61,624 nt of DNA from Calditrichota bacterium (GTDB lineage: Bacteria > Calditrichota > Calditrichia > Calditrichales > J004), in contig JAJRVW010000092.1 of NCBI GenBank assembly GCA_024277115.1, positions 1-61,624 of the forward strand, in the 5' to 3' direction. A model generated the notes under the pieces. It was given only the letters and a program-made list of their open reading frames with translations, had not been told where the DNA came from and did no database searches. This document shows, piece after piece, positions 1-61,624 of this stretch (positions within the stretch are counted from its first letter, which is position 1; every line of letters begins with the position of its first letter). The position numbers and the translations under genes were made by a program.

Positions 1-660
<660 letters not shown>

Positions 661-951
661 TAGTTTCTATTGGTATCTTGTGAAAAAAATAAGTAAACGG
701 AAATATTTCTTTATTTTGGAGAGCGGTATTTTTTCAATCAGGGTTATTTATATTATTTTTTAATAAACGAATTCGTGAAAATAAACTTTTATGGGTTTTA
801 AAAATGAGTGAAAGCAAAACACCACGAACCTCTTTGCAACATCAAAAGAGTTGGAAAAACTTTTTTTTAAGGCTTAGTACTTTTGGGAAGGATTTCGATT
901 TTAAACGTGATAATTCTTTTGCCCAGGAAAGAGAATTTTATAAGGGAAATA
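661..951. other. Intergenic region, no gene recognised
   Basis: About 290 AT-rich bases lie between guaB and the epimerase gene. I see no convincing reading frame, RNA gene or strong hairpin. It presumably carries the promoter of the following gene. An AAGGGA ribosome-binding sequence lies at about 942-947, just before the ATG at 952. Confidence 0.4.
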
Positions 952-1359
952 ATGTTAAAAAAAATTGACCATATAGGCATTGCTGTAAAAGACCTCGATG
1001 AAATCCAACAAACTTTGTCGGATGCTTTTGATTTGAAACCTGAGTTTTCCGAAGAGGTGAAAGACCAGATGGTAAACGTTTTAGGCTATCATGTTGGCGA
1101 ATCAACAATCGAATATTTAGCGCCTTCTTCAAATGAATCGCCGATTGCCAAATTTATCGCCAAAAAAGGAAGCGGCCTGCACCATATTGCCTATCAGGTT
1201 GAGGACTTGCAAAAAACTTTGGACCACTTAAAACAAAAGGGTTTCAGGCTTATTGATGAAAATCCCCGCGAAGGCGCCGACGGGAAGAATATTGCTCTTA
1301 TCCATCCCAAAAGCAGCAACGGCATCTTAATCGAATTATGTGAAGTAAAAAAAGAATAG
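952..1359 (+). CDS. mce: Methylmalonyl-CoA epimerase (VOC superfamily)
   Basis: This 135-residue protein has the two-module vicinal-oxygen-chelate fold typical of methylmalonyl-CoA epimerase, which interconverts the (R) and (S) forms of methylmalonyl-CoA in propionate metabolism. Visible motifs are the N-terminal KIDHIGIAVKDLD with its metal-ligand His, GLHHIAYQVEDL with the second His at mid-protein, and the C-terminal ILIELCEV with the Glu ligand. I chose the ATG at 952 because it starts exactly at the domain and has AAGGGA upstream; a longer in-frame start at 883 would add 23 residues with no family match. A glyoxalase-like relative is the alternative, but the length and motifs fit the epimerase best. 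The mutase partner is not in the window. Confidence 0.88.
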   Translation: MLKKIDHIGIAVKDLDEIQQTLSDAFDLKPEFSEEVKDQMVNVLGYHVGESTIEYLAPSSNESPIAKFIAKKGSGLHHIAYQVEDLQKTLDHLKQKGFRLIDENPREGADGKNIALIHPKSSNGILIELCEVKKE

Positions 1360-1376
1360 CATTTTTGTGCTATTTT
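1355..1376 (+). terminator. Weak hairpin at the epimerase stop codon
   Basis: AATAGCA (1355-1361) and TGCTATT (1368-1374) form a 7-bp stem with a 6-nt loop that includes the stop codon. The T tract after it is short, so this is at best a weak terminator. Confidence 0.35.
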
Positions 1377-1464
1377 CCCGCCCAATCAAAATATAATCCC
1401 TAAAAAATTACTATTTACAGCCGATGATTTTTGAGATATAAAAAATTGAACCGACGGAGAGAAT

Positions 1465-2118
1465 ATGGATATTAAAACATTAAAACTGATAAAAGAAAAA
1501 TTTGGTTATCCGGCCGTTTTTCATGCGCTTAATTATAGCTTTATCAATAAAATTCACTTTTTTAAAGAACTGCAAGGTATGACCGTTACAATGGAAACAC
1601 TTGATCCTAAATACCTTGAAGGAAATGAAAAGTACACGTACAGGTTTCTGACAGAAGATGAGTTGAAAAAGTATTCCCAGGATGAAAAAAATTATATTTC
1701 TCCCGAATTTCTTGAACACGCCTTAGAAAAAGGGGATTATTGTTACGCGGTCCTCGATGGTGATATTTTGGCCAGTTATGGCTGGTATTCATCCAAACCC
1801 ACCGAGATTACCAATGAACTGATCCTGCATTTTGATGAAAGCTGGATTTATATGTACAAGGGCTATACGTCGTTGGATTATCGCGGCCAGCGCTTGCATG
1901 CCATTGGTATGGCGCGCTCTTTAAAAGCGTTTACGGAAAAAGGGTTTAAAGGCATTATCTCATACGTGGAAACAAATAATTACGCTTCTTTGCGGTCATG
2001 TGACCGGATGGGTTATAAAAATTTTGGAAAAGTATGTGTCAAAAAAACTCGAAATGGTTATGTCGTTAACCCAGAAGAAACGTGTGCCCAGTTTGATTTT
2101 ACTGTAAAAACCGCTTAA
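1465..2118 (+). CDS. GNAT-family N-acetyltransferase
   Basis: This 217-residue cytoplasmic protein has a C-terminal GNAT fold. The acetyl-CoA-binding segment YRGQRLHAIGMA at about residues 139-150 matches the R/Q-x-x-G-x-A pattern, preceded by a strand ending in YKGYTS and followed by a long helix and the ETNNYASLRSCDRMGY segment typical of GNAT motif B. The first 70 residues are family-specific and carry no motif I know. The ATG at 1465 has a GGAGAGA ribosome-binding sequence in front. Its substrate cannot be read from the sequence or from its neighbours (epimerase upstream, uvrC downstream), and terminators on both sides suggest it is expressed alone. Confidence 0.8.
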   Translation: MDIKTLKLIKEKFGYPAVFHALNYSFINKIHFFKELQGMTVTMETLDPKYLEGNEKYTYRFLTEDELKKYSQDEKNYISPEFLEHALEKGDYCYAVLDGDILASYGWYSSKPTEITNELILHFDESWIYMYKGYTSLDYRGQRLHAIGMARSLKAFTEKGFKGIISYVETNNYASLRSCDRMGYKNFGKVCVKKTRNGYVVNPEETCAQFDFTVKTA

Positions 2119-2171
2119 ATAAACTATTCTCCTATCCCTGATTTTTGTATTTTCTCCACTAAAAATAATTA

Positions 2172-2209
2172 CTCTCGTTGTCTTTTAACTTATTGGCAAC
2201 GAGGGTTTA
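2172..2209 (+). terminator. Intrinsic terminator after the GNAT gene
   Basis: Arms at 2172-2181 and 2196-2205 form a 10-bp stem (two G-T pairs) around a 14-nt loop, followed by GTTTAT. It lies about 55 bp after the GNAT stop and before uvrC. Confidence 0.6.
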
Positions 2210-2231
2210 TAATGATGTAAAATAGTATTAG

Positions 2232-2253
2232 CTGTCATCTTAACGGATGACAG
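2232..2253 (+). promoter_or_regulatory. Hairpin in the uvrC leader
   Basis: CTGTCATC (2232-2239) and GATGACAG (2246-2253) form a perfect 8-bp stem with a 6-nt loop. It ends 19 nt before the uvrC ATG at 2273 and is followed by a pyrimidine-rich stretch rather than a Shine-Dalgarno sequence. It could be a second terminator for the upstream gene or a leader structure affecting uvrC. No function is proven. Confidence 0.4.
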
Positions 2254-2272
2254 GTTATGCGCCTTTCTTTAT

Positions 2273-4105
2273 ATGGAACTATCAGAAAAATTAAAAAACC
2301 TGCCGTTAAAACCGGGCTGCTATCTTTTTAAAGACAAAGAAGGTACGGTTATATATGTGGGCAAAGCGATTTTGCTTAGGAACAGGGTACGTTCTTATTT
2401 CCAAAAATCACGCCCACATGATGCACGGTTGCAGCTTTTAGTTAAAAAGATTGTTGATGTCGAGGTCATCGTTGTTGATTCTGAAATAGAAGCGCTTATC
2501 CTTGAAAACAATCTGATAAAAGACCGCAAACCCCGTTTTAATGTTGATCTAAAAGATGATAAGTCCTATCCGTTTATTCGGATTACCAAAGAAGATTTCC
2601 CACAGGTCTTTGTTACCCGTAAAATAATCCGGGATGGATCATCCTATTTTGGCCCCTATACAGATGTTAAAAATCTCCGTTCTACCTTAAAAACTTTGCA
2701 AAATATTTTTCCTGTCCGCTCTTGTAAATACGATCTTTCGCCACAGGTTTTAAAGCGCGGTAGTGTAAAATTGTGTCTCGATTATTACATCAATAAATGC
2801 AAGGGGCCATGCCAGTTAAAATTTTCTAAAGAAGAATATGGCAATGTTATTGGCAAAGTACGCCGCTTTTTAAAAGGGAAAACTGATGAGCTGGTTAAAG
2901 AAATTAAAAATGAGATGGAATCCCTCTCTGATAATCTTGAATTTGAAGAAGCAGCCCGCACGCGTGATAAATTACTTGCTCTGGAAACATATCGAAATAA
3001 CCAAAAAATGGTGCAAAGCGATTACAGGGACAGGGATGTAATCGTCGTAAAAAAAGAAGATAATGATGCCTGTGCCGTATTGGTAAAAATTCGTGACGGT
3101 AAAATTTTAGGCCGTATCCATAAATATTTAAAAAATACCGAATGGTTTGATGAAGCGACACTTTTAAACAGCTTTATCAATGATTATTACATTTCTACTG
3201 AAGATTTGCCACAGGATATTTTAGTCCTGCACGAAATAGAAAGCCAAAAAACTATCGAAGATTTTTTAAGTGAAAGTGGCCATCGCAAGGTAAGTTTTAT
3301 TTTCCCTCAGATTGGTGAAAAGAAAAAGCTGATCGACCTGTGCTTAAAAAATGCCGCTTATCTTTTGCAGGAACTCAAGTTGCAGAAGCTAAAAGCCAAG
3401 GATTATGTCCCGCATTCTGTTAAGGCCTTACAGCGCGATTTACGCTTGGAAAAGGCGCCACGCAGAATAGAATGTTTTGACATTTCTAATATTCAGGGAA
3501 CCGACCCGGTCGCCTCGATGGTTTGTTTTGTAGATGGCAAGCCCAAAAAATCGGAGTACCGGAAATTTAATATCCGCATTAAAAGTACGCCTGATGATTT
3601 TGCCATGATGCGCGAAGCCGTTGAAAGGCGTTACAGTCGCTTGAAGCGAGAAGAGAAAGATTTCCCCGATTTGATAATTCTAGATGGTGGGAAAGGCCAG
3701 CTATCAAGCGCTTATGCCATTTTGAAAAAACTTAGTATTGAAAACCAACCGATTATTGGTTTGGCCAAACGGCTGGAAGAGGTGTTTTTTCCAGGAGTAA
3801 GCGATGCCCAAATGCTGCCGCGTACTTCATCGAGCTTAAAGCTAATCCAGCAATTACGGGACGAAGCACACCGCTTTGCCATTACGGCCCACCGAAAACG
3901 CAGAAAAAAAAGAACTTTAACATCCGAGCTGGATAAGATTGATGGCATTGGTGAAAACCGAAGGAATTTTTTATTGAATACGTTTGGATCGGTAAAAAAA
4001 ATAAAAGAAGCATCGTTAGAAATGCTGGTAAGCAGGGGCAAGCTGCCACAGAAAACAGCACAGAATGTTTTTGAATTTTTTAAGAAAAACACGCATCTGT
4101 CCTAA
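2273..4105 (+). CDS. uvrC: Excinuclease ABC subunit C
   Basis: UvrC makes both incisions around bulky DNA lesions in nucleotide excision repair, acting with UvrA and UvrB. The 610-residue length is normal. In order: the GIY-YIG 3' nuclease (residues 10-95, with PGCYLFKD and VIYVGKA), a four-cysteine cluster at about 152-180 (CKYD...LCLDYY...CKGPC, the proposed Fe-S ligands), the UVR domain that contacts UvrB near residue 205-235 (NLEFEEAARTRDKLLALE), the RNase H-like 5' nuclease (ECFDISNIQG, then ILDGGKGQL), and C-terminal helix-hairpin-helix repeats (ELDKIDGIGENRRNFLLNTFG). All catalytic motifs are intact. The ATG at 2273 lacks a clear Shine-Dalgarno sequence but begins exactly at the conserved N-terminus. 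Confidence 0.97.
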   Translation: MELSEKLKNLPLKPGCYLFKDKEGTVIYVGKAILLRNRVRSYFQKSRPHDARLQLLVKKIVDVEVIVVDSEIEALILENNLIKDRKPRFNVDLKDDKSYPFIRITKEDFPQVFVTRKIIRDGSSYFGPYTDVKNLRSTLKTLQNIFPVRSCKYDLSPQVLKRGSVKLCLDYYINKCKGPCQLKFSKEEYGNVIGKVRRFLKGKTDELVKEIKNEMESLSDNLEFEEAARTRDKLLALETYRNNQKMVQSDYRDRDVIVVKKEDNDACAVLVKIRDGKILGRIHKYLKNTEWFDEATLLNSFINDYYISTEDLPQDILVLHEIESQKTIEDFLSESGHRKVSFIFPQIGEKKKLIDLCLKNAAYLLQELKLQKLKAKDYVPHSVKALQRDLRLEKAPRRIECFDISNIQGTDPVASMVCFVDGKPKKSEYRKFNIRIKSTPDDFAMMREAVERRYSRLKREEKDFPDLIILDGGKGQLSSAYAILKKLSIENQPIIGLAKRLEEVFFPGVSDAQMLPRTSSSLKLIQQLRDEAHRFAITAHRKRRKKRTLTSELDKIDGIGENRRNFLLNTFGSVKKIKEASLEMLVSRGKLPQKTAQNVFEFFKKNTHLS

Positions 4106-4127
4106 ATGAAAAAAATGGTTAACGGTC

Positions 4128-4195
4128 AAGGTACGCAAAGGCTACGAATTCACGAACGATTGTCCTTCTTTTGTGCTTTTGTAGCTTCGTGAAAA
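4128..4195. repeat. Interleaved inverted repeats after uvrC
   Basis: GCTAC (4141-4145) pairs with GTAGC (4181-4185), and TTCACGAA (4149-4156) with TTCGTGAA (4186-4193). The arms interleave (1-2-1'-2'), so the two stems can form together only as a pseudoknot. The wording resembles the short GAATTCACGAA-type intergenic repeats found in many environmental bacterial genomes, and a short GAATTCGTGAA also occurs near 768-778. The rest of 4106-4339 holds no gene I can support. Confidence 0.35.
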
Positions 4196-4339
4196 TGTAT
4201 ATTTTAGTTAAAAAACTTAATCACATTTTTATGAGTAATGGGGATTTAAATAATATTCTAATTATTTTTACCATAACCCCAATAACTATAAAAATAAATA
4301 CTTTGCAACGGTATGTTTAGGACAATTTTGAAATAAAAA

Positions 4340-4864
4340 ATGAAAAAACAAGTAAAACTAAAATCTTTTAGTGAGATAGCGAAGTACCCGATTTTTTGTG
4401 ACCGGCTCTTGATCGAACATCAAATTAGCCTGATGCATAATAATGTCGAGAAGGCCCTGCTTCAATTTGAACAGCTTTATGAAATCCGCACTACACATCT
4501 TAAAATAATGGAAGAAAAGCTATTGCCCCTTTATGAAACTGTATTAGACGAATTTCCAAAAGGCGGCAAGCCCCTGTATTTTATCCGGGAAAAAAAGTTA
4601 ATTTTAAAGGATCTAAATAGGTTTATACGGTTGCAAGGCAGGATGTTGTTAAATCCGGATTCGGTAAAAATAGATTTGGTAGAATTGTTTGAAGAATATG
4701 CATGGTTTAAGGATTTACTGGACCATCATGACGCGCGGGAAAAAGTTTTTTTATTTCCGGTTTTGGATAGGAATTTAGATGAAAAAAACAAGACTATTTT
4801 ATTGGATGAATTAGGAAATATGTATTGGAAACTTCCCGTAAATGAGGTTAGTTTTGAAATTTAA
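4340..4864 (+). CDS. Hemerythrin-like (HHE) helical protein
   Basis: This 174-residue, mostly helical protein has the spacing of the hemerythrin HHE cation-binding family, which carries a di-iron site in a four-helix bundle. Candidate ligands are His27 (LLIEHQ), the HLKIMEEKLLPLYE segment at about residues 53-66, and LLDHHDAREKVFLFPVL at about 128-144, close to the usual HxxxExxxLFP pattern. No signal peptide or membrane span is present. Its stop lies 23 nt inside the next gene, so the two are probably translationally coupled. It could sense or bind oxygen or nitric oxide, or be a structural relative that lost iron; the sequence does not decide this. Confidence 0.6.
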   Translation: MKKQVKLKSFSEIAKYPIFCDRLLIEHQISLMHNNVEKALLQFEQLYEIRTTHLKIMEEKLLPLYETVLDEFPKGGKPLYFIREKKLILKDLNRFIRLQGRMLLNPDSVKIDLVELFEEYAWFKDLLDHHDAREKVFLFPVLDRNLDEKNKTILLDELGNMYWKLPVNEVSFEI

Positions 4865-5213
4865 CCCAATCTCTCACACAAAAAAATGTCAAGCTTTTTT
4901 AAAGCGAATTGATGTTATTCAGGCAAAAATGCTCAACTTAATATTAGATGATTTAATAATTGAATTTGAGCAGTTTTATTTGGAATTAACAAATTATTTT
5001 GGTGGATTATCCAGGGTGCTTAAAACTCATAAAAAAGGCGATGATTTTTACCTGATAAAAAAACAGGTTGACTTAACCCTACGACAAATAAAAACCCTGC
5101 AAGATGAAAATAAAAGGCTGATCCAGTTCAGCGAAAAGGAGATAATCGGCTATTTTGAAAATCAATTGGTTTTGAAAAAAATCCTGCGCCGGCAAGTTTC
5201 GGATTTAAAATGA
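4842..5213 (+). CDS. Hypothetical helical protein overlapping the hemerythrin-like gene
   Basis: I do not recognise this 123-residue protein. It is predicted to be almost wholly alpha-helical, rich in Leu, Ile, Lys and Glu, with no signal peptide, cysteine pair or obvious metal motif. Its start at 4842 (ATG) overlaps the previous gene by 23 nt in another frame; a TTG at 4854 is an alternative. The helical pattern (EFEQFYLELTNYFGGL, then LRQIKTLQDENKRLI) resembles a four-helix bundle lacking iron ligands. The tight overlap suggests that it works with the hemerythrin-like protein, perhaps as a partner subunit. That is inference from position only. Confidence 0.6.
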   Translation: MRLVLKFNPISHTKKCQAFLKRIDVIQAKMLNLILDDLIIEFEQFYLELTNYFGGLSRVLKTHKKGDDFYLIKKQVDLTLRQIKTLQDENKRLIQFSEKEIIGYFENQLVLKKILRRQVSDLK

Positions 5214-5313
5214 GCAAAAGTGTTTGATTCCTGATAGAAAAATGGCAAAAAGATAAAGAAGGGTTTTACGGCACCGATTAATAAATCTCAACCTTTAAAC
5301 TCATGGACGAGTA

Positions 5314-5829
5314 ATGGATATTCAAGGCAACAGTTCCGACTTCACACAAATTTCCCCATATAATATTTCCCAGCCTGCAAAGACAGAGAACAACCTCAAA
5401 GAATTATCTCCTGAAGAAAAAGATAAAATTTCCAAACTCAAAGAACGTGACCAGGAAGTAAGACGACATGAACAAGCGCATTTAAGCGCGGGGGGCGGCC
5501 TTACAAAAGGCGGGGCGCGGTATGAGTATGAAACCGGTCCGAATGGCAGGCAATATGCGGTTGAGGGTTCTGTGGATATTGATACAACTAAAGACCCGGC
5601 CGGCCCGGAAGCAACAATCACCAAAGCAAAAAAAATACAGGCCTCCGCACTCGCCCCGGACGATCCTTCCGGTCAGGACAGATCGGTTGCAGCAAAGGCA
5701 CGGAGGATGGAGCAAGAGGCGCAAAGGGAAATCCAAAAAGCGCAACAGGAAGAAACCAAGCTTTATAATAATTCCGGCCGTCAGGATAATTTACTTGGGC
5801 TGCAATCTACCATTTCACTTTTTGCCTGA
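5314..5829 (+). CDS. SprA-related putative metalloprotease
   Basis: This 171-residue protein matches the SprA-related family (PF12118 type, also called putative metalloprotease CJM1_0395 family). The diagnostic core starts at about residue 45 with EVRRHEQAHLSAGG, containing the HEQAH zinc-binding HExxH pattern, and continues through GGARYEYETGPNGRQYAVEG, DPxGPEATI and ASALAPDDPSGQDRSVAAKA. The N-terminal 30 residues are low in complexity and polar, and the C-terminal tail is rich in Gln and Glu. No signal peptide is evident. Its physiological role is not established in the family as far as I know. It is followed by a strong bidirectional terminator shared with the converging gene. Confidence 0.82.
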   Translation: MDIQGNSSDFTQISPYNISQPAKTENNLKELSPEEKDKISKLKERDQEVRRHEQAHLSAGGGLTKGGARYEYETGPNGRQYAVEGSVDIDTTKDPAGPEATITKAKKIQASALAPDDPSGQDRSVAAKARRMEQEAQREIQKAQQEETKLYNNSGRQDNLLGLQSTISLFA

Positions 5830-5870
5830 TAAGTTTTAAAGAAAAACTTACATTCATCTTCACCCAAATA

Positions 5871-5910
5871 AAAAACCCGGTATATACAGATTTGTTTATA
5901 CCGGGTTTTT
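5871..5910. terminator. Bidirectional intrinsic terminator
   Basis: A perfect 14-bp inverted repeat (5871-5884 with 5897-5910) encloses a 12-nt loop, with an A run at one end and a T run at the other. It lies between converging genes ending at 5829 and 5944, so it can end transcription from both sides. Confidence 0.9.
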
Positions 5911-5943
5911 AGTTTTATAAAAATCAATTCAATTCGTATAATT

Positions 5944-7977
5944 TTATTTTAGCAAGATGAGTTTCCGGGAACTGTTAAAAAGTTCGGTAGACAAGGTGTA
6001 GAGATAAATTCCCGATGGTAGCAAATTGCCTGAAGAACTGCGTCCATCCCATTTAAACGGATGATAGCCTGCCTCCACGGTACCGCTAAAGATCGTTGCC
6101 ACCTTTTGCCCCCGTAAATTATAAACGCTCAAATCGGCTTGGATTGTTTTTCCATCCAGGGCGGGAATCTCAAAACTGATTGTCGTGGCCGGGTTGAAAG
6201 GGTTTGGAATATTTTGATTGAGCGCAAAACGTGTCGGAAACGTTCCATTGTTTGTTCCCGGCTCGGAAAGTACTGAGATTGGGGTGGCAGAAACAGTTGG
6301 GTATTCATGAAGTTTTCCGTCAAGGTCAATACTTGTAAGTTGATAAAAATAGGTTTCCCCATTAAAAACAGACTTATCGACATAAGTGTAGGTGTTTCTT
6401 TGTGCCGAGTTCCCTGCGCCAATTAATGCAGGGTTATCAAGGAAGGAGGTAAGCTCTTCAAAATTAGTTTCACCTTCGAGGTGGCGAAGCAGGGTAAAGC
6501 CTTTATTATCCGTTTCTGATTCGGTGACCCAGTTTAAAATCACTTCACTATCACCATTTTTTGCAGTAAAAGAAGTTAATTCGACTGGAAGTGGATTATC
6601 ACCTGTAAGGGAAGCCAAAGCCCAATGTGTATTGCCTAAAGCGACGTTTTGTGCGGTAATTTGATTATTGGCCGCATCACGGACAATATCGGCATGTTGT
6701 GTCCAATTATGGTCATAGTCTGTTCGGTAGGCCAGCTCCAGTGTATTTTCGTCTAAGATTACATCAGTGGCAGGATTGTAGGTAAATGTGATACTTGCCG
6801 TGCTATTATTGCGCCGAGTATCATAAAAAATTTCCCAATAACGGATGGTCGAAACATTGTTTAATGGAGCGCTAACCGGACTTTCAACAATCCCATCGGT
6901 AATTTCGACTACATAAACTAACGCTTCGGTAGCGGGCGTTGCACCTCCATCGGAAACATAGCCCATCGCGCTGTAATTAATTGATACATCGGTATTGGCA
7001 AAAGCGAGGTCACTATTTAGATCGACCGCACTTACGTTTGTCGAATCCCAATCTATACTGGTTGGATAATTACTGGCCGAGTTTTCTACTTTTATCACTT
7101 TATGTGTCAACCAAAAAATGGCTGCCTGGTCCTGCTGAAGGGTGACACTTTGATATTGAAAACCAATTTCACCTTGTGAGCCAATTACTGAAGCTGTGGC
7201 GCTTGGCAGGTCATAATCAGCTACGCCGTTTGTGAGCCTGTCATAAATACTGGGGGCGGCTGCAAAAGACTGGATACGATAGTTTGCTAGGGGAAATGCG
7301 CTCTGAAAATATGTTGGGACGGTGGCGTGATAACTAATGGCGTAATCGTCAGATGTCCCGTCAATATTATCATCATCCCAAAAAACAGGGCCAAGGTTAT
7401 CATGGTTGCTGTAATAAGTTGTTGTAGATGTTGCGGAGTGTAGCCGCAAGTTACGAAAGGCTTTAATGGTTAAGGGGTTTGCATTTGTGTTTGTAAAATT
7501 AAATGCAGCATGCCAGTCCACATAATTATTGCCAAGAGATGGACTTGGGTCAACCAATCTGTAGCCAATTCCGCCAATCAGGTCAATCCCTGCGGCGTGA
7601 TATTCCACAACGGTATGCCACACATTGGGCGATGTGCCGGCATCGTAGCTCCAGTCTTCAAAACGGTTTGGGATAAAAAAGCCACTGGCCGTTGGTTCTG
7701 CGGGCATGCCGTCCCAAATGGATGTATTGGCCAAACTTATTTCAATTGGGGTACTTCCATTTAATACAACAAAAGCCGAGTGATAATCCAGCCAGGTAAG
7801 CGGCGATCCACCTGTTGTGCCGGTAATCCAGCTTGAGATTATTCCATAGTCATCGGTTGTTAAAGTGCTGCCAACCGGCCCTGCCGTGGACAGGGTGGTT
7901 TGTGCATACGAAAATTGTAAAAGACAACATAACAGGATTGATATTTTTATAAGTGGTTTTGTCACAGAATGCATCAT
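5944..7977 (-). CDS. Secreted protein with C-terminal sorting (FlgD-like / T9SS type A) domain
   Basis: This 677-residue exported protein starts with a signal peptide (charged start, hydrophobic core ISILLCCLLQF, likely cleavage after SYA). Residues 30-460 form an all-beta region rich in Asn, Thr, Asp and aromatic residues with no catalytic motif that I recognise. From about 470 there is a fibronectin-like segment (LPVELTSFTAKNGDSEVILN, a common lead-in to sorting domains), then NPFNPATTISFEIP and a FlgD-like Ig module ending in SGIYLYTLSTE and KLILLK. This C-terminal module is typical of FCB proteins anchored or secreted by type IX-like systems. It is expressed alone between a terminator and a divergent gene. 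Its function is probably surface or extracellular and is otherwise unknown. Confidence 0.85.
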   Translation of the reverse strand: MMHSVTKPLIKISILLCCLLQFSYAQTTLSTAGPVGSTLTTDDYGIISSWITGTTGGSPLTWLDYHSAFVVLNGSTPIEISLANTSIWDGMPAEPTASGFFIPNRFEDWSYDAGTSPNVWHTVVEYHAAGIDLIGGIGYRLVDPSPSLGNNYVDWHAAFNFTNTNANPLTIKAFRNLRLHSATSTTTYYSNHDNLGPVFWDDDNIDGTSDDYAISYHATVPTYFQSAFPLANYRIQSFAAAPSIYDRLTNGVADYDLPSATASVIGSQGEIGFQYQSVTLQQDQAAIFWLTHKVIKVENSASNYPTSIDWDSTNVSAVDLNSDLAFANTDVSINYSAMGYVSDGGATPATEALVYVVEITDGIVESPVSAPLNNVSTIRYWEIFYDTRRNNSTASITFTYNPATDVILDENTLELAYRTDYDHNWTQHADIVRDAANNQITAQNVALGNTHWALASLTGDNPLPVELTSFTAKNGDSEVILNWVTESETDNKGFTLLRHLEGETNFEELTSFLDNPALIGAGNSAQRNTYTYVDKSVFNGETYFYQLTSIDLDGKLHEYPTVSATPISVLSEPGTNNGTFPTRFALNQNIPNPFNPATTISFEIPALDGKTIQADLSVYNLRGQKVATIFSGTVEAGYHPFKWDGRSSSGNLLPSGIYLYTLSTELFNSSRKLILLK

Positions 7978-8207
7978 ATTTATCCTTTATTCTTGTAAGG
8001 TTGTAAAATTTAATTAAGATATGAAAGTCTAAATATCGTCTTAAAAGGTTAATCTTTAAGCATTTGAAAAGGAGTGAACATTTTTAGAGGCTGTTTTAAA
8101 GATATAGCATCAAAATGTTTAAATTTTGAAATTGTAATTATCGGAAATAAGGAATAACTTTCCGGCTCTAACTTCTCTAATCATAAATTTGGCATTTTAT
8201 AAATTTG

Positions 8208-9965
8208 ATGGATAGTCCAAAATCTGATATACGTATTTCTGCCCTTGCGCCAAAGACCATTTTAGGCGGTATTTTAAAATTTTTTGCACCCTTGCTGGAT
8301 TGGATACTGGGCATTAATAAATTGCGCGCCTTTTATGAAAAGCATGATTTTTCCGGTTTGGAGAAACAGGTATTCTCTGACAGGTTTATAAAAGCGCTCG
8401 GTGTTAAAATTATTGGCGGAGAAGACATCCTGAATAAAATTCCTGAAACGGGCCGTTTTATTGTTGTATGCAACCATCCTTATGGAATGATCGAAGGGCT
8501 GATTATTGCCAATTTGCTGAGTAAGCGGCGCAAAGATGTTAAGATAATGGCCAATTTGGGTTTGCAGATTTTTAAGGAAATTCAGGGTTTTTTCATTTTT
8601 GCCAATCCTTTAAAACCAAAATCCCCAACCAACCCGGCGGCGATAAAACAATGTTTTCACCATTTAGAGAGCGATGGGCTTTTAGTGCTTTTTCCAGCCG
8701 GGCGGGTTTCCTTCTATCAAGCTAATAAACGGCGCATTACGGATGGCGAATGGAACCGGTTACCTGTAAAATTGGCCAAAAAAACCGGTACATCCATTTT
8801 ACCCATTTTTATCTCCGGCCAAAATAGCCGACTGTTTTACAGGATGGGGCGTATTTATTATCGGTTCCGTTTGCTCATGCTGGCACGGGAAATGTTTAAA
8901 ATAGAAGGTCGGGAGATTAAAATTTTGGCCAATAATATTTTGGATGTAAAAATCTTAAAGGGATTTAAAACGGCCCTGATGATGAATGATTTTATACGTG
9001 TGCAATGTTACCTAAATGATAAAAAGTTTTATATACCCTGGCCGGATGAAACACAAAACTTAAATTTTAAAACCATCATACCGCCGGTAGAGAAAGTGAC
9101 CATCAAAAAAGAGTTAGATGCTTTGCCTGAAGAAAGCCACCTCGTGGAATACAAAAATTACTCGGTTTATTGCGGGTACCAAAAGGAAATACCCGAAACG
9201 GTCAAAGAAATCAGTCGCCTGCGTGAAATTACTTTTCGTGATTTGGACGAGGGCAGTGGGGAAGAGCGGGATACGGATAAATTTGATGCAACCTACATGC
9301 ACCTGTTTCTCTATGATAATAAAAATGAAGAGATTATTGGCGCCTATCGCATCGGGCTGACTGATATTCTTTTAAAGGATGGCGACCTTTCGCAACTCTA
9401 TTTATCCTTGATGTTTAATTTTGAACCCGGTTTTGTAAACCGTAGCCAACCTTGCCTGGAAATGGGACGATCTTTTATTGTCGAATCGCATCAAAAGGGG
9501 TTCCATGGGTTGCTGTTGTTGTGGAAAGGAATAGGCGCGTTTGTTAGCCGGAACCCGCGCTACCGTACACTTTATGGCACGGTTTCTTTGAGTAAACTTT
9601 ATGATCCACGTTCGGTAATGCTGATCAATAAAATAATGGTTTCGAACAAGGCGCATGTAAATGCCAAAATCCCTTTTAAATCAAGAATCCATCCGGAGTT
9701 GATTGAATTTATCGATAAAAATAATCCGGGGCTTAACGTGCTGTCTGCACTTGTACGCGGTGTGGAAAGTGATGGAAAAGATATCCCGATTTTGTTAAAG
9801 CAGTACCATAAACTGGGCGCAAAATTTCATTGTGTGGGGATCGATCCCAGTTTTAACCAAACGCCCGGATTGCTTTTAAGTGTCCATTTACCGAGTGCGC
9901 CGGATAAATTATTAAATCTATATTTGGGTGATAAAAAGGATGGTTATTTAAGTTTTAAGGCGTAA
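8208..9965 (+). CDS. Fused PlsC-like and OlsB-like acyltransferase
   Basis: This 585-residue protein joins two lipid acyltransferase domains. The N-terminal half (about 30-290) is a PlsC-type lysophospholipid acyltransferase: VCNHPYGMIEG resembles the NHxxxxD active-site motif with Glu in place of Asp, and LVLFPAGRVS matches the FPEG-type acceptor motif with Ala in place of Glu. The C-terminal half (about 325-480) resembles the GNAT-fold N-acyltransferase family of OlsB and hemolysin-like proteins (EISRLREITFRDLDEG, LEMGRSFI). The order matches bifunctional OlsF enzymes that make ornithine lipids, so an aminolipid product is a reasonable guess but unproven. I start at ATG 8208; a TTG lies directly before it. 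The gene diverges from the secreted protein. Confidence 0.82.
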   Translation: MDSPKSDIRISALAPKTILGGILKFFAPLLDWILGINKLRAFYEKHDFSGLEKQVFSDRFIKALGVKIIGGEDILNKIPETGRFIVVCNHPYGMIEGLIIANLLSKRRKDVKIMANLGLQIFKEIQGFFIFANPLKPKSPTNPAAIKQCFHHLESDGLLVLFPAGRVSFYQANKRRITDGEWNRLPVKLAKKTGTSILPIFISGQNSRLFYRMGRIYYRFRLLMLAREMFKIEGREIKILANNILDVKILKGFKTALMMNDFIRVQCYLNDKKFYIPWPDETQNLNFKTIIPPVEKVTIKKELDALPEESHLVEYKNYSVYCGYQKEIPETVKEISRLREITFRDLDEGSGEERDTDKFDATYMHLFLYDNKNEEIIGAYRIGLTDILLKDGDLSQLYLSLMFNFEPGFVNRSQPCLEMGRSFIVESHQKGFHGLLLLWKGIGAFVSRNPRYRTLYGTVSLSKLYDPRSVMLINKIMVSNKAHVNAKIPFKSRIHPELIEFIDKNNPGLNVLSALVRGVESDGKDIPILLKQYHKLGAKFHCVGIDPSFNQTPGLLLSVHLPSAPDKLLNLYLGDKKDGYLSFKA

Positions 9966-9968
9966 TGT

Positions 9969-10676
9969 TTAAATCGCTTGCCTACGACACCGTGATGTTT
10001 GTTCTGTACCCACAACCATATCATAATAAATAAATGCAATATCCTGCCCAACGGTAATGTGGCTGATGCTTACCGTCCGGGCATCGGGGCGTTGCATGTT
10101 TACAGAATATTTGCCTTCGTTTTCCTGCGAGCGGTGATAGGCCATAAAATGTTTGCGCTCAGGTTTGTGCAAATCGACCAGATCATTAAAACAAGTCTGG
10201 CGCTTTTTAAGGACCGCCTCAAATTCTACACCCGATGATGTAATGGGTAAAACGGTATTTTCTTCAATAAGGGTTCTACCATCCCAGAGATAATTTTTTA
10301 TACCGGGCTTAAGTTGTGCCAAATCAGGAGGAAACACGCAAAGTTGGAAAGGCTGATAAACGGTGAGGTCCATTGCCGCTAATTGCTCGTCAACGGCATC
10401 CGGTTTTTTTAGTAAAGATAAAATTAATTGCCCCCTGCTTAAATTTGCCGAATTTTCAGAAGGCGCCTGAACCTGATATAAATTTAACAACGCCAAAGAA
10501 AGACCGCTATTATGGACGCAGATCCAGGTCCCCATCCCTTGCGGGTCGACAGGGAAAATCGCTCCAATCTCTTTATTTAAAACAGGCGATTGGGCGAGGG
10601 GCCGGCTTCGTTGTTCATCCCGGTTAAAAAACAGTTCGTAACCATCATCGGTTAAAAAATAGGTTAGTGTGCACAT
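9969..10676 (-). CDS. NRDE (TANGO2-like) family protein
   Basis: This 235-residue protein begins MCTLTYF and contains the family signature FFNRDEQRSRP at about residues 16-26. NRDE/TANGO2 proteins belong to the Ntn-hydrolase superfamily, in which Cys2 would become the N-terminal nucleophile after Met removal. GMGTWICVHNSGL at about 46-58 and the later beta-strand pattern fit the fold. The substrate is unknown in bacteria. It is the last gene of a leftward run, and its start overlaps the end of the DinB gene by 13 nt, so the two are co-transcribed and probably coupled. Confidence 0.85.
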   Translation of the reverse strand: MCTLTYFLTDDGYELFFNRDEQRSRPLAQSPVLNKEIGAIFPVDPQGMGTWICVHNSGLSLALLNLYQVQAPSENSANLSRGQLILSLLKKPDAVDEQLAAMDLTVYQPFQLCVFPPDLAQLKPGIKNYLWDGRTLIEENTVLPITSSGVEFEAVLKKRQTCFNDLVDLHKPERKHFMAYHRSQENEGKYSVNMQRPDARTVSISHITVGQDIAFIYYDMVVGTEQTSRCRRQAI

Positions 10677-11176
10677 TTTTGGTTTCGCAGATATGTTGCT
10701 GTTGCCGGCGCGATCCCAAAATAGGGTGGTACTTTTGATTTTTGCGCCAGCGCAATTTGTGCGATCATGGCGAAATGGTGTACGGCATGGCTCCCTGCAA
10801 AAACAAGTTCCCGCGCGAGTGTGGTTTGGACTTTTGCGATCTTATTTTCGAGGATAGAGACTTCGGTTGACAAATGGATGGTTTTATTTAGGTCGTCGGT
10901 TTTAAGTTCTTTTATCCATGCTATTATTTGGTCTATTTCTGCAATGGCCTTCTCGGGTATTTTTTCTATTTCGCCACCTCGTAAACGAACATCATAATCG
11001 ATATAATTCGTTTTAATCCCAGCCTTTATTGCTTTGTAATGATCAATTATATGGCGCATGTGTGCCCCGGCGGAACTGATAAAATTTGGTTTCAGTATTT
11101 CATTGTATTCTTGTTCTGAAACATTTGTAAGGTACATTTTTGCCTGGCTTAAGATTTCTGACTGACTTTGGATCAT
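10664..11176 (-). CDS. DinB/YfiT-like four-helix protein
   Basis: This 170-residue protein has the DinB fold: HMRHIIDHYKAI at about residues 35-46 supplies one metal-binding His, and GSHAVHHFAMIAQIA at about 128-142 supplies the HxxxH-type pair. DinB-family proteins are usually metal-dependent thiol transferases or mycothiol/bacillithiol-linked enzymes, but many are uncharacterised. The start has an AAGAGAG ribosome-binding sequence. It overlaps the downstream NRDE gene by 13 nt. The direct functional link between the two is unknown. Confidence 0.82.
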   Translation of the reverse strand: MIQSQSEILSQAKMYLTNVSEQEYNEILKPNFISSAGAHMRHIIDHYKAIKAGIKTNYIDYDVRLRGGEIEKIPEKAIAEIDQIIAWIKELKTDDLNKTIHLSTEVSILENKIAKVQTTLARELVFAGSHAVHHFAMIAQIALAQKSKVPPYFGIAPATATYLRNQKCAH

Positions 11177-11311
11177 TATTCTCTCTTCTATAAATAAACA
11201 TTAAATTTGCATGAAGTGTAATATAAGTAAAATATTTTTTAGGCGCGTATTATAATAGCCGTTGGTGTAAAAAATATCACGCTGCGATAACAATAAATCG
11301 CGATCAGGGTT

Positions 11312-12835
11312 TTATTCCAGAGACTCCCGTGCTTTATCAATTTCAAATTTTAGACGGTCATCATCGTACGCATAGGCCAGGTCGTAGGCAGTTTTTGCTT
11401 TTTCTATTTCGCCTAACTCTTTATAGCAATTGCCTAATCGGAAGCGGGACCAGGGCTTTACCCACTCCGTATTGATCTTTTTTAAGTTAAAAACTTTGTT
11501 ATAGGTTGCTAATGCATTTTGGTAGTTTTTTAGCTCAAACTCCACTTTGGCAAAATTATAATACAATTCCCCTAAAAATGATTCGTTTTGTCTGTTTTGT
11601 TTTTTAACCTCACTCTTTATTAATGTGTCAAAAATAGAGCCTGCTTTCTCAAACTGCTTTCTTTGAAAATAATTTCGTCCCTTGATCATGCCAATCCGTG
11701 AAGCGGTCAGTGGTTTATCTAACCTGTTTTGTGCTGCCTCAAAAGCGTACTTGTTTTCATCTTCATTTATCTTTTGATAAAATTCCCTCGCCTTTGCAGT
11801 CGAGTCCAAAATGGCATAACATTCGGCGGCCCAGTATTTTGCCCAGGCGTAGTAGCCGCTCTTTTTGTTTTCGCCTTTTTCATAGCTTAAAAGAGTATTT
11901 TGGTACGCGTTCAGTGCATTGTCGAAGGCATTCAACTCAAAATATGTACGGGCCAGGTTAAAATATAAAAACTTTTTAAAGTAAGCGTGTTCTTCGATAA
12001 TCTTTGAGTTAAGCGATTCAGTTAAAACACGGATCGCCTGCTCATGCTGTTGTAGGTTTTGGTAACATTTGGCAAGACTAAGGCGCATACTGAAGTTATT
12101 TGGATATTTTTGCACCAACTCTTCAAATAAAACCAGGGATTTCTTATAGTCTTTCTCAAAATCCAGATAAATCCCACCAAGAAAAAACATAGCTTCGCTT
12201 TTTGTAAAATCACCTTTGGATACAGCAAGTTGCAGCTCTTCCAACCCTTTGGCTTTATCGCCTTCAATCCCAAATAAAAATGAAACGGCTTTTATAAATT
12301 TGGGCAAAATATCGGCATAATAATGATAAATGCCCAACCCAAGATAGGCATCATAATATTGCGGGTTTATTTCAACAACATCTTTGAGATAATTTTTGCC
12401 TTTCCTGCCGTACCAATAAGCTTTTAGCCAACTGTTTGTCATCCCATAATAGCGCCCTAAATTGCCGTAAGCGCCACCCAGATAAAACATGGCGTCGATA
12501 TTGTCCTCATCTTTATCCAGCATCTCTTCGGCAACTTCTACAGCTTTAAAGGAGAGCTCTCTGAATGTTTCGCCAATTTCCGTATTTTGTGTATTTAAAC
12601 TGAACCGCCAAAAATAATTGCCCGATTTAAGAAAATAGCCCTGGGCATTTTCGGGTTCTATTATAATCATCGAATCAAAAAGCGCATTTGCTTTTTCAAA
12701 TTCCAAATTATAAACGAGCTCGAGACCATTTTTTCTTAGCTCGGCGATTCTGCTTTTTTGAGCAAAGACAGTTGAACAGACTGAAAAAAATAATACGATA
12801 ACAGTAAGGAGTGTTTTCAATGTAATATTTCCCAT
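11312..12835 (-). CDS. Exported TPR-repeat protein
   Basis: This 507-residue protein starts with a clear signal peptide (LKTLLTVIVLFFSVCSTVFAQ), so it acts in the periplasm or at the outer membrane. The remainder consists of tetratricopeptide repeats, visible as recurring A-x-x-x-[FY]-x-x-[LI]-[IL]-x-x-x-P-x-N/D-x-x-[AG]-x-[FY] segments such as EFEKANALFDSMIIIEPENA, DFEKDYKKSLVLFEELVQKYP and NYQNALATYNKVFNL. TPR arrays mediate protein-protein contacts; nothing points to a specific partner. It lies 31 bp after the DUF218 gene in the same leftward run as dnaG. Confidence 0.85.
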   Translation of the reverse strand: MGNITLKTLLTVIVLFFSVCSTVFAQKSRIAELRKNGLELVYNLEFEKANALFDSMIIIEPENAQGYFLKSGNYFWRFSLNTQNTEIGETFRELSFKAVEVAEEMLDKDEDNIDAMFYLGGAYGNLGRYYGMTNSWLKAYWYGRKGKNYLKDVVEINPQYYDAYLGLGIYHYYADILPKFIKAVSFLFGIEGDKAKGLEELQLAVSKGDFTKSEAMFFLGGIYLDFEKDYKKSLVLFEELVQKYPNNFSMRLSLAKCYQNLQQHEQAIRVLTESLNSKIIEEHAYFKKFLYFNLARTYFELNAFDNALNAYQNTLLSYEKGENKKSGYYAWAKYWAAECYAILDSTAKAREFYQKINEDENKYAFEAAQNRLDKPLTASRIGMIKGRNYFQRKQFEKAGSIFDTLIKSEVKKQNRQNESFLGELYYNFAKVEFELKNYQNALATYNKVFNLKKINTEWVKPWSRFRLGNCYKELGEIEKAKTAYDLAYAYDDDRLKFEIDKARESLE

Positions 12836-12866
12836 CTTGGTTTTAGTAATCGTTTTAAAATAAAAA

Positions 12867-13574
12867 CTAATAGCCCGTGGTTATGGCGGCTGTTTCCATG
12901 CAGGCGTTAAACTGCGCCTCGCTTCTTTTGCTGAGGCAATAAACCAGGTGTTCGGTCTTCATAAATTTTTCGATTTGTGGATCGTCTCCCGCCGGGATGG
13001 CGTTAATTAATGCCTCGCGCATAAAACGGCTGAATACGTCCTCAACTTTTTTTCGTTCCTGATTATCTTTTAATTCCGACTCAATCCCGATATAATCAAT
13101 TTTATAACCGGGCCCAAGCACCCAGTCAAAACAAAGTTTGCTACGCTCCAAATGATAATCGGATGTAATGACGACACATTCTTTTATGCCCCTGGGAAGC
13201 AGACAATCTTGCTTGGCAAACCAGGCATTCCCAATGGTGTCGAACGAACGACTTTCAAAAAGTATTCTTTCTTCAAATTGTTTGATGGTAAAATGGGTCG
13301 AAGAAATAAAATTTTGTAAAAGATACTTTTTTCCAACTTCGGCTTCGTTCTTCGGCCCGTGTACAGTTTTATCAATCCCCACGCGTTTAGAGTAATTTCC
13401 GGTAGTAACGATATAATCAAACTTGTTGGCAATAAATAAATCCAGGGCTTTATCGAGCCTGTCTTTTACTTGTTCTTCCGGCTCATAAACCCGCTGGTCA
13501 TTCATGTCCTTTACAATTTTAATCCCGCCGCCCAAAACAATGGCCGCTTTTTTCTCCAGTCTGGTTTCGCTCAT
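12867..13574 (-). CDS. DUF218 (YdcF/SanA-like) protein
   Basis: This 235-residue protein matches the YdcF/SanA/ElyC (DUF218) family. AAIVLGGGI at residues 10-18 is the first strand and nucleotide-like loop, FDYIVTTGNY the second, and CVVITSDYHLERSKLCFDWVLG with the SxxxHxxR-like element is the conserved core. Unlike SanA or ElyC, it has no N-terminal membrane anchor, which makes it closest to soluble YdcF. The biochemical role of the family is poorly known; links to cell-envelope integrity exist for membrane-anchored members. It starts 38 bp after the dnaG stop and is probably co-transcribed with dnaG. Confidence 0.78.
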   Translation of the reverse strand: MSETRLEKKAAIVLGGGIKIVKDMNDQRVYEPEEQVKDRLDKALDLFIANKFDYIVTTGNYSKRVGIDKTVHGPKNEAEVGKKYLLQNFISSTHFTIKQFEERILFESRSFDTIGNAWFAKQDCLLPRGIKECVVITSDYHLERSKLCFDWVLGPGYKIDYIGIESELKDNQERKKVEDVFSRFMREALINAIPAGDDPQIEKFMKTEHLVYCLSKRSEAQFNACMETAAITTGY

Positions 13575-13612
13575 TTTTCCACTTTTTACTTGTATATTGG
13601 AACGGCCTGATT

Positions 13613-15454
13613 TTAATCATCATCCGAACGATATAATTTTAAATCGTGTTGATAATCTTTATTTAGCTGTCTTTTTTCTTTGTTCAATTTGGCCAGCTCA
13701 AAGGTGAAATGCATTTGTGCCTCTTCGGAGTTATCGACCTTTATATGGTTTTGAATATCACGTTCCTCTTTCTCTAACTGCCATTTTTTTAATTGAAAAA
13801 TACAGCCGATGGCGTGTTTCATTTCATTGCTGATCTGGTCAATGGTCAATTTGGTCAAAATTAAGTGCTGGTTTTCGTTCAAGTCCGGATTTTCAAACAA
13901 TTTTTGTACATCCACTTTTCCGTTTTCTTCAATGTCATGGATAATGTGGTCGTATAAACCGGCATAGTCTTCGTTTTCAAATAAATTGATCGAGACATGA
14001 TTTGCCACATATTTTTGGGTTTCATCAGCAGCGTTAAGTAGCAAGGCCAATAAGCCTTCTTCCGCTTTGTATGCGCCGCGTTTAATGGCAGGCCGCTCTT
14101 GTTGAGGTTTTTCTTCGTGTGTGTCATTATTCTTTCGCGCTTTATTAAAGCGTGCCCGGCGTTGTTTAAGGCGGTTGATCTCACTTACCAACATGGCCTC
14201 GCTCACCTGCATACGGTCGGCAAGATGATGGATATACAGGCCGGTTTTACTGGCGCTTTTAAATAAAACCAGTTCATTTAAAACATCGGCAATAAAATGG
14301 TCTTTTTCTTCCAGCGACGGATTTGGATTTTGCTTGATATATTGGTCCAATTGAAATTCGATGGGCAGGGTACGTTTTTTCAGAAGTTCGTTAAAGGCGC
14401 TTAGGCCATGTTTAAGAACATAACTGTCCGGGTCCTCGCCATCGGGCATGGGCACAATATACACGCTTAAATCCTGGTTCTCGATAATCTGCGCATTACG
14501 AATGGCCGCTTTTATCCCGGCGCCATCGCCATCGTAAGCGATATAAATATTTTTAGAATAGCGGGCCATCAATCGGGCCTGCTGGTCGGTTAAGGCTGTG
14601 CCACTGCTGGCCACCACGTTTTTCTGACCGGCCTCCACAAGGCGCAAAAGGTCAAAATAACCTTCCACAAGGATAAGAAAATCCTGCTCGCGGATGCTTT
14701 GAATGGCCTGGTACAGCCCGTAAAGGGTCAGCCCTTTTTTATAGATTTCACTTTCTGGCGAGTTTAGATATTTCGGTTGTTGCTCTTCTTTTAATTCACG
14801 CCCGCCAAACCCGATAATTTTCCCGGCCACATTAAAAAAGGGGAACATCATACGGTGGCGAAATTTGACATAAAAATTTTTACCATCCTTTTTCTTTTGG
14901 ATAAGTCCCAATTCTTCGGCCAGTTTCAGGTTGGCCTGGTTTTTCTCGAGATGTTTCAATAATAAATCGAAAGAATCCGGGGCGTAAGAGAGCCGGAATT
15001 TTTTTATGGTTTTTTCAGAAAGTTTGCGGCCTTTAAAATAATCAAGGCGGGATTTGTTCTCGGGCAGTTGTAATTGTTTTTCAAAAAAAGTACAGGTTTT
15101 GTCGTTGATATCGTAAAGGGCTTGCGTGTGGCTGACTTGTTCAGGGCTTTTGGCTTCGGGTTTTGGGAGTGCAATCCCGGAAAACTCCGCGGCCTTGGTC
15201 ACGGCATCCACAAAAGTCATCTTTTCATAATCCATTATAAAGCTGTACAGGTTGCCGCCCTTACCGCATCCAAAACAATGGTAAAATTGCTTCTCCGCGC
15301 TCACAACAAACGAGGGGGTTTTTTACTGGTGAAAAGGGCACAGGCCTTTAAAATTACGACCCTCTTTTTTTAGGTTTAAAAACTGGGAAATATAATGGAC
15401 AATATTTATGGACGAACGGACTTCTTCGATTTTTTCTTGCGGGATTTTATACAT
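13613..15454 (-). CDS. dnaG: DNA primase, interrupted by an in-frame TAA at codon 44
   Basis: DnaG makes RNA primers at the replication fork. Reading leftward from the ATG at 15452-15454, the frame gives MYKIPQEKIEEV and the start of the CHC2 zinc finger (CPFHQ), then a TAA at 15323-15325 exactly where DnaG has the Glu of the CPFHxEKTPSF motif, and continues in the same frame with KTPSF and YHCFGCG. The rest is complete: TOPRIM (LILVEGYFDLLRL, then YIAYDGDGAG) and the C-terminal DnaB-binding region, about 613 codons in all. Without the stop this would be a normal primase. A GTG at 15302-15304 would give a product lacking half the zinc finger. One changed base (GAA to TAA) explains the break, so a base error is the simplest reading. 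Confidence 0.92.
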
Positions 15455-15602
15455 ACGGCCGGGAACCTATTATTGACTTAGAATTGCTGGTTGTCTAACT
15501 TTCTTTACTTAAAAACAGGATAGTTCGAGAGAATAATACTGTTCAAGGGCAGTAAAAGATTATAATTTAATTTTCATTTAAATTGAGGGTAATATAAAAA
15601 AG

Positions 15603-15917
15603 ATGAATGAAGGAATGAACCAAAAAAAAGAAAAGCAGATAAATATTGAGCTAGGCGAAAAAGAAGCAGAAGGAACATACAGCAATCTTGTTTTGATTAG
15701 CCACTCGCCGGCAGAATTTGTTTTCGATTTTATCCGTGTTGTGCCAGGCAAGCCAAAGGCAAAGGTCTATTCGCGTATTATCATGGCACCGCAACATGCC
15801 AAATCACTTTTAGCCGCGTTACAGGACAATGTCACAAAATATGAGCATCAATTTGGTGAGATTAAATTATTGGGCGGGCCGCCGGTTATGTCCAAAGGAC
15901 CAAATTATAAAAATTAA
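15603..15917 (+). CDS. DUF3467 family protein
   Basis: This 104-residue cytoplasmic protein matches DUF3467: the core at residues 33-90 reads LISHSPAEFVFDF, PGKPKAKVYSRIIMAPQHAK and LQDNVTKYEHQFGEI. The family is small, widespread in bacteria and without a known activity. The ATG at 15603 is preceded by GAGGG at about 15583; another ATG at 15615 is possible. Its stop overlaps the next start by one base (TAATG), so it is the first gene of an operon with yggS and the DivIVA-domain gene. Confidence 0.8.
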   Translation: MNEGMNQKKEKQINIELGEKEAEGTYSNLVLISHSPAEFVFDFIRVVPGKPKAKVYSRIIMAPQHAKSLLAALQDNVTKYEHQFGEIKLLGGPPVMSKGPNYKN

Positions 15918-16612
15918 TGACTGATTTTAACCGAAGAGAAAACCTGCTCCATATTCAGGAACGGATAGCGAAAACAGCAGAGCGCTCGGGACGGAATTAT
16001 GATGAAATCACCCTTCTTGCTGTGAGTAAATATTTCCCGGTAGAAGTGATTGACGAAGTTTATGGTTTCGGGATGCGTTATTTTGGAGAGAGCCGCGCAC
16101 AGGAAATTCGTGATAAAGCGCCCGTATTGCCCAAAGATATAAGCTGGCATTTTATCGGGCCATTGCAAACTAATAAAATAAAATATGTTGTGCCCAATGC
16201 CGATTTGATTCATGCCGTGGATTCGCTTAAACTTGCGCAGGCGATTGATAATTATGCAAAGCGCAATAAAATCAAACCTAAAATTCTTATAGAAATCAAC
16301 ACCTCCGCCGAAGAAGCAAAGCATGGTTTTGGCGTGGAGGAGGCCATTGAGAAAACGCTTGAAATATCTGAAATGGGCAATCTTGATGTTCAGGGGGTGA
16401 TGACCATGGCGCCGCATACGGATGATAAAAATAAAATACGTCAATCTTTTTCAAGCTTAAAAAATATTCAGGAACAGTTACAAAACCATAAAGCCGGTTT
16501 ATTTAAGATACTTTCCATGGGCATGTCGGGCGATTTTGAAATTGCCATCGAAGAGGGAAGTACGCTTGTACGAGTAGGAACAGGAATCTTTGGCCTTAGA
16601 AGGAGGCAATAG
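15917..16612 (+). CDS. yggS: YggS-type pyridoxal-phosphate homeostasis protein
   Basis: This 231-residue protein is the PLP-binding protein YggS/PLPBP, a single TIM-barrel domain related to alanine racemase that controls vitamin B6 and amino-acid balance. Seen are LLAVSKYFP with the PLP-binding Lys, YFGESRAQEIRDK, WHFIGPLQTNKIKY, LIEINTSAEEAKHGF, and the phosphate-binding SMGMSGDFEIAIEEGSTLVRVGTGIFG near the C-terminus. It sits between DUF3467 and DivIVA with one-base overlaps at each junction. The yggS-divIVA neighbourhood is common in Gram-positive bacteria near division genes. Confidence 0.94.
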   Translation: MTDFNRRENLLHIQERIAKTAERSGRNYDEITLLAVSKYFPVEVIDEVYGFGMRYFGESRAQEIRDKAPVLPKDISWHFIGPLQTNKIKYVVPNADLIHAVDSLKLAQAIDNYAKRNKIKPKILIEINTSAEEAKHGFGVEEAIEKTLEISEMGNLDVQGVMTMAPHTDDKNKIRQSFSSLKNIQEQLQNHKAGLFKILSMGMSGDFEIAIEEGSTLVRVGTGIFGLRRRQ

Positions 16613-17283
16613 TGAAGTTAACACCTATCGAGATTAAGAATCAGGAATTTAAAAAAGCCATGCGTGGCTATGATACGGTCGAGGTTGATACGTTTATCGA
16701 GTTGGTTGCCGACAAATATCAGGATTTACTTGAGGAGAATACCAAGCTTGCCAAACGGAATTTAGTGCTCGAAACAGAAATGGCCAATATTAAAGATGTT
16801 GAGAAGACATTGAAGCAAACATTGAAGAATGTGCAGGAAAATTCTCAAATGTCTAAGGAGAACTCTGAGAAAGAGGCGAATCTGCTAAAAAAAGAAGCCG
16901 AGCTTGCGTCGGCCCAAATGTTGGAAAATGCACGGCTTAAGGTACACAAAATGCGCGAAGAACTGGTTAGCCTGCAAAACCAGAAACACAGCCTTATCTC
17001 TCGTTTACGCCATTTAATGTCATCGCAAATTGAACTATTGGATGTTTTGGAAATAGATGATGTTGACCTTAAAAAGATTAAGAAACGGGCAAAAACGACT
17101 GTTAAAGAAAATGCGCATCCTGTCCCAGCAAAATCAAAACCCATCGGAATGGATACGAAAGTAGCCCAAAAACAAAATATAAATAGGACAGAAAATCCAG
17201 AAAAAAAAGAAAAAACTCATGGAAAAGATCTATTTAACGATATTTTTGGAGAAAACCTGGACGTTGATGATTTTATTAAATAA
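16612..17283 (+). CDS. DivIVA-domain protein
   Basis: This 223-residue protein starts with the DivIVA signature: LTPIEIKNQEFKKAMRGYD, then VDTFIELVADKYQDLLEENTKL, a coiled coil that runs to about residue 150. DivIVA proteins bind curved membranes at poles and septa and recruit partners. The C-terminal third is Lys/Pro-rich and disordered, ending in an acidic segment (DIFGENLDVDDFIK). The start is GTG at 16612, with AGGAGG placed ideally and overlapping the yggS stop (TAGTG). DivIVA is unusual in classical Bacteroidetes but found in other FCB lineages. Its role here is probably cell division or growth polarity. Confidence 0.87.
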   Translation: MKLTPIEIKNQEFKKAMRGYDTVEVDTFIELVADKYQDLLEENTKLAKRNLVLETEMANIKDVEKTLKQTLKNVQENSQMSKENSEKEANLLKKEAELASAQMLENARLKVHKMREELVSLQNQKHSLISRLRHLMSSQIELLDVLEIDDVDLKKIKKRAKTTVKENAHPVPAKSKPIGMDTKVAQKQNINRTENPEKKEKTHGKDLFNDIFGENLDVDDFIK

Positions 17284-17293
17284 GGAGTTCTAC

Positions 17294-17938
17294 ATGATCT
17301 ATCGTAAAATATCTGTTCTTTTCTTAGCTTCTACCTTCCTGGCTTTTGGCTGCTCGGCCAAGAAAACGTTAACAACGCAAAGCCCATATTCGCAGGCTTC
17401 GGTTGTTGTGCACTTAAAAAACGGTGAGAAGAAACAAGGAATTGTTTTAAAACGTGATAAAAATAATCTTATTTATATGGATGCAAAAACCCATAATAAA
17501 GAGAAGATTGATTACGCCACAATCCAAAAATTGACCGAGGCTGATGTAACGTATGATTTTGAAGCAAATGCCATCCCAAATTATGTAATTAGTGAAGAAA
17601 AGGGGATGACTAATACCTTACTTTACGGATCGGGTGGTTTGGTTTTAGGCACAGCCCTGGGTACGGCAGTTGGTGTTGGCCTTATTGGTGGAGGTGTGGA
17701 ACTGCACCCTATTTATAGCATGGCCGTTTTTGGGATTACCGGCGCATGGTATTTTGGGTCTCTTGGATCGGACTATGATTATGAAGATGCAATCTTCGAT
17801 ATCCGAAAAGACCGCTACAAGGTGAGCAAAGCCAAACGCGAGAAAGAGATTACGGAAGAAAAACGTAAGCTTGAAGTTCAACAAAAAGAAAAAGCTGAAT
17901 TATTGCGTAAGATCGAGGAAAAAAAGAGTAAAAAATAA
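17294..17938 (+). CDS. Putative lipoprotein with glycine-rich membrane segment
   Basis: This 214-residue protein starts with a lipoprotein signal (SVLFLASTFLAFGC with Cys at about 18). A short beta-rich region (HLKNGEKKQGIVLKRDKNN), resembling small SH3-like domains that read out 'KNGxxxxGxL' strands, is followed by a Gly/Ala-rich hydrophobic stretch (residues 105-150) and a charged C-terminal coiled coil rich in Glu and Lys. I do not recognise the family. I chose ATG 17294 because it has AAGGAG upstream and gives a perfect signal; the frame is open back to 17219. It follows the DivIVA-domain gene by 10 bp, so it is probably in that operon. Confidence 0.72.
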   Translation: MIYRKISVLFLASTFLAFGCSAKKTLTTQSPYSQASVVVHLKNGEKKQGIVLKRDKNNLIYMDAKTHNKEKIDYATIQKLTEADVTYDFEANAIPNYVISEEKGMTNTLLYGSGGLVLGTALGTAVGVGLIGGGVELHPIYSMAVFGITGAWYFGSLGSDYDYEDAIFDIRKDRYKVSKAKREKEITEEKRKLEVQQKEKAELLRKIEEKKSKK

Positions 17939-18047
17939 ATGCTCTGATATTCAAATATGATTCTTCTTTAGATTAAAATTGCCTTGCTGGCAATTATGTT
18001 TCGACTGACTCGCTCCTAAACGAACTAATATATATTTTTACAAATGA

Positions 18048-18075
18048 TTCCATCACCATTAAAAGTGATGGAATC
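18048..18075 (+). terminator. Hairpin just before the PNP gene
   Basis: GATTCCATCAC (18048-18058) and GTGATGGAATC (18065-18075) form a perfect 11-bp stem with a 6-nt loop, followed by TGTTTATAT. The stem ends 9 nt before the ATG at 18085, where a ribosome-binding site would normally lie. It may end the upstream transcript, act as a leader structure, or both. Confidence 0.55.
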
Positions 18076-18084
18076 TGTTTATAT

Positions 18085-18930
18085 ATGGAAAATGCAATGT
18101 ATTTTGATATAAGCTCTTATCGAAAAAAAATTTCTGAGGCAAGGACATTTTTAAAAAATAAGATTGATTTTAAGCCTCGGGTAGGTATTATTCTTGGTTC
18201 CGGTCTTGGAGGCCTGGTTAAAGAAATCGAAATAAGCCAAACTTTTAATTATGAGGATATTCCGAATTTTCCGCTTTCCACGGTTGAAAGCCATGCAGGT
18301 AAATTACTGTTTGGTAAACTGGGCGGGAAAAATATCGTGGCCATGCAAGGGCGCTTTCATTTTTATGAAGGCTACAGTATGCAGGAAATTGTTTTTCCTG
18401 TACGGGTGATGAAAGAGTTGGGTGTGGACACTCTAATCATTTCCAATGCTTGTGGCGGACTTAACCCACAATTTGCTGCCGGGGATATAATGGTAATCGA
18501 AGACCATATTAACCTGCTCGGTGGCAATCCTTTAATCGGGCCCAATATGGATGAATATGGTCCGAGGTTTCCCGATATGTCCGAACCGTACTCCAAAAAA
18601 CTCATTGCTTTAACCGAGCAAACGGCCATTGAAAATAAAATCGTTTTAAGAAAAGGCGTTTACGTTGCTGTAAGCGGCCCTAACCTGGAAACACGCGCTG
18701 AGTATCGTTTTCTTAGGACTATAGGCGCGGATGTTGTGGGCATGTCCACCATCCCGGAAAATATTGCAGCCGTGCAAATGGGAATGGATGTTTTAGCCTT
18801 TTCCGTGATAACCGACGAATGTTTCCCGGATGCGTTGAAAGCAGTAGATGTACAAGAGATTTTAGCTACTGCGGCAAAAGCAGAGCCTAAACTTACATTA
18901 ATAATGAAAGAAGTAATCGAACAGCTATAA
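18085..18930 (+). CDS. punA: Purine-nucleoside phosphorylase (trimeric type)
   Basis: This 281-residue enzyme splits purine nucleosides with phosphate for base salvage. Motifs of the trimeric PNP/MTAP family are GSGLGG at about residues 36-41 (phosphate site), AMQGRFHFYEGY with the catalytic-site His, ISNACGGLNP, and SGPNLETRAEYRFLRTIGADVVGMSTIPE. At the base-specificity position, where human PNP has Asn243, the sequence reads VITDECFPD, with Asp. The Asn-to-Asp change in human PNP is known to permit 6-aminopurines, so adenosine may be accepted here. No other purine-salvage gene is adjacent. The start at ATG 18085 lies right after a hairpin and has no clear Shine-Dalgarno sequence; a second ATG at 18097 is possible. 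Confidence 0.93.
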   Translation: MENAMYFDISSYRKKISEARTFLKNKIDFKPRVGIILGSGLGGLVKEIEISQTFNYEDIPNFPLSTVESHAGKLLFGKLGGKNIVAMQGRFHFYEGYSMQEIVFPVRVMKELGVDTLIISNACGGLNPQFAAGDIMVIEDHINLLGGNPLIGPNMDEYGPRFPDMSEPYSKKLIALTEQTAIENKIVLRKGVYVAVSGPNLETRAEYRFLRTIGADVVGMSTIPENIAAVQMGMDVLAFSVITDECFPDALKAVDVQEILATAAKAEPKLTLIMKEVIEQL

Positions 18931-18940
18931 AACTTATTGA

Positions 18941-19011
18941 AGCGATGCCATCACTTTCTTAAATTAACGGGATATGTAAAAAAATAAGTTAGTGGTAACA
19001 TCGCTTTTTTT
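18941..19011 (+). terminator. Terminator between the PNP gene and ileS
   Basis: AGCGATG pairs with CATCGCT, then after a small internal loop ATCAC pairs with GTGGT, closing a long loop of about 37 nt. A run of seven T follows (19004-19010). It fits an intrinsic terminator. I found no T-box specifier or AGGGUGGAACCGCG-like sequence that would make it an ileS riboswitch. Confidence 0.6.
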
Positions 19012-19062
19012 ATTGAAACGACTTAACTCCAAAATTCCTATTTAAAATACAGGTTACACATT

Positions 19063-22000
19063 ATGTTTCGTGAAGTATCAAAACAAAGTCTGGCACAGCG
19101 TGAAGAACAAATCCTGAAAAGATGGCAGGAAGAGAAAATATTTGAAAAAAGCCTTGAACAAAGTAAAGAGAGGCCATCGTATATTTTTTATGAAGGGCCG
19201 CCAACGGCCAATGGTAAGCCGGGCATCCATCATGTAATGGCGCGTACCATTAAAGATGTTGTGTGCCGTTATAAAGCAATGAAAGGCTTCCATGTTCCAC
19301 GCAAAGCAGGATGGGACACACATGGCCTGCCGGTAGAGATTGCCGTTGAAAAAGAACTTGGGCTTACACAGAAAAATCAGATTGAAGAGTTTGGCATCGA
19401 TAAGTTTAACAAAGCCTGTCGTGATTTGGTCAATAAACACATCGATATGGCCGATGGCTGGCGCACGCTTACCGACCGTATGGGTTACTGGCTCGATCTT
19501 GACCATCCCTATGTTACCTATAAAAACGAATACATCGAATCGGTGTGGTGGGCCATCAAACAGATTTATGATAAGGGCCTGATCTACAAAGGGTTTAAAA
19601 TTGTACCACAATCACCCACGATTGAAACGCCGCTGAGTTCGCACGAACTATCTTTGGGTTACAAAGATGTGAAAGACCCCAATTGTTTTGTAAAAGTTAA
19701 AATTGTTGATACAAAAAACCCTGATTTTGTCGATGCGCAATTGATGATCTGGACCACGACACCGTGGACGCTTATTTCCAATGTGGCCGTGGCGGTTGGC
19801 GAAGAAATTGAATATGTTCTTGTGCAAAATAAGCGGCAAATCAAATCGGGTGATAAAAAAATTGAAAAGGAAGATAAGCTGATCCTTGCCAAGGAGCGTC
19901 TTTCGGTTTTGGATGGCGATTATGAAATCCTCTCAACATTTCCCGGCAGCGCGCTTTTAGGCGTCGTTTATGAGCAGATGTTTGATTATGTCGAAATAGA
20001 CCGTAATGAAAAGCCAAATGCATTAACTGTTCTTCCGGCGGATTTTGTTTCCACCTCCGATGGTACGGGCATTGTACACATGGCACCTGCTTTTGGCGCG
20101 GACGATTACGAAATGTCCCGTAAATTTGATTTACCCTTTTTGCAGCCGGTAACACCCGGCGGCCGTTTTACCGAGGGTATCGGTGAGTTCTCCAACAGGC
20201 CTGTTAAAACCTTTACGTATGGTGATGGACACACCGAGCAAGGGGTTGATAAAGATGTGCTCTATGCCCTCAAGAAGATGGATAAACTCTATCGCTCAAC
20301 AATGGATTATGTACACAGTTATCCGCATTGCTGGCGTACCGAGAATCCGATCATCTATTATGCGCGCTCGTCCTGGTTTGTAAAATCGCCCGAATACAAG
20401 GACACAATGTATAAACTAAACCAGGAAATAAACTGGCAACCGCCGGAAATTGGCTCAGGGCGATTTGGCAACTGGTTAAAAGATGCCAAAGAATGGTCAC
20501 TTTCGCGCGATCGTTTTTGGGGCTCGCCTTTGCCGATCTGGGTTGAGGAAGACGGGGAAGATCATTTTGCCATCGGTTCCATCGAAGAGCTAAAACAGGG
20601 AACCTATGTTAAAAAAGACGGGACAAAAATCCCTGTGAGTGAAATGGGCGATGAAATTGATCTGCACCGGCCTTTTGTTGACAATGTTATCTTTGAAAAA
20701 GAGGGCAAAGTTTACAAGCGTACATCGGAAATTATTGATGTGTGGTTCGATTCCGGCTCTATGCCATTTGCACAATTGCATTACCCGTTTGAAAATAAAG
20801 AACTTTTTGAGAAAAGTTTCCCGGCCGATTTTATTGCTGAAGGGGTTGACCAGACCCGTGGTTGGTTTTATACTTTGCATAATATCTCAACGGTTTTATT
20901 TGGTAAACCGGCTTTTAAAAACATCATTGTAAACGACCTTATTTTGGACAAGCAGGGCCAGAAGATGAGCAAGTCTAAAGGCAATGTTGTTTTTCCAAAC
21001 GAGATGATGGATAAATACGGGGCCGATGCGTTGCGCTGGTATTTTATGTCGGCCAGCCCACCGTGGATACCAAAAAAGTTTGATGAAGATGGTGTAGCGG
21101 AAGTCCAGAGAAAATTTTTAAATACGTTGCTAAATACGTACTCCTTTTTCGTCCTCTATGCAAATATTGATAATTTTAATCCGGATGATGAATTAATTCC
21201 GATTGAACAACGGGCTGAGATCGATCGCTGGATCCTATCCAGGTTATACTCTGTAACCGAGAAAACGACTGAATATCTGGATAATTATGATCTTACAAAA
21301 TCGGCGCGCCTGATATCTGAATATGTAATTGATGATGTATCCAACTGGTATGTGCGGCGTAACCGTCGTCGTTTCTGGAAATCGGAAGCAGGAAATGATA
21401 AACTGGCAGCCTATCAGACCTTGTATGAGGTTTTAGTTACGGTCACAAAACTGATCGCGCCCTTTGCACCGTTTTTGAGCGATGAAATTTTTATGAACCT
21501 TAACCGTGATAGCGCCGTAAAAAGCGTTCATCATGTTTCATTTCCGGATGTTGGAGAAAATCGTCAAAAATATATTGACAGAGAGCTCGAAGATAAAATG
21601 ATGCTTGCACAGTCGATAGTTTCCAACGCACGGGCTTTGCGTAACGAAGCACAAATCAGGGTACGGCAGCCATTGAGCGAGCTTGCTATTTTTAGTTCAC
21701 AAAAAACAGACTACAAATATATCGATGAGATGCAATCGATTATTACGGAAGAACTAAATGTAAAATCTATTAATCTTGTTGAAGATCAGGATGAGATTGT
21801 ATCGCTGCAGGCCAAACCAAACTTTAAGCAACTTGGGGCACGCGCCGGAAAATTAATGGGGAAACTTTCGGGGATAATAAAAGGATTTTCTGCCGAGGAA
21901 GTGAACGACTATTTGAAGAAAGGCGAACTGAGTATTTTTATTGACGGGCATGAATTTTTGCTTCAGGAAAATGATGTTGAAATTGTAACTGAACCACGGG

Positions 22001-22332
22001 AAGGCTTTGTGGCACAAAAGGACAAAGGCCTGATAATCGCCCTTAACACACATTTAAGCGAGGAATTATTAACGGAAGGATTTGCCAGGGAGTTTGTTAA
22101 TCGTATTCAAAACCTGCGTAAAGAAGCGGGCTTTGAAGTAATTGATCATATAATTATCGAAGTAGAATATTCTGACGATGGTCTAAAACGGAAACTCAAT
22201 CATCAAAATGAATATATTTGCAATGAAACCTTGGCGGATGAACTAAAATTTGGTAAATTAACTGCACCTTTTAAACAAGATATTTCAATTGATGAAACTA
22301 CATTGAAAATTGGTTTATTAAAGGTTAGTTAA
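19063..22332 (+). CDS. ileS: Isoleucyl-tRNA synthetase (eukaryote-like type)
   Basis: IleRS charges tRNA-Ile in the cytoplasm. The 1089-residue length and the motif form PTANGKPGIHHVMARTIKD (HIGH region) fit the eukaryote-like IleRS2 class, which is known for mupirocin tolerance. Also visible: RKAGWDTHGLPVE, the CP1 editing domain (WTTTPWTLISN, GTGIVHMAPAFGADD), WSLSRDRFWGSPLP, DQTRGWFYTLH, KMSKSKGN (class I KMSKS), and the anticodon-binding region WYVRRNRRRFW. The C-terminal zinc-finger of the bacterial type is absent, as expected for this class. Only a 16-bp gap separates it from the DksA-like gene, so ileS, dksA-like, lspA and rluD form one operon. Confidence 0.97.
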   Translation: MFREVSKQSLAQREEQILKRWQEEKIFEKSLEQSKERPSYIFYEGPPTANGKPGIHHVMARTIKDVVCRYKAMKGFHVPRKAGWDTHGLPVEIAVEKELGLTQKNQIEEFGIDKFNKACRDLVNKHIDMADGWRTLTDRMGYWLDLDHPYVTYKNEYIESVWWAIKQIYDKGLIYKGFKIVPQSPTIETPLSSHELSLGYKDVKDPNCFVKVKIVDTKNPDFVDAQLMIWTTTPWTLISNVAVAVGEEIEYVLVQNKRQIKSGDKKIEKEDKLILAKERLSVLDGDYEILSTFPGSALLGVVYEQMFDYVEIDRNEKPNALTVLPADFVSTSDGTGIVHMAPAFGADDYEMSRKFDLPFLQPVTPGGRFTEGIGEFSNRPVKTFTYGDGHTEQGVDKDVLYALKKMDKLYRSTMDYVHSYPHCWRTENPIIYYARSSWFVKSPEYKDTMYKLNQEINWQPPEIGSGRFGNWLKDAKEWSLSRDRFWGSPLPIWVEEDGEDHFAIGSIEELKQGTYVKKDGTKIPVSEMGDEIDLHRPFVDNVIFEKEGKVYKRTSEIIDVWFDSGSMPFAQLHYPFENKELFEKSFPADFIAEGVDQTRGWFYTLHNISTVLFGKPAFKNIIVNDLILDKQGQKMSKSKGNVVFPNEMMDKYGADALRWYFMSASPPWIPKKFDEDGVAEVQRKFLNTLLNTYSFFVLYANIDNFNPDDELIPIEQRAEIDRWILSRLYSVTEKTTEYLDNYDLTKSARLISEYVIDDVSNWYVRRNRRRFWKSEAGNDKLAAYQTLYEVLVTVTKLIAPFAPFLSDEIFMNLNRDSAVKSVHHVSFPDVGENRQKYIDRELEDKMMLAQSIVSNARALRNEAQIRVRQPLSELAIFSSQKTDYKYIDEMQSIITEELNVKSINLVEDQDEIVSLQAKPNFKQLGARAGKLMGKLSGIIKGFSAEEVNDYLKKGELSIFIDGHEFLLQENDVEIVTEPREGFVAQKDKGLIIALNTHLSEELLTEGFAREFVNRIQNLRKEAGFEVIDHIIIEVEYSDDGLKRKLNHQNEYICNETLADELKFGKLTAPFKQDISIDETTLKIGLLKVS

Positions 22333-22348
22333 ATAGAAGGAGATAAAA

Positions 22349-22726
22349 ATGGCAAAAATGAGTAAAAAGGATTTAGAATTTTTTAAGGATTTACTTCTAA
22401 AAAAGAAGAAAAAAGCACAAAAAAACCTTGAGTATTTAAAATCAACCGTTCTGGATTCTACTACAAAAGAAGCCTCCGGTGATCATTCATCCTATTCTTT
22501 CCACATGGCCGATCAGGGCACAGATGCGATGGAACGTGAAAAGGCGTTTATGTTTGCTGCCCGTGACGAGAAATTTATCAAGCAGATTGATGAAGCCCTG
22601 GAACGTATTGAAAATGAAACGTATGGTATTTGCAGGGTTACAGGGAAATTAATTCAAAAAGAACGCTTAATGGCCGTACCTACAACAAATATAAGCGTGG
22701 ATGCAAAAAAGGCGGATCAGAAATAA
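22349..22726 (+). CDS. TraR/DksA-family zinc-finger-like protein
   Basis: This 125-residue protein resembles DksA-type regulators that bind in the RNA polymerase secondary channel: an N-terminal helical hairpin, then DEALERIENETYGICRVTGKLIQKERLMAVP. Only one of the four usual knuckle cysteines remains (YGIC). The same reduced form is widespread in Bacteroidetes homologues, so it is a lineage trait rather than a break. The ATG at 22349 has AGAAGGAGA upstream. It sits between ileS and lspA, an arrangement seen in many FCB genomes. Confidence 0.87.
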   Translation: MAKMSKKDLEFFKDLLLKKKKKAQKNLEYLKSTVLDSTTKEASGDHSSYSFHMADQGTDAMEREKAFMFAARDEKFIKQIDEALERIENETYGICRVTGKLIQKERLMAVPTTNISVDAKKADQK

Positions 22727-23308
22727 ATGACCGAAACGAATAAAAAATTTACACTTGTTCACACGGTTATAATTATCTTAACTCTTTTGGGGCTGGACCA
22801 GCTGACAAAATACATCACAAAAACCAATATGCAGCTGGGTGATTCGATACATATTTTAGGTGATTTTTTTAGACTGACCTATGTAGAAAATCCCGGGATG
22901 GCATTTGGTTTAAGGATCGAGAATACGTTTATTTTTTTAGGCCTTTCACTGATTGCCGCCGCGCTCGTTTTTTATTATTTATATAAACTGCGCGACGAAG
23001 TATGGCAGCTTCAATTTGCCATTGCTATGATAGCCGCCGGGGCCATTGGTAATTTGTCAGATCGGTTTATTCGGGGCAGTGTAGTGGATTTTCTCGATTT
23101 CGAGTTTTTTGATATATCCATTCCTAAATTTGAATTATTGGGATTTAACTTTGCCGGATACGATATGACCCGCTGGCCAGTCTTTAATGTGGCCGATATG
23201 GCCGTTTCCGGCGGTATGATGCTTATTTTTGCTTATATCTTATTTTATGGCGACCCACTAAATAAACCTACACAGCCGTCATCAGAATCAACTACAAACC
23301 TTGGATAA
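22727..23308 (+). CDS. lspA: Lipoprotein signal peptidase (signal peptidase II)
   Basis: LspA cleaves lipoprotein signal peptides after diacylglyceryl modification at the inner membrane. The 193-residue protein has four hydrophobic spans and both catalytic-Asp motifs: GAIGNLSDRFIRGSVVDFLDF and FNVADMAVSGG. The loop between them is longer than in E. coli, as in Bacteroidetes. The N-terminal LLGLDQLTKY is also conserved. The start codon follows the DksA-like stop directly (TAAATG), and its end overlaps rluD by 8 nt. Its presence fits the several lipoproteins encoded in this window. Confidence 0.96.
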   Translation: MTETNKKFTLVHTVIIILTLLGLDQLTKYITKTNMQLGDSIHILGDFFRLTYVENPGMAFGLRIENTFIFLGLSLIAAALVFYYLYKLRDEVWQLQFAIAMIAAGAIGNLSDRFIRGSVVDFLDFEFFDISIPKFELLGFNFAGYDMTRWPVFNVADMAVSGGMMLIFAYILFYGDPLNKPTQPSSESTTNLG

Positions 23309-24284
23309 AAAAATCATTAAAATTAATGAAAAAGACGCGGAACAACGCCTGGATACATTTCTTGTAGCGCAGTTTCCGGAAAGAACACGCTCGTATTTTA
23401 CGCGGCATATTAAATTAAATAACATCCTCGTAAATAACGAAAAAGTTAAATCGGGCTATATGCTTCAGGCGGGTGATGAAATCACTTTAGAAATTGTAGA
23501 GCCCACCACCAATTTGGAACCTGCAAATATCCCTCTTGACATTGTGTTTGAAGATAAAGATATAATTGTGGTCAACAAACCTGCCGGCCTTACGGTTCAT
23601 CCCGGAAAAGGAACAGCCGGGGACACACTTGTAAATGCTTTGCTAAACCATACACAGCAGTTGGCGCTAAAAGGGCAGAGCGACAGGCCGGGAATAGTGC
23701 ACCGCCTGGATAAATACACATCAGGGCTGCTTGTTATTGCTAAAAATGACCAGGCACATAATGGTCTGCGTAAACAGTTTGATACAAAAACTATTTCACG
23801 CACATATTGGTCGTTGGTATGGGGCATGCCCAAAGAAAATACAGGCACTGTGCATACTTTTATTGATCGTAGCCGAAAAGATCCGACCAAAATGGCCGTT
23901 ACTAAAAAAGGGCGCGAGGCAATTACCCATTACGAGGTCCGCAAGGATTTTCGCTATTTTTCGCTTATTCAGCTTAAGCTGGAGACAGGCCGTACACACC
24001 AAATACGTCTGCATATGAACTGGCTGGGTTGCCCGGTTGTGGGCGATGGCGATTATAACGGGCGGGATTCACAACTTTCCCGTTTGCCGGCAAATCTTCG
24101 GAAACGTGGCCAGCATCTTTTAAGTTTGGTGCCCAACCAGTTTTTGCATGCCAAAGAATTATCATTTATTCATCCCACCTCAAACGAGATGGTAACTTTT
24201 AAAAGCCCATTGCCAACTAATCTGCAACGTGCTTTAGATAAAGTTCCTGATTTGTTTTTATTACTAGACCTGGGCAATAATTAA
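23301..24284 (+). CDS. rluD: RluD-type 23S rRNA pseudouridine synthase
   Basis: This 327-residue enzyme belongs to the RluA/RluD family that makes pseudouridines in 23S rRNA. An N-terminal S4 RNA-binding domain (about residues 14-75: RLDTFLVAQFPERTRSYFTR) precedes the catalytic domain. The active-site motif is GIVHRLDKYTSGLLVIAKND with the nucleophilic Asp, followed by GRTHQIRLHMNWLGCPVVGD. The start is TTG at 23301, overlapping lspA by 8 nt. It could be RluA- or RluC-like in target choice; the S4 domain and lspA neighbourhood favour RluD. Confidence 0.9.
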   Translation: MDKKIIKINEKDAEQRLDTFLVAQFPERTRSYFTRHIKLNNILVNNEKVKSGYMLQAGDEITLEIVEPTTNLEPANIPLDIVFEDKDIIVVNKPAGLTVHPGKGTAGDTLVNALLNHTQQLALKGQSDRPGIVHRLDKYTSGLLVIAKNDQAHNGLRKQFDTKTISRTYWSLVWGMPKENTGTVHTFIDRSRKDPTKMAVTKKGREAITHYEVRKDFRYFSLIQLKLETGRTHQIRLHMNWLGCPVVGDGDYNGRDSQLSRLPANLRKRGQHLLSLVPNQFLHAKELSFIHPTSNEMVTFKSPLPTNLQRALDKVPDLFLLLDLGNN

Positions 24285-24293
24285 TACACCTGT

Positions 24294-24540
24294 TGTGCTA
24301 ATTAGAAAGAATAGAAATAAAATAGTTTCAACTATATTCATAAAACAGGTCGCTCCGAGGGAGCTTTATGCAAGCTATGGGGATTTTTGTACTACAAATA
24401 GAACGTCCTTTCAGGACTAAATAAAAAATTCCGATAGGAATGAACTATTTGTAGAAAAAAAGGATTCTTATATTCGTAAAAGTTCCATAGGAACGTCCTG
24501 TTTTTTAAGTTTTACAAATATTTCTATTCTAATTCGCACA
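24294..24540. repeat. Nested palindromic intergenic element
   Basis: Three nested inverted repeats are visible between rluD and the converging gene. The outermost pair is TGTGCTAATTAGAA (from 24294) with TTCTAATTCGCACA (to 24540). The next is AAAACAGGTCGCTCC...GGAGCTTT (24342-24366) with AAAAGTTCC...GGAACGTCCTGTTTT (24477-24505), each itself hairpin-forming. The inner pair is CTACAAATAG (24392-24401) with CTATTTGTAG (24445-24454). Between them are further GTCCTTTCAGGAC and TTCCGATAGGAA hairpins. The structure resembles mobile REP/MITE-like elements or a structured RNA. No reading frame is present. Confidence 0.7.
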
Positions 24541-24565
24541 GTGGGTTAACAAGGCATTTTGATAA

Positions 24566-25159
24566 CTATTCAGTAAGCGTTAAATAAATATAACTGCTTA
24601 ATGCCGCAGCCGATATACCCAACATAATATTTGAATACACATCAAAATCGCGGGTTTTTGTATAATAATTATTAAGCTTTGCTAAGCTTGATGCACGTCG
24701 ATAATCCTTGTAATAATCATCCGCTTGCCGTTTTAAATAAAAAGAGAGCCAATTGGCAGCAAGAGCCGAGAGGATCAGGCTGGTTTTAAGTTTGGAGTGT
24801 TTTTGGATGGCAGGCAGATAGACACCTTTTGAGTAATCGGTTCGATTGGGAAGCTGGGAAAAAAGGGAATCCTTGACGGAACTGTTCTCAACGCTAAGTC
24901 TGTAAACCAGAGTATCGGTATTATGAATATCAAGAGTTCCTTCAACTAAAACTGTCGGCCAGCTATAAGAAATCTGTGGACGTGCTTTAAACTTATAATT
25001 ACCTTCATCCAAGCTAATTACCTCACCTGAGTCGATTGTTAAGGAATCGGCTAATTGAATGACCCATTTTTCATCACCACTAAAAATGACAAAACCTGTC
25101 TTCGTTTGGGCCAAGCAAAAGCCAATACTTAGCAAGATTATAAATAAAATTTTAATCAT
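24566..25159 (-). CDS. Hypothetical exported membrane protein
   Basis: I do not recognise this 197-residue protein. It has a signal peptide (FIILLSIGFCLAQ) and a beta-rich region (residues 20-100) with the look of a small PEGA-like domain: VISLDEGNYKFKARPQISYSWP, then VEGTLDIHNTDTLVYRLSV. Two hydrophobic segments follow, one at about 125-142 and one at 173-192 near the C-terminus, with a basic DDYYKDYRRASS stretch between them. It is the last gene of a three-gene leftward operon and overlaps the preceding lipoprotein gene by 8 nt. It likely serves the same envelope function as that protein. Confidence 0.65.
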   Translation of the reverse strand: MIKILFIILLSIGFCLAQTKTGFVIFSGDEKWVIQLADSLTIDSGEVISLDEGNYKFKARPQISYSWPTVLVEGTLDIHNTDTLVYRLSVENSSVKDSLFSQLPNRTDYSKGVYLPAIQKHSKLKTSLILSALAANWLSFYLKRQADDYYKDYRRASSLAKLNNYYTKTRDFDVYSNIMLGISAAALSSYIYLTLTE

Positions 25160-26297
25160 TATTTTCTGCCTTTGTTGAGAAGAGCACTAAAAAATCAGGT
25201 TCGTAAGAAAGGTAGATTTTATCTTTGTAAAAAGCTGCCTGGCTTCCCGGTCTTCCAGGCAATTTAATCGATTGTAAAATCGCCCCGGTTTTTTTATCCA
25301 ATCGGTAAAATATTTTAGATTCTGTACCGACGAGAATTTCTTCTTTGGTGACTAATGGCGACGTGGAGGCAGGTCCATCCAATTGTGTTTGCCATTTTTG
25401 TTTAAGATTAGATTTATCCAGCGCAATCGTTTTTCCGTTTGCCATTATAAAATAGAGTGTTGTGTTATCCAGCGCCGGGGTTTTGAATATGGGGGATTTT
25501 CCACTAAACCGATGTGTTATAATCCCTGCTTTGGTTTCTATCTGAATTATTGAACCGCTGTATGTGGTTATAAAAATATGATTTTTGTTTATCACGGGTG
25601 AGGCATAAACGGCTTCACTCATATTAAGCGTCCAGTTTAAATATCCCGATTGGGGATTGTAATTACTCACCTTTCCATTTTGGCTTGCCACAATTATGTT
25701 TTCATCTATCAATGCAAGATTGTTTAAAATCGGGTCTTTGTAATCTACCTGCCAGACACGCTCGCCATCATTGAGATGATAGGCCGAGATATAACCGTCT
25801 ATTGAGGCATGGATGACATAATTCTGTGTAACAATCGGCGAACTGTTTGATAATTGGCCGTGTATTTCCCATCTCATTTTGCCTGTCAAAACATTGTACG
25901 CAAAAAGCCCTTTTTCCCCTTTGTTGGCGGCAATGTACAGCGTATTGCCGTGTAAAGTGGGGGCTGCGGCAATCCCGGCAGATATGGATAAATCCCGTGA
26001 ATTTGAAAAATCATCCAATGAAATAAAATAGAGGTGCCCGTTCAGGGTAGTGAAAATCAGCTCATTGGAATATTTTAAAAATGATGGGGAAGCGAGGCCA
26101 TGCAAGTCTTCAGACTCAATTATTTTCAAAGAATCAAGGATGCTAAAATCCTGGTAACCATCCCGGGTATAAGATTGTAAGGCGGTAGTTATTGGTTTTT
26201 TCGGTTGAGGCAGAACCTTTTTTATGAGCGGCTTTTGACAGGATAAAACCAGAATTAAACCCAGGAATAGAACGGATACTATTGTTTGTTTACGCAT
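25152..26297 (-). CDS. PQQ-type beta-propeller lipoprotein
   Basis: This 381-residue lipoprotein (lipobox LILVLSC near residue 20) is a WD40/PQQ-like beta-propeller. Blades recur as 'GxLYxxSxDGxLxAlDxxTGxxxWxxxL': FAYNVLTGKMRWEIHG, SAYHLNDGERVWQVDYKD, NYNPQSGYLNWTLNMS, ALDKSNLKQKWQTQL, YRLDKKTGAILQSI. The fold is that of BamB, the scaffold lipoprotein of the outer-membrane assembly machine, but similar propellers serve many roles. The gene upstream (1-nt overlap) encodes a protein with an Omp85-like C-terminal barrel, which makes a complex of the two at the outer membrane plausible. Confidence 0.82.
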   Translation of the reverse strand: MRKQTIVSVLFLGLILVLSCQKPLIKKVLPQPKKPITTALQSYTRDGYQDFSILDSLKIIESEDLHGLASPSFLKYSNELIFTTLNGHLYFISLDDFSNSRDLSISAGIAAAPTLHGNTLYIAANKGEKGLFAYNVLTGKMRWEIHGQLSNSSPIVTQNYVIHASIDGYISAYHLNDGERVWQVDYKDPILNNLALIDENIIVASQNGKVSNYNPQSGYLNWTLNMSEAVYASPVINKNHIFITTYSGSIIQIETKAGIITHRFSGKSPIFKTPALDNTTLYFIMANGKTIALDKSNLKQKWQTQLDGPASTSPLVTKEEILVGTESKIFYRLDKKTGAILQSIKLPGRPGSQAAFYKDKIYLSYEPDFLVLFSTKAENND

Positions 26298-29152
26298 TAA
26301 AAATCCCAGCCAAAAAAGAATTGTGTAAAATAACCTGAGGAGATTGAATTAAAATCAGTGGTTTTTCCAAAATCCCAACGTAGTGCAGTAAAACCAAGCG
26401 GAACCCGGACGCCAAGCCCAAAACTTCCCAGGGCATGGTCAAATGCATCATTCCAGGCATTGCCGACATCAACAAAAAGTGCACCCCGTATTTGGCTAAA
26501 ACCAAGCGAAAAGAAGGGGAGCTTAACACCGATCCCGTCGATTAAAGGAAACCTCAGTTCCTGGCTTAACAGAAAAATCCGCCTTCCCCTAAGTGACCAG
26601 CGTGGATAACCTCGTAAATCCCAGCTGCCGCCAAAGTAGAACTGTCGTGTCTCGCGCCCCTCATTAAATAACGAGAGTAGACGGACAGCATAAGCCGTAC
26701 GCAAACTTGTACGAAGATAATAGCGCATGTCAATCAGTCCTGTAAGGTAGTTCACATTGGAAAAAGCAAAATCATACGTATTACCAACAGAGATATTTAA
26801 ACGCGTCCCCTCGATGGGCCCGGTGGCCGTATAGATGGAATTATCATGCACGTACGATAAAAATGAAGAATTTAGCCAGGCATAACGTCGCCGGGCAAAA
26901 GACCAATCTTTATCCGAGTAACTGAACGTTTGGCTGAATTCGATCCGTGAAAATTTTGAAAATGGAAAACTTAAGGCAAATAATCCACCGACACGATCCT
27001 CAAAATAAAACGCATCTTGCGGATTATAAAAATTACCGGCAAAGCGGAACAAACCGTACGCATAATTAACCTGTTTTCCAAGCGAGGTTTTAGTAATGGC
27101 AAAGTTCAAACTTCGCAGAAGGTCGGACGATCTTTGCGCATTATTATACAGTAAAATATTATATCGATCATTGCCCATTAAATCTGTAAAAGCCATCTGG
27201 GCGCCGCCGGTTGTGCCAAATAAAGGGTCTTGCGAAACTTGTGTTTGGACGATATCAAGATCATACGTGTTTAGATAAGGTTCGTTGATGCTGATATTGG
27301 ACGATTTAATTTTTTCAAAATGCCAAAGATCGGCAAGCGGCTCTGCAATGGGCTGGTTGATCACATTGCTGGAATCGATTCTGGAAAAAGTATCTTCGAG
27401 AAGCCTGATCTGAAAACTGCGTTCTTCAAAAGTACCAAAAAGCAAATCCCCGTCATTTGTCCATTCCGGGTCAAATATTGTTCCAACCGATTGTGTGATT
27501 TTATGGGTTTTGATTTGAGATTTTGCTTTGTTTTTTAAAGGGGACTCAATCATAAAAATATTGAAAGTACCTTCAAAGTCCGATGTGTATGCCAGAAATT
27601 TGCCATCAGGAGAGAAAACGGGTGACGTGTCCGTTTGCTTACCATAAGTCAAATAGCGTAGTTGTGACCCATCTTTTTTCATCATAAAAATATTGCTGGA
27701 ACCGTGCGCGCCGTACGCATTTCTATCGGAGGCAAAGGCAATGTGTTTTCCATCGGGTGCCCAGGACGGGGAATCGTCATTATAAAAATCATCAGTAACC
27801 TGGCTAAGTTGTTGTGATTTTATATTAAAAATAAAAATATCTTTGTATCCCTTTTTGGCCAATCCGCTAAAAACAATTTCTTCTTCATTGGGCGACCATG
27901 AAGGGGAGAACAGGCCAACCAGGTCTTTAAAATAATGTTTAGAAACAACCGCTCGTGTGGCGATATCAAAAATGTAGAGGGCATCTGTTTCACCGCTTTT
28001 AGCCGTAAAAACAAGTTGGCCGCTTTTATTTACATCTATCTTAGAATCAAAAATATGAAAATTTTCAAAATCAGATGAAGCCTGGCCTTTAACCAATACC
28101 TCAACTTTTTCTTCCACGCCATTGGGCGCTTCTTCCATCGGTTTCATAAATATGGATGTATAGCCTGTACGGTTCCCGACAAATAAAACATAATCACCAT
28201 CCACGCCTTTATAGTATGCCGGTTTAAAGTTGAACCCGTCATGTACAATGGTTGTGGCGGTTTGGCTGTTAAAATCATCTGTGGCCAGTTGAGGATAATA
28301 TTTTTTCTTTAAAAAATAGAGGTATTCATGATCAAATTCGGCATAATTAAATCCGGTTGCTTCCTTAAATGCATCTTCAAAACGCTCATATTTCCAAAGG
28401 TTCTCTAGGATCATTAAAACTTTGTCATCACCATAATTATCCGCGATATAATCCAAAATATTTTGCCCGATTTTGTACATGGTAAATGTACCACGGATCT
28501 GATAAATATTTTGCAAACCGGTAATATAATTACTAAGGACGGCATCCTTTAAAACCATTTCTGCCTGGGCATCCCAATGTGCCGACCAGTGTTCGGCCAG
28601 CCCCTCGGTAAACCACAAAGGCGGAAAAGGGCCATCGAGACGGCCATGCTTACGCAGGACTGTTGCCACCTTGCTGTGCATAAAAACGTGGACAAGTTCG
28701 TGGCGGATCACATGTCGGAATTGAAACAAGTTTCCATTGCTGGGGATGACGACACGGCCTTTTAAAAATTCAAAGAACCCGCCAACGCCTTCGGGGATAA
28801 AACCCGGGGTAACATTCGTCTGCTGAAAATGCAAATGTGTACTATAAAAAATAAGCGGGATACGACGGGTGACAGAGTGGTTAAATTTGGGTTCTAAAGC
28901 CTTGTAGCTTTCCTCGGCATAAAAAGCGCCAACCCGGGCGATCTCTTCCATTTCGGGATAATAATAAATATCAAAATGCTCGGTCTTCATTACCTGCCAG
29001 TTAAAATCCGTATACTGGATTTTATTTCTGCCAAAATTAAACCCTTGCGCAGAAACATCATAACAAAGGGCCAAGACGATGAGAATGATCAGAAAAAAGC
29101 TGTTTTGGCGCTCTTTTTTTGCAAGAAATGTTTTATCCAATTTTAATATCAT
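26297..29152 (-). CDS. Peptidase-MA-like / TolB-propeller / outer-membrane-barrel fusion
   Basis: This 951-residue exported protein has three parts. After a signal-anchor-like start (LIILIVLALCYDVSAQ) comes a peptidase-MA-like metalloprotease domain with RHELVHVF (zinc-binding HExxH, 151-155) and WFTEGLAEHWS (third ligand Glu183). Residues 300-560 hold TolB/PD40 propeller repeats such as PSWSPNEEEIVFSG, PSWAPDGKHIAFASDRN and PVFSPDGKFLAYTSDFEG. The last 300 residues look like a 16-strand Omp85/bacterial-surface-antigen barrel, with GGSWDLRGYPRW and the final aromatic FGWDF. Such fusions are known in FCB genomes and are usually annotated as Tol-like proteins. It is the first gene of a three-gene operon. 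Confidence 0.85.
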   Translation of the reverse strand: MILKLDKTFLAKKERQNSFFLIILIVLALCYDVSAQGFNFGRNKIQYTDFNWQVMKTEHFDIYYYPEMEEIARVGAFYAEESYKALEPKFNHSVTRRIPLIFYSTHLHFQQTNVTPGFIPEGVGGFFEFLKGRVVIPSNGNLFQFRHVIRHELVHVFMHSKVATVLRKHGRLDGPFPPLWFTEGLAEHWSAHWDAQAEMVLKDAVLSNYITGLQNIYQIRGTFTMYKIGQNILDYIADNYGDDKVLMILENLWKYERFEDAFKEATGFNYAEFDHEYLYFLKKKYYPQLATDDFNSQTATTIVHDGFNFKPAYYKGVDGDYVLFVGNRTGYTSIFMKPMEEAPNGVEEKVEVLVKGQASSDFENFHIFDSKIDVNKSGQLVFTAKSGETDALYIFDIATRAVVSKHYFKDLVGLFSPSWSPNEEEIVFSGLAKKGYKDIFIFNIKSQQLSQVTDDFYNDDSPSWAPDGKHIAFASDRNAYGAHGSSNIFMMKKDGSQLRYLTYGKQTDTSPVFSPDGKFLAYTSDFEGTFNIFMIESPLKNKAKSQIKTHKITQSVGTIFDPEWTNDGDLLFGTFEERSFQIRLLEDTFSRIDSSNVINQPIAEPLADLWHFEKIKSSNISINEPYLNTYDLDIVQTQVSQDPLFGTTGGAQMAFTDLMGNDRYNILLYNNAQRSSDLLRSLNFAITKTSLGKQVNYAYGLFRFAGNFYNPQDAFYFEDRVGGLFALSFPFSKFSRIEFSQTFSYSDKDWSFARRRYAWLNSSFLSYVHDNSIYTATGPIEGTRLNISVGNTYDFAFSNVNYLTGLIDMRYYLRTSLRTAYAVRLLSLFNEGRETRQFYFGGSWDLRGYPRWSLRGRRIFLLSQELRFPLIDGIGVKLPFFSLGFSQIRGALFVDVGNAWNDAFDHALGSFGLGVRVPLGFTALRWDFGKTTDFNSISSGYFTQFFFGWDF

Positions 29153-29437
29153 TTACACAGCTTTGATTTGATTGTCCAGGTTGTAAAATGCAAAATAAAA
29201 ATAAAAAATAAAATGATTAATGAGTAAAAGGGATTTTCTGCTTTTGAACAGGCTTATACATTTTTATAGTTACAACGAAGGTTGCCTGCAAAATATAATC
29301 TTTGCATGAATTAATCTAAACAGAAAAAAATGCCGACGACTGGAACAATATAATTTTTGACGACCAATTTTGTTTGTACTTAAAAATTTAGAATACTAAT
29401 TTTAAAACTTGTACGTGACTTAAAAGATAAAAAAAGA
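29153..29437. other. Divergent intergenic region
   Basis: About 285 AT-rich bases lie between the leftward barrel operon and the rightward deacetylase gene. They must hold both promoters, but I cannot place them with confidence. I see no gene, strong hairpin or repeat. Confidence 0.4.
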
Positions 29438-30724
29438 ATGGCTTTAAATAAACAAGCTTGTAAAAACCACCCACAAAAATTTACCGCGAAACGCTGTTTT
29501 TATTGTAAGGCGCCTATTTGCCAGCAATGTCACCATAAGCATTTCCATCATATTTTTTGCTCGGTAAAATGTGCCCTAAAATGGTGGGCGAAAGACCTTG
29601 TAAAAATATTAAATCCCAAAAGTGAGTTGATTTGGTTTATTTTGATTGTGCTGCTTTCAAATATTTTTATGTACAACCTGCTTGTAAACAAGCTTGCCGT
29701 TATACCCGTTACAAAAAAAGCACAGACAATTGTTTCTGATTCTTCGCTAATATATCCCGCACCGCAAGGTTTTTTAATCGATTCCATCCGCCAGGCCATA
29801 AAAGGGTCTTTTAATATCAGGATGTCTTCCAGTAAAAACATGATCGTTTCATTGATCCAAAACGGGCGGTTCATTGAGACGCTTCTACCCTCAGAAAAAG
29901 AATTTTCCTTTGAAGCCGCAACATTAAAAAATGGGAAAAATACGTTTATAATTCGCGGGATGACTCCCGATGGGCACCATGTCCTGTTAGATTCCTTTAG
30001 CCTGGATTATAAAGCGCCCCGGTTGGACTATTTGATGCAACCTGTTTATCGTGTTAAAACCGCTGTAAAAAAAGTTGCCTTCACTTTTGATGGCGGTTCC
30101 AGTAACCGGGGCACACAAAAGATCCTCGATATTCTCTACAAAAAAAAGATCAAGAGCACCATGTTTCTGACCGGTCGCTTTATTGAGAACTATCCCGGGC
30201 TTGTAAAACAAATTAATGATGCCGGGCACGAAATTGGCAACCACACATTAACACATCCGCATTTTACAAATATTGAAATTGATGGAAAAAACAGCACCCG
30301 CGAAAAAATCAGCGAAGCTTATTTTAATAATCAGATAAATGCGACGGACAGTATTTATTTTGCCTTAATGAACAAACATCTTATTCCTTTTTGGCGCGCG
30401 CCGTTTGGAGAGATTAACCGTGAAATTTTACTTTGGGCGGCTGAATTAGGTTACAGACATATTGGCTGGTCATACCGATGTGATTCATGGGATTGGGTGG
30501 CGGATAAAAATTCTGATTTATACCGCAGTTCAGACCAGATAAAAGGCCATTTTTTAGACCTTGAGGAAAAGCGTGGATTGAATGGAAAAATCATATTAAT
30601 GCACCTTGGGAGCGAACGTAAAGCAGATTTCCCTTACGAAACGCTGGCTGCACTTATCGACGAACTTAAAAGACGCGGCTACACTTTTGTAAAAGTGAGT
30701 GAGTTGCTTACGATTAATATTTAA
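29438..30724 (+). CDS. Polysaccharide deacetylase with N-terminal zinc finger and membrane anchor
   Basis: This 428-residue protein has an unusual layout. Residues 8-48 form a B-box-like zinc-finger region with paired cysteines (ACKNHP, RCFYCK, ICQQCHHKH, FCSVKC). A membrane span follows at about 65-85 (LIWFILIVLLSNIFMYNLL). Residues 115-195 are an Ig-like linker. The NodB carbohydrate-esterase domain runs from about 205 to 425: VAFTFDGGSSNRG (catalytic Asp motif), GHEIGNHTLTHPHF (metal-binding His pair), FWRAPFGE and ILMHLGSE. The finger would sit in the cytoplasm and the esterase in the periplasm. It probably removes acetyl groups from peptidoglycan or another glycan. It is 19 bp ahead of the phosphodiesterase gene. 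Confidence 0.88.
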   Translation: MALNKQACKNHPQKFTAKRCFYCKAPICQQCHHKHFHHIFCSVKCALKWWAKDLVKILNPKSELIWFILIVLLSNIFMYNLLVNKLAVIPVTKKAQTIVSDSSLIYPAPQGFLIDSIRQAIKGSFNIRMSSSKNMIVSLIQNGRFIETLLPSEKEFSFEAATLKNGKNTFIIRGMTPDGHHVLLDSFSLDYKAPRLDYLMQPVYRVKTAVKKVAFTFDGGSSNRGTQKILDILYKKKIKSTMFLTGRFIENYPGLVKQINDAGHEIGNHTLTHPHFTNIEIDGKNSTREKISEAYFNNQINATDSIYFALMNKHLIPFWRAPFGEINREILLWAAELGYRHIGWSYRCDSWDWVADKNSDLYRSSDQIKGHFLDLEEKRGLNGKIILMHLGSERKADFPYETLAALIDELKRRGYTFVKVSELLTINI

Positions 30725-30743
30725 ACACAGAAAGTTTTAAAGC

Positions 30744-31937
30744 ATGCAAAGATTGTTTTTAGCGGCCCTGGTTTTTTGCCTATTTGTCCCTCGGGCAATT
30801 AGGGCGCAAAATGATGATTATTTAGTTTTGATTTCCTGGGATGGTTGCCGTTGGGACTATATAAATCGCAACCTTACACCCAATGTGCAAAAACTAATTG
30901 ATGATGGTGTGCGCGCTGAATCTTTACAACCCGTATTTCCATCAAAAACCTTTCCCAATCACTACACACTCGTCACAGGGCTTTATCCCGAAAACCATGG
31001 AATTGTGTTTAATAAATTTCAAGATTTTATCACAGGCGAATCGTACCGTATTGGGAAAGATGCGCCTTCAATACACCGGGATAAGTGGTACAAAGGGGAG
31101 AGTTTATGGATAACGGCACAAAAACATGGTATCAAAAGTGGCATTGTTTTTTGGCCGGGATCGGAAACTTTTAAAAAACACCCGGACTATTTTCTTACTT
31201 ACGACCATACAATGCCGCATAAGGAGAGGTTAGACCGCTTGATTGAATGGATAAGCCTTCCACCGGCCGAGCGTCCGCATCTTTTATTATTGTATTTCCC
31301 TGATGCGGATGATGATGGACATGAGTTTGGCCCGGATTCTGAGAAAGTGAACGAGACAATTCAAAAATTAGACACGACATTGGGGGATTTGGTTGGTCGA
31401 TTAAAAGAAACCGGCCTTTATAAAAAGACAAATATTGTCCTTGTATCAGATCATGGAATGGTAAATACAGATATTGACAAAAGGATCAATATTCGGGAAA
31501 TGTTATCGGGATTTCATTTTAAGGTTAACGGGGATAGTCCGAATTTGACTTTTTTTTCTGATAAAAATGAGATTGAAAAAATGTACAAGGTCTTAAAAAA
31601 CAATGAAAATGGATTTAATGTTTACCAAAAAAAACAAATACCAGCACATCTTCATATGCGTGAAAGTCCGTTTACCGGGCAACTTTTAGTAATGGCCAAA
31701 CCCGGCTATTATTTTAAATCGCCCTGGCCAGAATCGAAAGGCAGCCATGGATTTGACCCGGAAATTAGAGATGTACACGGGGTTTTTGTTGCACATGGCC
31801 CCGCATTTAAAAAAGGGTTCACGATGGGAACTATTGAGAATATAGATGTTTATCCGTTGCTATGTTCGGTAATGGGGATAACACCAACTAAAAATATTGA
31901 TGGTAGTTTGAACCGGGTAAAAGCGTTTTTAAAATAA
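30744..31937 (+). CDS. ENPP-like nucleotide pyrophosphatase/phosphodiesterase
   Basis: This 397-residue secreted protein (signal peptide through RAIRAQ) belongs to the alkaline-phosphatase superfamily, ectonucleotide pyrophosphatase/phosphodiesterase branch. Metal and nucleophile motifs: ISWDGCRWDYI (first Asp), VFPSKTFPNHYTLVTGLYP with the Thr nucleophile, the DADDDGHEFGP segment (Asp/His ligands), VLVSDHGM, and KGSHGFDPE near the C-terminus. It probably hydrolyses phosphodiester bonds of nucleotides or lipids in the periplasm. It follows the deacetylase by 19 bp and is likely in the same transcript; a shared substrate is not evident. Confidence 0.9.
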   Translation: MQRLFLAALVFCLFVPRAIRAQNDDYLVLISWDGCRWDYINRNLTPNVQKLIDDGVRAESLQPVFPSKTFPNHYTLVTGLYPENHGIVFNKFQDFITGESYRIGKDAPSIHRDKWYKGESLWITAQKHGIKSGIVFWPGSETFKKHPDYFLTYDHTMPHKERLDRLIEWISLPPAERPHLLLLYFPDADDDGHEFGPDSEKVNETIQKLDTTLGDLVGRLKETGLYKKTNIVLVSDHGMVNTDIDKRINIREMLSGFHFKVNGDSPNLTFFSDKNEIEKMYKVLKNNENGFNVYQKKQIPAHLHMRESPFTGQLLVMAKPGYYFKSPWPESKGSHGFDPEIRDVHGVFVAHGPAFKKGFTMGTIENIDVYPLLCSVMGITPTKNIDGSLNRVKAFLK

Positions 31938-32073
31938 AATCGAATCCACATGAATAATTGAAATAATAATCTTATATTAACTTAATCTATGTGATAATAA
32001 TGGGAACTATCACAGCGCTATATTGTATCGATCTTAAAAATATATTTTAAAATAATTATTAAGGAGATTTAAA

Positions 32074-33144
32074 ATGGGACTAAATTTACCTGCCGGCGTT
32101 TTGACCGGTGACCAGGTTAAACAAGTATTTAAACATGCTAAAGAAAATAATTATGCATTGCCGGCTATTAACGTGATTGGCAGTAATACAATCAATGCTG
32201 TAATGGAAACTGCTGCAAAATTAAATTCTCCTGTAATACTCCAGTTTTCAAATGGCGGGGCTGTATTTAATGCAGGGAAAAGTTTAAATAATGAAAAGCA
32301 GAACGCTGCTGTTGCCGGGGCTGTTGCCGGGGCACAGCATGTCCATTTTCTGGCCGAAAAATATGGCGCCCGGGTTATTTTGCATACGGATCATGCTGCA
32401 AAAAAATTACTTCCCTGGATTGACGGAATGCTGGATGCCGGTGAGGAGTTTTATAAAAAAAATGGCAAGCCGTTATTCAGTTCGCACATGATCGATTTAT
32501 CGGAAGAACCCATAGAAGAAAATATTGCCACTAGTAAAAAATATCTTGAACGTATGAGCAAGATGGGTATGACCCTTGAAATAGAACTTGGAGTGACCGG
32601 CGGCGAAGAAGATGGCGTAGATAATACAGATATTGACAGCTCTAAACTCTACACCCAGCCGGAAGAAGTAGCCTTTGCTTATGAAGAACTTCTATCTGTT
32701 AGCCCACGCTTTACCATAGCCGCGGCATTTGGGAATGTGCACGGCGTTTATAAACCCGGCAATGTAAAACTTACCCCAAAAATATTGGACAACTCCCAAA
32801 AATATATCGAACAAAAATTTAATACAGGGCCCAAACCAGTGGATTTTGTGTTTCACGGCGGGTCAGGTTCCAGCCCCGAAGAGATAAAAGAGGCAATTAG
32901 TTATGGCGCTATTAAAATGAACATCGATACCGATACGCAGTGGGCTTTTTGGGATGGTGTGCGGGCATACTACCAGGAATTTGAAGGCTACCTACAAGGC
33001 CAAATTGGTAATCCTGAAGGCGCTGATAAACCAAATAAAAAGAAATATGATCCCCGTGTTTGGTTACGGAAAGCGGAAGAGTCGTTTGTGGCCAGGGCTA
33101 AGAAAGCTTTTGAAGATTTGAATAATGTAAACACACTTGGTTGA
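32074..33144 (+). CDS. fbaA: Fructose-bisphosphate aldolase, class II
   Basis: This 356-residue cytoplasmic enzyme interconverts fructose-1,6-bisphosphate and the two triose phosphates in glycolysis and gluconeogenesis. It is the class IIA (E. coli FbaA-like) form with Zn ligands in LHTDHAAKKLLPWIDG, GNVHGVYKPGNVKL and FVFHGGSGSS, and the phosphate-binding YGAIKMNIDTDTQWAFWDG. The length is standard. AAGGAG lies 8 nt before the ATG and a strong terminator follows, so it is a single-gene unit. Confidence 0.97.
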   Translation: MGLNLPAGVLTGDQVKQVFKHAKENNYALPAINVIGSNTINAVMETAAKLNSPVILQFSNGGAVFNAGKSLNNEKQNAAVAGAVAGAQHVHFLAEKYGARVILHTDHAAKKLLPWIDGMLDAGEEFYKKNGKPLFSSHMIDLSEEPIEENIATSKKYLERMSKMGMTLEIELGVTGGEEDGVDNTDIDSSKLYTQPEEVAFAYEELLSVSPRFTIAAAFGNVHGVYKPGNVKLTPKILDNSQKYIEQKFNTGPKPVDFVFHGGSGSSPEEIKEAISYGAIKMNIDTDTQWAFWDGVRAYYQEFEGYLQGQIGNPEGADKPNKKKYDPRVWLRKAEESFVARAKKAFEDLNNVNTLG

Positions 33145-33156
33145 TTACATTTTACT

Positions 33157-33190
33157 AAAAAGCCCTGCATTTTGTGGGGCTTTTTTTTTA
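33157..33190 (+). terminator. Intrinsic terminator after fbaA
   Basis: AAAAGCCC pairs with GGGCTTTT across an 11-nt loop, followed by a T run through 33189. It lies 13 bp after the fbaA stop. Confidence 0.88.
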
Positions 33191-33315
33191 GCTATTTTTA
33201 AGAATTATAGTATGTTGGGGGAGTAAATTTTACTGTTTCTAAATAAACTATTCTGTATAATGCCGACTAACCTATAAGAAACAACTTATACTCACGTTCA
33301 CAAAGAAAATCCTTC

Positions 33316-35064
33316 ATGATTAACAGTGTTTATAAAATTGGGCTTTACTCCAAAGATGAATTTGATTTTACTTTATTTGGAAATTTATGCCGTGAAATCT
33401 CAAACTTAAATATAACATTTCGTTTGCTATTACCGGGCAAAATAATCTCGATTGATGAAAAGTATTCTGAAATTCCCATTTATATTATTTCATATAAATT
33501 ATTTACGGACCCCGAATTTGAGGCTACTCTTAAAGAAATTGGTAAATCCAATGCACCTGTTTTATGTCTGCTTGATAATAGTTCTTTAGAGCAGACCCAA
33601 AGTGCGCTAAAGTATCCCTGCGATTTTTGGTTATACCGCGATATAATTAACAGCCCGGTTTTGGAATCAACCTTAATCCGTGCAGAACAAAATTATCGGC
33701 TAAAAGAGCAGGCCTTTTATCTCCGCAAAAAATTTCATGAAAGTGAGAAACGGTTCATCGGTGTGTTCCGTTCTAAATCGGAAGCAGTCATTGTGTTAAG
33801 CCCGCAAAATATGATTCGTTTTATAAACCCGGCCAGCATTCAGCAATTTGATATAAAAACGGGTTTAATCGGCCAGCCATTTCCATATTCGCTCAAGGCA
33901 GGGCACATTACCGAAATCGACCTTCAGCCTTTGTCTGGTAAAAAGCAGACCGTTGAAGTTGTCGTAAATGAACTGATTTGTGAAGATGAACTTTGTTTAA
34001 CCGTTACGCTTAACGATACCAGCGAGCAACGCCGTGTAGAAGATGAAATGATTACTTTCCGGCATGTGATACAGCTTAGTCCCTTGCCTATTTTAATTAC
34101 GAACAGTAAAGGAAGCATCCTTTATATCAATGAACAGTTCGAAAAATCTACCGGATACACGTTAAAAGACCTCATTGGGAAATCGCCCAATATTTTAAAA
34201 TCGGGCAAACATGACGATGCTTTTTATCAGGATTTATGGAGCACCATAAAAAGCGGTAAAACATGGCGCGGGCAAATTTGTAATAAATCAATTGACGGGA
34301 AACTATACTGGGAAAAGCAACTCATTTCACCGGTAAACGATCGAACAGGACAGATAAGTTTTTATGTGTCCATCCGCATTGATGATCTTGAAAAGAGGAA
34401 AAAAGAGAAAGAACAGCAAGAGGCAAAAACCCTGCAAAGTGTGCAGGAATTGGCCGGTGGCATTGCCCACGAGTTTTCTCAGCCTCTCCAGGTTTTATCG
34501 ATAAGCATGGCGTTGATGGAAAAAGATGTCGGTGACTCGGAATATTTTCTTAAAGCCAATAAAATGATCAAACGTATTATTTTGCTTGTTGATAACTTAA
34601 AGAGTATTACCGCGCTACGTCAGCAAGATTATCTCTCCACCAAAATACTTGATATTAAAGCATCGTCCGAAAAAACAATGAAGGACAGCAAGAAAACACG
34701 CATCCTGGTGATTGATGACGAACCGGAAGTGTTGGATTCGCTGCTCGATTTGCTTTCTCTTTCCGGTTATAATTGTGATGGTGTTTCCAATGGGCCGGAT
34801 GCGCTGGATTACCTTGGTAAAAATCCATATCGTCTGATCATTTCGGATATCGATATGCCGGGTATGGGTGGAACCGAATTGCTGAAAAAAATAAAGCAAA
34901 CCGATTATGATGGGTATTTTGTATTTATGACCGGGTATGAGCTTGATGATGATTTGGCCGAGGATGTGAAAATGGCCGATGCTTTTTTGACAAAACCATT
35001 TGAGTTACAAGATTTAAAAGACCTGGTCGATAAAATTTTTAAAGAAAAACAAATTACATCTTAA
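33316..35064 (+). CDS. PAS-PAS-DHp-receiver protein lacking a kinase ATPase domain
   Basis: This 582-residue soluble protein starts with a receiver-like but unphosphorylatable region (1-120), then two PAS domains (about 145-240 and 248-365; LSPLPILITNSKGSILYINEQF and SIDGKLYWEKQLISPV). Next is a histidine-kinase dimerisation helix pair with the phospho-accepting motif GGIAHEFSQPLQ (His385). Where the HATPase domain should follow, only about 60 residues lie before a complete receiver (ILVIDDEPE, phospho-acceptor Asp511 in ISDIDMPGMGG, MTGY, LTKPFEL). The N, G1 and G2 boxes are absent. It may accept phosphate from a separate kinase or act as a phosphorelay intermediate. No frameshift is visible. 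Confidence 0.85.
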   Translation: MINSVYKIGLYSKDEFDFTLFGNLCREISNLNITFRLLLPGKIISIDEKYSEIPIYIISYKLFTDPEFEATLKEIGKSNAPVLCLLDNSSLEQTQSALKYPCDFWLYRDIINSPVLESTLIRAEQNYRLKEQAFYLRKKFHESEKRFIGVFRSKSEAVIVLSPQNMIRFINPASIQQFDIKTGLIGQPFPYSLKAGHITEIDLQPLSGKKQTVEVVVNELICEDELCLTVTLNDTSEQRRVEDEMITFRHVIQLSPLPILITNSKGSILYINEQFEKSTGYTLKDLIGKSPNILKSGKHDDAFYQDLWSTIKSGKTWRGQICNKSIDGKLYWEKQLISPVNDRTGQISFYVSIRIDDLEKRKKEKEQQEAKTLQSVQELAGGIAHEFSQPLQVLSISMALMEKDVGDSEYFLKANKMIKRIILLVDNLKSITALRQQDYLSTKILDIKASSEKTMKDSKKTRILVIDDEPEVLDSLLDLLSLSGYNCDGVSNGPDALDYLGKNPYRLIISDIDMPGMGGTELLKKIKQTDYDGYFVFMTGYELDDDLAEDVKMADAFLTKPFELQDLKDLVDKIFKEKQITS

Positions 35065-35165
35065 TTAAAATATTACTTTATTATTTGATTTTATCTTTGG
35101 ATTTTTGCAATTTTATTTCCCGATATGCAAACGGTAAAAATAAAAACAGATCAATTAAAAAATTT

Positions 35166-35204
35166 AGGCATTATTCCCTTCTTTTGGGAGTAATGCCTTT
35201 TTTT
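35166..35204 (+). terminator. Strong terminator/attenuator hairpin before pyrC
   Basis: A 13-bp stem (35166-35178 with 35186-35198, one G-T pair) with a 7-nt loop is followed by a run of seven T. The run ends only 10 nt before the pyrC ATG at 35215. It may end the upstream signalling gene's transcript, or be an attenuator in the pyr-operon leader. No ribosome-binding site fits between it and the start codon. Confidence 0.85.
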
Positions 35205-35214
35205 ATGGTAAAAA

Positions 35215-36516
35215 ATGAACAATACCTTATTCTTAAAAAATGGCCACCTGGCTGATGGTTCCAAACAAAATATCCTTATCGAAGATGATCGCATTATTTA
35301 TATTGGCGATAAATCTTTTACGATGGGGCAGGTAATTGATTGCAGCGGCAAAACAATCATTCCCGGCATTATTGATGTACACACACATATCCGCGATATG
35401 GGGCTTGCCTATAAAGAAGATTGGTTCAGCGCTTCAAGGGCTGCTGCGAGCGGTGGTATCACCACAATCTTTGACATGCCCAATACCAAACCGGCCACTT
35501 TTGACACAGCAAGTTTAGAGGAAAAGAGAGAAGCTGCGAAAAATTCAATTGTAAATTATGGTTATAATTTTGGCGTAACAGAAAATAATTCCGGGGAAAT
35601 ATTAAAAGCCACGCCAATCGCATCTTTAAAAATGTTTATGGCCGAATCCAGTTCCGGGTATGTGGTGGAAGATGAAAATGTTGTCCGCCGGGTTTTTGAC
35701 CTGGCAAAAAAAATCGATAAACCGGTGATGGTCCATGCCGAACTGCAAAGCTGTGTAGAATCGTATGAAAAAAGGTATGCCGCCACGATTCAGAACCATA
35801 ATAAAATCCGTAATCCGGAGTGTGCCATTAAAGCAACAGAATTATTGATCCGGCTGGCAAAAGAAAGCAGGACAAAACTTTACCTGGCGCATATCTCGCT
35901 AAAAGAAGAAATAGAGATGATCCGTGCTGCTAAAAAAGAAGGTTATTCTAATATTTTTTGCGAGGCTACGCCACATCATCTTTTTTTAGATGAATCCATT
36001 TTAAGTGTGGCCGGAAATTATGGAAAGGTAAATCCGCCAATCCGTACGATTGCAGACACAAAAGCCATAAAACAGGCAATAATGGATGGCACTGTAGATA
36101 CGATCGGCACCGACCACGCGCCTCATGGCCTGGAAGAGAAGAACAAGAACTATCACGTAGCCCCGTCGGGCTTTCCGGGATTGGAAACGAGTTTGGGGCT
36201 TATGATGCAGTTGGTTCACTCGGGTAAAATATCGATGCAAAAATTAACAGAGCTGATGTCTGTGAACCCGGCATCTATTTTTAAAATTAAGGACCGTGGT
36301 GCGTTAAAACCTGGCGCTTATGCCGATATTTGCATCGTTGAGCCAAACTTAAAGTGGACTGTTAAGGCGGGTAAATTTTACTCGAAAGCAAAATATTCAC
36401 CATACGAAGGCATGGCATTAAAAGGTAGGGCAATAACAACAATTATTAACGGTAATATTGTGTGGCATCAAAATAATATCAACGAAATTAAGGGACGGGA
36501 AATTGAATTCGCTTAA
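35215..36516 (+). CDS. pyrC: Dihydroorotase
   Basis: This 433-residue enzyme closes carbamoyl-aspartate to dihydroorotate, the third step of pyrimidine synthesis. It is the amidohydrolase class I form: GIIDVHTHIRDMG (HxH metal motif), TTIFDMPNTKP, PVMVHAEL and LAHIS (metal His), CEATPHHLFL, and TIGTDHAPHGLEEK with the catalytic Asp. The C-terminal KPGAYADICIVEPN is typical of the family. It is the first gene of the pyr operon and overlaps the pyrE-pyrF fusion by 14 nt. No Shine-Dalgarno sequence is visible, probably because of the hairpin directly upstream. Confidence 0.94.
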   Translation: MNNTLFLKNGHLADGSKQNILIEDDRIIYIGDKSFTMGQVIDCSGKTIIPGIIDVHTHIRDMGLAYKEDWFSASRAAASGGITTIFDMPNTKPATFDTASLEEKREAAKNSIVNYGYNFGVTENNSGEILKATPIASLKMFMAESSSGYVVEDENVVRRVFDLAKKIDKPVMVHAELQSCVESYEKRYAATIQNHNKIRNPECAIKATELLIRLAKESRTKLYLAHISLKEEIEMIRAAKKEGYSNIFCEATPHHLFLDESILSVAGNYGKVNPPIRTIADTKAIKQAIMDGTVDTIGTDHAPHGLEEKNKNYHVAPSGFPGLETSLGLMMQLVHSGKISMQKLTELMSVNPASIFKIKDRGALKPGAYADICIVEPNLKWTVKAGKFYSKAKYSPYEGMALKGRAITTIINGNIVWHQNNINEIKGREIEFA

Positions 36517-37912
36517 AAGAAAATTAACATTGGCCCTGCATGAAATCGGGGCGATAAAATTTGGTTCGTTTAAACTGAAATCGGGGCTGACCTCACCTTT
36601 TTACATCGATTTACGGCTCATCGTTTCTTATCCTAAAATAACTGATCTTATTGTTCGTCTTTTGCAGGATACAGTTGAAGATTTAAATTTTGAACTGATC
36701 ACCGGCATCCCATATACAGCTTTACCGGTTGCCTCTGTACTCTCAACTAAATTAAATACGCCGCTTATTTATCAACGCAAAGAGCCCAAGGCTTATGGAA
36801 CGAGGCAACGCATTGAAGGTGTATATAAAAAGGGGGATACCTGTCTGGTCGTTGATGATGTGATGACAACCGGCGAAAGTAAAATCGAAATTGCCGAGGC
36901 TTTGATGAACGCTGGAATAATTGTTAAAGATTTTGTGATTATTGTGGACAGGAGCTTTGAGGGAAGCGCGTTTTTGGGCAGGCACAACTTTAAGCTGCAT
37001 GCCATTTTATCAATAAAAGAGATTATTGAAACCCTCTTTGAAGAATCCTTTTTAACAGCACAGCAAAAAAATGCCGTCGAAATATTTATGCAAACGGACC
37101 ACCGTGATGTTTCCGGCAGGAGCCTCGATTCAATTTCGGATGTATGCTCCAATGACCTTACCAATAAATTAATCCATAAAATGATCGAGAAAAAATCCAA
37201 TCTGATTGTCTCGCTTGATGCCGATAATCAGCACGATTTTTTTGATATTCTTGAAAAAGTTGCGGATGAAATTGTGATGGTGAAAACCCATGTGGACATC
37301 ATCAAAGATTTTGATGCCGCTTTTGTTAAGCGTTTAAAGGAGCTTGCTTCGCGAAAAAACTTTTTAATCTTCGAAGACCGTAAATTTGCCGATATTGGCA
37401 GTACGGTGCGTAAACAGTTTTTATCAGGTATATACAAAATAGCCGATTGGGCTGATTTTGTAACCGTCCATTCTGTTGCGGGGGAAGGGATTTTAAAAGG
37501 CCTGTTTGATGGAACCGATGTAAATTGCAGTGCTTTTCTTTTGGCTGCCATGTCTGCCAAAGGCAACCTTATAAGTGATACCTACACACGGACAACCATC
37601 GCCATGGGAGCAGAAAACAGCAAATTTGTTTCCGGGTATATTGGCTTTGCCAAAAACGAGGAAGATTTAAGAAAATTAAAAACCAAACTTCCACAAGATA
37701 TGCTGCTGCTCATGCCGGGCGTAAACCTGGATGTAAAAGGGGATAATCTTGGCCAACAATATGTAAGCGTAAAACAGGCCATTGCCGGTGGCGCGGATGC
37801 GATTATTGTCGGACGGGGCATAATTGCAAGCGATGATCCCCAAAAAGAGGCGGCACGTTACAGAAAAGAAGCCTGGGATGCCATGGAAAAATATGGCCGG
37901 ATTGTGGAATAA
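36503..37912 (+). CDS. Bifunctional orotate phosphoribosyltransferase / OMP decarboxylase
   Basis: This protein of about 469 residues makes UMP from orotate in two steps, with the same domain order as eukaryotic UMP synthase. Residues 1-200 are PyrE: KSGLTSPFYIDLR, LITGIPYTALP, and the PRPP-binding VVDDVMTTGES. Residues 225-469 are PyrF of the eukaryote-like type: SLDADN, VKTHVDII with the catalytic Lys, FEDRKFADIGSTV with the Asp-Lys-Asp set, MPGVNL, GDNLGQQY and VGRGII. I use TTG 36503, which has AGGGACGGGA upstream and begins at the domain; the frame is open back to 36458. Most bacteria have separate pyrE and pyrF genes. Confidence 0.94.
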   Translation: MNSLKRKLTLALHEIGAIKFGSFKLKSGLTSPFYIDLRLIVSYPKITDLIVRLLQDTVEDLNFELITGIPYTALPVASVLSTKLNTPLIYQRKEPKAYGTRQRIEGVYKKGDTCLVVDDVMTTGESKIEIAEALMNAGIIVKDFVIIVDRSFEGSAFLGRHNFKLHAILSIKEIIETLFEESFLTAQQKNAVEIFMQTDHRDVSGRSLDSISDVCSNDLTNKLIHKMIEKKSNLIVSLDADNQHDFFDILEKVADEIVMVKTHVDIIKDFDAAFVKRLKELASRKNFLIFEDRKFADIGSTVRKQFLSGIYKIADWADFVTVHSVAGEGILKGLFDGTDVNCSAFLLAAMSAKGNLISDTYTRTTIAMGAENSKFVSGYIGFAKNEEDLRKLKTKLPQDMLLLMPGVNLDVKGDNLGQQYVSVKQAIAGGADAIIVGRGIIASDDPQKEAARYRKEAWDAMEKYGRIVE

Positions 37913-37930
37913 ATCGACTGTGTCGATTTA
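37910..37930. promoter_or_regulatory. Perfect palindrome at the end of the pyrE-pyrF fusion
   Basis: TAAATCGAC (37910-37918) and GTCGATTTA (37922-37930) form a perfect 9-bp inverted repeat around TGT, and the left arm contains the stop codon. No T run follows, so it looks more like a protein-binding site or RNA processing/stability hairpin than a terminator. It lies about 155 bp before pyrB. Confidence 0.45.
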
Positions 37931-37979
37931 AAAACTAAAACAACAAAAGGTTAAGCCTGAGATAAATTATTAAAGATCA

Positions 37980-38018
37980 AAACGATTATGATAAAGATTA
38001 TGATCACGATCAAGAGCC
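37980..38018. repeat. Low-complexity GATTATGAT-like tract before pyrB
   Basis: This stretch consists of imperfect short copies of ATTATGAT and GATCA-type words (GATTATGATAAAGATTATGA, then TCACGATCAAGAG). It is the kind of degenerate tandem filler seen between genes in many environmental genomes. I see no function. Confidence 0.3.
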
Positions 38019-38084
38019 TTTCCGGAACAAGTTTTAATAAATTTATGCTTTTGACCGCTACCGTTTTATAAGTTGGAGAATAAA

Positions 38085-38987
38085 ATGAAAAGTTTAATAT
38101 CCATGCGTGATTTGGATAAAAAACATATTTTGGCCCTGATCGAAAAAGCAGGGAAAATAGAGAAAAAAGAAATCTGGCCAGACATGAAAGGCCGGGTGAT
38201 GGCCTCATTGTTCTTTGAGCCCTCGACGCGGACACAGCTTTCATTCGACTCGGCCATGAAACGGCTGGGCGGAGAAGTGATCCTTATGTCCGGCACAAAA
38301 GGCACATCGGTAGAGAAGGGTGAAACACTTTCCGATACAGTAAAAGTAGTCAACCAATATTCAGATATAATTGTTGTACGCCACCCGAACGAAGGCGCGG
38401 CCCGCTATATTTCTGAACAGGTTGATGTACCTGTTGTAAACGCCGGGGATGGCTCCAATCAGCACCCTACACAGTCCATGCTCGATTTATACTCCATCAG
38501 CAAAACACAGGGAACGTTAAATAATCTAACAATTGCCCTTGTTGGCGATCTTAAATATGGGCGTACCGTTCATTAACTGGTTTATGCGCTTTCCGGTTTT
38601 GCACCAAAGTTTTATTTTATCTCCCCGGAAATACTGGCCATGCCGGATTATATCACCGAAGACCTTAAAAATATGAATATAGAATTTGAAATTCTTGATA
38701 AGGTGGAAGATGTTGTTGATACATTGGACATAATGTATGTGACCCGTATCCAACGCGAACGGTTTGCCGATCCACAGGAATATGAACGTGTAAAAAATAC
38801 CTACATTATCCGTGCGGCACAATTGCAAAACGCCAAAGAAAACTTTAAAGTTTTACATCCCCTGCCACGGGTAAACGAAATCCATACCGATGTGGACGAT
38901 TTGAATGCCGCCTATTATTTTCAGCAAGCCGGCAATGGTGTTTTTATGCGCCAGGCGATTCTTTCAACTTTATTAGGAGTAGAATAG
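38085..38987 (+). CDS. pyrB: Aspartate carbamoyltransferase catalytic subunit, interrupted by an in-frame TAA
   Basis: PyrB joins carbamoyl phosphate and aspartate in the second pyrimidine step. The frame begins at ATG 38085 with GGAG upstream and has FFEPSTRTQLSF (carbamoyl-phosphate site), VVRHPNEGAA, and NAGDGSNQHPTQ. At codon 164 (38574-38576) there is a TAA where the family has Ser in GDLKYGRTVHS. The same frame continues with LVYALSGFAPKFYF and goes on to VLHPLPRVNEI and the normal C-terminus, 300 residues in all. Nothing else is missing. One base change (TCA to TAA) explains the break. The downstream part alone (from 38640) would not be an enzyme. A sequence error or a very recent mutation is likeliest. 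Confidence 0.92.
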
Positions 38988-39434
38988 ATGAAACATTTAA
39001 AAGTTGACCCGATAAAGGAAGGGACGGTAATTGACCACATTCCTGCCAACAAAGCCCTGCAAGTTATGTCAATCATTAAACCGGAAAAAGATGATGTGGT
39101 GACTGTTGGGATAAATTTTCATAGTAAAAAATTTGGGCGCAAAGATATTGTTAAAATTGAGGGTAGGGAGCTGACTACATCCGAGGTGAATAGTATTGCC
39201 CTGGTTGCACCCAATGCCAATGTAATTATTATCCGTGATTATGATGTAGTTAATAAAAGGTTAGTGCAAATCCCCGATGCAATAATTGATTCGGCCGTGT
39301 GTGGTAACCCAAAATGTATCACCAATGCAGAGGAAATGACTACACGGTTCAAGACAGTCTCCCGCCAGCCGGTACGCCTGCGCTGTGAATATTGCGAGCG
39401 TATTTTCCATATTGATGAGCTAAGAGTGGAATAA
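38988..39434 (+). CDS. pyrI: Aspartate carbamoyltransferase regulatory subunit
   Basis: This 148-residue protein is PyrI, which binds CTP/ATP and makes PyrB allosteric. The N-terminal nucleotide-binding domain reads TVIDHIPANKALQVM and VGINFHSKKFGRKDIVKIEGREL. The C-terminal zinc domain has CGNPKCITNAEE and LRCEYCERIF, supplying all four Cys ligands. ATG follows the pyrB stop directly (TAGATG), so the two are coupled. Its intactness argues that the holoenzyme is in use despite the stop in pyrB. Confidence 0.96.
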   Translation: MKHLKVDPIKEGTVIDHIPANKALQVMSIIKPEKDDVVTVGINFHSKKFGRKDIVKIEGRELTTSEVNSIALVAPNANVIIIRDYDVVNKRLVQIPDAIIDSAVCGNPKCITNAEEMTTRFKTVSRQPVRLRCEYCERIFHIDELRVE

Positions 39435-39474
39435 TGGTTTAAGTATAAACTTGAAACCTTGAGAAAGATAGGTT

Positions 39475-40164
39475 TTACAGCGCCAGTTTTGCCATACCCG
39501 CAATGGCAGCCGTCTCGGCCCTTAAGCGGTAATTACCAAGCGAAACATCCTTAAAACTGTTTTCCTTCATCAAAGCAATTTCCTTTGCGCTAAAGCCACC
39601 TTCCGGGCCTACACAAAATAAAAGGCCTTCTCTTTCATCGATTTTTAACTCAGTCAATTTAGGGCTTTGGGGATCAATCGCAGCAATTTTAAGAGGAATG
39701 TTTTCTGTAGCTTGTATGAATTTTTCAAAAGATTTAAATAAATAAACCTGGGGCAAGTAGAAGCGGTTACTTTGCTTTATGGCCTGGCGCAAAATTTTCT
39801 CAAAGCGTTCTTTATTATCGCTAAAATAATTGGCATGTTCGCTACGAAACAGGTAAAAAGCATCAACGCCCAGTTCTGTCCCTTTTTCCAAAACAAACTC
39901 CAGGCGGTTAGGCCGGATGAAAGCTATGCCCAGGGATAGGATTTGCGGTTCTTTTTCAATATGTTGATGGTCGTTTATACTTATGCTGAGCCTGGGTTTG
40001 ATCTCTTCAATAACTCCGGAAAAATGATTGCCCAGGCCATCGGTAATGTCAACTTTGTCACCGATCTTTTTACGCAGGGTTTTGGTTACATGTTTAGCCT
40101 CGAAAGGGTCGAGGATAATTTTATCATCAGAGATAGTATCGGGATGAGTGTAGAATAATTCCAT
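39475..40164 (-). CDS. rsmE: 16S rRNA m3U1498 methyltransferase
   Basis: RsmE methylates N3 of U1498 in 16S rRNA using SAM. The 229-residue SPOUT-class protein has the N-terminal PUA-like domain (FEAKHVTKTLRKKIGDKVDITDG) and the knotted SAM site: GVDAFYLFRSEHAN, RQAIKQSNRFYLP, LLFCVGPEGGFSAKEI and LGNYRLRAETAAIAG. I use ATG 40164 (start MELFYTHPD), where the domain begins; the frame stays open for 19 further codons upstream. It converges on pyrI with 40 bp between and is divergent from kdsA. Confidence 0.94.
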   Translation of the reverse strand: MELFYTHPDTISDDKIILDPFEAKHVTKTLRKKIGDKVDITDGLGNHFSGVIEEIKPRLSISINDHQHIEKEPQILSLGIAFIRPNRLEFVLEKGTELGVDAFYLFRSEHANYFSDNKERFEKILRQAIKQSNRFYLPQVYLFKSFEKFIQATENIPLKIAAIDPQSPKLTELKIDEREGLLFCVGPEGGFSAKEIALMKENSFKDVSLGNYRLRAETAAIAGMAKLAL

Positions 40165-40346
40165 GTAGCGAATTTGGTGAAAAATGGGTTTTATTGCAAG
40201 AAGGTAAAACCGGGTAGGCAATAATCTTATAAGAAATGATACACAAGTATCTTATAAATATCGTTTCATTGCAGCGCAAAGCGAAAAAGCGTATATTTAA
40301 ACCCTCAATTTTAAAAGAAATAATTCCACAAAAATATCAGGATAAA

Positions 40347-41198
40347 ATGAAAATTATTGAAATTGGCGATATAAAAATTGGCGAAGGAAACCCCTTAATA
40401 CTCATCGCCGGGCCATGTGTAATCGAAACGGAAGATGTGGTGATGCGCACTGCCGAAATCCTAAAGAAAATTACTGATAAATTAAATATCCCCTTTGTGT
40501 TTAAATCATCTTATCTCAAGGACAACCGTTCTTCCGCTTCCTCTTTCCAAGGGCCGGGCCTGGAGAAGGGCTTAAAAATTCTGCAAAAAGTAAAAGATAC
40601 TTTTGATGTGCCGTTGCTATCGGATATTCATAGCTCCCATGATGCCGATGCCTGTGCCGAGGTTTTGGATATTGTGCAGATTCCCGCTTTTCTTTCCATG
40701 CAACCCAGTTTATTACAGGCCGTGGCTAAATCCGGTGCCGTGGTTAATATCAAAAAAGGGCAGTTTTTGGCCGGCGGCGATTTATCCGCATCCATCAACA
40801 AGATTAAGGATGCCGGCAGCGAGCGTATTTTACTGACCGAACGGGGCAGTATGTTTGGATATGGTAATTTGGTCGTGGATATGCGCAGTTTAAAAGTTAT
40901 GCGTGATTTGGGCTATCCTGTAATCATGGATTCGACACACGCTTTAAAAAAATATGGCGTACGCAATACGGATAAAAGCACCTGGGCCAAGGAATTTATT
41001 TTTGGCCTTTCCCGGGCTGCCGTTGCCATGGGCGTGGATGGCTTTTTTATTGAAACACACCCGGATTGTAATTCGGCTTTATGCGATGCTGACAGCATGT
41101 TGCCACTGGACAGGCTGGAAGAATTGATGCGCCAGCTAAAGGCAATTGATGAAATGGTAAAGCCGGATTTGAAAAATGATGGCGAAGGCTTATACTGA
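40347..41198 (+). CDS. kdsA: 3-deoxy-8-phosphooctulonate (KDO-8-P) synthase
   Basis: KdsA condenses arabinose-5-phosphate with phosphoenolpyruvate to KDO-8-P, the sugar joining lipid A to the LPS core. The 283-residue protein has LIAGPCVIE, FKSSYLKDNRSS (KANRSS-like PEP loop), LLSDIHS, IPAFLSMQPSLLQA, NIKKGQFLAG and GFFIETHPDC. I start at ATG 40347 with CAGGA upstream; the 37 codons in front are not conserved. It is the first gene of the KDO/LPS-transport operon. Confidence 0.95.
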   Translation: MKIIEIGDIKIGEGNPLILIAGPCVIETEDVVMRTAEILKKITDKLNIPFVFKSSYLKDNRSSASSFQGPGLEKGLKILQKVKDTFDVPLLSDIHSSHDADACAEVLDIVQIPAFLSMQPSLLQAVAKSGAVVNIKKGQFLAGGDLSASINKIKDAGSERILLTERGSMFGYGNLVVDMRSLKVMRDLGYPVIMDSTHALKKYGVRNTDKSTWAKEFIFGLSRAAVAMGVDGFFIETHPDCNSALCDADSMLPLDRLEELMRQLKAIDEMVKPDLKNDGEGLY

Positions 41199-41208
41199 AA
41201 CGTACTTA

Positions 41209-41730
41209 ATGCAAATGGAAAATTACCTTAAAAAAATTAAAATAATCCTGATGGATGTTGATGGCGTGCTGACAGATGGGAAGATCATCTTCACTTCTGC
41301 CGGAAATGAGATTAAAGAATTTAATATCCAGGATGGGATGGCCATAACCCTGGCGCGTATGGCAGGATTAAAAACAGGGATCATCACCGGGCGCGAATCA
41401 AAAATGGTGCAACGCCGCGCAGAGGAGCTGAAATATGATGTGATCTCGCAAGGGAGTTTTAAAAAGCTGCCGCGCTATGAAGAAATAAAGAAACAATTTT
41501 CTGTTACAAACGAAGAAGTGTGTTACATCGGTGACGACCTGCCGGACATGCCAGTATTGAAAAATGTAGGTTTTGCCGTGGCTGTGGCCAATGCGCGGGA
41601 CGAACTTAAGGCCATTGCCGATTATACCACCGAGGCGTGTGGTGGTGACGGCGCTGTGCGGGAAGTCGTTGAAAAAATCCTAAAAGCACAGGGCAAGTTT
41701 AAAAAACTGATTGAAGAAATTGAGAAATAA
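41209..41730 (+). CDS. kdsC: KDO-8-phosphate phosphatase
   Basis: KdsC removes phosphate from KDO-8-P. This HAD-superfamily enzyme of about 173 residues has ILMDVDGVLTDGK (nucleophile Asp), GIITGRESKMVQRRAEEL (motif II) and CYIGDDLPDMPVLK (motif III/IV). It lacks a large cap, as expected for a tetrameric KdsC. The start is uncertain: ATG 41209, 41215 and 41176/41179 are in frame, the last two inside kdsA. It is tightly packed with kdsA and the next gene. Confidence 0.93.
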   Translation: MQMENYLKKIKIILMDVDGVLTDGKIIFTSAGNEIKEFNIQDGMAITLARMAGLKTGIITGRESKMVQRRAEELKYDVISQGSFKKLPRYEEIKKQFSVTNEEVCYIGDDLPDMPVLKNVGFAVAVANARDELKAIADYTTEACGGDGAVREVVEKILKAQGKFKKLIEEIEK

Positions 41731-42645
41731 ATGATATTAAGCCAACCCAAGAGTGTTATTCTGAACGAAACGCAGAGCAGTGAAGAATCCTTTTGTTTAA
41801 AAAGTATTCAATACAAAAAGATTATTTTCCTTTTAATGATGTTTTCACTAAGTCAGCCTCTTTTTTCCCAGGTCAATGTTGCTGTCTCAAAATTTTCCAA
41901 CGAATCCGATGCCTTGTACCTTGATGCATGGGAACGCAGCGTGCCCGCTTTATTACGTTCCTATCTTTCGGATGCGGACGATGTAGTTGTTTTAGACAGG
42001 GACCGCCTGGACAAAGTTTTGGAAGAACAAGCGCTCAGTTTGTCCGGTTTGGTGGATTCATCTCAGGTGCAGTCGATTGGCAAAATTCTTGGCGCTGAGT
42101 TTATATTGGCCGGTAAGATTGACCGACAAGGGCGGGAGATTGTCATCAGCGCTGACTTGATCCGGGTTAAAACCGGGCAAATTCAAACCGAAATTGTGCG
42201 TTCTGTTAACCGGGATTATAAAGAAGCAATGGTGGGCATGCTGGCCAATAATATTTTATATAGACTGACCGGGCAAGGCGAGTATCAAAAAAACAAAATG
42301 TTTAAATCAAACTCTATCTGGTACTGGACTGGCGCCACTTTGTTATTGAGCGGGGCAACAATTGCCACAAACGCATATCAAAAAGAAAACCTTGATAAAT
42401 ATAGGTCTGCTACAGAATTAAAAGATTTTGATACCTATTATAACCGGGCCAACGATTCAAAAAATCTTGTAAATGTACTGGCAATTTTGGCCGGTAGCGC
42501 GGCTATTGGTACCTTTGTGGACTGGTTAAGTGGTGATGATGAAAACGAAATAAAAAGTGGCCATGCAGTTCAAGCATTAATTAAAAGTAACTTTTACCTA
42601 TCGGATAAAAATGAAATCCAATTGGGCTTTTCTATACATTTTTAG
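41731..42645 (+). CDS. CsgG/FlgO-like outer-membrane protein
   Basis: This 304-residue protein has a CsgG/LpoB-like domain: NVAVSKFSNESDAL, then LDRDRLDKVLEEQALSLSGLVDSSQ, ILGAEFILAGKIDRQGREIVISADLIRVKTGQI. A signal sequence is present but preceded by about 28 residues (ATG 41731) encoded by a stretch that looks like the common ATTCTGAACGAAG...GAAGAATCC intergenic repeat. The true start may be ATG 41836 or a non-standard codon nearby. Two hydrophobic helices follow at about 190-210 and 250-265. It sits inside the LPS operon with kdsC directly before it and overlaps the next gene by 35 nt. Confidence 0.8.
   Translation: MILSQPKSVILNETQSSEESFCLKSIQYKKIIFLLMMFSLSQPLFSQVNVAVSKFSNESDALYLDAWERSVPALLRSYLSDADDVVVLDRDRLDKVLEEQALSLSGLVDSSQVQSIGKILGAEFILAGKIDRQGREIVISADLIRVKTGQIQTEIVRSVNRDYKEAMVGMLANNILYRLTGQGEYQKNKMFKSNSIWYWTGATLLLSGATIATNAYQKENLDKYRSATELKDFDTYYNRANDSKNLVNVLAILAGSAAIGTFVDWLSGDDENEIKSGHAVQALIKSNFYLSDKNEIQLGFSIHF
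41752..41792. repeat. Common intergenic-type repeat inside a coding N-terminus
   Basis: The stretch from GTTATTCTGAACGAAACG to GTGAAGAATCC has imperfect dyad symmetry (ATTCT with AGAAT) and strongly resembles the TCATTCTGAACGAAGTGAAGAATC-type repeats found between genes of many bacteria. Here it lies just after the kdsC stop and within the first codons of the next gene. Recognition is from memory of the consensus, not a search. Confidence 0.5.
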
Positions 42646-43408
42646 CGCGTTGCTGATTTTTTCTTTGGCGTGTTCGGAGATTGAACGGGATAATATTCTT
42701 GATCCTAAAAACAATTCCAGTACAAGGGAAAGTGTTGTTGTGCTTGAAGCGTTTATAAACACAAGTGACAGCGTGCCATCAAATTTTAGCTATAATTTTG
42801 ATGCCCTTGAAGCGATTGATTCTTTAAAAGAGATTTATGGCAAGCGGCTAATTGTCTGTGAATTTCATTGGGACACAAGCAATCCTAAATATACCGATCC
42901 ACTCAGTATGCCGTTAAATAAGGGTGAAGAGGCCTATTTAAAATATACAAGCGGCTATGATGCAAACCGCTCCTTTGGTGTGCCGGATTTATTTGTAAAC
43001 GGTGCGGCAAACCGTGTGCAAGGCGCATCGGGCGCATCGAATGTTATTAAAAGAGTGCAAACCTTTGCGCGCGACATTATTATTGTTGATAGCCCATATA
43101 CGATAGAAACCGATTTTACTATCGATGGAAATATGATTGAAGGGAAGTACCGGGTTGCCCGGCTTGGGGATAAAAAATCGGATAAAATGTTGATGCGTAT
43201 TTTAATAACCGAGGACAATGCACAAAAAGGTAAAAATACAGTCAGCCAAGTGTCCTTGCCCGAGGCGATCGATAATATCGGGGCGGGAAATTTTATAGAG
43301 AATGATTTCTCAATTATGTATGAGCCGCAAAAATCTAAAAAAATTATATTTATTTTAATGGATGAAGATGGTTTTGAAGTGTTGTCTGCCATCGAAAAAG
43401 AATTATGA
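42611..43408 (+). CDS. Omp28-like lipoprotein with thioredoxin-like fold
   Basis: This 265-residue lipoprotein (lipobox IFSLAC near residue 21) resembles Omp28-related outer-membrane proteins of Bacteroidetes. A thioredoxin-like region spans about 40-150, with VVVLEAFINTSD where the family usually has a CxxC motif, and GVPDLFVNG like the cis-Pro-bearing strand. The redox cysteines are missing, so it is probably not an oxidoreductase. The C-terminal half is beta-rich. It overlaps the CsgG-like gene by 35 nt and the next lipoprotein gene by 4 nt (ATGA). Confidence 0.68.
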   Translation: MKSNWAFLYIFSALLIFSLACSEIERDNILDPKNNSSTRESVVVLEAFINTSDSVPSNFSYNFDALEAIDSLKEIYGKRLIVCEFHWDTSNPKYTDPLSMPLNKGEEAYLKYTSGYDANRSFGVPDLFVNGAANRVQGASGASNVIKRVQTFARDIIIVDSPYTIETDFTIDGNMIEGKYRVARLGDKKSDKMLMRILITEDNAQKGKNTVSQVSLPEAIDNIGAGNFIENDFSIMYEPQKSKKIIFILMDEDGFEVLSAIEKEL

Positions 43409-44088
43409 AAAAACATATCTTAATTGTGTTTTTTACACTTAGTCTGATTTTTTCCTGTGATAAGGTGGGGGAAATTATCGATGAAGGTACCTATGAAAAA
43501 CCAATCATAGATTTGGTTAGAGCTGAACCCGAAAATGTAAATCCGGGAGATACGGTAGTGGCGGTGGTAGTCGCCACTAATCCTGAAAAAGGGTTATTGA
43601 CTTACAGTTGGAAATCGCCGGATGGCGGAAGGTTTATCGAGCCGTCCAACAAAGATACGGTAGAGTGGATTGCTCCGTTTTCCGGCGGTACATACAGCCT
43701 GGAAGTAACGGTTAAAAATGATAAAAAATCCCGCTCTAAATCAGATGATGTTTTTGTAAACAATCTTGAAAATCCACTTGTAAATATTTCCTCTCCCAAG
43801 GGCAACAGCTATTTTGTACAAAATGACAAGATCGATGTGGCCGTGACAGCCTATCATGATAATAAACTCGCATTTGTACGTCTGCTGGTTAATGGCACTC
43901 AAATTGGGCAAGATAAAAGCTACGACGCATCGAATGATTATCTTTTTAGTTTTAACACCGATTCATTGATGGTTGGGGATTTAAAGATTAAAATTATTGC
44001 AGTGGCATTTAATCAACCCGAAAACAGCGGGGCCGATTCGGTTACGGTGGTTGTCGGTGGCATCCTTCCAAAAAACGGAGGCAATTAA
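43405..44088 (+). CDS. Ig-like-domain lipoprotein
   Basis: This 227-residue lipoprotein (lipobox SLIFSC near residue 18) contains two immunoglobulin-like beta domains. The first (about 35-120) has a PKD-like VNPGDTVVAVVVATNPEKG and TYSWKSPDGG; the second (about 125-220) has VNISSPKGNSYFVQNDKIDV and LVNGTQIGQDKS, like bacterial Ig-like repeats. There are no catalytic motifs. It likely displays on the outer membrane as part of the same assembly as the two genes before it. It ends 3 bp before kdsD. Confidence 0.72.
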   Translation: MKKHILIVFFTLSLIFSCDKVGEIIDEGTYEKPIIDLVRAEPENVNPGDTVVAVVVATNPEKGLLTYSWKSPDGGRFIEPSNKDTVEWIAPFSGGTYSLEVTVKNDKKSRSKSDDVFVNNLENPLVNISSPKGNSYFVQNDKIDVAVTAYHDNKLAFVRLLVNGTQIGQDKSYDASNDYLFSFNTDSLMVGDLKIKIIAVAFNQPENSGADSVTVVVGGILPKNGGN

Positions 44089-44091
44089 AAC

Positions 44092-45054
44092 ATGCCTATT
44101 CTTGAAGCGGCAAAACGGGTTATTCGCATTGAGCGTGAAGCCCTGCATGAAATGGAAAACCGAATTGGCGCGAATTTTGAAAATGCCATCCAGCTGATTT
44201 TAAAAAGCAAAGGGCGTGTTATTGTAACCGGTATGGGGAAATCGGGCGCTATTGCCAAGAAAATAGTTTCAACTTTTGCCAGCACTGGCACGACCTCGTA
44301 TTTTCTTCACCCCGCCGAGGGGCTGCATGGTGATTTGGGCATGGTGCATAAAAACGATGTGGTGATTGCCATTTCCAAAAGTGGGGAGACAGAAGAGCTG
44401 TTGCATATTTTGCCAGCCTTAAAACATTTAAATGTGCCGATTATTGCGATGACGGGAAAGAAAAAATCTACGCTCGCGCGGATCGCCCGCGTAAATTTGG
44501 ATATCAGCGTAAAAGAAGAAGCCTGTCCGCATGACCTTGCCCCCACGGCCAGCACAACGGTTACCCTGGTTATGGGCGATGCCCTTGCTGTGGCGCTTTT
44601 AGAGGCGCGAGGATTTTCTGCCGATGATTTTGCCTTGCTCCATCCCGGTGGATCACTTGGCAAAAAACTGCTTATGCGTGTTACCGATATTATGGAAAAG
44701 GGCGATAAACTTCCCTTCTGTTTCCTTGATGCCCAAATGCGCACGGCGGTGTTAGAAATGGCGCATAAGCGCGGGATTTGTCCGGTCGTGAACCAGGAAA
44801 TGGATTTAAAAGGCGTTTTAACCACGGGCGACTTAAACCGGCTTATTGAAGCAAATGATCAGTTTATGACCATTCCTGTGGAGCGGGTGATGAATAAATC
44901 ACCAAAGGTTATTAAAGCAGATACGTTGGCTGTGATCGCCTATAAGGAGATGGAGATGCACCGTATTATTGCCATGCCTGTTGTGGATTCCAAAAATAAA
45001 TTAATTGGTATTGTCCATCTGCATGATTTGATGCAGGAAGGGATTTCGTCATAA
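44092..45054 (+). CDS. kdsD: Arabinose-5-phosphate isomerase
   Basis: KdsD converts ribulose-5-phosphate to arabinose-5-phosphate, the substrate of KdsA. The 320-residue protein has a SIS sugar-isomerase domain (VTGMGKSGAIAKKI, FLHPAEGLHGDLGMV, ISKSGETEELLHI) and a C-terminal CBS pair from about residue 205 (DIMEKGDKLPF, GVLTTGDLNRLIE, VMNKSPKVI, GIVHLHDLM). The ISKSGET and HPGGSLGK motifs are those of the KpsF/GutQ/KdsD family. It supplies the first step of the KDO pathway whose other two steps are upstream in the same operon. Confidence 0.95.
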   Translation: MPILEAAKRVIRIEREALHEMENRIGANFENAIQLILKSKGRVIVTGMGKSGAIAKKIVSTFASTGTTSYFLHPAEGLHGDLGMVHKNDVVIAISKSGETEELLHILPALKHLNVPIIAMTGKKKSTLARIARVNLDISVKEEACPHDLAPTASTTVTLVMGDALAVALLEARGFSADDFALLHPGGSLGKKLLMRVTDIMEKGDKLPFCFLDAQMRTAVLEMAHKRGICPVVNQEMDLKGVLTTGDLNRLIEANDQFMTIPVERVMNKSPKVIKADTLAVIAYKEMEMHRIIAMPVVDSKNKLIGIVHLHDLMQEGISS

Positions 45055-45071
45055 AAAACAAAGAGAGTTTG

Positions 45072-45620
45072 ATGATTTTTAGAAAATTTAGTTTAGTGAT
45101 AGTTTTTCTTACGCTGTTAACCGCCTGCTTTCAAAAAGAGGAGGAGACAAGTGTTCCCAATAATGTGCCCGAGCATCCCGACCAGGAAAGCTGGAATTCT
45201 ACTTTAATCATTACGAACGATGGACAAAAAGTAGGCGTGGTGGAAGCCAAACATTTTCAAAAATACAATAAAAAGAACAAAACCTATATCTCTGAAGGGT
45301 TGAAGGTGGATTTTTTTAATGCCGAAGGCCTGCACACTTCTGTGTTAACTTCTGAGGGCGGTGAGGTGGACGACCGCAAGCAGGATATGATCGCTTATGG
45401 CAATGTGATTGTTGTTTCGGATAGCGGGATGACACTTTACACTGATACGCTTATGTGGGACAATAAACGGCAAAAAATCATATCGGAGATACCCGTAACC
45501 ATAATTTCTGAATCCGATACATTATATGGCGATAGTTTTATTTCCGATCCCAGCCTGGAAAATTATGAGCTTACCAATTCGCATGGAACCGGCACCGGTT
45601 TAATCAGGAAACCCCAATAA
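45072..45620 (+). CDS. lptC: LPS export protein LptC
   Basis: LptC passes LPS from the LptB2FG transporter to LptA across the periplasm. This 182-residue version has a lipoprotein-type signal (VFLTLLTAC, Cys near residue 19), common in FCB LptC proteins where other bacteria keep a membrane anchor. The rest is the beta-jellyroll domain with the SEGLKVDFFNAEGLHTSVLTSEGGEVDDR and YGNVIVVSDSGMTLYTDTLMWD repeats. I use ATG 45072; a TTG lies directly before it. It overlaps the following gene by one base. Confidence 0.88.
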   Translation: MIFRKFSLVIVFLTLLTACFQKEEETSVPNNVPEHPDQESWNSTLIITNDGQKVGVVEAKHFQKYNKKNKTYISEGLKVDFFNAEGLHTSVLTSEGGEVDDRKQDMIAYGNVIVVSDSGMTLYTDTLMWDNKRQKIISEIPVTIISESDTLYGDSFISDPSLENYELTNSHGTGTGLIRKPQ

Positions 45621-46702
45621 TGCGTTTTTTTACAATCCCCATTCTCTTGTTTATTACAATCATGGTAATGGCGCAATCAAAATCTAAAATAAGGATTATC
45701 CATTCGGATTTGAACATCGGGCGGAAAGTAGGCAATGAACAACTGCGTATTTTAAAGGGGGCCGTGCATGTGGTCAAAGATACGGTGCACATGTATTGCG
45801 ATAGCGCCTATTTTTATGAAGAAAGGAATATGCTGGAATTGTTGAGCAATGTACGCGTGGATAATGGCCATCGTGTAATCCGGGCAAAAAAGATAATATA
45901 TTTTCCGGATGACAACCTTGTGGAGTGTATCGGTTTTGTGAGGTCCAGCAGCGATACAGACTCGCTTTTTACGCACCGGCTTGTTTACAATCTAAAGAAG
46001 AAAGAAGCGGTTGCCACGGACAGTGTATTTTTATGGAACAGGGAAGAGCGTGTTTTTATTACGGGTGATAAAGCATATCTTGAAGAAGAAAGGGATTATT
46101 TCAGGGTAACCAGGGACGCGCATTTTGTCCAAATAGATACATCGACGCAGGATAGTTTTCAGGTTGTGGCACAGAAACTGGAATACTTTGGCGACACCCT
46201 CAATTATGCCTTCGCGGTTGATAGTGTTACGATTTGGCAAGGGGGCTTAAAAACGGAAAGTGATACGGCATGGTATTATTCTAAAACCGAAACAGCCTGG
46301 TTGCGTGGCAAGCCAACAGTCTGGTTTGAAAATAATGAACTAAATGGTGATGAAATTGAAGTGAAAATGGATTCGTCTAAAGTAAAGCGGTTGATGGTTT
46401 ATAAAAATGCAGTAGCAAAGACAATAAACGATTCCATGAAGAATGAATACAATTTATTAAAAGGCAAGTCGATCGAGTTTTTCATGGATGAAAATAAACC
46501 GCGCCTGATAATTGCCCGTCTAAATGCCAGCAGCAAATATTTTTTAACAAATGAAACAGATCAGGGTATAAATTTTTCCACATCAGACAGTATTTATGTC
46601 TTTTTTAAAGCGGGTACACTGGATTCAATCGAAATTATTGGTGGCGCAGAAGGCACCTATTATCCTGATAGTTATAAAGGAGAGCGTAAATTTGGAGAAT
46701 GA
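45620..46702 (+). CDS. OstA-like (LptA/LptD N-domain family) LPS transport protein
   Basis: This 360-residue exported protein (signal peptide FITIMVMAQ) consists of the OstA beta-jellyroll that carries LPS through the periplasm. Repeats include LKGAVHVVKDTVHMYCDSA, LLSNVRVDNGHRVIRAKKI and WLRGKPTVWFENNELNGDEI. It is longer than E. coli LptA, as expected for the OstA-like proteins of Bacteroidetes, but lacks an LptD-type barrel. It may be the LptA equivalent. Its end overlaps lptB by 11 nt. Confidence 0.88.
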   Translation: MRFFTIPILLFITIMVMAQSKSKIRIIHSDLNIGRKVGNEQLRILKGAVHVVKDTVHMYCDSAYFYEERNMLELLSNVRVDNGHRVIRAKKIIYFPDDNLVECIGFVRSSSDTDSLFTHRLVYNLKKKEAVATDSVFLWNREERVFITGDKAYLEEERDYFRVTRDAHFVQIDTSTQDSFQVVAQKLEYFGDTLNYAFAVDSVTIWQGGLKTESDTAWYYSKTETAWLRGKPTVWFENNELNGDEIEVKMDSSKVKRLMVYKNAVAKTINDSMKNEYNLLKGKSIEFFMDENKPRLIIARLNASSKYFLTNETDQGINFSTSDSIYVFFKAGTLDSIEIIGGAEGTYYPDSYKGERKFGE

Positions 46703-47432
46703 AAGGGCTGTATTATCCGGCCAGGATTTAGTGAAAATTTATGGAAAAAGACGGGTTGTTAATTCTGTCTCGCTCGAAGTAAAACAGGGTGAAATTGTAG
46801 GATTACTTGGCCCAAATGGAGCAGGAAAAACCACAACGTTTTACATCATCACGGGAATGATAAGGCCAAACTCTGGCAAAGTGGTTTATAATAACGAGGT
46901 AATAACAAAATTTCCGATGTTCAAAAGGGCGCGTTTTGGCATCGCATACCTGCCACAAGAAGCGTCCATTTTCAGAAAACTCACCGTTCGTGAAAACTTA
47001 ATGGCTATTATGCAAATGATCGGTTTACCCAAGGCCGAACAAAACAGAAAATGCGACAAGTTTTTATCAGAGTTAAATATCACACATATTGCTGATAGTT
47101 TGGGCTATAATTTATCTGGCGGGGAACGGCGGCGAACAGAAATTGCACGTACTTTAGTGACAGACCCTAAATTTATTTTATTGGATGAACCTTTTGCCGG
47201 TGTTGATCCCATTGCGGTGGAAGACATTCAGGGTATAGTTTACAGTTTAAAAGAACGGGGCATTGGTGTTTTAATCACTGATCACAATGTTCATGAAACA
47301 TTAGATATTACCGATCGGGCCTATTTGTTATTTGAAGGACAAATATTAAAAGAAGGAACTGCAGACGTTCTTGCAGCAGATGAGCAGGTACGGAAATTAT
47401 ATCTTGGTGAAAATTTTAAGCTGGACCGTTAA
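46692..47432 (+). CDS. lptB: LPS export ABC transporter ATPase
   Basis: LptB powers extraction of LPS from the inner membrane together with LptF and LptG, which are not in this window. The 246-residue protein has LLGPNGAGKTTT (Walker A), the Q-loop YLPQEASIF, LSGGERRRTEIAR (signature), FILLDEPFAGVDP (Walker B plus D-loop) and ITDHNV (H-loop). I use TTG 46692, with AAAGGAGAG at the right distance; the frame is open back to 46596 but that part lies inside the OstA-like gene. It ends the LPS operon. Confidence 0.95.
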   Translation: MENERAVLSGQDLVKIYGKRRVVNSVSLEVKQGEIVGLLGPNGAGKTTTFYIITGMIRPNSGKVVYNNEVITKFPMFKRARFGIAYLPQEASIFRKLTVRENLMAIMQMIGLPKAEQNRKCDKFLSELNITHIADSLGYNLSGGERRRTEIARTLVTDPKFILLDEPFAGVDPIAVEDIQGIVYSLKERGIGVLITDHNVHETLDITDRAYLLFEGQILKEGTADVLAADEQVRKLYLGENFKLDR

Positions 47433-47869
47433 GCAGAGGAATTTATCTTAAGCTGGTTTTTGTTTATGAAGATAATATTTTCCTTACCAAATATTTTAGA
47501 GATTATTTTAGGAGATAATTCAGAAATATTAGGAATATGAATTCTGTTAAAAGGAAAATTAGAGTTTATGAACAATAAAGAATCGGAGTCTTGTGTTTCC
47601 AAATGATAATTATTTTTTATCAATATCTTGGCAAGCTGGTTTGAAGATATTCGGTTAAAACGAATTTTCCGGTCAATTATTGGGAAATCATAAGAGGTCG
47701 GCAGAGCTTGGTTGCGTTTGGTGTAACTCTTCCGATAAAGTTCTATGGCTTTTCTTAGTTCGATAACCACGCCTTCGGAAGACTCTGATTGTACATAACA
47801 GCTGGGTAGGTTTTCGCAAGAACCAATATAGCTTCTGCCGTCAAATTCCTTTTTCACGATTATTTTCAT
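47429..47869 (-). CDS. One-chain HicB-HicA-like protein
   Basis: This protein of about 146 residues seems to join both partners of a HicAB toxin-antitoxin pair. Residues 1-55 look like HicB (MKIIVKKEFDGRSYIGSCEN, then LPSCYVQSESSEGVVIELRKAIELY, matching the partial RNase H-fold HicB core). Residues 75-135 look like HicA: ISSNQLAKILIKNNYHLETQ, then LLFINSN, IHIPNI and SPKIISKIFG. In HicA the RNA-cleaving His sits in a GSH motif; here that site reads SDSLL, so the toxin site appears lost. The frame is open to ATG 47944, but HicB homology begins at 47869. It overlaps lptB tail-to-tail by 4 nt. Confidence 0.65.
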   Translation of the reverse strand: MKIIVKKEFDGRSYIGSCENLPSCYVQSESSEGVVIELRKAIELYRKSYTKRNQALPTSYDFPIIDRKIRFNRISSNQLAKILIKNNYHLETQDSDSLLFINSNFPFNRIHIPNISELSPKIISKIFGKENIIFINKNQLKINSSA

Positions 47870-48099
47870 GGTCTTGGGGGATAGTTGTAATTGAGGCTTA
47901 ATATAGACTTTTAAAAGATTTTTGTCAATCGCTAAAAAGAACATAACCCCAAATTGTGATATTAGTTACATAAGTAAAATATAATCTTAAAAAAATGCAT
48001 TAACTCCAATGAAATATTGACGAAGAGAATATTGTCGACCTCAATTAATACCAACTTCTAATTTGCTTAAAATTTTAGAAATACCGGAAGGAATTATAA

Positions 48100-51000
48100 G
48101 TGAGTAAAATTCTTATTCTGCGTGATAATTTTTGGCATAATTCTGCTCAAAAACTAATTGAATCTAATGCGAATATTGATATTATTTCATTTGATGCAAT
48201 CGATGAGCTGCCTCTCTCATTTGATCAGGATATTTATAACGGATTATTCTTTTTAGTAAATAAAACTTCTAATGAGCTAGCCGATTATCTTAAAAAATTA
48301 CGTTTATATAATAATGATCAAACTATATTCATTTTAGGTATAATTGCCAATAATGATATTTTTGTTAAAATTTCGGAAATCTCGAATTGTTTTATTTTTC
48401 AGAAATCAAATTTTTTCAATGATCAGCTTCAATTATTATATAAACAATTAAATGATATTTCTCAGGCCAATAAGCGTGGGGAGAAAAATTCTCAAAATTT
48501 AAAAGAAGTTCTTGCCATCTCACCTGTAAGTATCCTGACGGTAAATAATAAAGGGCTAATTTTAAACCTCAATAATAAATTTAAAGAGCAATTTCGTTAT
48601 AATAAAACGAAGCTGATCAACACGAGTATTGATAATTATTTACCTGGCTACTCTTTTGAGGAATTTCTTCTTTTTACCAGGGATCAGGAAAAAAGTAAGA
48701 AAATGATCACTACTTTTATGGATAGTGATGGCCACATTGATACAGTAGAAATAAATATTATCAATTCTCCACAATTCAAAGACGAGTATTTCCTGTATTT
48801 TAAAAATAAGAGTGAAGTCCTCTCGTATAGAAGAACACTTGATTATCAATCAAAATGTTTTTCAAATTTGCGTTCATTGTTCCAGCAATTTTTCAACCGG
48901 TCTAATTTAGATTTATACTCACAGGACTTAAATGACCTAATTAAAAAAGCTGTAAATTGTGATAGCATAATTCATTGCCCGATTAAAGAGACAAACTATA
49001 AAAACAAACTAGTCATAGATTTTGATAAGATAGAGGAAATTAACCGTGATGCCATCAAAGCTTTAAATGGTGTTATTGAACTAATCTTGAAAAAAAACGA
49101 AGTAAGTGTTTTTAATTTTTATGATGAAAATGAGTCGCACAAAGAGATTGTATATTATGCACGAACAGCCATTTTTATCCCAATCGTTTCAAGGATAGTT
49201 AAAAAATATATTATTTTACTGCACGTAAATCCCTTTGAGCCAGATGGTTTTTTACTTGATACGTATAAAATCCTACAAGAATTGTCCAAATTTGCATTTA
49301 TAAAAGAATCCAGAAAAGGGCAGAAAAATAAATTTAATTTCAAAGAAATCGTTGAGTGTGCCACAGACGGAATTTATCGCTCTACCCTTGATGGGAAAAT
49401 AATTTATGCCAATCCGTCATTTCTGAAAATGTTGGAATATGACACGTTTGATGAGCTTAAAAAAGAGAAAAAAGCCATTGATTTATATCATTCGAAAAAA
49501 GATAGGGAATACTTTATCCATGATTTAAAAAATGATAAATCCATTGATAATTATACCGTCAGTTTAAAAACCAAGCGTGGCCGGACGATTTCGGTATTGG
49601 AACATGCACACCTTGTAGATGATGGGGAAGAAACACCGTATATCGATGGAGTTATCCGGGATATTTCGAGCAATAATCGACTTGAAAATAGTTTTAAAAA
49701 TAGCCGATTTTTCCCCAATGAGCTTATTGATAAAGCAAATATTATAATAACGGTTACATCAAAAGACGGGGACTATTTGATGTGGAACCGAAAAGCAGAG
49801 CAAGTAACAGGCTACTCAAGAAAAACGCTTATTGGCACGAAGCTAATTCTTCAACAATTATATCCGGATAAAAAATACAGGGATTTTGTAGTCCATCAGC
49901 AAACAGAACATATCGCAGAGAATTCAGCTTCGCCTTTTGAGGTAAAAATAATTACTCAAGGCGGTAAGGAAAAAATTATCCGGTGGACAGCCGTTGAAAT
50001 AGAAGCAGAAGATGATAACTTTGTAGTTGTAAGTTTTGGTACAGATATTACCGAGGTGAGGCATCTTGAAAAACGCTTCATGGAAACGCAACGCATGGAT
50101 ATGTTTAATAGTGTGACAGATAAAATTGCCCAACAATATAACCAGATCATTACTTCCCTTGCAAAGAGTCTGGAAGAAATTAAAGGTCTTTCGGGCAATG
50201 AAACTTATGCCGCATTTAGGCATGCGGATCAGGCAATGCGCGAGGCCCATCAGTTTTCTGATCAAATTTTGAACTTATCCGGAAAACAGGATCCGGAGAA
50301 CAACAATGTTGACCCAGATGAAATCATTGAGAATTCGATCCATTTGCTGCGAAATACTATTCCGGAAAGCATACAAATTGATGCTGAGCTCAACTCCCGC
50401 GGATTTGTTACGATCAGTGAAGCGCAGCTAAATAAAGTGCTGTTAAACCTGGCGTTAAATTCTGTTGCGGCTATGCCGGACGGGGGAGACATTTTTATTA
50501 CTACCCGGGTTTGCGAAACATCTGAGGAGCCATTTTTAGTACAAAACAATGCCATAAATAAAAGTTACTTAAAAGTAGTTTTTAGGGATACAGGCACAGG
50601 TATGAACACGGCAACAGTAGAGCGGTTGTTCGAACCTTTTTACACGACTTATGATGATGTGTCCCGAAAAGGATTGGGAGCTACATTAATTTTTAATATA
50701 ATCCGTTCGGCAAATGGCTACATTAATGTTAAATCGGAGTTAAATAAAGGGACGGTCATTTCTTTTTATCTTCCCTTTATCCACGAAAGTGTTGGGCTAA
50801 AAAATATAAATAAAGAGGGCTTTTCTAAAATTTTAATTGTAGATGACCAAAGGGTTGTAAGGGAGTTTTTGAAAGATATGGCAAATACAGATGGATATAA
50901 AACCATCTTGGCCGAAGATGGACTGCAAGGCCTGAAAATTTTTGAAGAGAACCAGAAAGAAATTGGCCTGGCCATACTGGATATAATAATGCCCAATATG

Positions 51001-51183
51001 TACGGGAATGAACTTTATTATAAAATTAAAGAGATGAAACCAGAGCTAAAAGTTTTAATAACCTCAGGTTATACAGCCCCAAAAATTATGAAACAGCTTA
51101 TTAAGGATGGCGTTGATGGCTTTCTGCCTAAACCCTTTGACGTGCAGTCTGCAAGGGAACAAATCCGTATACTTCTTTCGTAA
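48100..51183 (+). CDS. Hybrid sensor kinase homologue with Gln in place of the phospho-accepting His
   Basis: This 1027-residue soluble protein starts at GTG 48100 with AAGGAAT upstream. In order: a degenerate receiver (1-120), PAS (about 140-235), a GAF-like region (about 250-410), PAS (about 415-535; CATDGIYRSTLDGKIIYANP) and PAS (about 545-660; TVTSKDGDYLMWNRKAEQVTGYS). The dimerisation helix reads KIAQQYNQIIT where kinases have IAHDFNN, so Gln678 replaces the His. The HATPase domain looks intact (N box LNLALNSVAAMPDGG, G1 FRDTGTGM, FEPFYTTY, G2 KGLGATLI). A complete receiver ends the protein (ILIVDDQRV, ILDIIMPNMYG, LPKPFD). It shares the pseudo-receiver/PAS start with the protein at 33316-35064. 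Confidence 0.88.
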   Translation: MSKILILRDNFWHNSAQKLIESNANIDIISFDAIDELPLSFDQDIYNGLFFLVNKTSNELADYLKKLRLYNNDQTIFILGIIANNDIFVKISEISNCFIFQKSNFFNDQLQLLYKQLNDISQANKRGEKNSQNLKEVLAISPVSILTVNNKGLILNLNNKFKEQFRYNKTKLINTSIDNYLPGYSFEEFLLFTRDQEKSKKMITTFMDSDGHIDTVEINIINSPQFKDEYFLYFKNKSEVLSYRRTLDYQSKCFSNLRSLFQQFFNRSNLDLYSQDLNDLIKKAVNCDSIIHCPIKETNYKNKLVIDFDKIEEINRDAIKALNGVIELILKKNEVSVFNFYDENESHKEIVYYARTAIFIPIVSRIVKKYIILLHVNPFEPDGFLLDTYKILQELSKFAFIKESRKGQKNKFNFKEIVECATDGIYRSTLDGKIIYANPSFLKMLEYDTFDELKKEKKAIDLYHSKKDREYFIHDLKNDKSIDNYTVSLKTKRGRTISVLEHAHLVDDGEETPYIDGVIRDISSNNRLENSFKNSRFFPNELIDKANIIITVTSKDGDYLMWNRKAEQVTGYSRKTLIGTKLILQQLYPDKKYRDFVVHQQTEHIAENSASPFEVKIITQGGKEKIIRWTAVEIEAEDDNFVVVSFGTDITEVRHLEKRFMETQRMDMFNSVTDKIAQQYNQIITSLAKSLEEIKGLSGNETYAAFRHADQAMREAHQFSDQILNLSGKQDPENNNVDPDEIIENSIHLLRNTIPESIQIDAELNSRGFVTISEAQLNKVLLNLALNSVAAMPDGGDIFITTRVCETSEEPFLVQNNAINKSYLKVVFRDTGTGMNTATVERLFEPFYTTYDDVSRKGLGATLIFNIIRSANGYINVKSELNKGTVISFYLPFIHESVGLKNINKEGFSKILIVDDQRVVREFLKDMANTDGYKTILAEDGLQGLKIFEENQKEIGLAILDIIMPNMYGNELYYKIKEMKPELKVLITSGYTAPKIMKQLIKDGVDGFLPKPFDVQSAREQIRILLS

Positions 51184-51270
51184 ATAAAAATATGGCAATG
51201 TATTTCCTTGTTATGTAAATTTGTGCCCTATCCAAATATGTAATAATACTAATGCAAGTAGGAGCTTGAA

Positions 51271-51693
51271 ATGAATAAAAAGGTTCTTGTTCTTGGAACC
51301 GAAAATTCCGTATTGACACCAATGATGGCGGAATTGATAAAACACCTTACTTATAAAAAAGTAGATGTTGAAAGTGCCGGTATTTATCCAAAAGAAATCC
51401 ATCCCCTGGCTGTAAAAGTACTTCTGGAAATGGGGATCACAATGTCTGAATTTACACATAATTCGATAAGCCAATATGCGCATACAAAATTTGACATTAT
51501 CATAACTACCTCTAAGGTTGCCCGGGATTCTTTACACATCCTAATGAGTTGTAGAACTAAAATTCATCGGGAGTTTGACAACCCTACCAAAATTGAAGGT
51601 AATGAAATTCAGATGCAAAATGCATTTAGGCAGGTTCGTGATGAGATGAACGAGTGGTTGAATGAATTTTTAACACGGCACCGGCTAATCTAG
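51271..51693 (+). CDS. LMW tyrosine phosphatase / arsenate reductase homologue lacking catalytic residues
   Basis: This 140-residue protein has the low-molecular-weight phosphatase fold: VLVLGTENSVLTPMMAELI at the start aligns with the CxGNxCRSPMAE active-site loop, and VDVESAGIYPKEIHPLAVKVLLEMGI with the family's second strand and helix. The nucleophile Cys is Gly9, the second Cys is Val14 and the phosphate-binding Arg is Leu15, so it cannot work as a phosphatase or arsenate reductase. It may bind a phosphorylated or other partner. It lies 87 bp after the kinase homologue gene and may be transcribed with it. Confidence 0.8.
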   Translation: MNKKVLVLGTENSVLTPMMAELIKHLTYKKVDVESAGIYPKEIHPLAVKVLLEMGITMSEFTHNSISQYAHTKFDIIITTSKVARDSLHILMSCRTKIHREFDNPTKIEGNEIQMQNAFRQVRDEMNEWLNEFLTRHRLI

Positions 51694-51788
51694 CCAAAAA
51701 GCCCCTTTTTATTAATAGAATTAAATTTCCTCCGAATAAGAAACAATTAGGATTCGATTTCACTTTTTATTCTGCCTGGGAGGGCACC

Positions 51789-53342
51789 ATGTATTCTTTT
51801 ACAAAACTTATAATATTCGTTTTATCATTCCTTTTTATATCTGTAATGTCAGTCAGCTCAGTATTTGGCCAGGAACATGATGTGGATTCTATCTCTGTAG
51901 CGCATGATGAAACCCATGCTGTGGAACCTGCTCATTCAGAAAACCAAAATGCTGAACATACCGAACATCATGTACCTCATCTTGATGGGAAAACGCTCTC
52001 TCTGTGGTGGATGATCCCTTTTATCGGCATACTACTCTCGATCGCTGTATTTCCATTAGTGGCACCACATTTTTGGCACCATCATTATGGAAAGGTATCG
52101 TTGTTTTGGGGCCTGCTTTTCTTCATAATGTTTACAGTTTTTAAAGGGATAAATATGAGCGGGTTTTATCTGGCCGAGGTTTATCTCGGTGAGTTCATCC
52201 CCTTTATTGTCTTGCTGCTGGCGCTGTTTACGGTAGGTGGTGGTATCCGTTTAAAAGGCGAGCTTATAGGAACGCCGAAGTTAAATACTTTACTGATTTT
52301 AATCGGTACTTTATTGGCAAGCTGGATGGGTACAACCGGTGCCGCGATGCTTATGATCAGGCCGGTAATCCGCGCAAATGCCTGGCGTAAAAACCAAAAA
52401 CATGTAATTATCTTTTTTATTTTTCTTGTTGCCAATATTGGCGGTTCATTAACTCCGCTTGGTGACCCGCCTTTGTTCCTTGGTTTTTTAAAAGGTGTCA
52501 GATTCTTCTGGACAACCGAACATCTGTTTGGCCCAATGCTTTTTGAAGTCGTTTTACTTCTGAGCGTTTTCTTTATTATTGATACATTTTATTTTAAAAA
52601 AGAAAGCAACATGCCGGCAAAGGATCCGAATGCCGAAAAATTTGGGGTGGATGGCAAGGCCAACTTCATCTTTTTACTTGGTATAATTGGCGCTGTTATA
52701 TTTAGTGGTGTCTGGCACCCAAGTATTGCCAATCCGGATGATTGGGGCATAGAGATGTGGGGAACAGGTTTGATGACCAAAGGGACATTAGTACAAGTTA
52801 TCCTATTACTGGGCATCACATTGCTTTCCTTAAAATTTACGCCCGAATCGGCACGTAAAGGCAATGGGTTTACCTGGGAGCCCATCGTTGAAGTGGCCAA
52901 ATTATTTGCTACAATTTTTATAACCATGGTGCCACCAATTGCCATGTTAAAAGCAGGTGCAGATGGGCCCCTCGCATCAATAATAAACAGCGTACGTGAT
53001 TCTTCCGGGGCGTTTGTAGATTCCGCTTTTTTCTGGGCTACAGGTATTCTTTCCAGCTTTTTGGACAATGCACCAACCTATGTGGTATTTTTTAATACGG
53101 CTTTGGGTGAAAGCTTAAAAGTTGGGGATTTGATGACAACCTATGCTTCAACCCTTCTGGCCATTAGCGCCGGGGCTGTTTTCATGGGGGCAAATACCTA
53201 TATTGGCAATGCGCCAAACTTTATGGTGAAATCCATTGCGGAAGAGAATGAGATAAAAATGCCTTCCTTCTTTGGATACATGGCCTGGTCTATCGGAATT
53301 TTAGTGCCATCATTTATTTTGGTTACACTTATTTTCTTTTAA
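51789..53342 (+). CDS. nhaD: NhaD-type Na+/H+ antiporter
   Basis: This 517-residue inner-membrane protein belongs to the NhaD branch of the ion-transporter superfamily (citrate-transporter-like). An N-terminal signal segment is followed by a His/Glu-rich periplasmic stretch (about 25-70), then about 12 membrane spans. Conserved parts are LLASWMGTTGAAMLMIRPVIRAN, FIFLVANIGGSLTPLGDPPLFLGFLKG, SSFLDNAPTYVVFFN and GAVFMGANTYIGNAPNFMVKSIAEE. It exports Na+ or Li+ for protons, usual in marine or alkaline habitats. A strong terminator follows, and it is probably transcribed alone. Confidence 0.92.
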   Translation: MYSFTKLIIFVLSFLFISVMSVSSVFGQEHDVDSISVAHDETHAVEPAHSENQNAEHTEHHVPHLDGKTLSLWWMIPFIGILLSIAVFPLVAPHFWHHHYGKVSLFWGLLFFIMFTVFKGINMSGFYLAEVYLGEFIPFIVLLLALFTVGGGIRLKGELIGTPKLNTLLILIGTLLASWMGTTGAAMLMIRPVIRANAWRKNQKHVIIFFIFLVANIGGSLTPLGDPPLFLGFLKGVRFFWTTEHLFGPMLFEVVLLLSVFFIIDTFYFKKESNMPAKDPNAEKFGVDGKANFIFLLGIIGAVIFSGVWHPSIANPDDWGIEMWGTGLMTKGTLVQVILLLGITLLSLKFTPESARKGNGFTWEPIVEVAKLFATIFITMVPPIAMLKAGADGPLASIINSVRDSSGAFVDSAFFWATGILSSFLDNAPTYVVFFNTALGESLKVGDLMTTYASTLLAISAGAVFMGANTYIGNAPNFMVKSIAEENEIKMPSFFGYMAWSIGILVPSFILVTLIFF

Positions 53343-53375
53343 GATTTTTTACATCTGATTTTGGTTTTAAATTAA

Positions 53376-53408
53376 ACGGCGTCGGGCATTGATCGACGTC
53401 GTTTTTTA
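53376..53408 (+). terminator. Intrinsic terminator after nhaD
   Basis: ACGGCGTCG (53376-53384) pairs with CGACGTCGT (53394-53402) with one G-T pair and a 9-nt loop, followed by TTTTTT. It sits between nhaD and mutL. Confidence 0.85.
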
Positions 53409-53433
53409 TATATAGAATAACACTCTTAAGACT

Positions 53434-55242
53434 ATGCAAAAGTCAAATAAAGTACATATTTTACCTGAAATCCTTGCCAATAAGATAGCGGCGGGAGAGG
53501 TTGTGGAACGGCCTGCATCGGTTGTTAAGGAGCTGATCGAGAACGCAATTGATGCGGGTGCAAATGCAATCCAAATTTATATTGCGGGTGGCGGGAAGAA
53601 ATTAATCCAGGTTGTAGACAATGGCTGTGGCATTGGTGAAAATGATTTGCCTATCGCCTTCGAGCGGCATGCGACAAGCAAGATAAGGTCAGAAAAAGAC
53701 CTTGAGGCAATCCACTCATTGGGCTTTCGTGGTGAAGCCTTGCCAAGTATCGCATCGGTGGCCCAGGTAGAAATTAAAACAAAAGAACAGAGTGAAAAAT
53801 TAGGCCTTGTTTTTACTATTGATGGTGGAAAGAAGGGAGCTTTACGAAAAACAGCAGCCAACAGGGGCACAAGTATTTCCATCCGAAACCTGTTTTTTAA
53901 CACGCCCGCCCGTCGCAAGTTCCTAAAATCGGATAATGCCGAGAACCAACAAATCCTTATCGTTTTAAAGCGCTTTTTCCTTGCTTACCCGGATATTGAT
54001 TTTCAACTTACCCTCGATGATAAACAATTATTTTCTCTAAAAAAGACAGACTTAAAAGAACGGCTTGTGGAGGTTTTTGGGGCAGAACAGGGCGAGAACC
54101 TTATTGAACTTGATGAACGCGTCGCAGGTATCGAGATTAACGGATATTTAGGCAAACCGCAAATTGCACGCCGCTCCCGAAGCCAGCAACACCTTTATCT
54201 AAATGGCCGGCCCATTATGGACCGAAACATCAGTTATGCTGTTTATCAGGGTTATGGCGATACGCTTGATGAAGGCGCCCATCCTGTCTATTGCCTGTTT
54301 ATTGAGATAGACCCGGCTTTTGTTGATGTAAATATTCATCCTACAAAAATGCAGGTACGTTTTTCCAACGACAGGACCCTTTTTTATCTCTTTTTAAATG
54401 GTGTAAAAAAGACCTTAAATTCCCATGGCGTGCTTGCCGATTTAAGTTCTGTTAATCAAGGCAGCGCCATTCAAAAAGCCGTGATCGAGAATCATGAACA
54501 ATCTGAAAATGAGGTAAAAAAAGAGTTTGAGCTAAAAAAAACAAAGCCATCGCATTTTAACCTTACAAAGGTAAAAAAAGGCAGTGGTCAAATTAGCCTG
54601 GCTTATTTTAATCATCACGAATCCGAACAGGAAAACGTTCAGGCTAGTGGGCAGCAATCCCTTTTAGAAGAAGAAAAGTCGGATGTTCGTTTTTGGCAGG
54701 TACACAAAAAATATATTTTTTCGGAAATAAAAAGCGGGCTTGTCATTATTGACCAGCATCTTGCCCATGCGCGCATTCTGTTTGAAAAAACAACAAAACT
54801 CTTAAATGATCAGAGAACCTCCGGTGGACAAAAACTTCTATTTCCCCAAAAAATAACCCTTGCCCTGGATGACTTCCTTGTTTTTAAAGATATTTATCAG
54901 GTCCTGAATCAAATCGGATTTACGATCAATGTATTTAGTGGCAACACAATCATTATTGAAGAAATGCCCGCTGATGTAAAGATTGGCAGAGAGAGCCAGA
55001 TTTTATTAGACATGATAGACTATTATAAAAATACCAGCCAAACGAGCTTTAACCTTAACGAGAAAATCGCCGCTGCTTATGCTTTTAAAAATGCGATTAA
55101 AACAGGCGATATTCTAAACGAGGTACAGATGCATAATTTGGTCGACCAGCTTTTTGCCTGCGAATATCCATTTTACTCCCCTAGCGGGAAGCCCGTAATT
55201 GTTTCTATGGAGCTCGATGAACTTGCCAGACGGTTTAAATAA
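53434..55242 (+). CDS. mutL: DNA mismatch repair protein MutL (no endonuclease motifs)
   Basis: MutL links mismatch recognition by MutS to strand removal. The 602-residue protein has the GHKL ATPase: IAAGEVVERPASVVKELIENAIDAGA, VVDNGCGIGENDLP, RHATSKIRSEKDL, LGFRGEALPSIASV, GTSISIRNLFFNTPARRKFLK. The C-terminal dimerisation domain is present, but the endonuclease motif DQHAxxE reads DQHLAHA (Asp440 on), and the zinc-site CPHGRP reads SPSGKP, so it is probably endonuclease-dead like E. coli MutL. It overlaps miaA by 26 nt, an arrangement shared with many bacteria. Confidence 0.96.
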   Translation: MQKSNKVHILPEILANKIAAGEVVERPASVVKELIENAIDAGANAIQIYIAGGGKKLIQVVDNGCGIGENDLPIAFERHATSKIRSEKDLEAIHSLGFRGEALPSIASVAQVEIKTKEQSEKLGLVFTIDGGKKGALRKTAANRGTSISIRNLFFNTPARRKFLKSDNAENQQILIVLKRFFLAYPDIDFQLTLDDKQLFSLKKTDLKERLVEVFGAEQGENLIELDERVAGIEINGYLGKPQIARRSRSQQHLYLNGRPIMDRNISYAVYQGYGDTLDEGAHPVYCLFIEIDPAFVDVNIHPTKMQVRFSNDRTLFYLFLNGVKKTLNSHGVLADLSSVNQGSAIQKAVIENHEQSENEVKKEFELKKTKPSHFNLTKVKKGSGQISLAYFNHHESEQENVQASGQQSLLEEEKSDVRFWQVHKKYIFSEIKSGLVIIDQHLAHARILFEKTTKLLNDQRTSGGQKLLFPQKITLALDDFLVFKDIYQVLNQIGFTINVFSGNTIIIEEMPADVKIGRESQILLDMIDYYKNTSQTSFNLNEKIAAAYAFKNAIKTGDILNEVQMHNLVDQLFACEYPFYSPSGKPVIVSMELDELARRFK

Positions 55243-56164
55243 TCAAAAAAAAATAAGGCCGGTAATTGTAATCGTAGGCCCCACTGCAATCGGCAAAACA
55301 GCCCTTTCCATTCAGCTTGCCCACGTTTATGATGCCGAAATTGTCTCTGCTGATTCCCGTCAAATTTATAAATATATGGATATTGGAACGGCAAAACCAA
55401 CATTGCAAGATATGGACGAAATCCCACATCATTTTTTAGATATTTTAGAACCGGGCAGTGATTTTAGTTCCGGCACATACGGTAAACAAGCGCGTGAGAA
55501 AATCATTTCCCTGCAAAAAAAAGATAAAAATGTTATTGTTGTCGGTGGCTCTGGCCTGTATATAAAGGCTCTTTTATTTGGGATGATTTCTTTTGATAAA
55601 AAAGATGATAGCATCCGCACAGAGTTAGTAAACCGGTTAAGCAAAGAAGGTTTACCAAAACTTTATGCCGAACTCCAGAAAGTTGACCCGGAGCTCGCCA
55701 ATCGCTTTTCGGTTAAAGACACGCAACGGATTCTACGCGGGTTAGAAGTTTTTTTGATTAGTGGGAAAAGATTATCTGAGCTACAAAAGGAAGAAGAAAT
55801 ACCCGCGCCGTTTAAGTTTGTACAAATTGGCCTTGAGATGGACAGGGCAAAGCTGTATGAACGAATCAATAAAAGGGTAGATATAATGCTTGAAGCCGGG
55901 CTGGTTGATGAAGTAAAAACATTACTCGCAAAAGGGTTTGATAAAACCAACGCACTGAATGCCGTGGGGTACAAAGAGGTAATCGATTATCTTAGCGGCG
56001 AATGCGATTTCGATAGAATGAGCGAACTAATAAAACAAAATACCCGCCGATTTGCAAAACGCCAACTCACATGGTTTAGAAAAGATAAATCAATTAACTG
56101 GCAAAGTATGCAAGTTGGTACGCCAATTTTCAACAAAATTGCAGATTTAATCCAAAATTCCTAA
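55217..56164 (+). CDS. miaA: tRNA dimethylallyltransferase
   Basis: MiaA adds a dimethylallyl group to A37 of tRNAs that read codons starting with U. The 315-residue protein has VGPTAIGKTALS (P-loop), SADSRQIYKYMDIGTAKP, PHHFLDI, VVGGSGLYIKALLFG, and the C-terminal TRRFAKRQLTWFRKD. I use ATG 55217, inside the mutL end, where homology begins; an ATG-like start at 55199 is also in frame. The miaB partner is not in the window. Confidence 0.95.
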   Translation: MNLPDGLNNQKKIRPVIVIVGPTAIGKTALSIQLAHVYDAEIVSADSRQIYKYMDIGTAKPTLQDMDEIPHHFLDILEPGSDFSSGTYGKQAREKIISLQKKDKNVIVVGGSGLYIKALLFGMISFDKKDDSIRTELVNRLSKEGLPKLYAELQKVDPELANRFSVKDTQRILRGLEVFLISGKRLSELQKEEEIPAPFKFVQIGLEMDRAKLYERINKRVDIMLEAGLVDEVKTLLAKGFDKTNALNAVGYKEVIDYLSGECDFDRMSELIKQNTRRFAKRQLTWFRKDKSINWQSMQVGTPIFNKIADLIQNS

Positions 56165-56366
56165 TCAGCTTCACCTTCCCCCCCAAAAATATACTCTTTT
56201 TATATAAGTCAATTTCCTTACCATTTTTGATTACAATCTACTCACTTTCCTCTTTTTTTTAAGATATACATTTATTTACTCGATTTATAGTTTTGTCCCC
56301 AAAAAAGTGAGAAGAAAAAGCCGTTTTTCCATTTAAGGCCCGGAAATTTAAAAATTGAGGTAATCC

Positions 56367-58652
56367 ATGAATGTTGGCGTGAAACATCCTTTCGAAGATA
56401 GTTGGCTGGCAAAGGCACTTGTATATTATCAGGTGATAGACCAATCTTTGTATGAAGAGCTTGCCGTAAAAAACAGCGATGTGAAGTATTTTGCGAACAT
56501 CCTTACAGATAATGACTACCTATCAGAAAAAGAGATTCGTCAATTTGTAAAGCTGGCCTTACAAATCCCCACAGTTAGCCTAGAAAAAGTGATAGCCGAA
56601 CCGGACGTTATTGAACTTATCCCGGAAGAAGTATGCCAAGCCTATAATCTATTGGCCCTTCAAATGGATGATTCACATATCGCGGTGGCCTTTTCCAACC
56701 CATTTAATATGGATGCAGAAAATAAAATTGAGTACCTGACGCGAAAATATGTTAAAAAGTTTTATGCGCCGGTTGATGTAATTAAGCAAAAAATTAATGA
56801 ACATTATGCGCCGGAGAAGGTGATTTCTTCATTGGTGAATACGGGTAAAAATATAAATATAAAATTTGCCGGTGATAGCAAGCTGGACAATAATTCGCCT
56901 GTTGTAATTTTGGTAAATCAGATTATTGGAGATTCCATCAGCAAAAAAGCCAGCGATATTCACATTGAACCCAAAGAGAATTCAGTACAGGTGCGGGTGC
57001 GGATAGATGGTGTTTTACGAAACGAGCTGGAAGTACCACGCTCTGTTCACTCGGCCCTGGCCAGCAGAATAAAAATAATCTCCAATTTAAATATTGCAGA
57101 AACCCGCAAACCTCAGGATGGGAAAGCCAAAGTAATCATCGAGGATACTGATATTGATTTGCGGGTATCAATCCTGCCCACCAGTTTTGGCGAAAAAATT
57201 GTTATAAGAATTTTAGATAAAAGAAATGCAACTGTCTCCTTTGGCAAGATGGGTATTGTTGGTTATAACCGTGATCAATTGGAAAAATGCTTTCAGCTAA
57301 AGCAGGGCATGGTATTGGTTACAGGTCCAACAGGATCGGGTAAAAGTACGACCCTTTATGCCGCCATCAACCGTATCCGGTCTACCACCAATAATATTTT
57401 AACGATCGAAGACCCAATCGAATATATGTTTGAGGGGATAAACCAGGTACAGGTAAATGAGCGGGCCGGCGTTACTTTTGCAAGCGCTTTACGATCATTT
57501 CTACGGCAGGATCCGGACGTGATCCTTGTTGGCGAGATAAGGGACCAGGAGACAGCAGAGATTAGTATCCAGGCCTCGTTGACCGGGCACTTGGTTCTAA
57601 GCACTTTGCATACAAATGATACATTTACAACAATAACCCGTTTAAAAGATATGGGTGTGGATAAATTTAAAATTACTGAAGCCTTAGAGGCGGTAGTAGC
57701 GCAACGTCTTGTACGGAAATTATGTCCGCATTGTAAATCAGTTGTGCCCAAAGAAGATATTGATGAGAAACTGCTCAATATTTTAAGCAAGTATTCCACC
57801 ACGCCCGAAGTATATGAGCCAAAAGGCTGTACACGGTGTGGTTATGCGGGCTATAGCGGCCGGATTGGTGTTTATGAGATTCTAATCCTGGATACGATGC
57901 TTAAAGATCTGATCGCGAACGACGCATCATTACAGGTACTCCGGAAAACAGCCAAAGCCAGGGGATTTAGGAATTTATTTGAAGACGCAATGCGCCTGGT
58001 TGCCGCGGGCACAACAGATTATAATGAAATAGTCCGGGTAATTAACCCCGTGATGTCCAAAAAAGAAACTAAAAAAGATATATACCTGGTAAAAGAGAAT
58101 ACATCGAATGAGGATGAGAAATTAAAATTAGATATATCCAGCCAGCCAAAAGAAATCAAGAAGAAGGCAGGAAGCGCAAAACCTCTTGTGGCAGTTAAAG
58201 AACCAGCTAGTTCCCGTCCTGCACGAATTTTAATTACAGACGATTCTGATCAGACACGCCTACTTGTCAAAAAAATTATTGAAAAAATGTCTCGGTGGGA
58301 AACGCTGGAAGCAACCGATGGAGAAAAAGCCCTGGCGCTTATACAGGTTGAAAAGCCGGATATTATTGTGCTTGATATTATGATGCCCAATATGGACGGC
58401 TATGAATTATTACAGGAGATAAAAAGTAACCCGGAACTGGAAGATATTCCGGTTTTGATTTTCTCGGCTTTAAAAACTGAAAAGAGTGAACAAAAAGTAT
58501 ACGAGCTTGGCGCTGATGGATTTATTGTTAAACCGATCGATCCAAAACGTATGGTTGAACAAATTGGGAAAATCCTGGATCGGAAAAAAATGTCAAAGCC
58601 CAGCTTATTTTTTGAAAATGTATCCGAAGAAGTAGAATTGAAATTGGTCTGA
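56367..58652 (+). CDS. pilB: Type IV pilus assembly ATPase PilB fused to a receiver domain
   Basis: This 761-residue protein drives pilus extension from the cytoplasmic face of the inner membrane. Residues 1-150 are the MshEN-like N-domain. The ATPase spans about 180-560: Walker A GPTGSGKSTT (320-329), the Asp box, Walker B DPDVILVGEIRDQET, the His box GHLVLSTLHTND, and a four-Cys zinc site (CPHCKS, CTRCGY). After a charged linker, residues 620-745 form a complete receiver (ILITDDSDQ, phospho-acceptor Asp670 in VLDIMMPNMDG, FSAL, VKPIDP). Normal PilB ends near residue 570, so phosphorylation may control pilus extension. The pil genes follow immediately. Confidence 0.93.
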   Translation: MNVGVKHPFEDSWLAKALVYYQVIDQSLYEELAVKNSDVKYFANILTDNDYLSEKEIRQFVKLALQIPTVSLEKVIAEPDVIELIPEEVCQAYNLLALQMDDSHIAVAFSNPFNMDAENKIEYLTRKYVKKFYAPVDVIKQKINEHYAPEKVISSLVNTGKNINIKFAGDSKLDNNSPVVILVNQIIGDSISKKASDIHIEPKENSVQVRVRIDGVLRNELEVPRSVHSALASRIKIISNLNIAETRKPQDGKAKVIIEDTDIDLRVSILPTSFGEKIVIRILDKRNATVSFGKMGIVGYNRDQLEKCFQLKQGMVLVTGPTGSGKSTTLYAAINRIRSTTNNILTIEDPIEYMFEGINQVQVNERAGVTFASALRSFLRQDPDVILVGEIRDQETAEISIQASLTGHLVLSTLHTNDTFTTITRLKDMGVDKFKITEALEAVVAQRLVRKLCPHCKSVVPKEDIDEKLLNILSKYSTTPEVYEPKGCTRCGYAGYSGRIGVYEILILDTMLKDLIANDASLQVLRKTAKARGFRNLFEDAMRLVAAGTTDYNEIVRVINPVMSKKETKKDIYLVKENTSNEDEKLKLDISSQPKEIKKKAGSAKPLVAVKEPASSRPARILITDDSDQTRLLVKKIIEKMSRWETLEATDGEKALALIQVEKPDIIVLDIMMPNMDGYELLQEIKSNPELEDIPVLIFSALKTEKSEQKVYELGADGFIVKPIDPKRMVEQIGKILDRKKMSKPSLFFENVSEEVELKLV

Positions 58653-58654
58653 TT

Positions 58655-59422
58655 ATGATAGAATTGATAATTATATTTATTTTAGGAAGTATTATCGGTA
58701 GTTTTTTAAATGTATGTATTTACAGGCTTCCGCAAAAAATTTCCCTTGTATTTCCCAGTTCTTTTTGCCCGTCCTGCAAAGAAAAAATCCCCACCTGGTC
58801 AAATATCCCGATAATTGGTTTTTTTATGGTAAAAGGGAAGTGCAGGGCGTGTTCTTCGAAGATTTCTAAAAGATATCCCTTTGTTGAAATTTTATCAGGT
58901 ATATTAACAGTTGTTTCATTCATGCATTTTGGCCTTGGTGTCTCCTTTTTTATCTATTCCCTCTTCATCTATTTCCTCATCGTAATTGCATTTATCGATT
59001 TAAAAACACATCTCATTTATAATAAAGTCCTTTTTACCCTTTTAGCTGCCGGCATTTCTACTCAATTATTTTCACCGTTTATAACATGGGAAGAAGGCCT
59101 GCTGGGCTTTGTAGCTGGCGGTTTGTCGATGTTTTTAATTTCTTTATTGGGCAAAGTATTATTTAAAAAAGAAAGCCTGGGCATGGGTGATGTAAAATTG
59201 GCAGCAGTTGCAGGTTTTTTTACAGGCTGGGTAAATGTTTTAGTGGCTCTCTATCTTGGGTTTGTTCTTGCCTTTGTTACAATTATCATATATAACAAGT
59301 TTCAAAAAACACAAATAAGGAATGACCATATACCCCTTGGGCCTTTTTTAGCGCTGGGCTTAATCTTGTTTCTTTTCTGGGGTGATCAAATTTTACAATT
59401 TTATTTATCCATAGTCTTATAA
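58655..59422 (+). CDS. pilD: Prepilin peptidase / N-methyltransferase
   Basis: PilD cuts and methylates type IV prepilins at the inner membrane. The 255-residue protein has the N-terminal methyltransferase region (GSFLNVCIYRLPQ) with the two cysteine pairs (FCPSCKEKIP, CRACSSKIS), and the aspartate-protease motifs FIDLKTHLI and LGMGDVKLA. Several membrane spans follow. It begins 2 bp after pilB, so the two are co-transcribed. Confidence 0.95.
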   Translation: MIELIIIFILGSIIGSFLNVCIYRLPQKISLVFPSSFCPSCKEKIPTWSNIPIIGFFMVKGKCRACSSKISKRYPFVEILSGILTVVSFMHFGLGVSFFIYSLFIYFLIVIAFIDLKTHLIYNKVLFTLLAAGISTQLFSPFITWEEGLLGFVAGGLSMFLISLLGKVLFKKESLGMGDVKLAAVAGFFTGWVNVLVALYLGFVLAFVTIIIYNKFQKTQIRNDHIPLGPFLALGLILFLFWGDQILQFYLSIVL

Positions 59423-59431
59423 AGAGTAATT

Positions 59432-60634
59432 ATGCCAAATTTTAAGTATAAAGCAATAAACCAGGAAGGTAAAACGGTAGAAAGTGTTATTCTTGCCGCA
59501 AGCCAGCTTGTGGTTGTGAAGCAACTGCAAGAGCTTAATATGACACCTGTATCGATTACTCTCGAGAAAGAAAAGAAGAGCATAAAAACAACGAACAAGG
59601 TTAAGGTTGATATAAAGGCCATACTGTTGTTTACAAAACAGTTGCAAACATTGCTCAAAGCCGGTATACCCATAATTACGTGTTTAAGTGTCATCAAAGA
59701 ACAAGCCGAGTCAGAAAACTTTGAAAAAATGATCGAAGCCATTTCTCAGGATATTGAGGCCGGCAGTAAATTATCTGATGCTTTGTCCCAGTTTCCAAAG
59801 GCTTTTCCAACAATTTATATAAATTCAATCCGCGTTGGGGAAATAAGCGGAACTCTGGAAGACACACTCCTGCAGCTATCTGACTTTTTGGAAGAAGACG
59901 AAAAAATTAAAAAAGAGGTAAAAAAAGCATTGCGCTATCCCACGATGGTTTTTATCGGCATGATAGGGGCTTTCGTGGTTTTTACGACATTTGTAATTCC
60001 AAATTTTATTCCCATTTTTGAGATGAGTGGCTCTGAATTACCATTGCCAACTAAAATTTTGTTAGGCCTGTATTATTTATTTACGGATTATGGTATTCCT
60101 CTTTTAATAGGTATTGCCGCCGCTATTGCAGGGTTTATGACGTGGGCCAAAACACCAAATGGGCAGTATAAGGTCGATTTGCTCCGATTAAATATACCGG
60201 TAATGGGCCAACTTACACGAAAATTGAATATTTCACGCTTTGCTAAGCTGTTCCATACCATGAATAAAACAGGCATCCCAATTACACGGACATTTGAAAT
60301 AATCAGGGATACCCTCGATAATTTAGTGTACCAGGACGAGGTGAAAAAAATCCAGGCCAATATTATCCGTGGCAACGACATAGCCTCTTCTTTAAAACAA
60401 AGCGCCTATTTTAGCAAACTACTTATAATAATGATTTCGATTGGCGAAAAATCCGGTTCTTTAGATGAAATGCTTGGTAATGTGTCTGAATACTATTATC
60501 AGGAAGTCACAGAAACCGTTGAGAACCTTACGTCGATGATCGAACCGATAGTTACTTTAGTATTAGGTGCAATGATGTTGTTCCTCTCGTTGGCCATTTT
60601 CTTACCAATGTGGAACATGATTGGGGCATTCTGA
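59432..60634 (+). CDS. pilC: Type IV pilus inner-membrane platform protein PilC
   Basis: This 400-residue protein is the platform on which PilB acts. It has an N-terminal NFKYKAINQEGKTVESVI segment, two GspF/T2SSF domains (LLFTKQLQTLLKAGIPI and FAKLFHTMNKTGIPITRT, each followed by a GExSGxLxxxL-type motif: RVGEISGTLEDTL and SIGEKSGSLDEML), and three membrane spans. It lies between pilD and the pilin. It could equally serve a type II secretion system, but the pilin neighbours favour pili. Confidence 0.93.
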   Translation: MPNFKYKAINQEGKTVESVILAASQLVVVKQLQELNMTPVSITLEKEKKSIKTTNKVKVDIKAILLFTKQLQTLLKAGIPIITCLSVIKEQAESENFEKMIEAISQDIEAGSKLSDALSQFPKAFPTIYINSIRVGEISGTLEDTLLQLSDFLEEDEKIKKEVKKALRYPTMVFIGMIGAFVVFTTFVIPNFIPIFEMSGSELPLPTKILLGLYYLFTDYGIPLLIGIAAAIAGFMTWAKTPNGQYKVDLLRLNIPVMGQLTRKLNISRFAKLFHTMNKTGIPITRTFEIIRDTLDNLVYQDEVKKIQANIIRGNDIASSLKQSAYFSKLLIIMISIGEKSGSLDEMLGNVSEYYYQEVTETVENLTSMIEPIVTLVLGAMMLFLSLAIFLPMWNMIGAF

Positions 60635-60711
60635 CAGGATATGCCGAACATAATCCTAAATCTTTTAAAAAATTAATTAACTAAAGTAATAAATAAGTAG
60701 AGAGGTTTATC

Positions 60712-61050
60712 ATGCGTAACAACCAAAATGGTTTTACTTTAATGGAGCTGATTGTTGTAGTCGTTATAATAGGTGTCCTGGCGGCTATAGCTGTGCCCAA
60801 ATATAATGATCTGGTAACTAATGCGACATCCGCGGCAAATGATGCAAACAAGAAGGCCATTGAAGCGGCAATTTTGATGGAATATTCTGACAGGCTTATG
60901 AGTGATTCTTCTACAGATTTAGCAGATGTTGTAAGCGATTATAATGACGCTCCGGAAGATTTTTTCCTTAATGGTAAAGAGCCTAAGACACCGAGTGGCG
61001 GTTCATACACGGCTTCGGAGAGTTCGGGGACAATTTCTGTAACCTATTAA
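60712..61050 (+). CDS. Type IV pilin
   Basis: This 112-residue prepilin has a 7-residue leader ending in Gly, then mature FTLMELIVVVVIIGVLAAIA with the conserved Glu5. The C-terminal part (about 40-112) is small, rich in Asp, Ser and Ala, and has no Cys pair. It is short compared with PilA of Proteobacteria and more like GspG/minor pseudopilins or the small pilins of some FCB bacteria. GAGAGG precedes the ATG. It is likely the major pilin because of its separate position behind pilC. Confidence 0.9.
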   Translation: MRNNQNGFTLMELIVVVVIIGVLAAIAVPKYNDLVTNATSAANDANKKAIEAAILMEYSDRLMSDSSTDLADVVSDYNDAPEDFFLNGKEPKTPSGGSYTASESSGTISVTY

Positions 61051-61083
61051 ATTATACTTAAAAATGGCATATAGGCCAAGATT

Positions 61084-61485
61084 ATGAGAAAAATAATCAG
61101 AGAAGAGCAAGGTTTAACACTTTTGGAAGTTGTGGTTTCTGTAATTGTAGTTGGAATTGCCTTGCCTTCTCTTTTTGTTTTAATGGGTAACCTATCTATC
61201 CAGTCTTTCCAAAACAGAATTATGAATCAATCCGTAAACCTGGCCAATAACCGTTTAGAAGAAATACGGGCTTTTAAAGATTCCAATTGGGATTGGTATA
61301 AAAGTATAACTGATTTTGAAGATACAGAAACTATTGATAGCCATACACGGATTACAGAGATAACACATTATGATGAGTGGGGCGAATCAAAATATGAAGC
61401 CTATCAGGTAAATGTAAATGTTTCACACCCAAAATTTCCTGATGGTTATAACCTCACCTTTTTTTTAACACTTTATTCGAAATAA
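61084..61485 (+). CDS. PilV-like minor pseudopilin
   Basis: This 133-residue protein has a 10-residue leader ending in Gly, then mature LTLLEVVVSVIVVGIALPSL with Glu5, the form typical of PilV/GspI-type minor pilins. The conserved NLANNRLEEIRAFKD segment after the helix is also typical. The C-terminal region is beta-rich. It follows the pilin by 33 bp. More minor pilins would be expected next, but a transposase reading frame begins instead. Confidence 0.85.
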   Translation: MRKIIREEQGLTLLEVVVSVIVVGIALPSLFVLMGNLSIQSFQNRIMNQSVNLANNRLEEIRAFKDSNWDWYKSITDFEDTETIDSHTRITEITHYDEWGESKYEAYQVNVNVSHPKFPDGYNLTFFLTLYSK

Positions 61486-61489
61486 AAAA

Positions 61490-61624
61490 TGTCTTGTCCT
61501 GATTATATTTACAGAATTTAGTAAACTTGTAAATATAAAACAAAGGAGCCCCCATGTCAGCACAAGCGATAAGCTATCGGTATAGCGAAGCCTTCAAGCA
61601 GAAAGTAATAGGTGAAATAGAAAG
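61490..61624 (+). mobile_element. Left part of an IS3-type insertion sequence (runs off the window)
   Basis: Right after the PilV-like gene the sequence changes to an AT-rich stretch beginning TGTCTTGTCCTGATTATATT (about 61490), which could be the IS left end, followed by a transposase OrfA start. The right end and target duplication lie outside the window, so the boundaries are a guess. Confidence 0.45.
61554..61624 (+). CDS. IS3-family transposase OrfA, N-terminal fragment
   Basis: The 23 visible residues (from ATG 61554, with AAAGGAG upstream) include ISYRYSEAFKQKVIGEIE, which matches the start of IS3-type OrfA helix-turn-helix proteins that bind the element's ends. The gene runs off the window. 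Truncation makes the subgroup unknowable. Confidence 0.7.
   Translation, partial: MSAQAISYRYSEAFKQKVIGEIE

Follow-up and report, generated by a model that had tools for sequence, protein, structure and literature searches.

We establish with confidence that the palindromic feature at positions 24288 to 24546 of the window (by which we mean the whole stretch of 61,624 nucleotides analysed here) is an old copy of an IS982-type MITE, for it is short, multi-copy, bounded by TIRs, associated with target duplications, polymorphic in presence and absence, and free of any transposase. The preliminary description had left a REP/MITE-like mobile repeat, a structured RNA and a bidirectional terminator cluster side by side; of the first reading the MITE half proved right, because there are many copies, TIRs, duplications, an empty site and, in a relative, an IS982 transposase flanked by similar ends. 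In its full form, our explanation is that of a fixed, ageing MITE of about 270 bp, mobilised by a putative IS982-type helper and built around a four-hairpin core that may act in cis, and this we consider very probable. Under this explanation, the 20-bp ends would be recognised in trans, now or formerly, by a DDE transposase of the IS982 family, which would move the element into AT-rich intergenic DNA and thereby create target duplications of 6-9 bp, and the four-hairpin core would be the cis-acting part favoured during spread.

The architecture first seen by eye, namely three concentric inverted-repeat pairs enclosing two inner hairpins, was recovered by a repeat search. The outer arms are matched (24294-24319 with 24519-24540), the second pair (24342-24367 with 24479-24504, complementarity 81%) does have a hairpin in each arm, and the third (24385-24401 with 24445-24461) encloses hairpins at 24405-24417 and 24428-24441. 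The alignment of 23 copies moves the ends of the element 6 bp beyond the noted arms on each side, to 24288 and 24546. Read from the outside inwards, the nested palindrome has 20-bp TIRs, then a pair of arms that each form a hairpin, then an inner stem with a further two hairpins, as follows:

24288-24546, no strand assigned: whole element, a 259-bp non-autonomous IS982-type MITE, as judged from the copies with both ends and from the empty site
24288-24307, plus strand: left TIR ACCTGTTGTGCTAATTAGAA, with 2 differences from ACCCGTTGTGCGAATTAGAA, fitting the IS982 consensus AC(N)6T(N)5TT
24352-24364, no strand assigned: hairpin 1 GCTCCGAGGGAGC, in an arm (24342-24367) that also forms a stem with that of hairpin 4
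24392-24401, plus strand: left arm of the inner stem CTACAAATAG, from the repeat search
24405-24417, no strand assigned: core hairpin 2 GTCCTTTCAGGAC
24428-24441, no strand assigned: core hairpin 3 ATTCCGATAGGAAT
24445-24454, plus strand: right arm of the inner stem CTATTTGTAG, from the repeat search
24482-24494, no strand assigned: hairpin 4 GTTCCATAGGAAC, in an arm (24479-24504) that also forms a stem with that of hairpin 1
24527-24546, minus strand: right TIR, with 2 differences from the family consensus, fitting the IS982 consensus

Taken together, the two arms of the inner stem show 0.022 substitutions per site across the 23 copies. Folded as RNA, the interval 24280-24560 reaches -85 kcal/mol against -49.6 (sd 4.4) for dinucleotide shuffles, which corresponds to a z of -8.1 with none of 200 shuffles as good, and the interior without its TIRs has a z of -6.4 against its shuffles. 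A mechanical hairpin search applied to the window copy chose an overlapping alternative hairpin instead of hairpin 1. At 259 bp the element is too short for a transposase, and no open reading frame of at least 80 amino acids is listed inside it. As for its surroundings, the element starts 3 bp past a pseudouridine synthase gene (23301-24284), and a converging gene on the minus strand (24566-25159), for which no NCBIfam model was matched, begins 19 bp beyond it. The synthase had been named rluD; it passes the cut-off of the RluA family, but its 240 bits fall short of the cut-off of 351 for the RluD model.

The window's genome, a draft of 4.97 Mb in 255 contigs that is 95.6% complete, yielded by blastn at least 29 matches to the element, the window copy included, when the best 40 of 89 candidates were scored. 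The genome-wide search for copies that had been recommended thus places many copies outside the window, and the sequence is not unique; among the matches listed, both by blastn and by the search for the TIR pattern, the window copy is the only one on its contig (C32), in keeping with the remark that no second full copy was seen there. At least 23 copies have both ends, with a length of 259-272 bp and TIRs of 20 bp carrying up to 5 mismatches each, and these form the set analysed below, one copy of 393 bp and five partial matches having been left out. Pairwise identity among the 23 ranges from 77 to 98.5% (mean 89%), and the window copy is 86% identical to the family consensus. With up to 3 mismatches, the end ACCCGTTGTGCGAATTAGAA has 49 matches in the genome against 2 for a reversed control, and the pattern of the inner unit has 20 sites, all of them within listed copies and none solitary at that stringency. 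In the 393-bp copy (positions 1300-1692 of contig C115), the left half was seen by eye to contain about 120 extra bases, AT-rich and partly palindromic, which may represent another small element inserted into this one.

Evidence of mobility comes from the flanks of the copies and from a relative. AT-rich target duplications of 6-9 bp, with a score of at least 6, accompany 14 of the 23 copies (13 perfect, and one 9-mer with one mismatch), whereas 2000 shuffles of the flank pairings gave 0.8 on average, with a maximum of 5; the flanks of the window copy itself contain no recognisable target duplication. A relative of the same genus has the orthologous synthase (81% identical) and the converging gene adjacent to each other without the element, an empty site that rests on one orthologous comparison. 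The same relative gave one 44-base match, by eye an AT-rich stretch beside a tRNA-like sequence, and no full copy was found in 59 other genomes, in each of which the best candidates, 12 at most, were considered.

The ends point to the family of the transposase. According to the part of the source available to us (PMC7335449), IS982 ends begin with AC and conform to the consensus AC(N)6T(N)5TT, and direct repeats, where they occur, measure 2-10 bp. This pattern is fitted by 35 of the 46 element ends, both ends of the window copy included, against 0.15% of window positions. An exact 17-base form of the TIR was then compared with 84,980 species genomes and found in 35 stretches, of which two Calditrichota assemblies account for 26 (16 and 10). 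Each stretch was scanned for paired ends, and five of the nine from elsewhere were inspected by reading; the stretches from Shewanella, Bacteroidetes GWA2_31_9, Chloroflexi and two Rhodospirillaceae held no transposase between paired ends. In Calditrichota bacterium M_MetaBat.96, a 1013-bp element has ends identical to the window TIR at 16 of 20 bases per side and encodes, in a gene split over two frames, a transposase that matches NF033520 at 181.7 bits (cut-off 130); it has no clear target duplication. A second IS982 copy in the same assembly, cut by a contig end, reaches 175.7 bits, and its single visible end agrees with the TIR at 17 of 20 bases. M_MetaBat.96 belongs to the same class as the window's genome, provided that its matching to the entry in the phylum survey holds. 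Among 40 genomes of the phylum, nine had some match to the IS982 profile and M_MetaBat.96 alone passed the cut-off.

A transposase of the M_MetaBat.96 type is, judging from these sequence likenesses, the likely helper of the window family. We speak of IS982-type ends and of an inferred helper because no IS982 transposase was found by profile and protein search in the window's draft (95.6% complete, 255 contigs), from which the helper would have been lost or in which it would be missing. In a further assembly, Zgenome_0002, nine contigs with names that start with k87 stop about 85-125 bp into one or the other of two kinds of sequence bearing the same TIR, a pattern that would arise if the assembly had been interrupted by a multi-copy element; one of these kinds resembles by eye the 3' end of the M_MetaBat.96 IS982, and profile and protein searches found no IS982 transposase in this assembly. 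Additionally, one genome of the same order shows 14 weak matches to the IS982 profile, most of them equal-scoring, at 23.5-30.7 bits (cut-off 130), and these are probably copies of another transposase family.

The other half of the REP/MITE reading would have the element as a REP/REPIN-type repeat mobilised by a Y1 (TnpA-REP/RAYT) transposase, which we regard as hardly credible. The several short hairpins and the three Y1_Tnp genes of the window's genome would suit it, but the target duplications, the IS982-type ends and the confinement of inner units, at the search stringency used, to copies of the element all argue against it. The preliminary description proposed to look for a TnpA-REP gene, and Y1 genes do exist, on contigs C35, C58 and C235, but a search of their loci found neither the TIR (with up to 5 mismatches) nor any of the four hairpins (with up to 2). 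All that turned up there was the 10-base inner arm, 2 mismatches being allowed, as is expected by chance for such a loose 10-mer. A REP identity in the strict sense, that is, a palindrome of 20-40 bp without duplication and a Y1 gene flanked by the repeat, did not agree with what was found and was rejected.

M_MetaBat.96 also harbours a MITE family of its own, about 219 bp long, with at least 15 distinct copies that have both ends. Seven of the 14 copies with usable flanks show target duplications, against a mean of 1.3 and at most 6 in 5000 shuffles; the count excludes one copy with a contig-cut flank of two bases, an artefact, and becomes 7 of 13 if two copies sharing a left flank at contig ends are one region. 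The two families are alike in a 19-bp left end and in AT-rich target duplications. By blastn at E <0.01 only the ends are common to them, over 19 bp at best, and the right end of the M_MetaBat.96 MITE departs from the window TIR at position 12 and again beyond position 16. Its hairpins are longer than those of the window family, and the median is four mechanical hairpins per copy in both. Judged from the consensus folds and hairpin counts of these two families, the nesting is alike, with ends, two mutually pairing hairpin arms, an inner stem and two hairpins; the interior of the M_MetaBat.96 MITE alone folds with a z of -7.6 against shuffles. In that genome the hairpin CTCCTGGCT-NN-AGCCAGGAG, with up to 2 mismatches, occurs at 41 sites, and each of the 15 sites inspected has two or more further features of the element (an end or a companion hairpin), some of them being truncated or contig-terminal. 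A possible occurrence of similar hairpin motifs in Bacteroidota found no support, the pattern having 0 matches in viral contigs and, in plasmids, matches of only 28-32 bases in 4 records.

We propose that the core is cis-acting because its stem and hairpin sites are kept on multi-copy branches and because the same layout recurs in the second family with an unrelated core. In the interior of the window family, paired columns differ from the consensus at 0.020 per site and unpaired columns at 0.083, and none of 230 circular shifts was as low. Mapped on a tree, changes on internal branches number 1 in 72 paired columns and 51 in 159 unpaired ones, those on terminal branches 31 and 148 in the same columns, and the internal/terminal split differs between paired and unpaired columns (Fisher p 0.003). 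In the M_MetaBat.96 family, where all 15 copies were used, internal branches carry 3 changes in 88 paired and 22 in 91 unpaired columns (p 0.016). These contrasts are partly circular, the structures being derived from the same alignments. When the fold of a single copy served as guide, the direction was kept with a smaller gap, in 22 of 23 guides for the window family (0.054 paired against 0.079, at or below 5% of shifts in 13 of 23 guides) and in 14 of 15 for the M_MetaBat.96 family (0.050 against 0.081; 7 of 15 guides). Mechanical hairpins gave 0.038 against 0.071 in the window family (14 of 23 guides at the 5% level) and 0.029 against 0.081 in the other (14 of 15 guides); the contrast is not significant when the mechanical hairpins of the window copy serve as guide (shift fraction 0.17). 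Variants confined to single copies were neither significantly rarer nor commoner in stems (27 of 72 columns) than elsewhere (76 of 159, p 0.16). On internal branches the TIRs underwent 7 changes in 40 columns, more than the paired interior with its 1 in 72, which a simple requirement of both for movement would not predict.

Compensatory changes, for which the stems were to be checked, turned out to be scarce. Although the stems are conserved, only 7 of 57 pairs have changed on both sides with pairing retained, 4 in the TIR stem and 3 in the interior. An asymmetry of wobble pairs, by which selection on RNA might be told from selection on DNA, is by eye too weak to be informative. The core could instead be passive palindromic filler with no function in cis, its stems being kept matched by polymerase template switching at quasi-palindromes, in which one arm serves as the template for correcting the other, an alternative that we take seriously but think improbable. 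It would account for the lower number of changes in stems on terminal branches too, and for the 3 interior pairs with pair-keeping double changes. On the other hand, the far-apart TIR stem lacks comparable protection (49 terminal changes in 40 columns), although distance may explain this, and correction alone would not give a second family of different sequence the same four-hairpin layout. Taken as a whole, the pattern fits constraint during spread with weaker constraint afterwards and, in part, template-switch correction as well; given the fewer terminal changes in stems, selection after insertion or a repair effect may also have contributed. The hairpin core as a cis-acting part selected for its shape is a reasonable but unproven inference from sequence comparison.

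Selection after insertion is the heart of another alternative, in which the core is a bidirectional terminator or RNA-stabilising end that makes insertions near genes tolerable, so that copies with intact hairpins survive. The interval 24200-24620 contains 4 terminator-like sites against 0.2 in shuffles, 3 of the 4 within the element, and by a simple call of open reading frames the 23 copies lie between genes, bar two that overlap, one on a weak 86-codon frame and one reaching 14 bases into the end of a frame. These observations favour the terminator, but the copies show no obvious preference for gene ends: among 21 scorable copies the neighbours are tandem in 11 cases, convergent in 6 and divergent in 4 (raw counts). 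Furthermore, the tails after the stem are mixed at all three sites in the element (GACCTGTTTT, GTTCTATTTG and GTCCTGTTTT), with no direct T-run. The earlier suggestion of a terminator cluster is in keeping with the excess of terminator-like sites over shuffles, but the copies are not concentrated between convergent genes. As an account of the core we find it unlikely, and some terminator-like activity of the element is possible from its sequence.

The structured RNA of the preliminary description would, in its strictest form, be a dedicated non-coding RNA gene repeated by happenstance. The strong fold and the conserved stems speak in its favour and leave such a reading possible in general terms, but the pair-keeping changes counted above are few, no Rfam family matched in the window at gathering scores (0), and 24200-24620 holds no sigma-70-type promoter-like site. 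The copies, moreover, are spread across many contigs with neighbours whose orientations differ (neighbour genes being compared by orientation only), and they were inserted with target duplication. A dedicated RNA gene is accordingly very unlikely, and the MITE with a putative cis-acting core remains our preferred reading.

What may be the more general lesson is put forward tentatively, as possible rather than probable: IS982-type MITEs of Calditrichota would carry a required, sequence-independent core of four hairpins, a module for transposition or persistence that is selected for shape. Descriptions of small non-autonomous elements usually centre on the ends, and bacterial MITEs are, to our knowledge, not commonly held to require a cis module in addition. 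Should the hairpin layout be needed for spread, the internal shape would matter too, and the two families would offer a natural comparison. Our results also add Calditrichota to the hosts of IS982-type MITEs. The literature searched, whose coverage mostly excludes subscription papers, contained no report of such a MITE in this phylum; a survey of insertion sequences names Calditrichae as a reservoir of IS and, in its accessible part, describes no such element (PMC9208149).

Among known systems, IS982 family members resemble the element in their ends, and differ in being 845-1282 bp long with a transposase, whereas the window element has 259 bp and none (PMC7335449, in the part available). REPs resemble it as short intergenic palindromes in many copies, but they measure 20-40 bp, as opposed to a family of about 270 bp with TIRs and target duplications (PMC3733652, available text). 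Further counterparts are MITECca01 and MITECca02 of Cardinium cOegib, which the accessible text presents as IS982-derived MITEs of about 240 bp with the ends of ISCca4, MITECca01 having 169 copies (PMC9769881). Cardinium belongs to another host group, and the parental IS resides in the same genome there, whereas none was found here (PMC9769881, same portion). That text describes palindromic inverted repeats and, as far as a comparison by description goes, no inner core of multiple hairpins (PMC9769881). Nevertheless, the Cardinium elements and the window element are alike in having no transposase gene, in their IS982 ends and in their mostly intergenic position or location in mobile elements, as far as the same source extends (PMC9769881).
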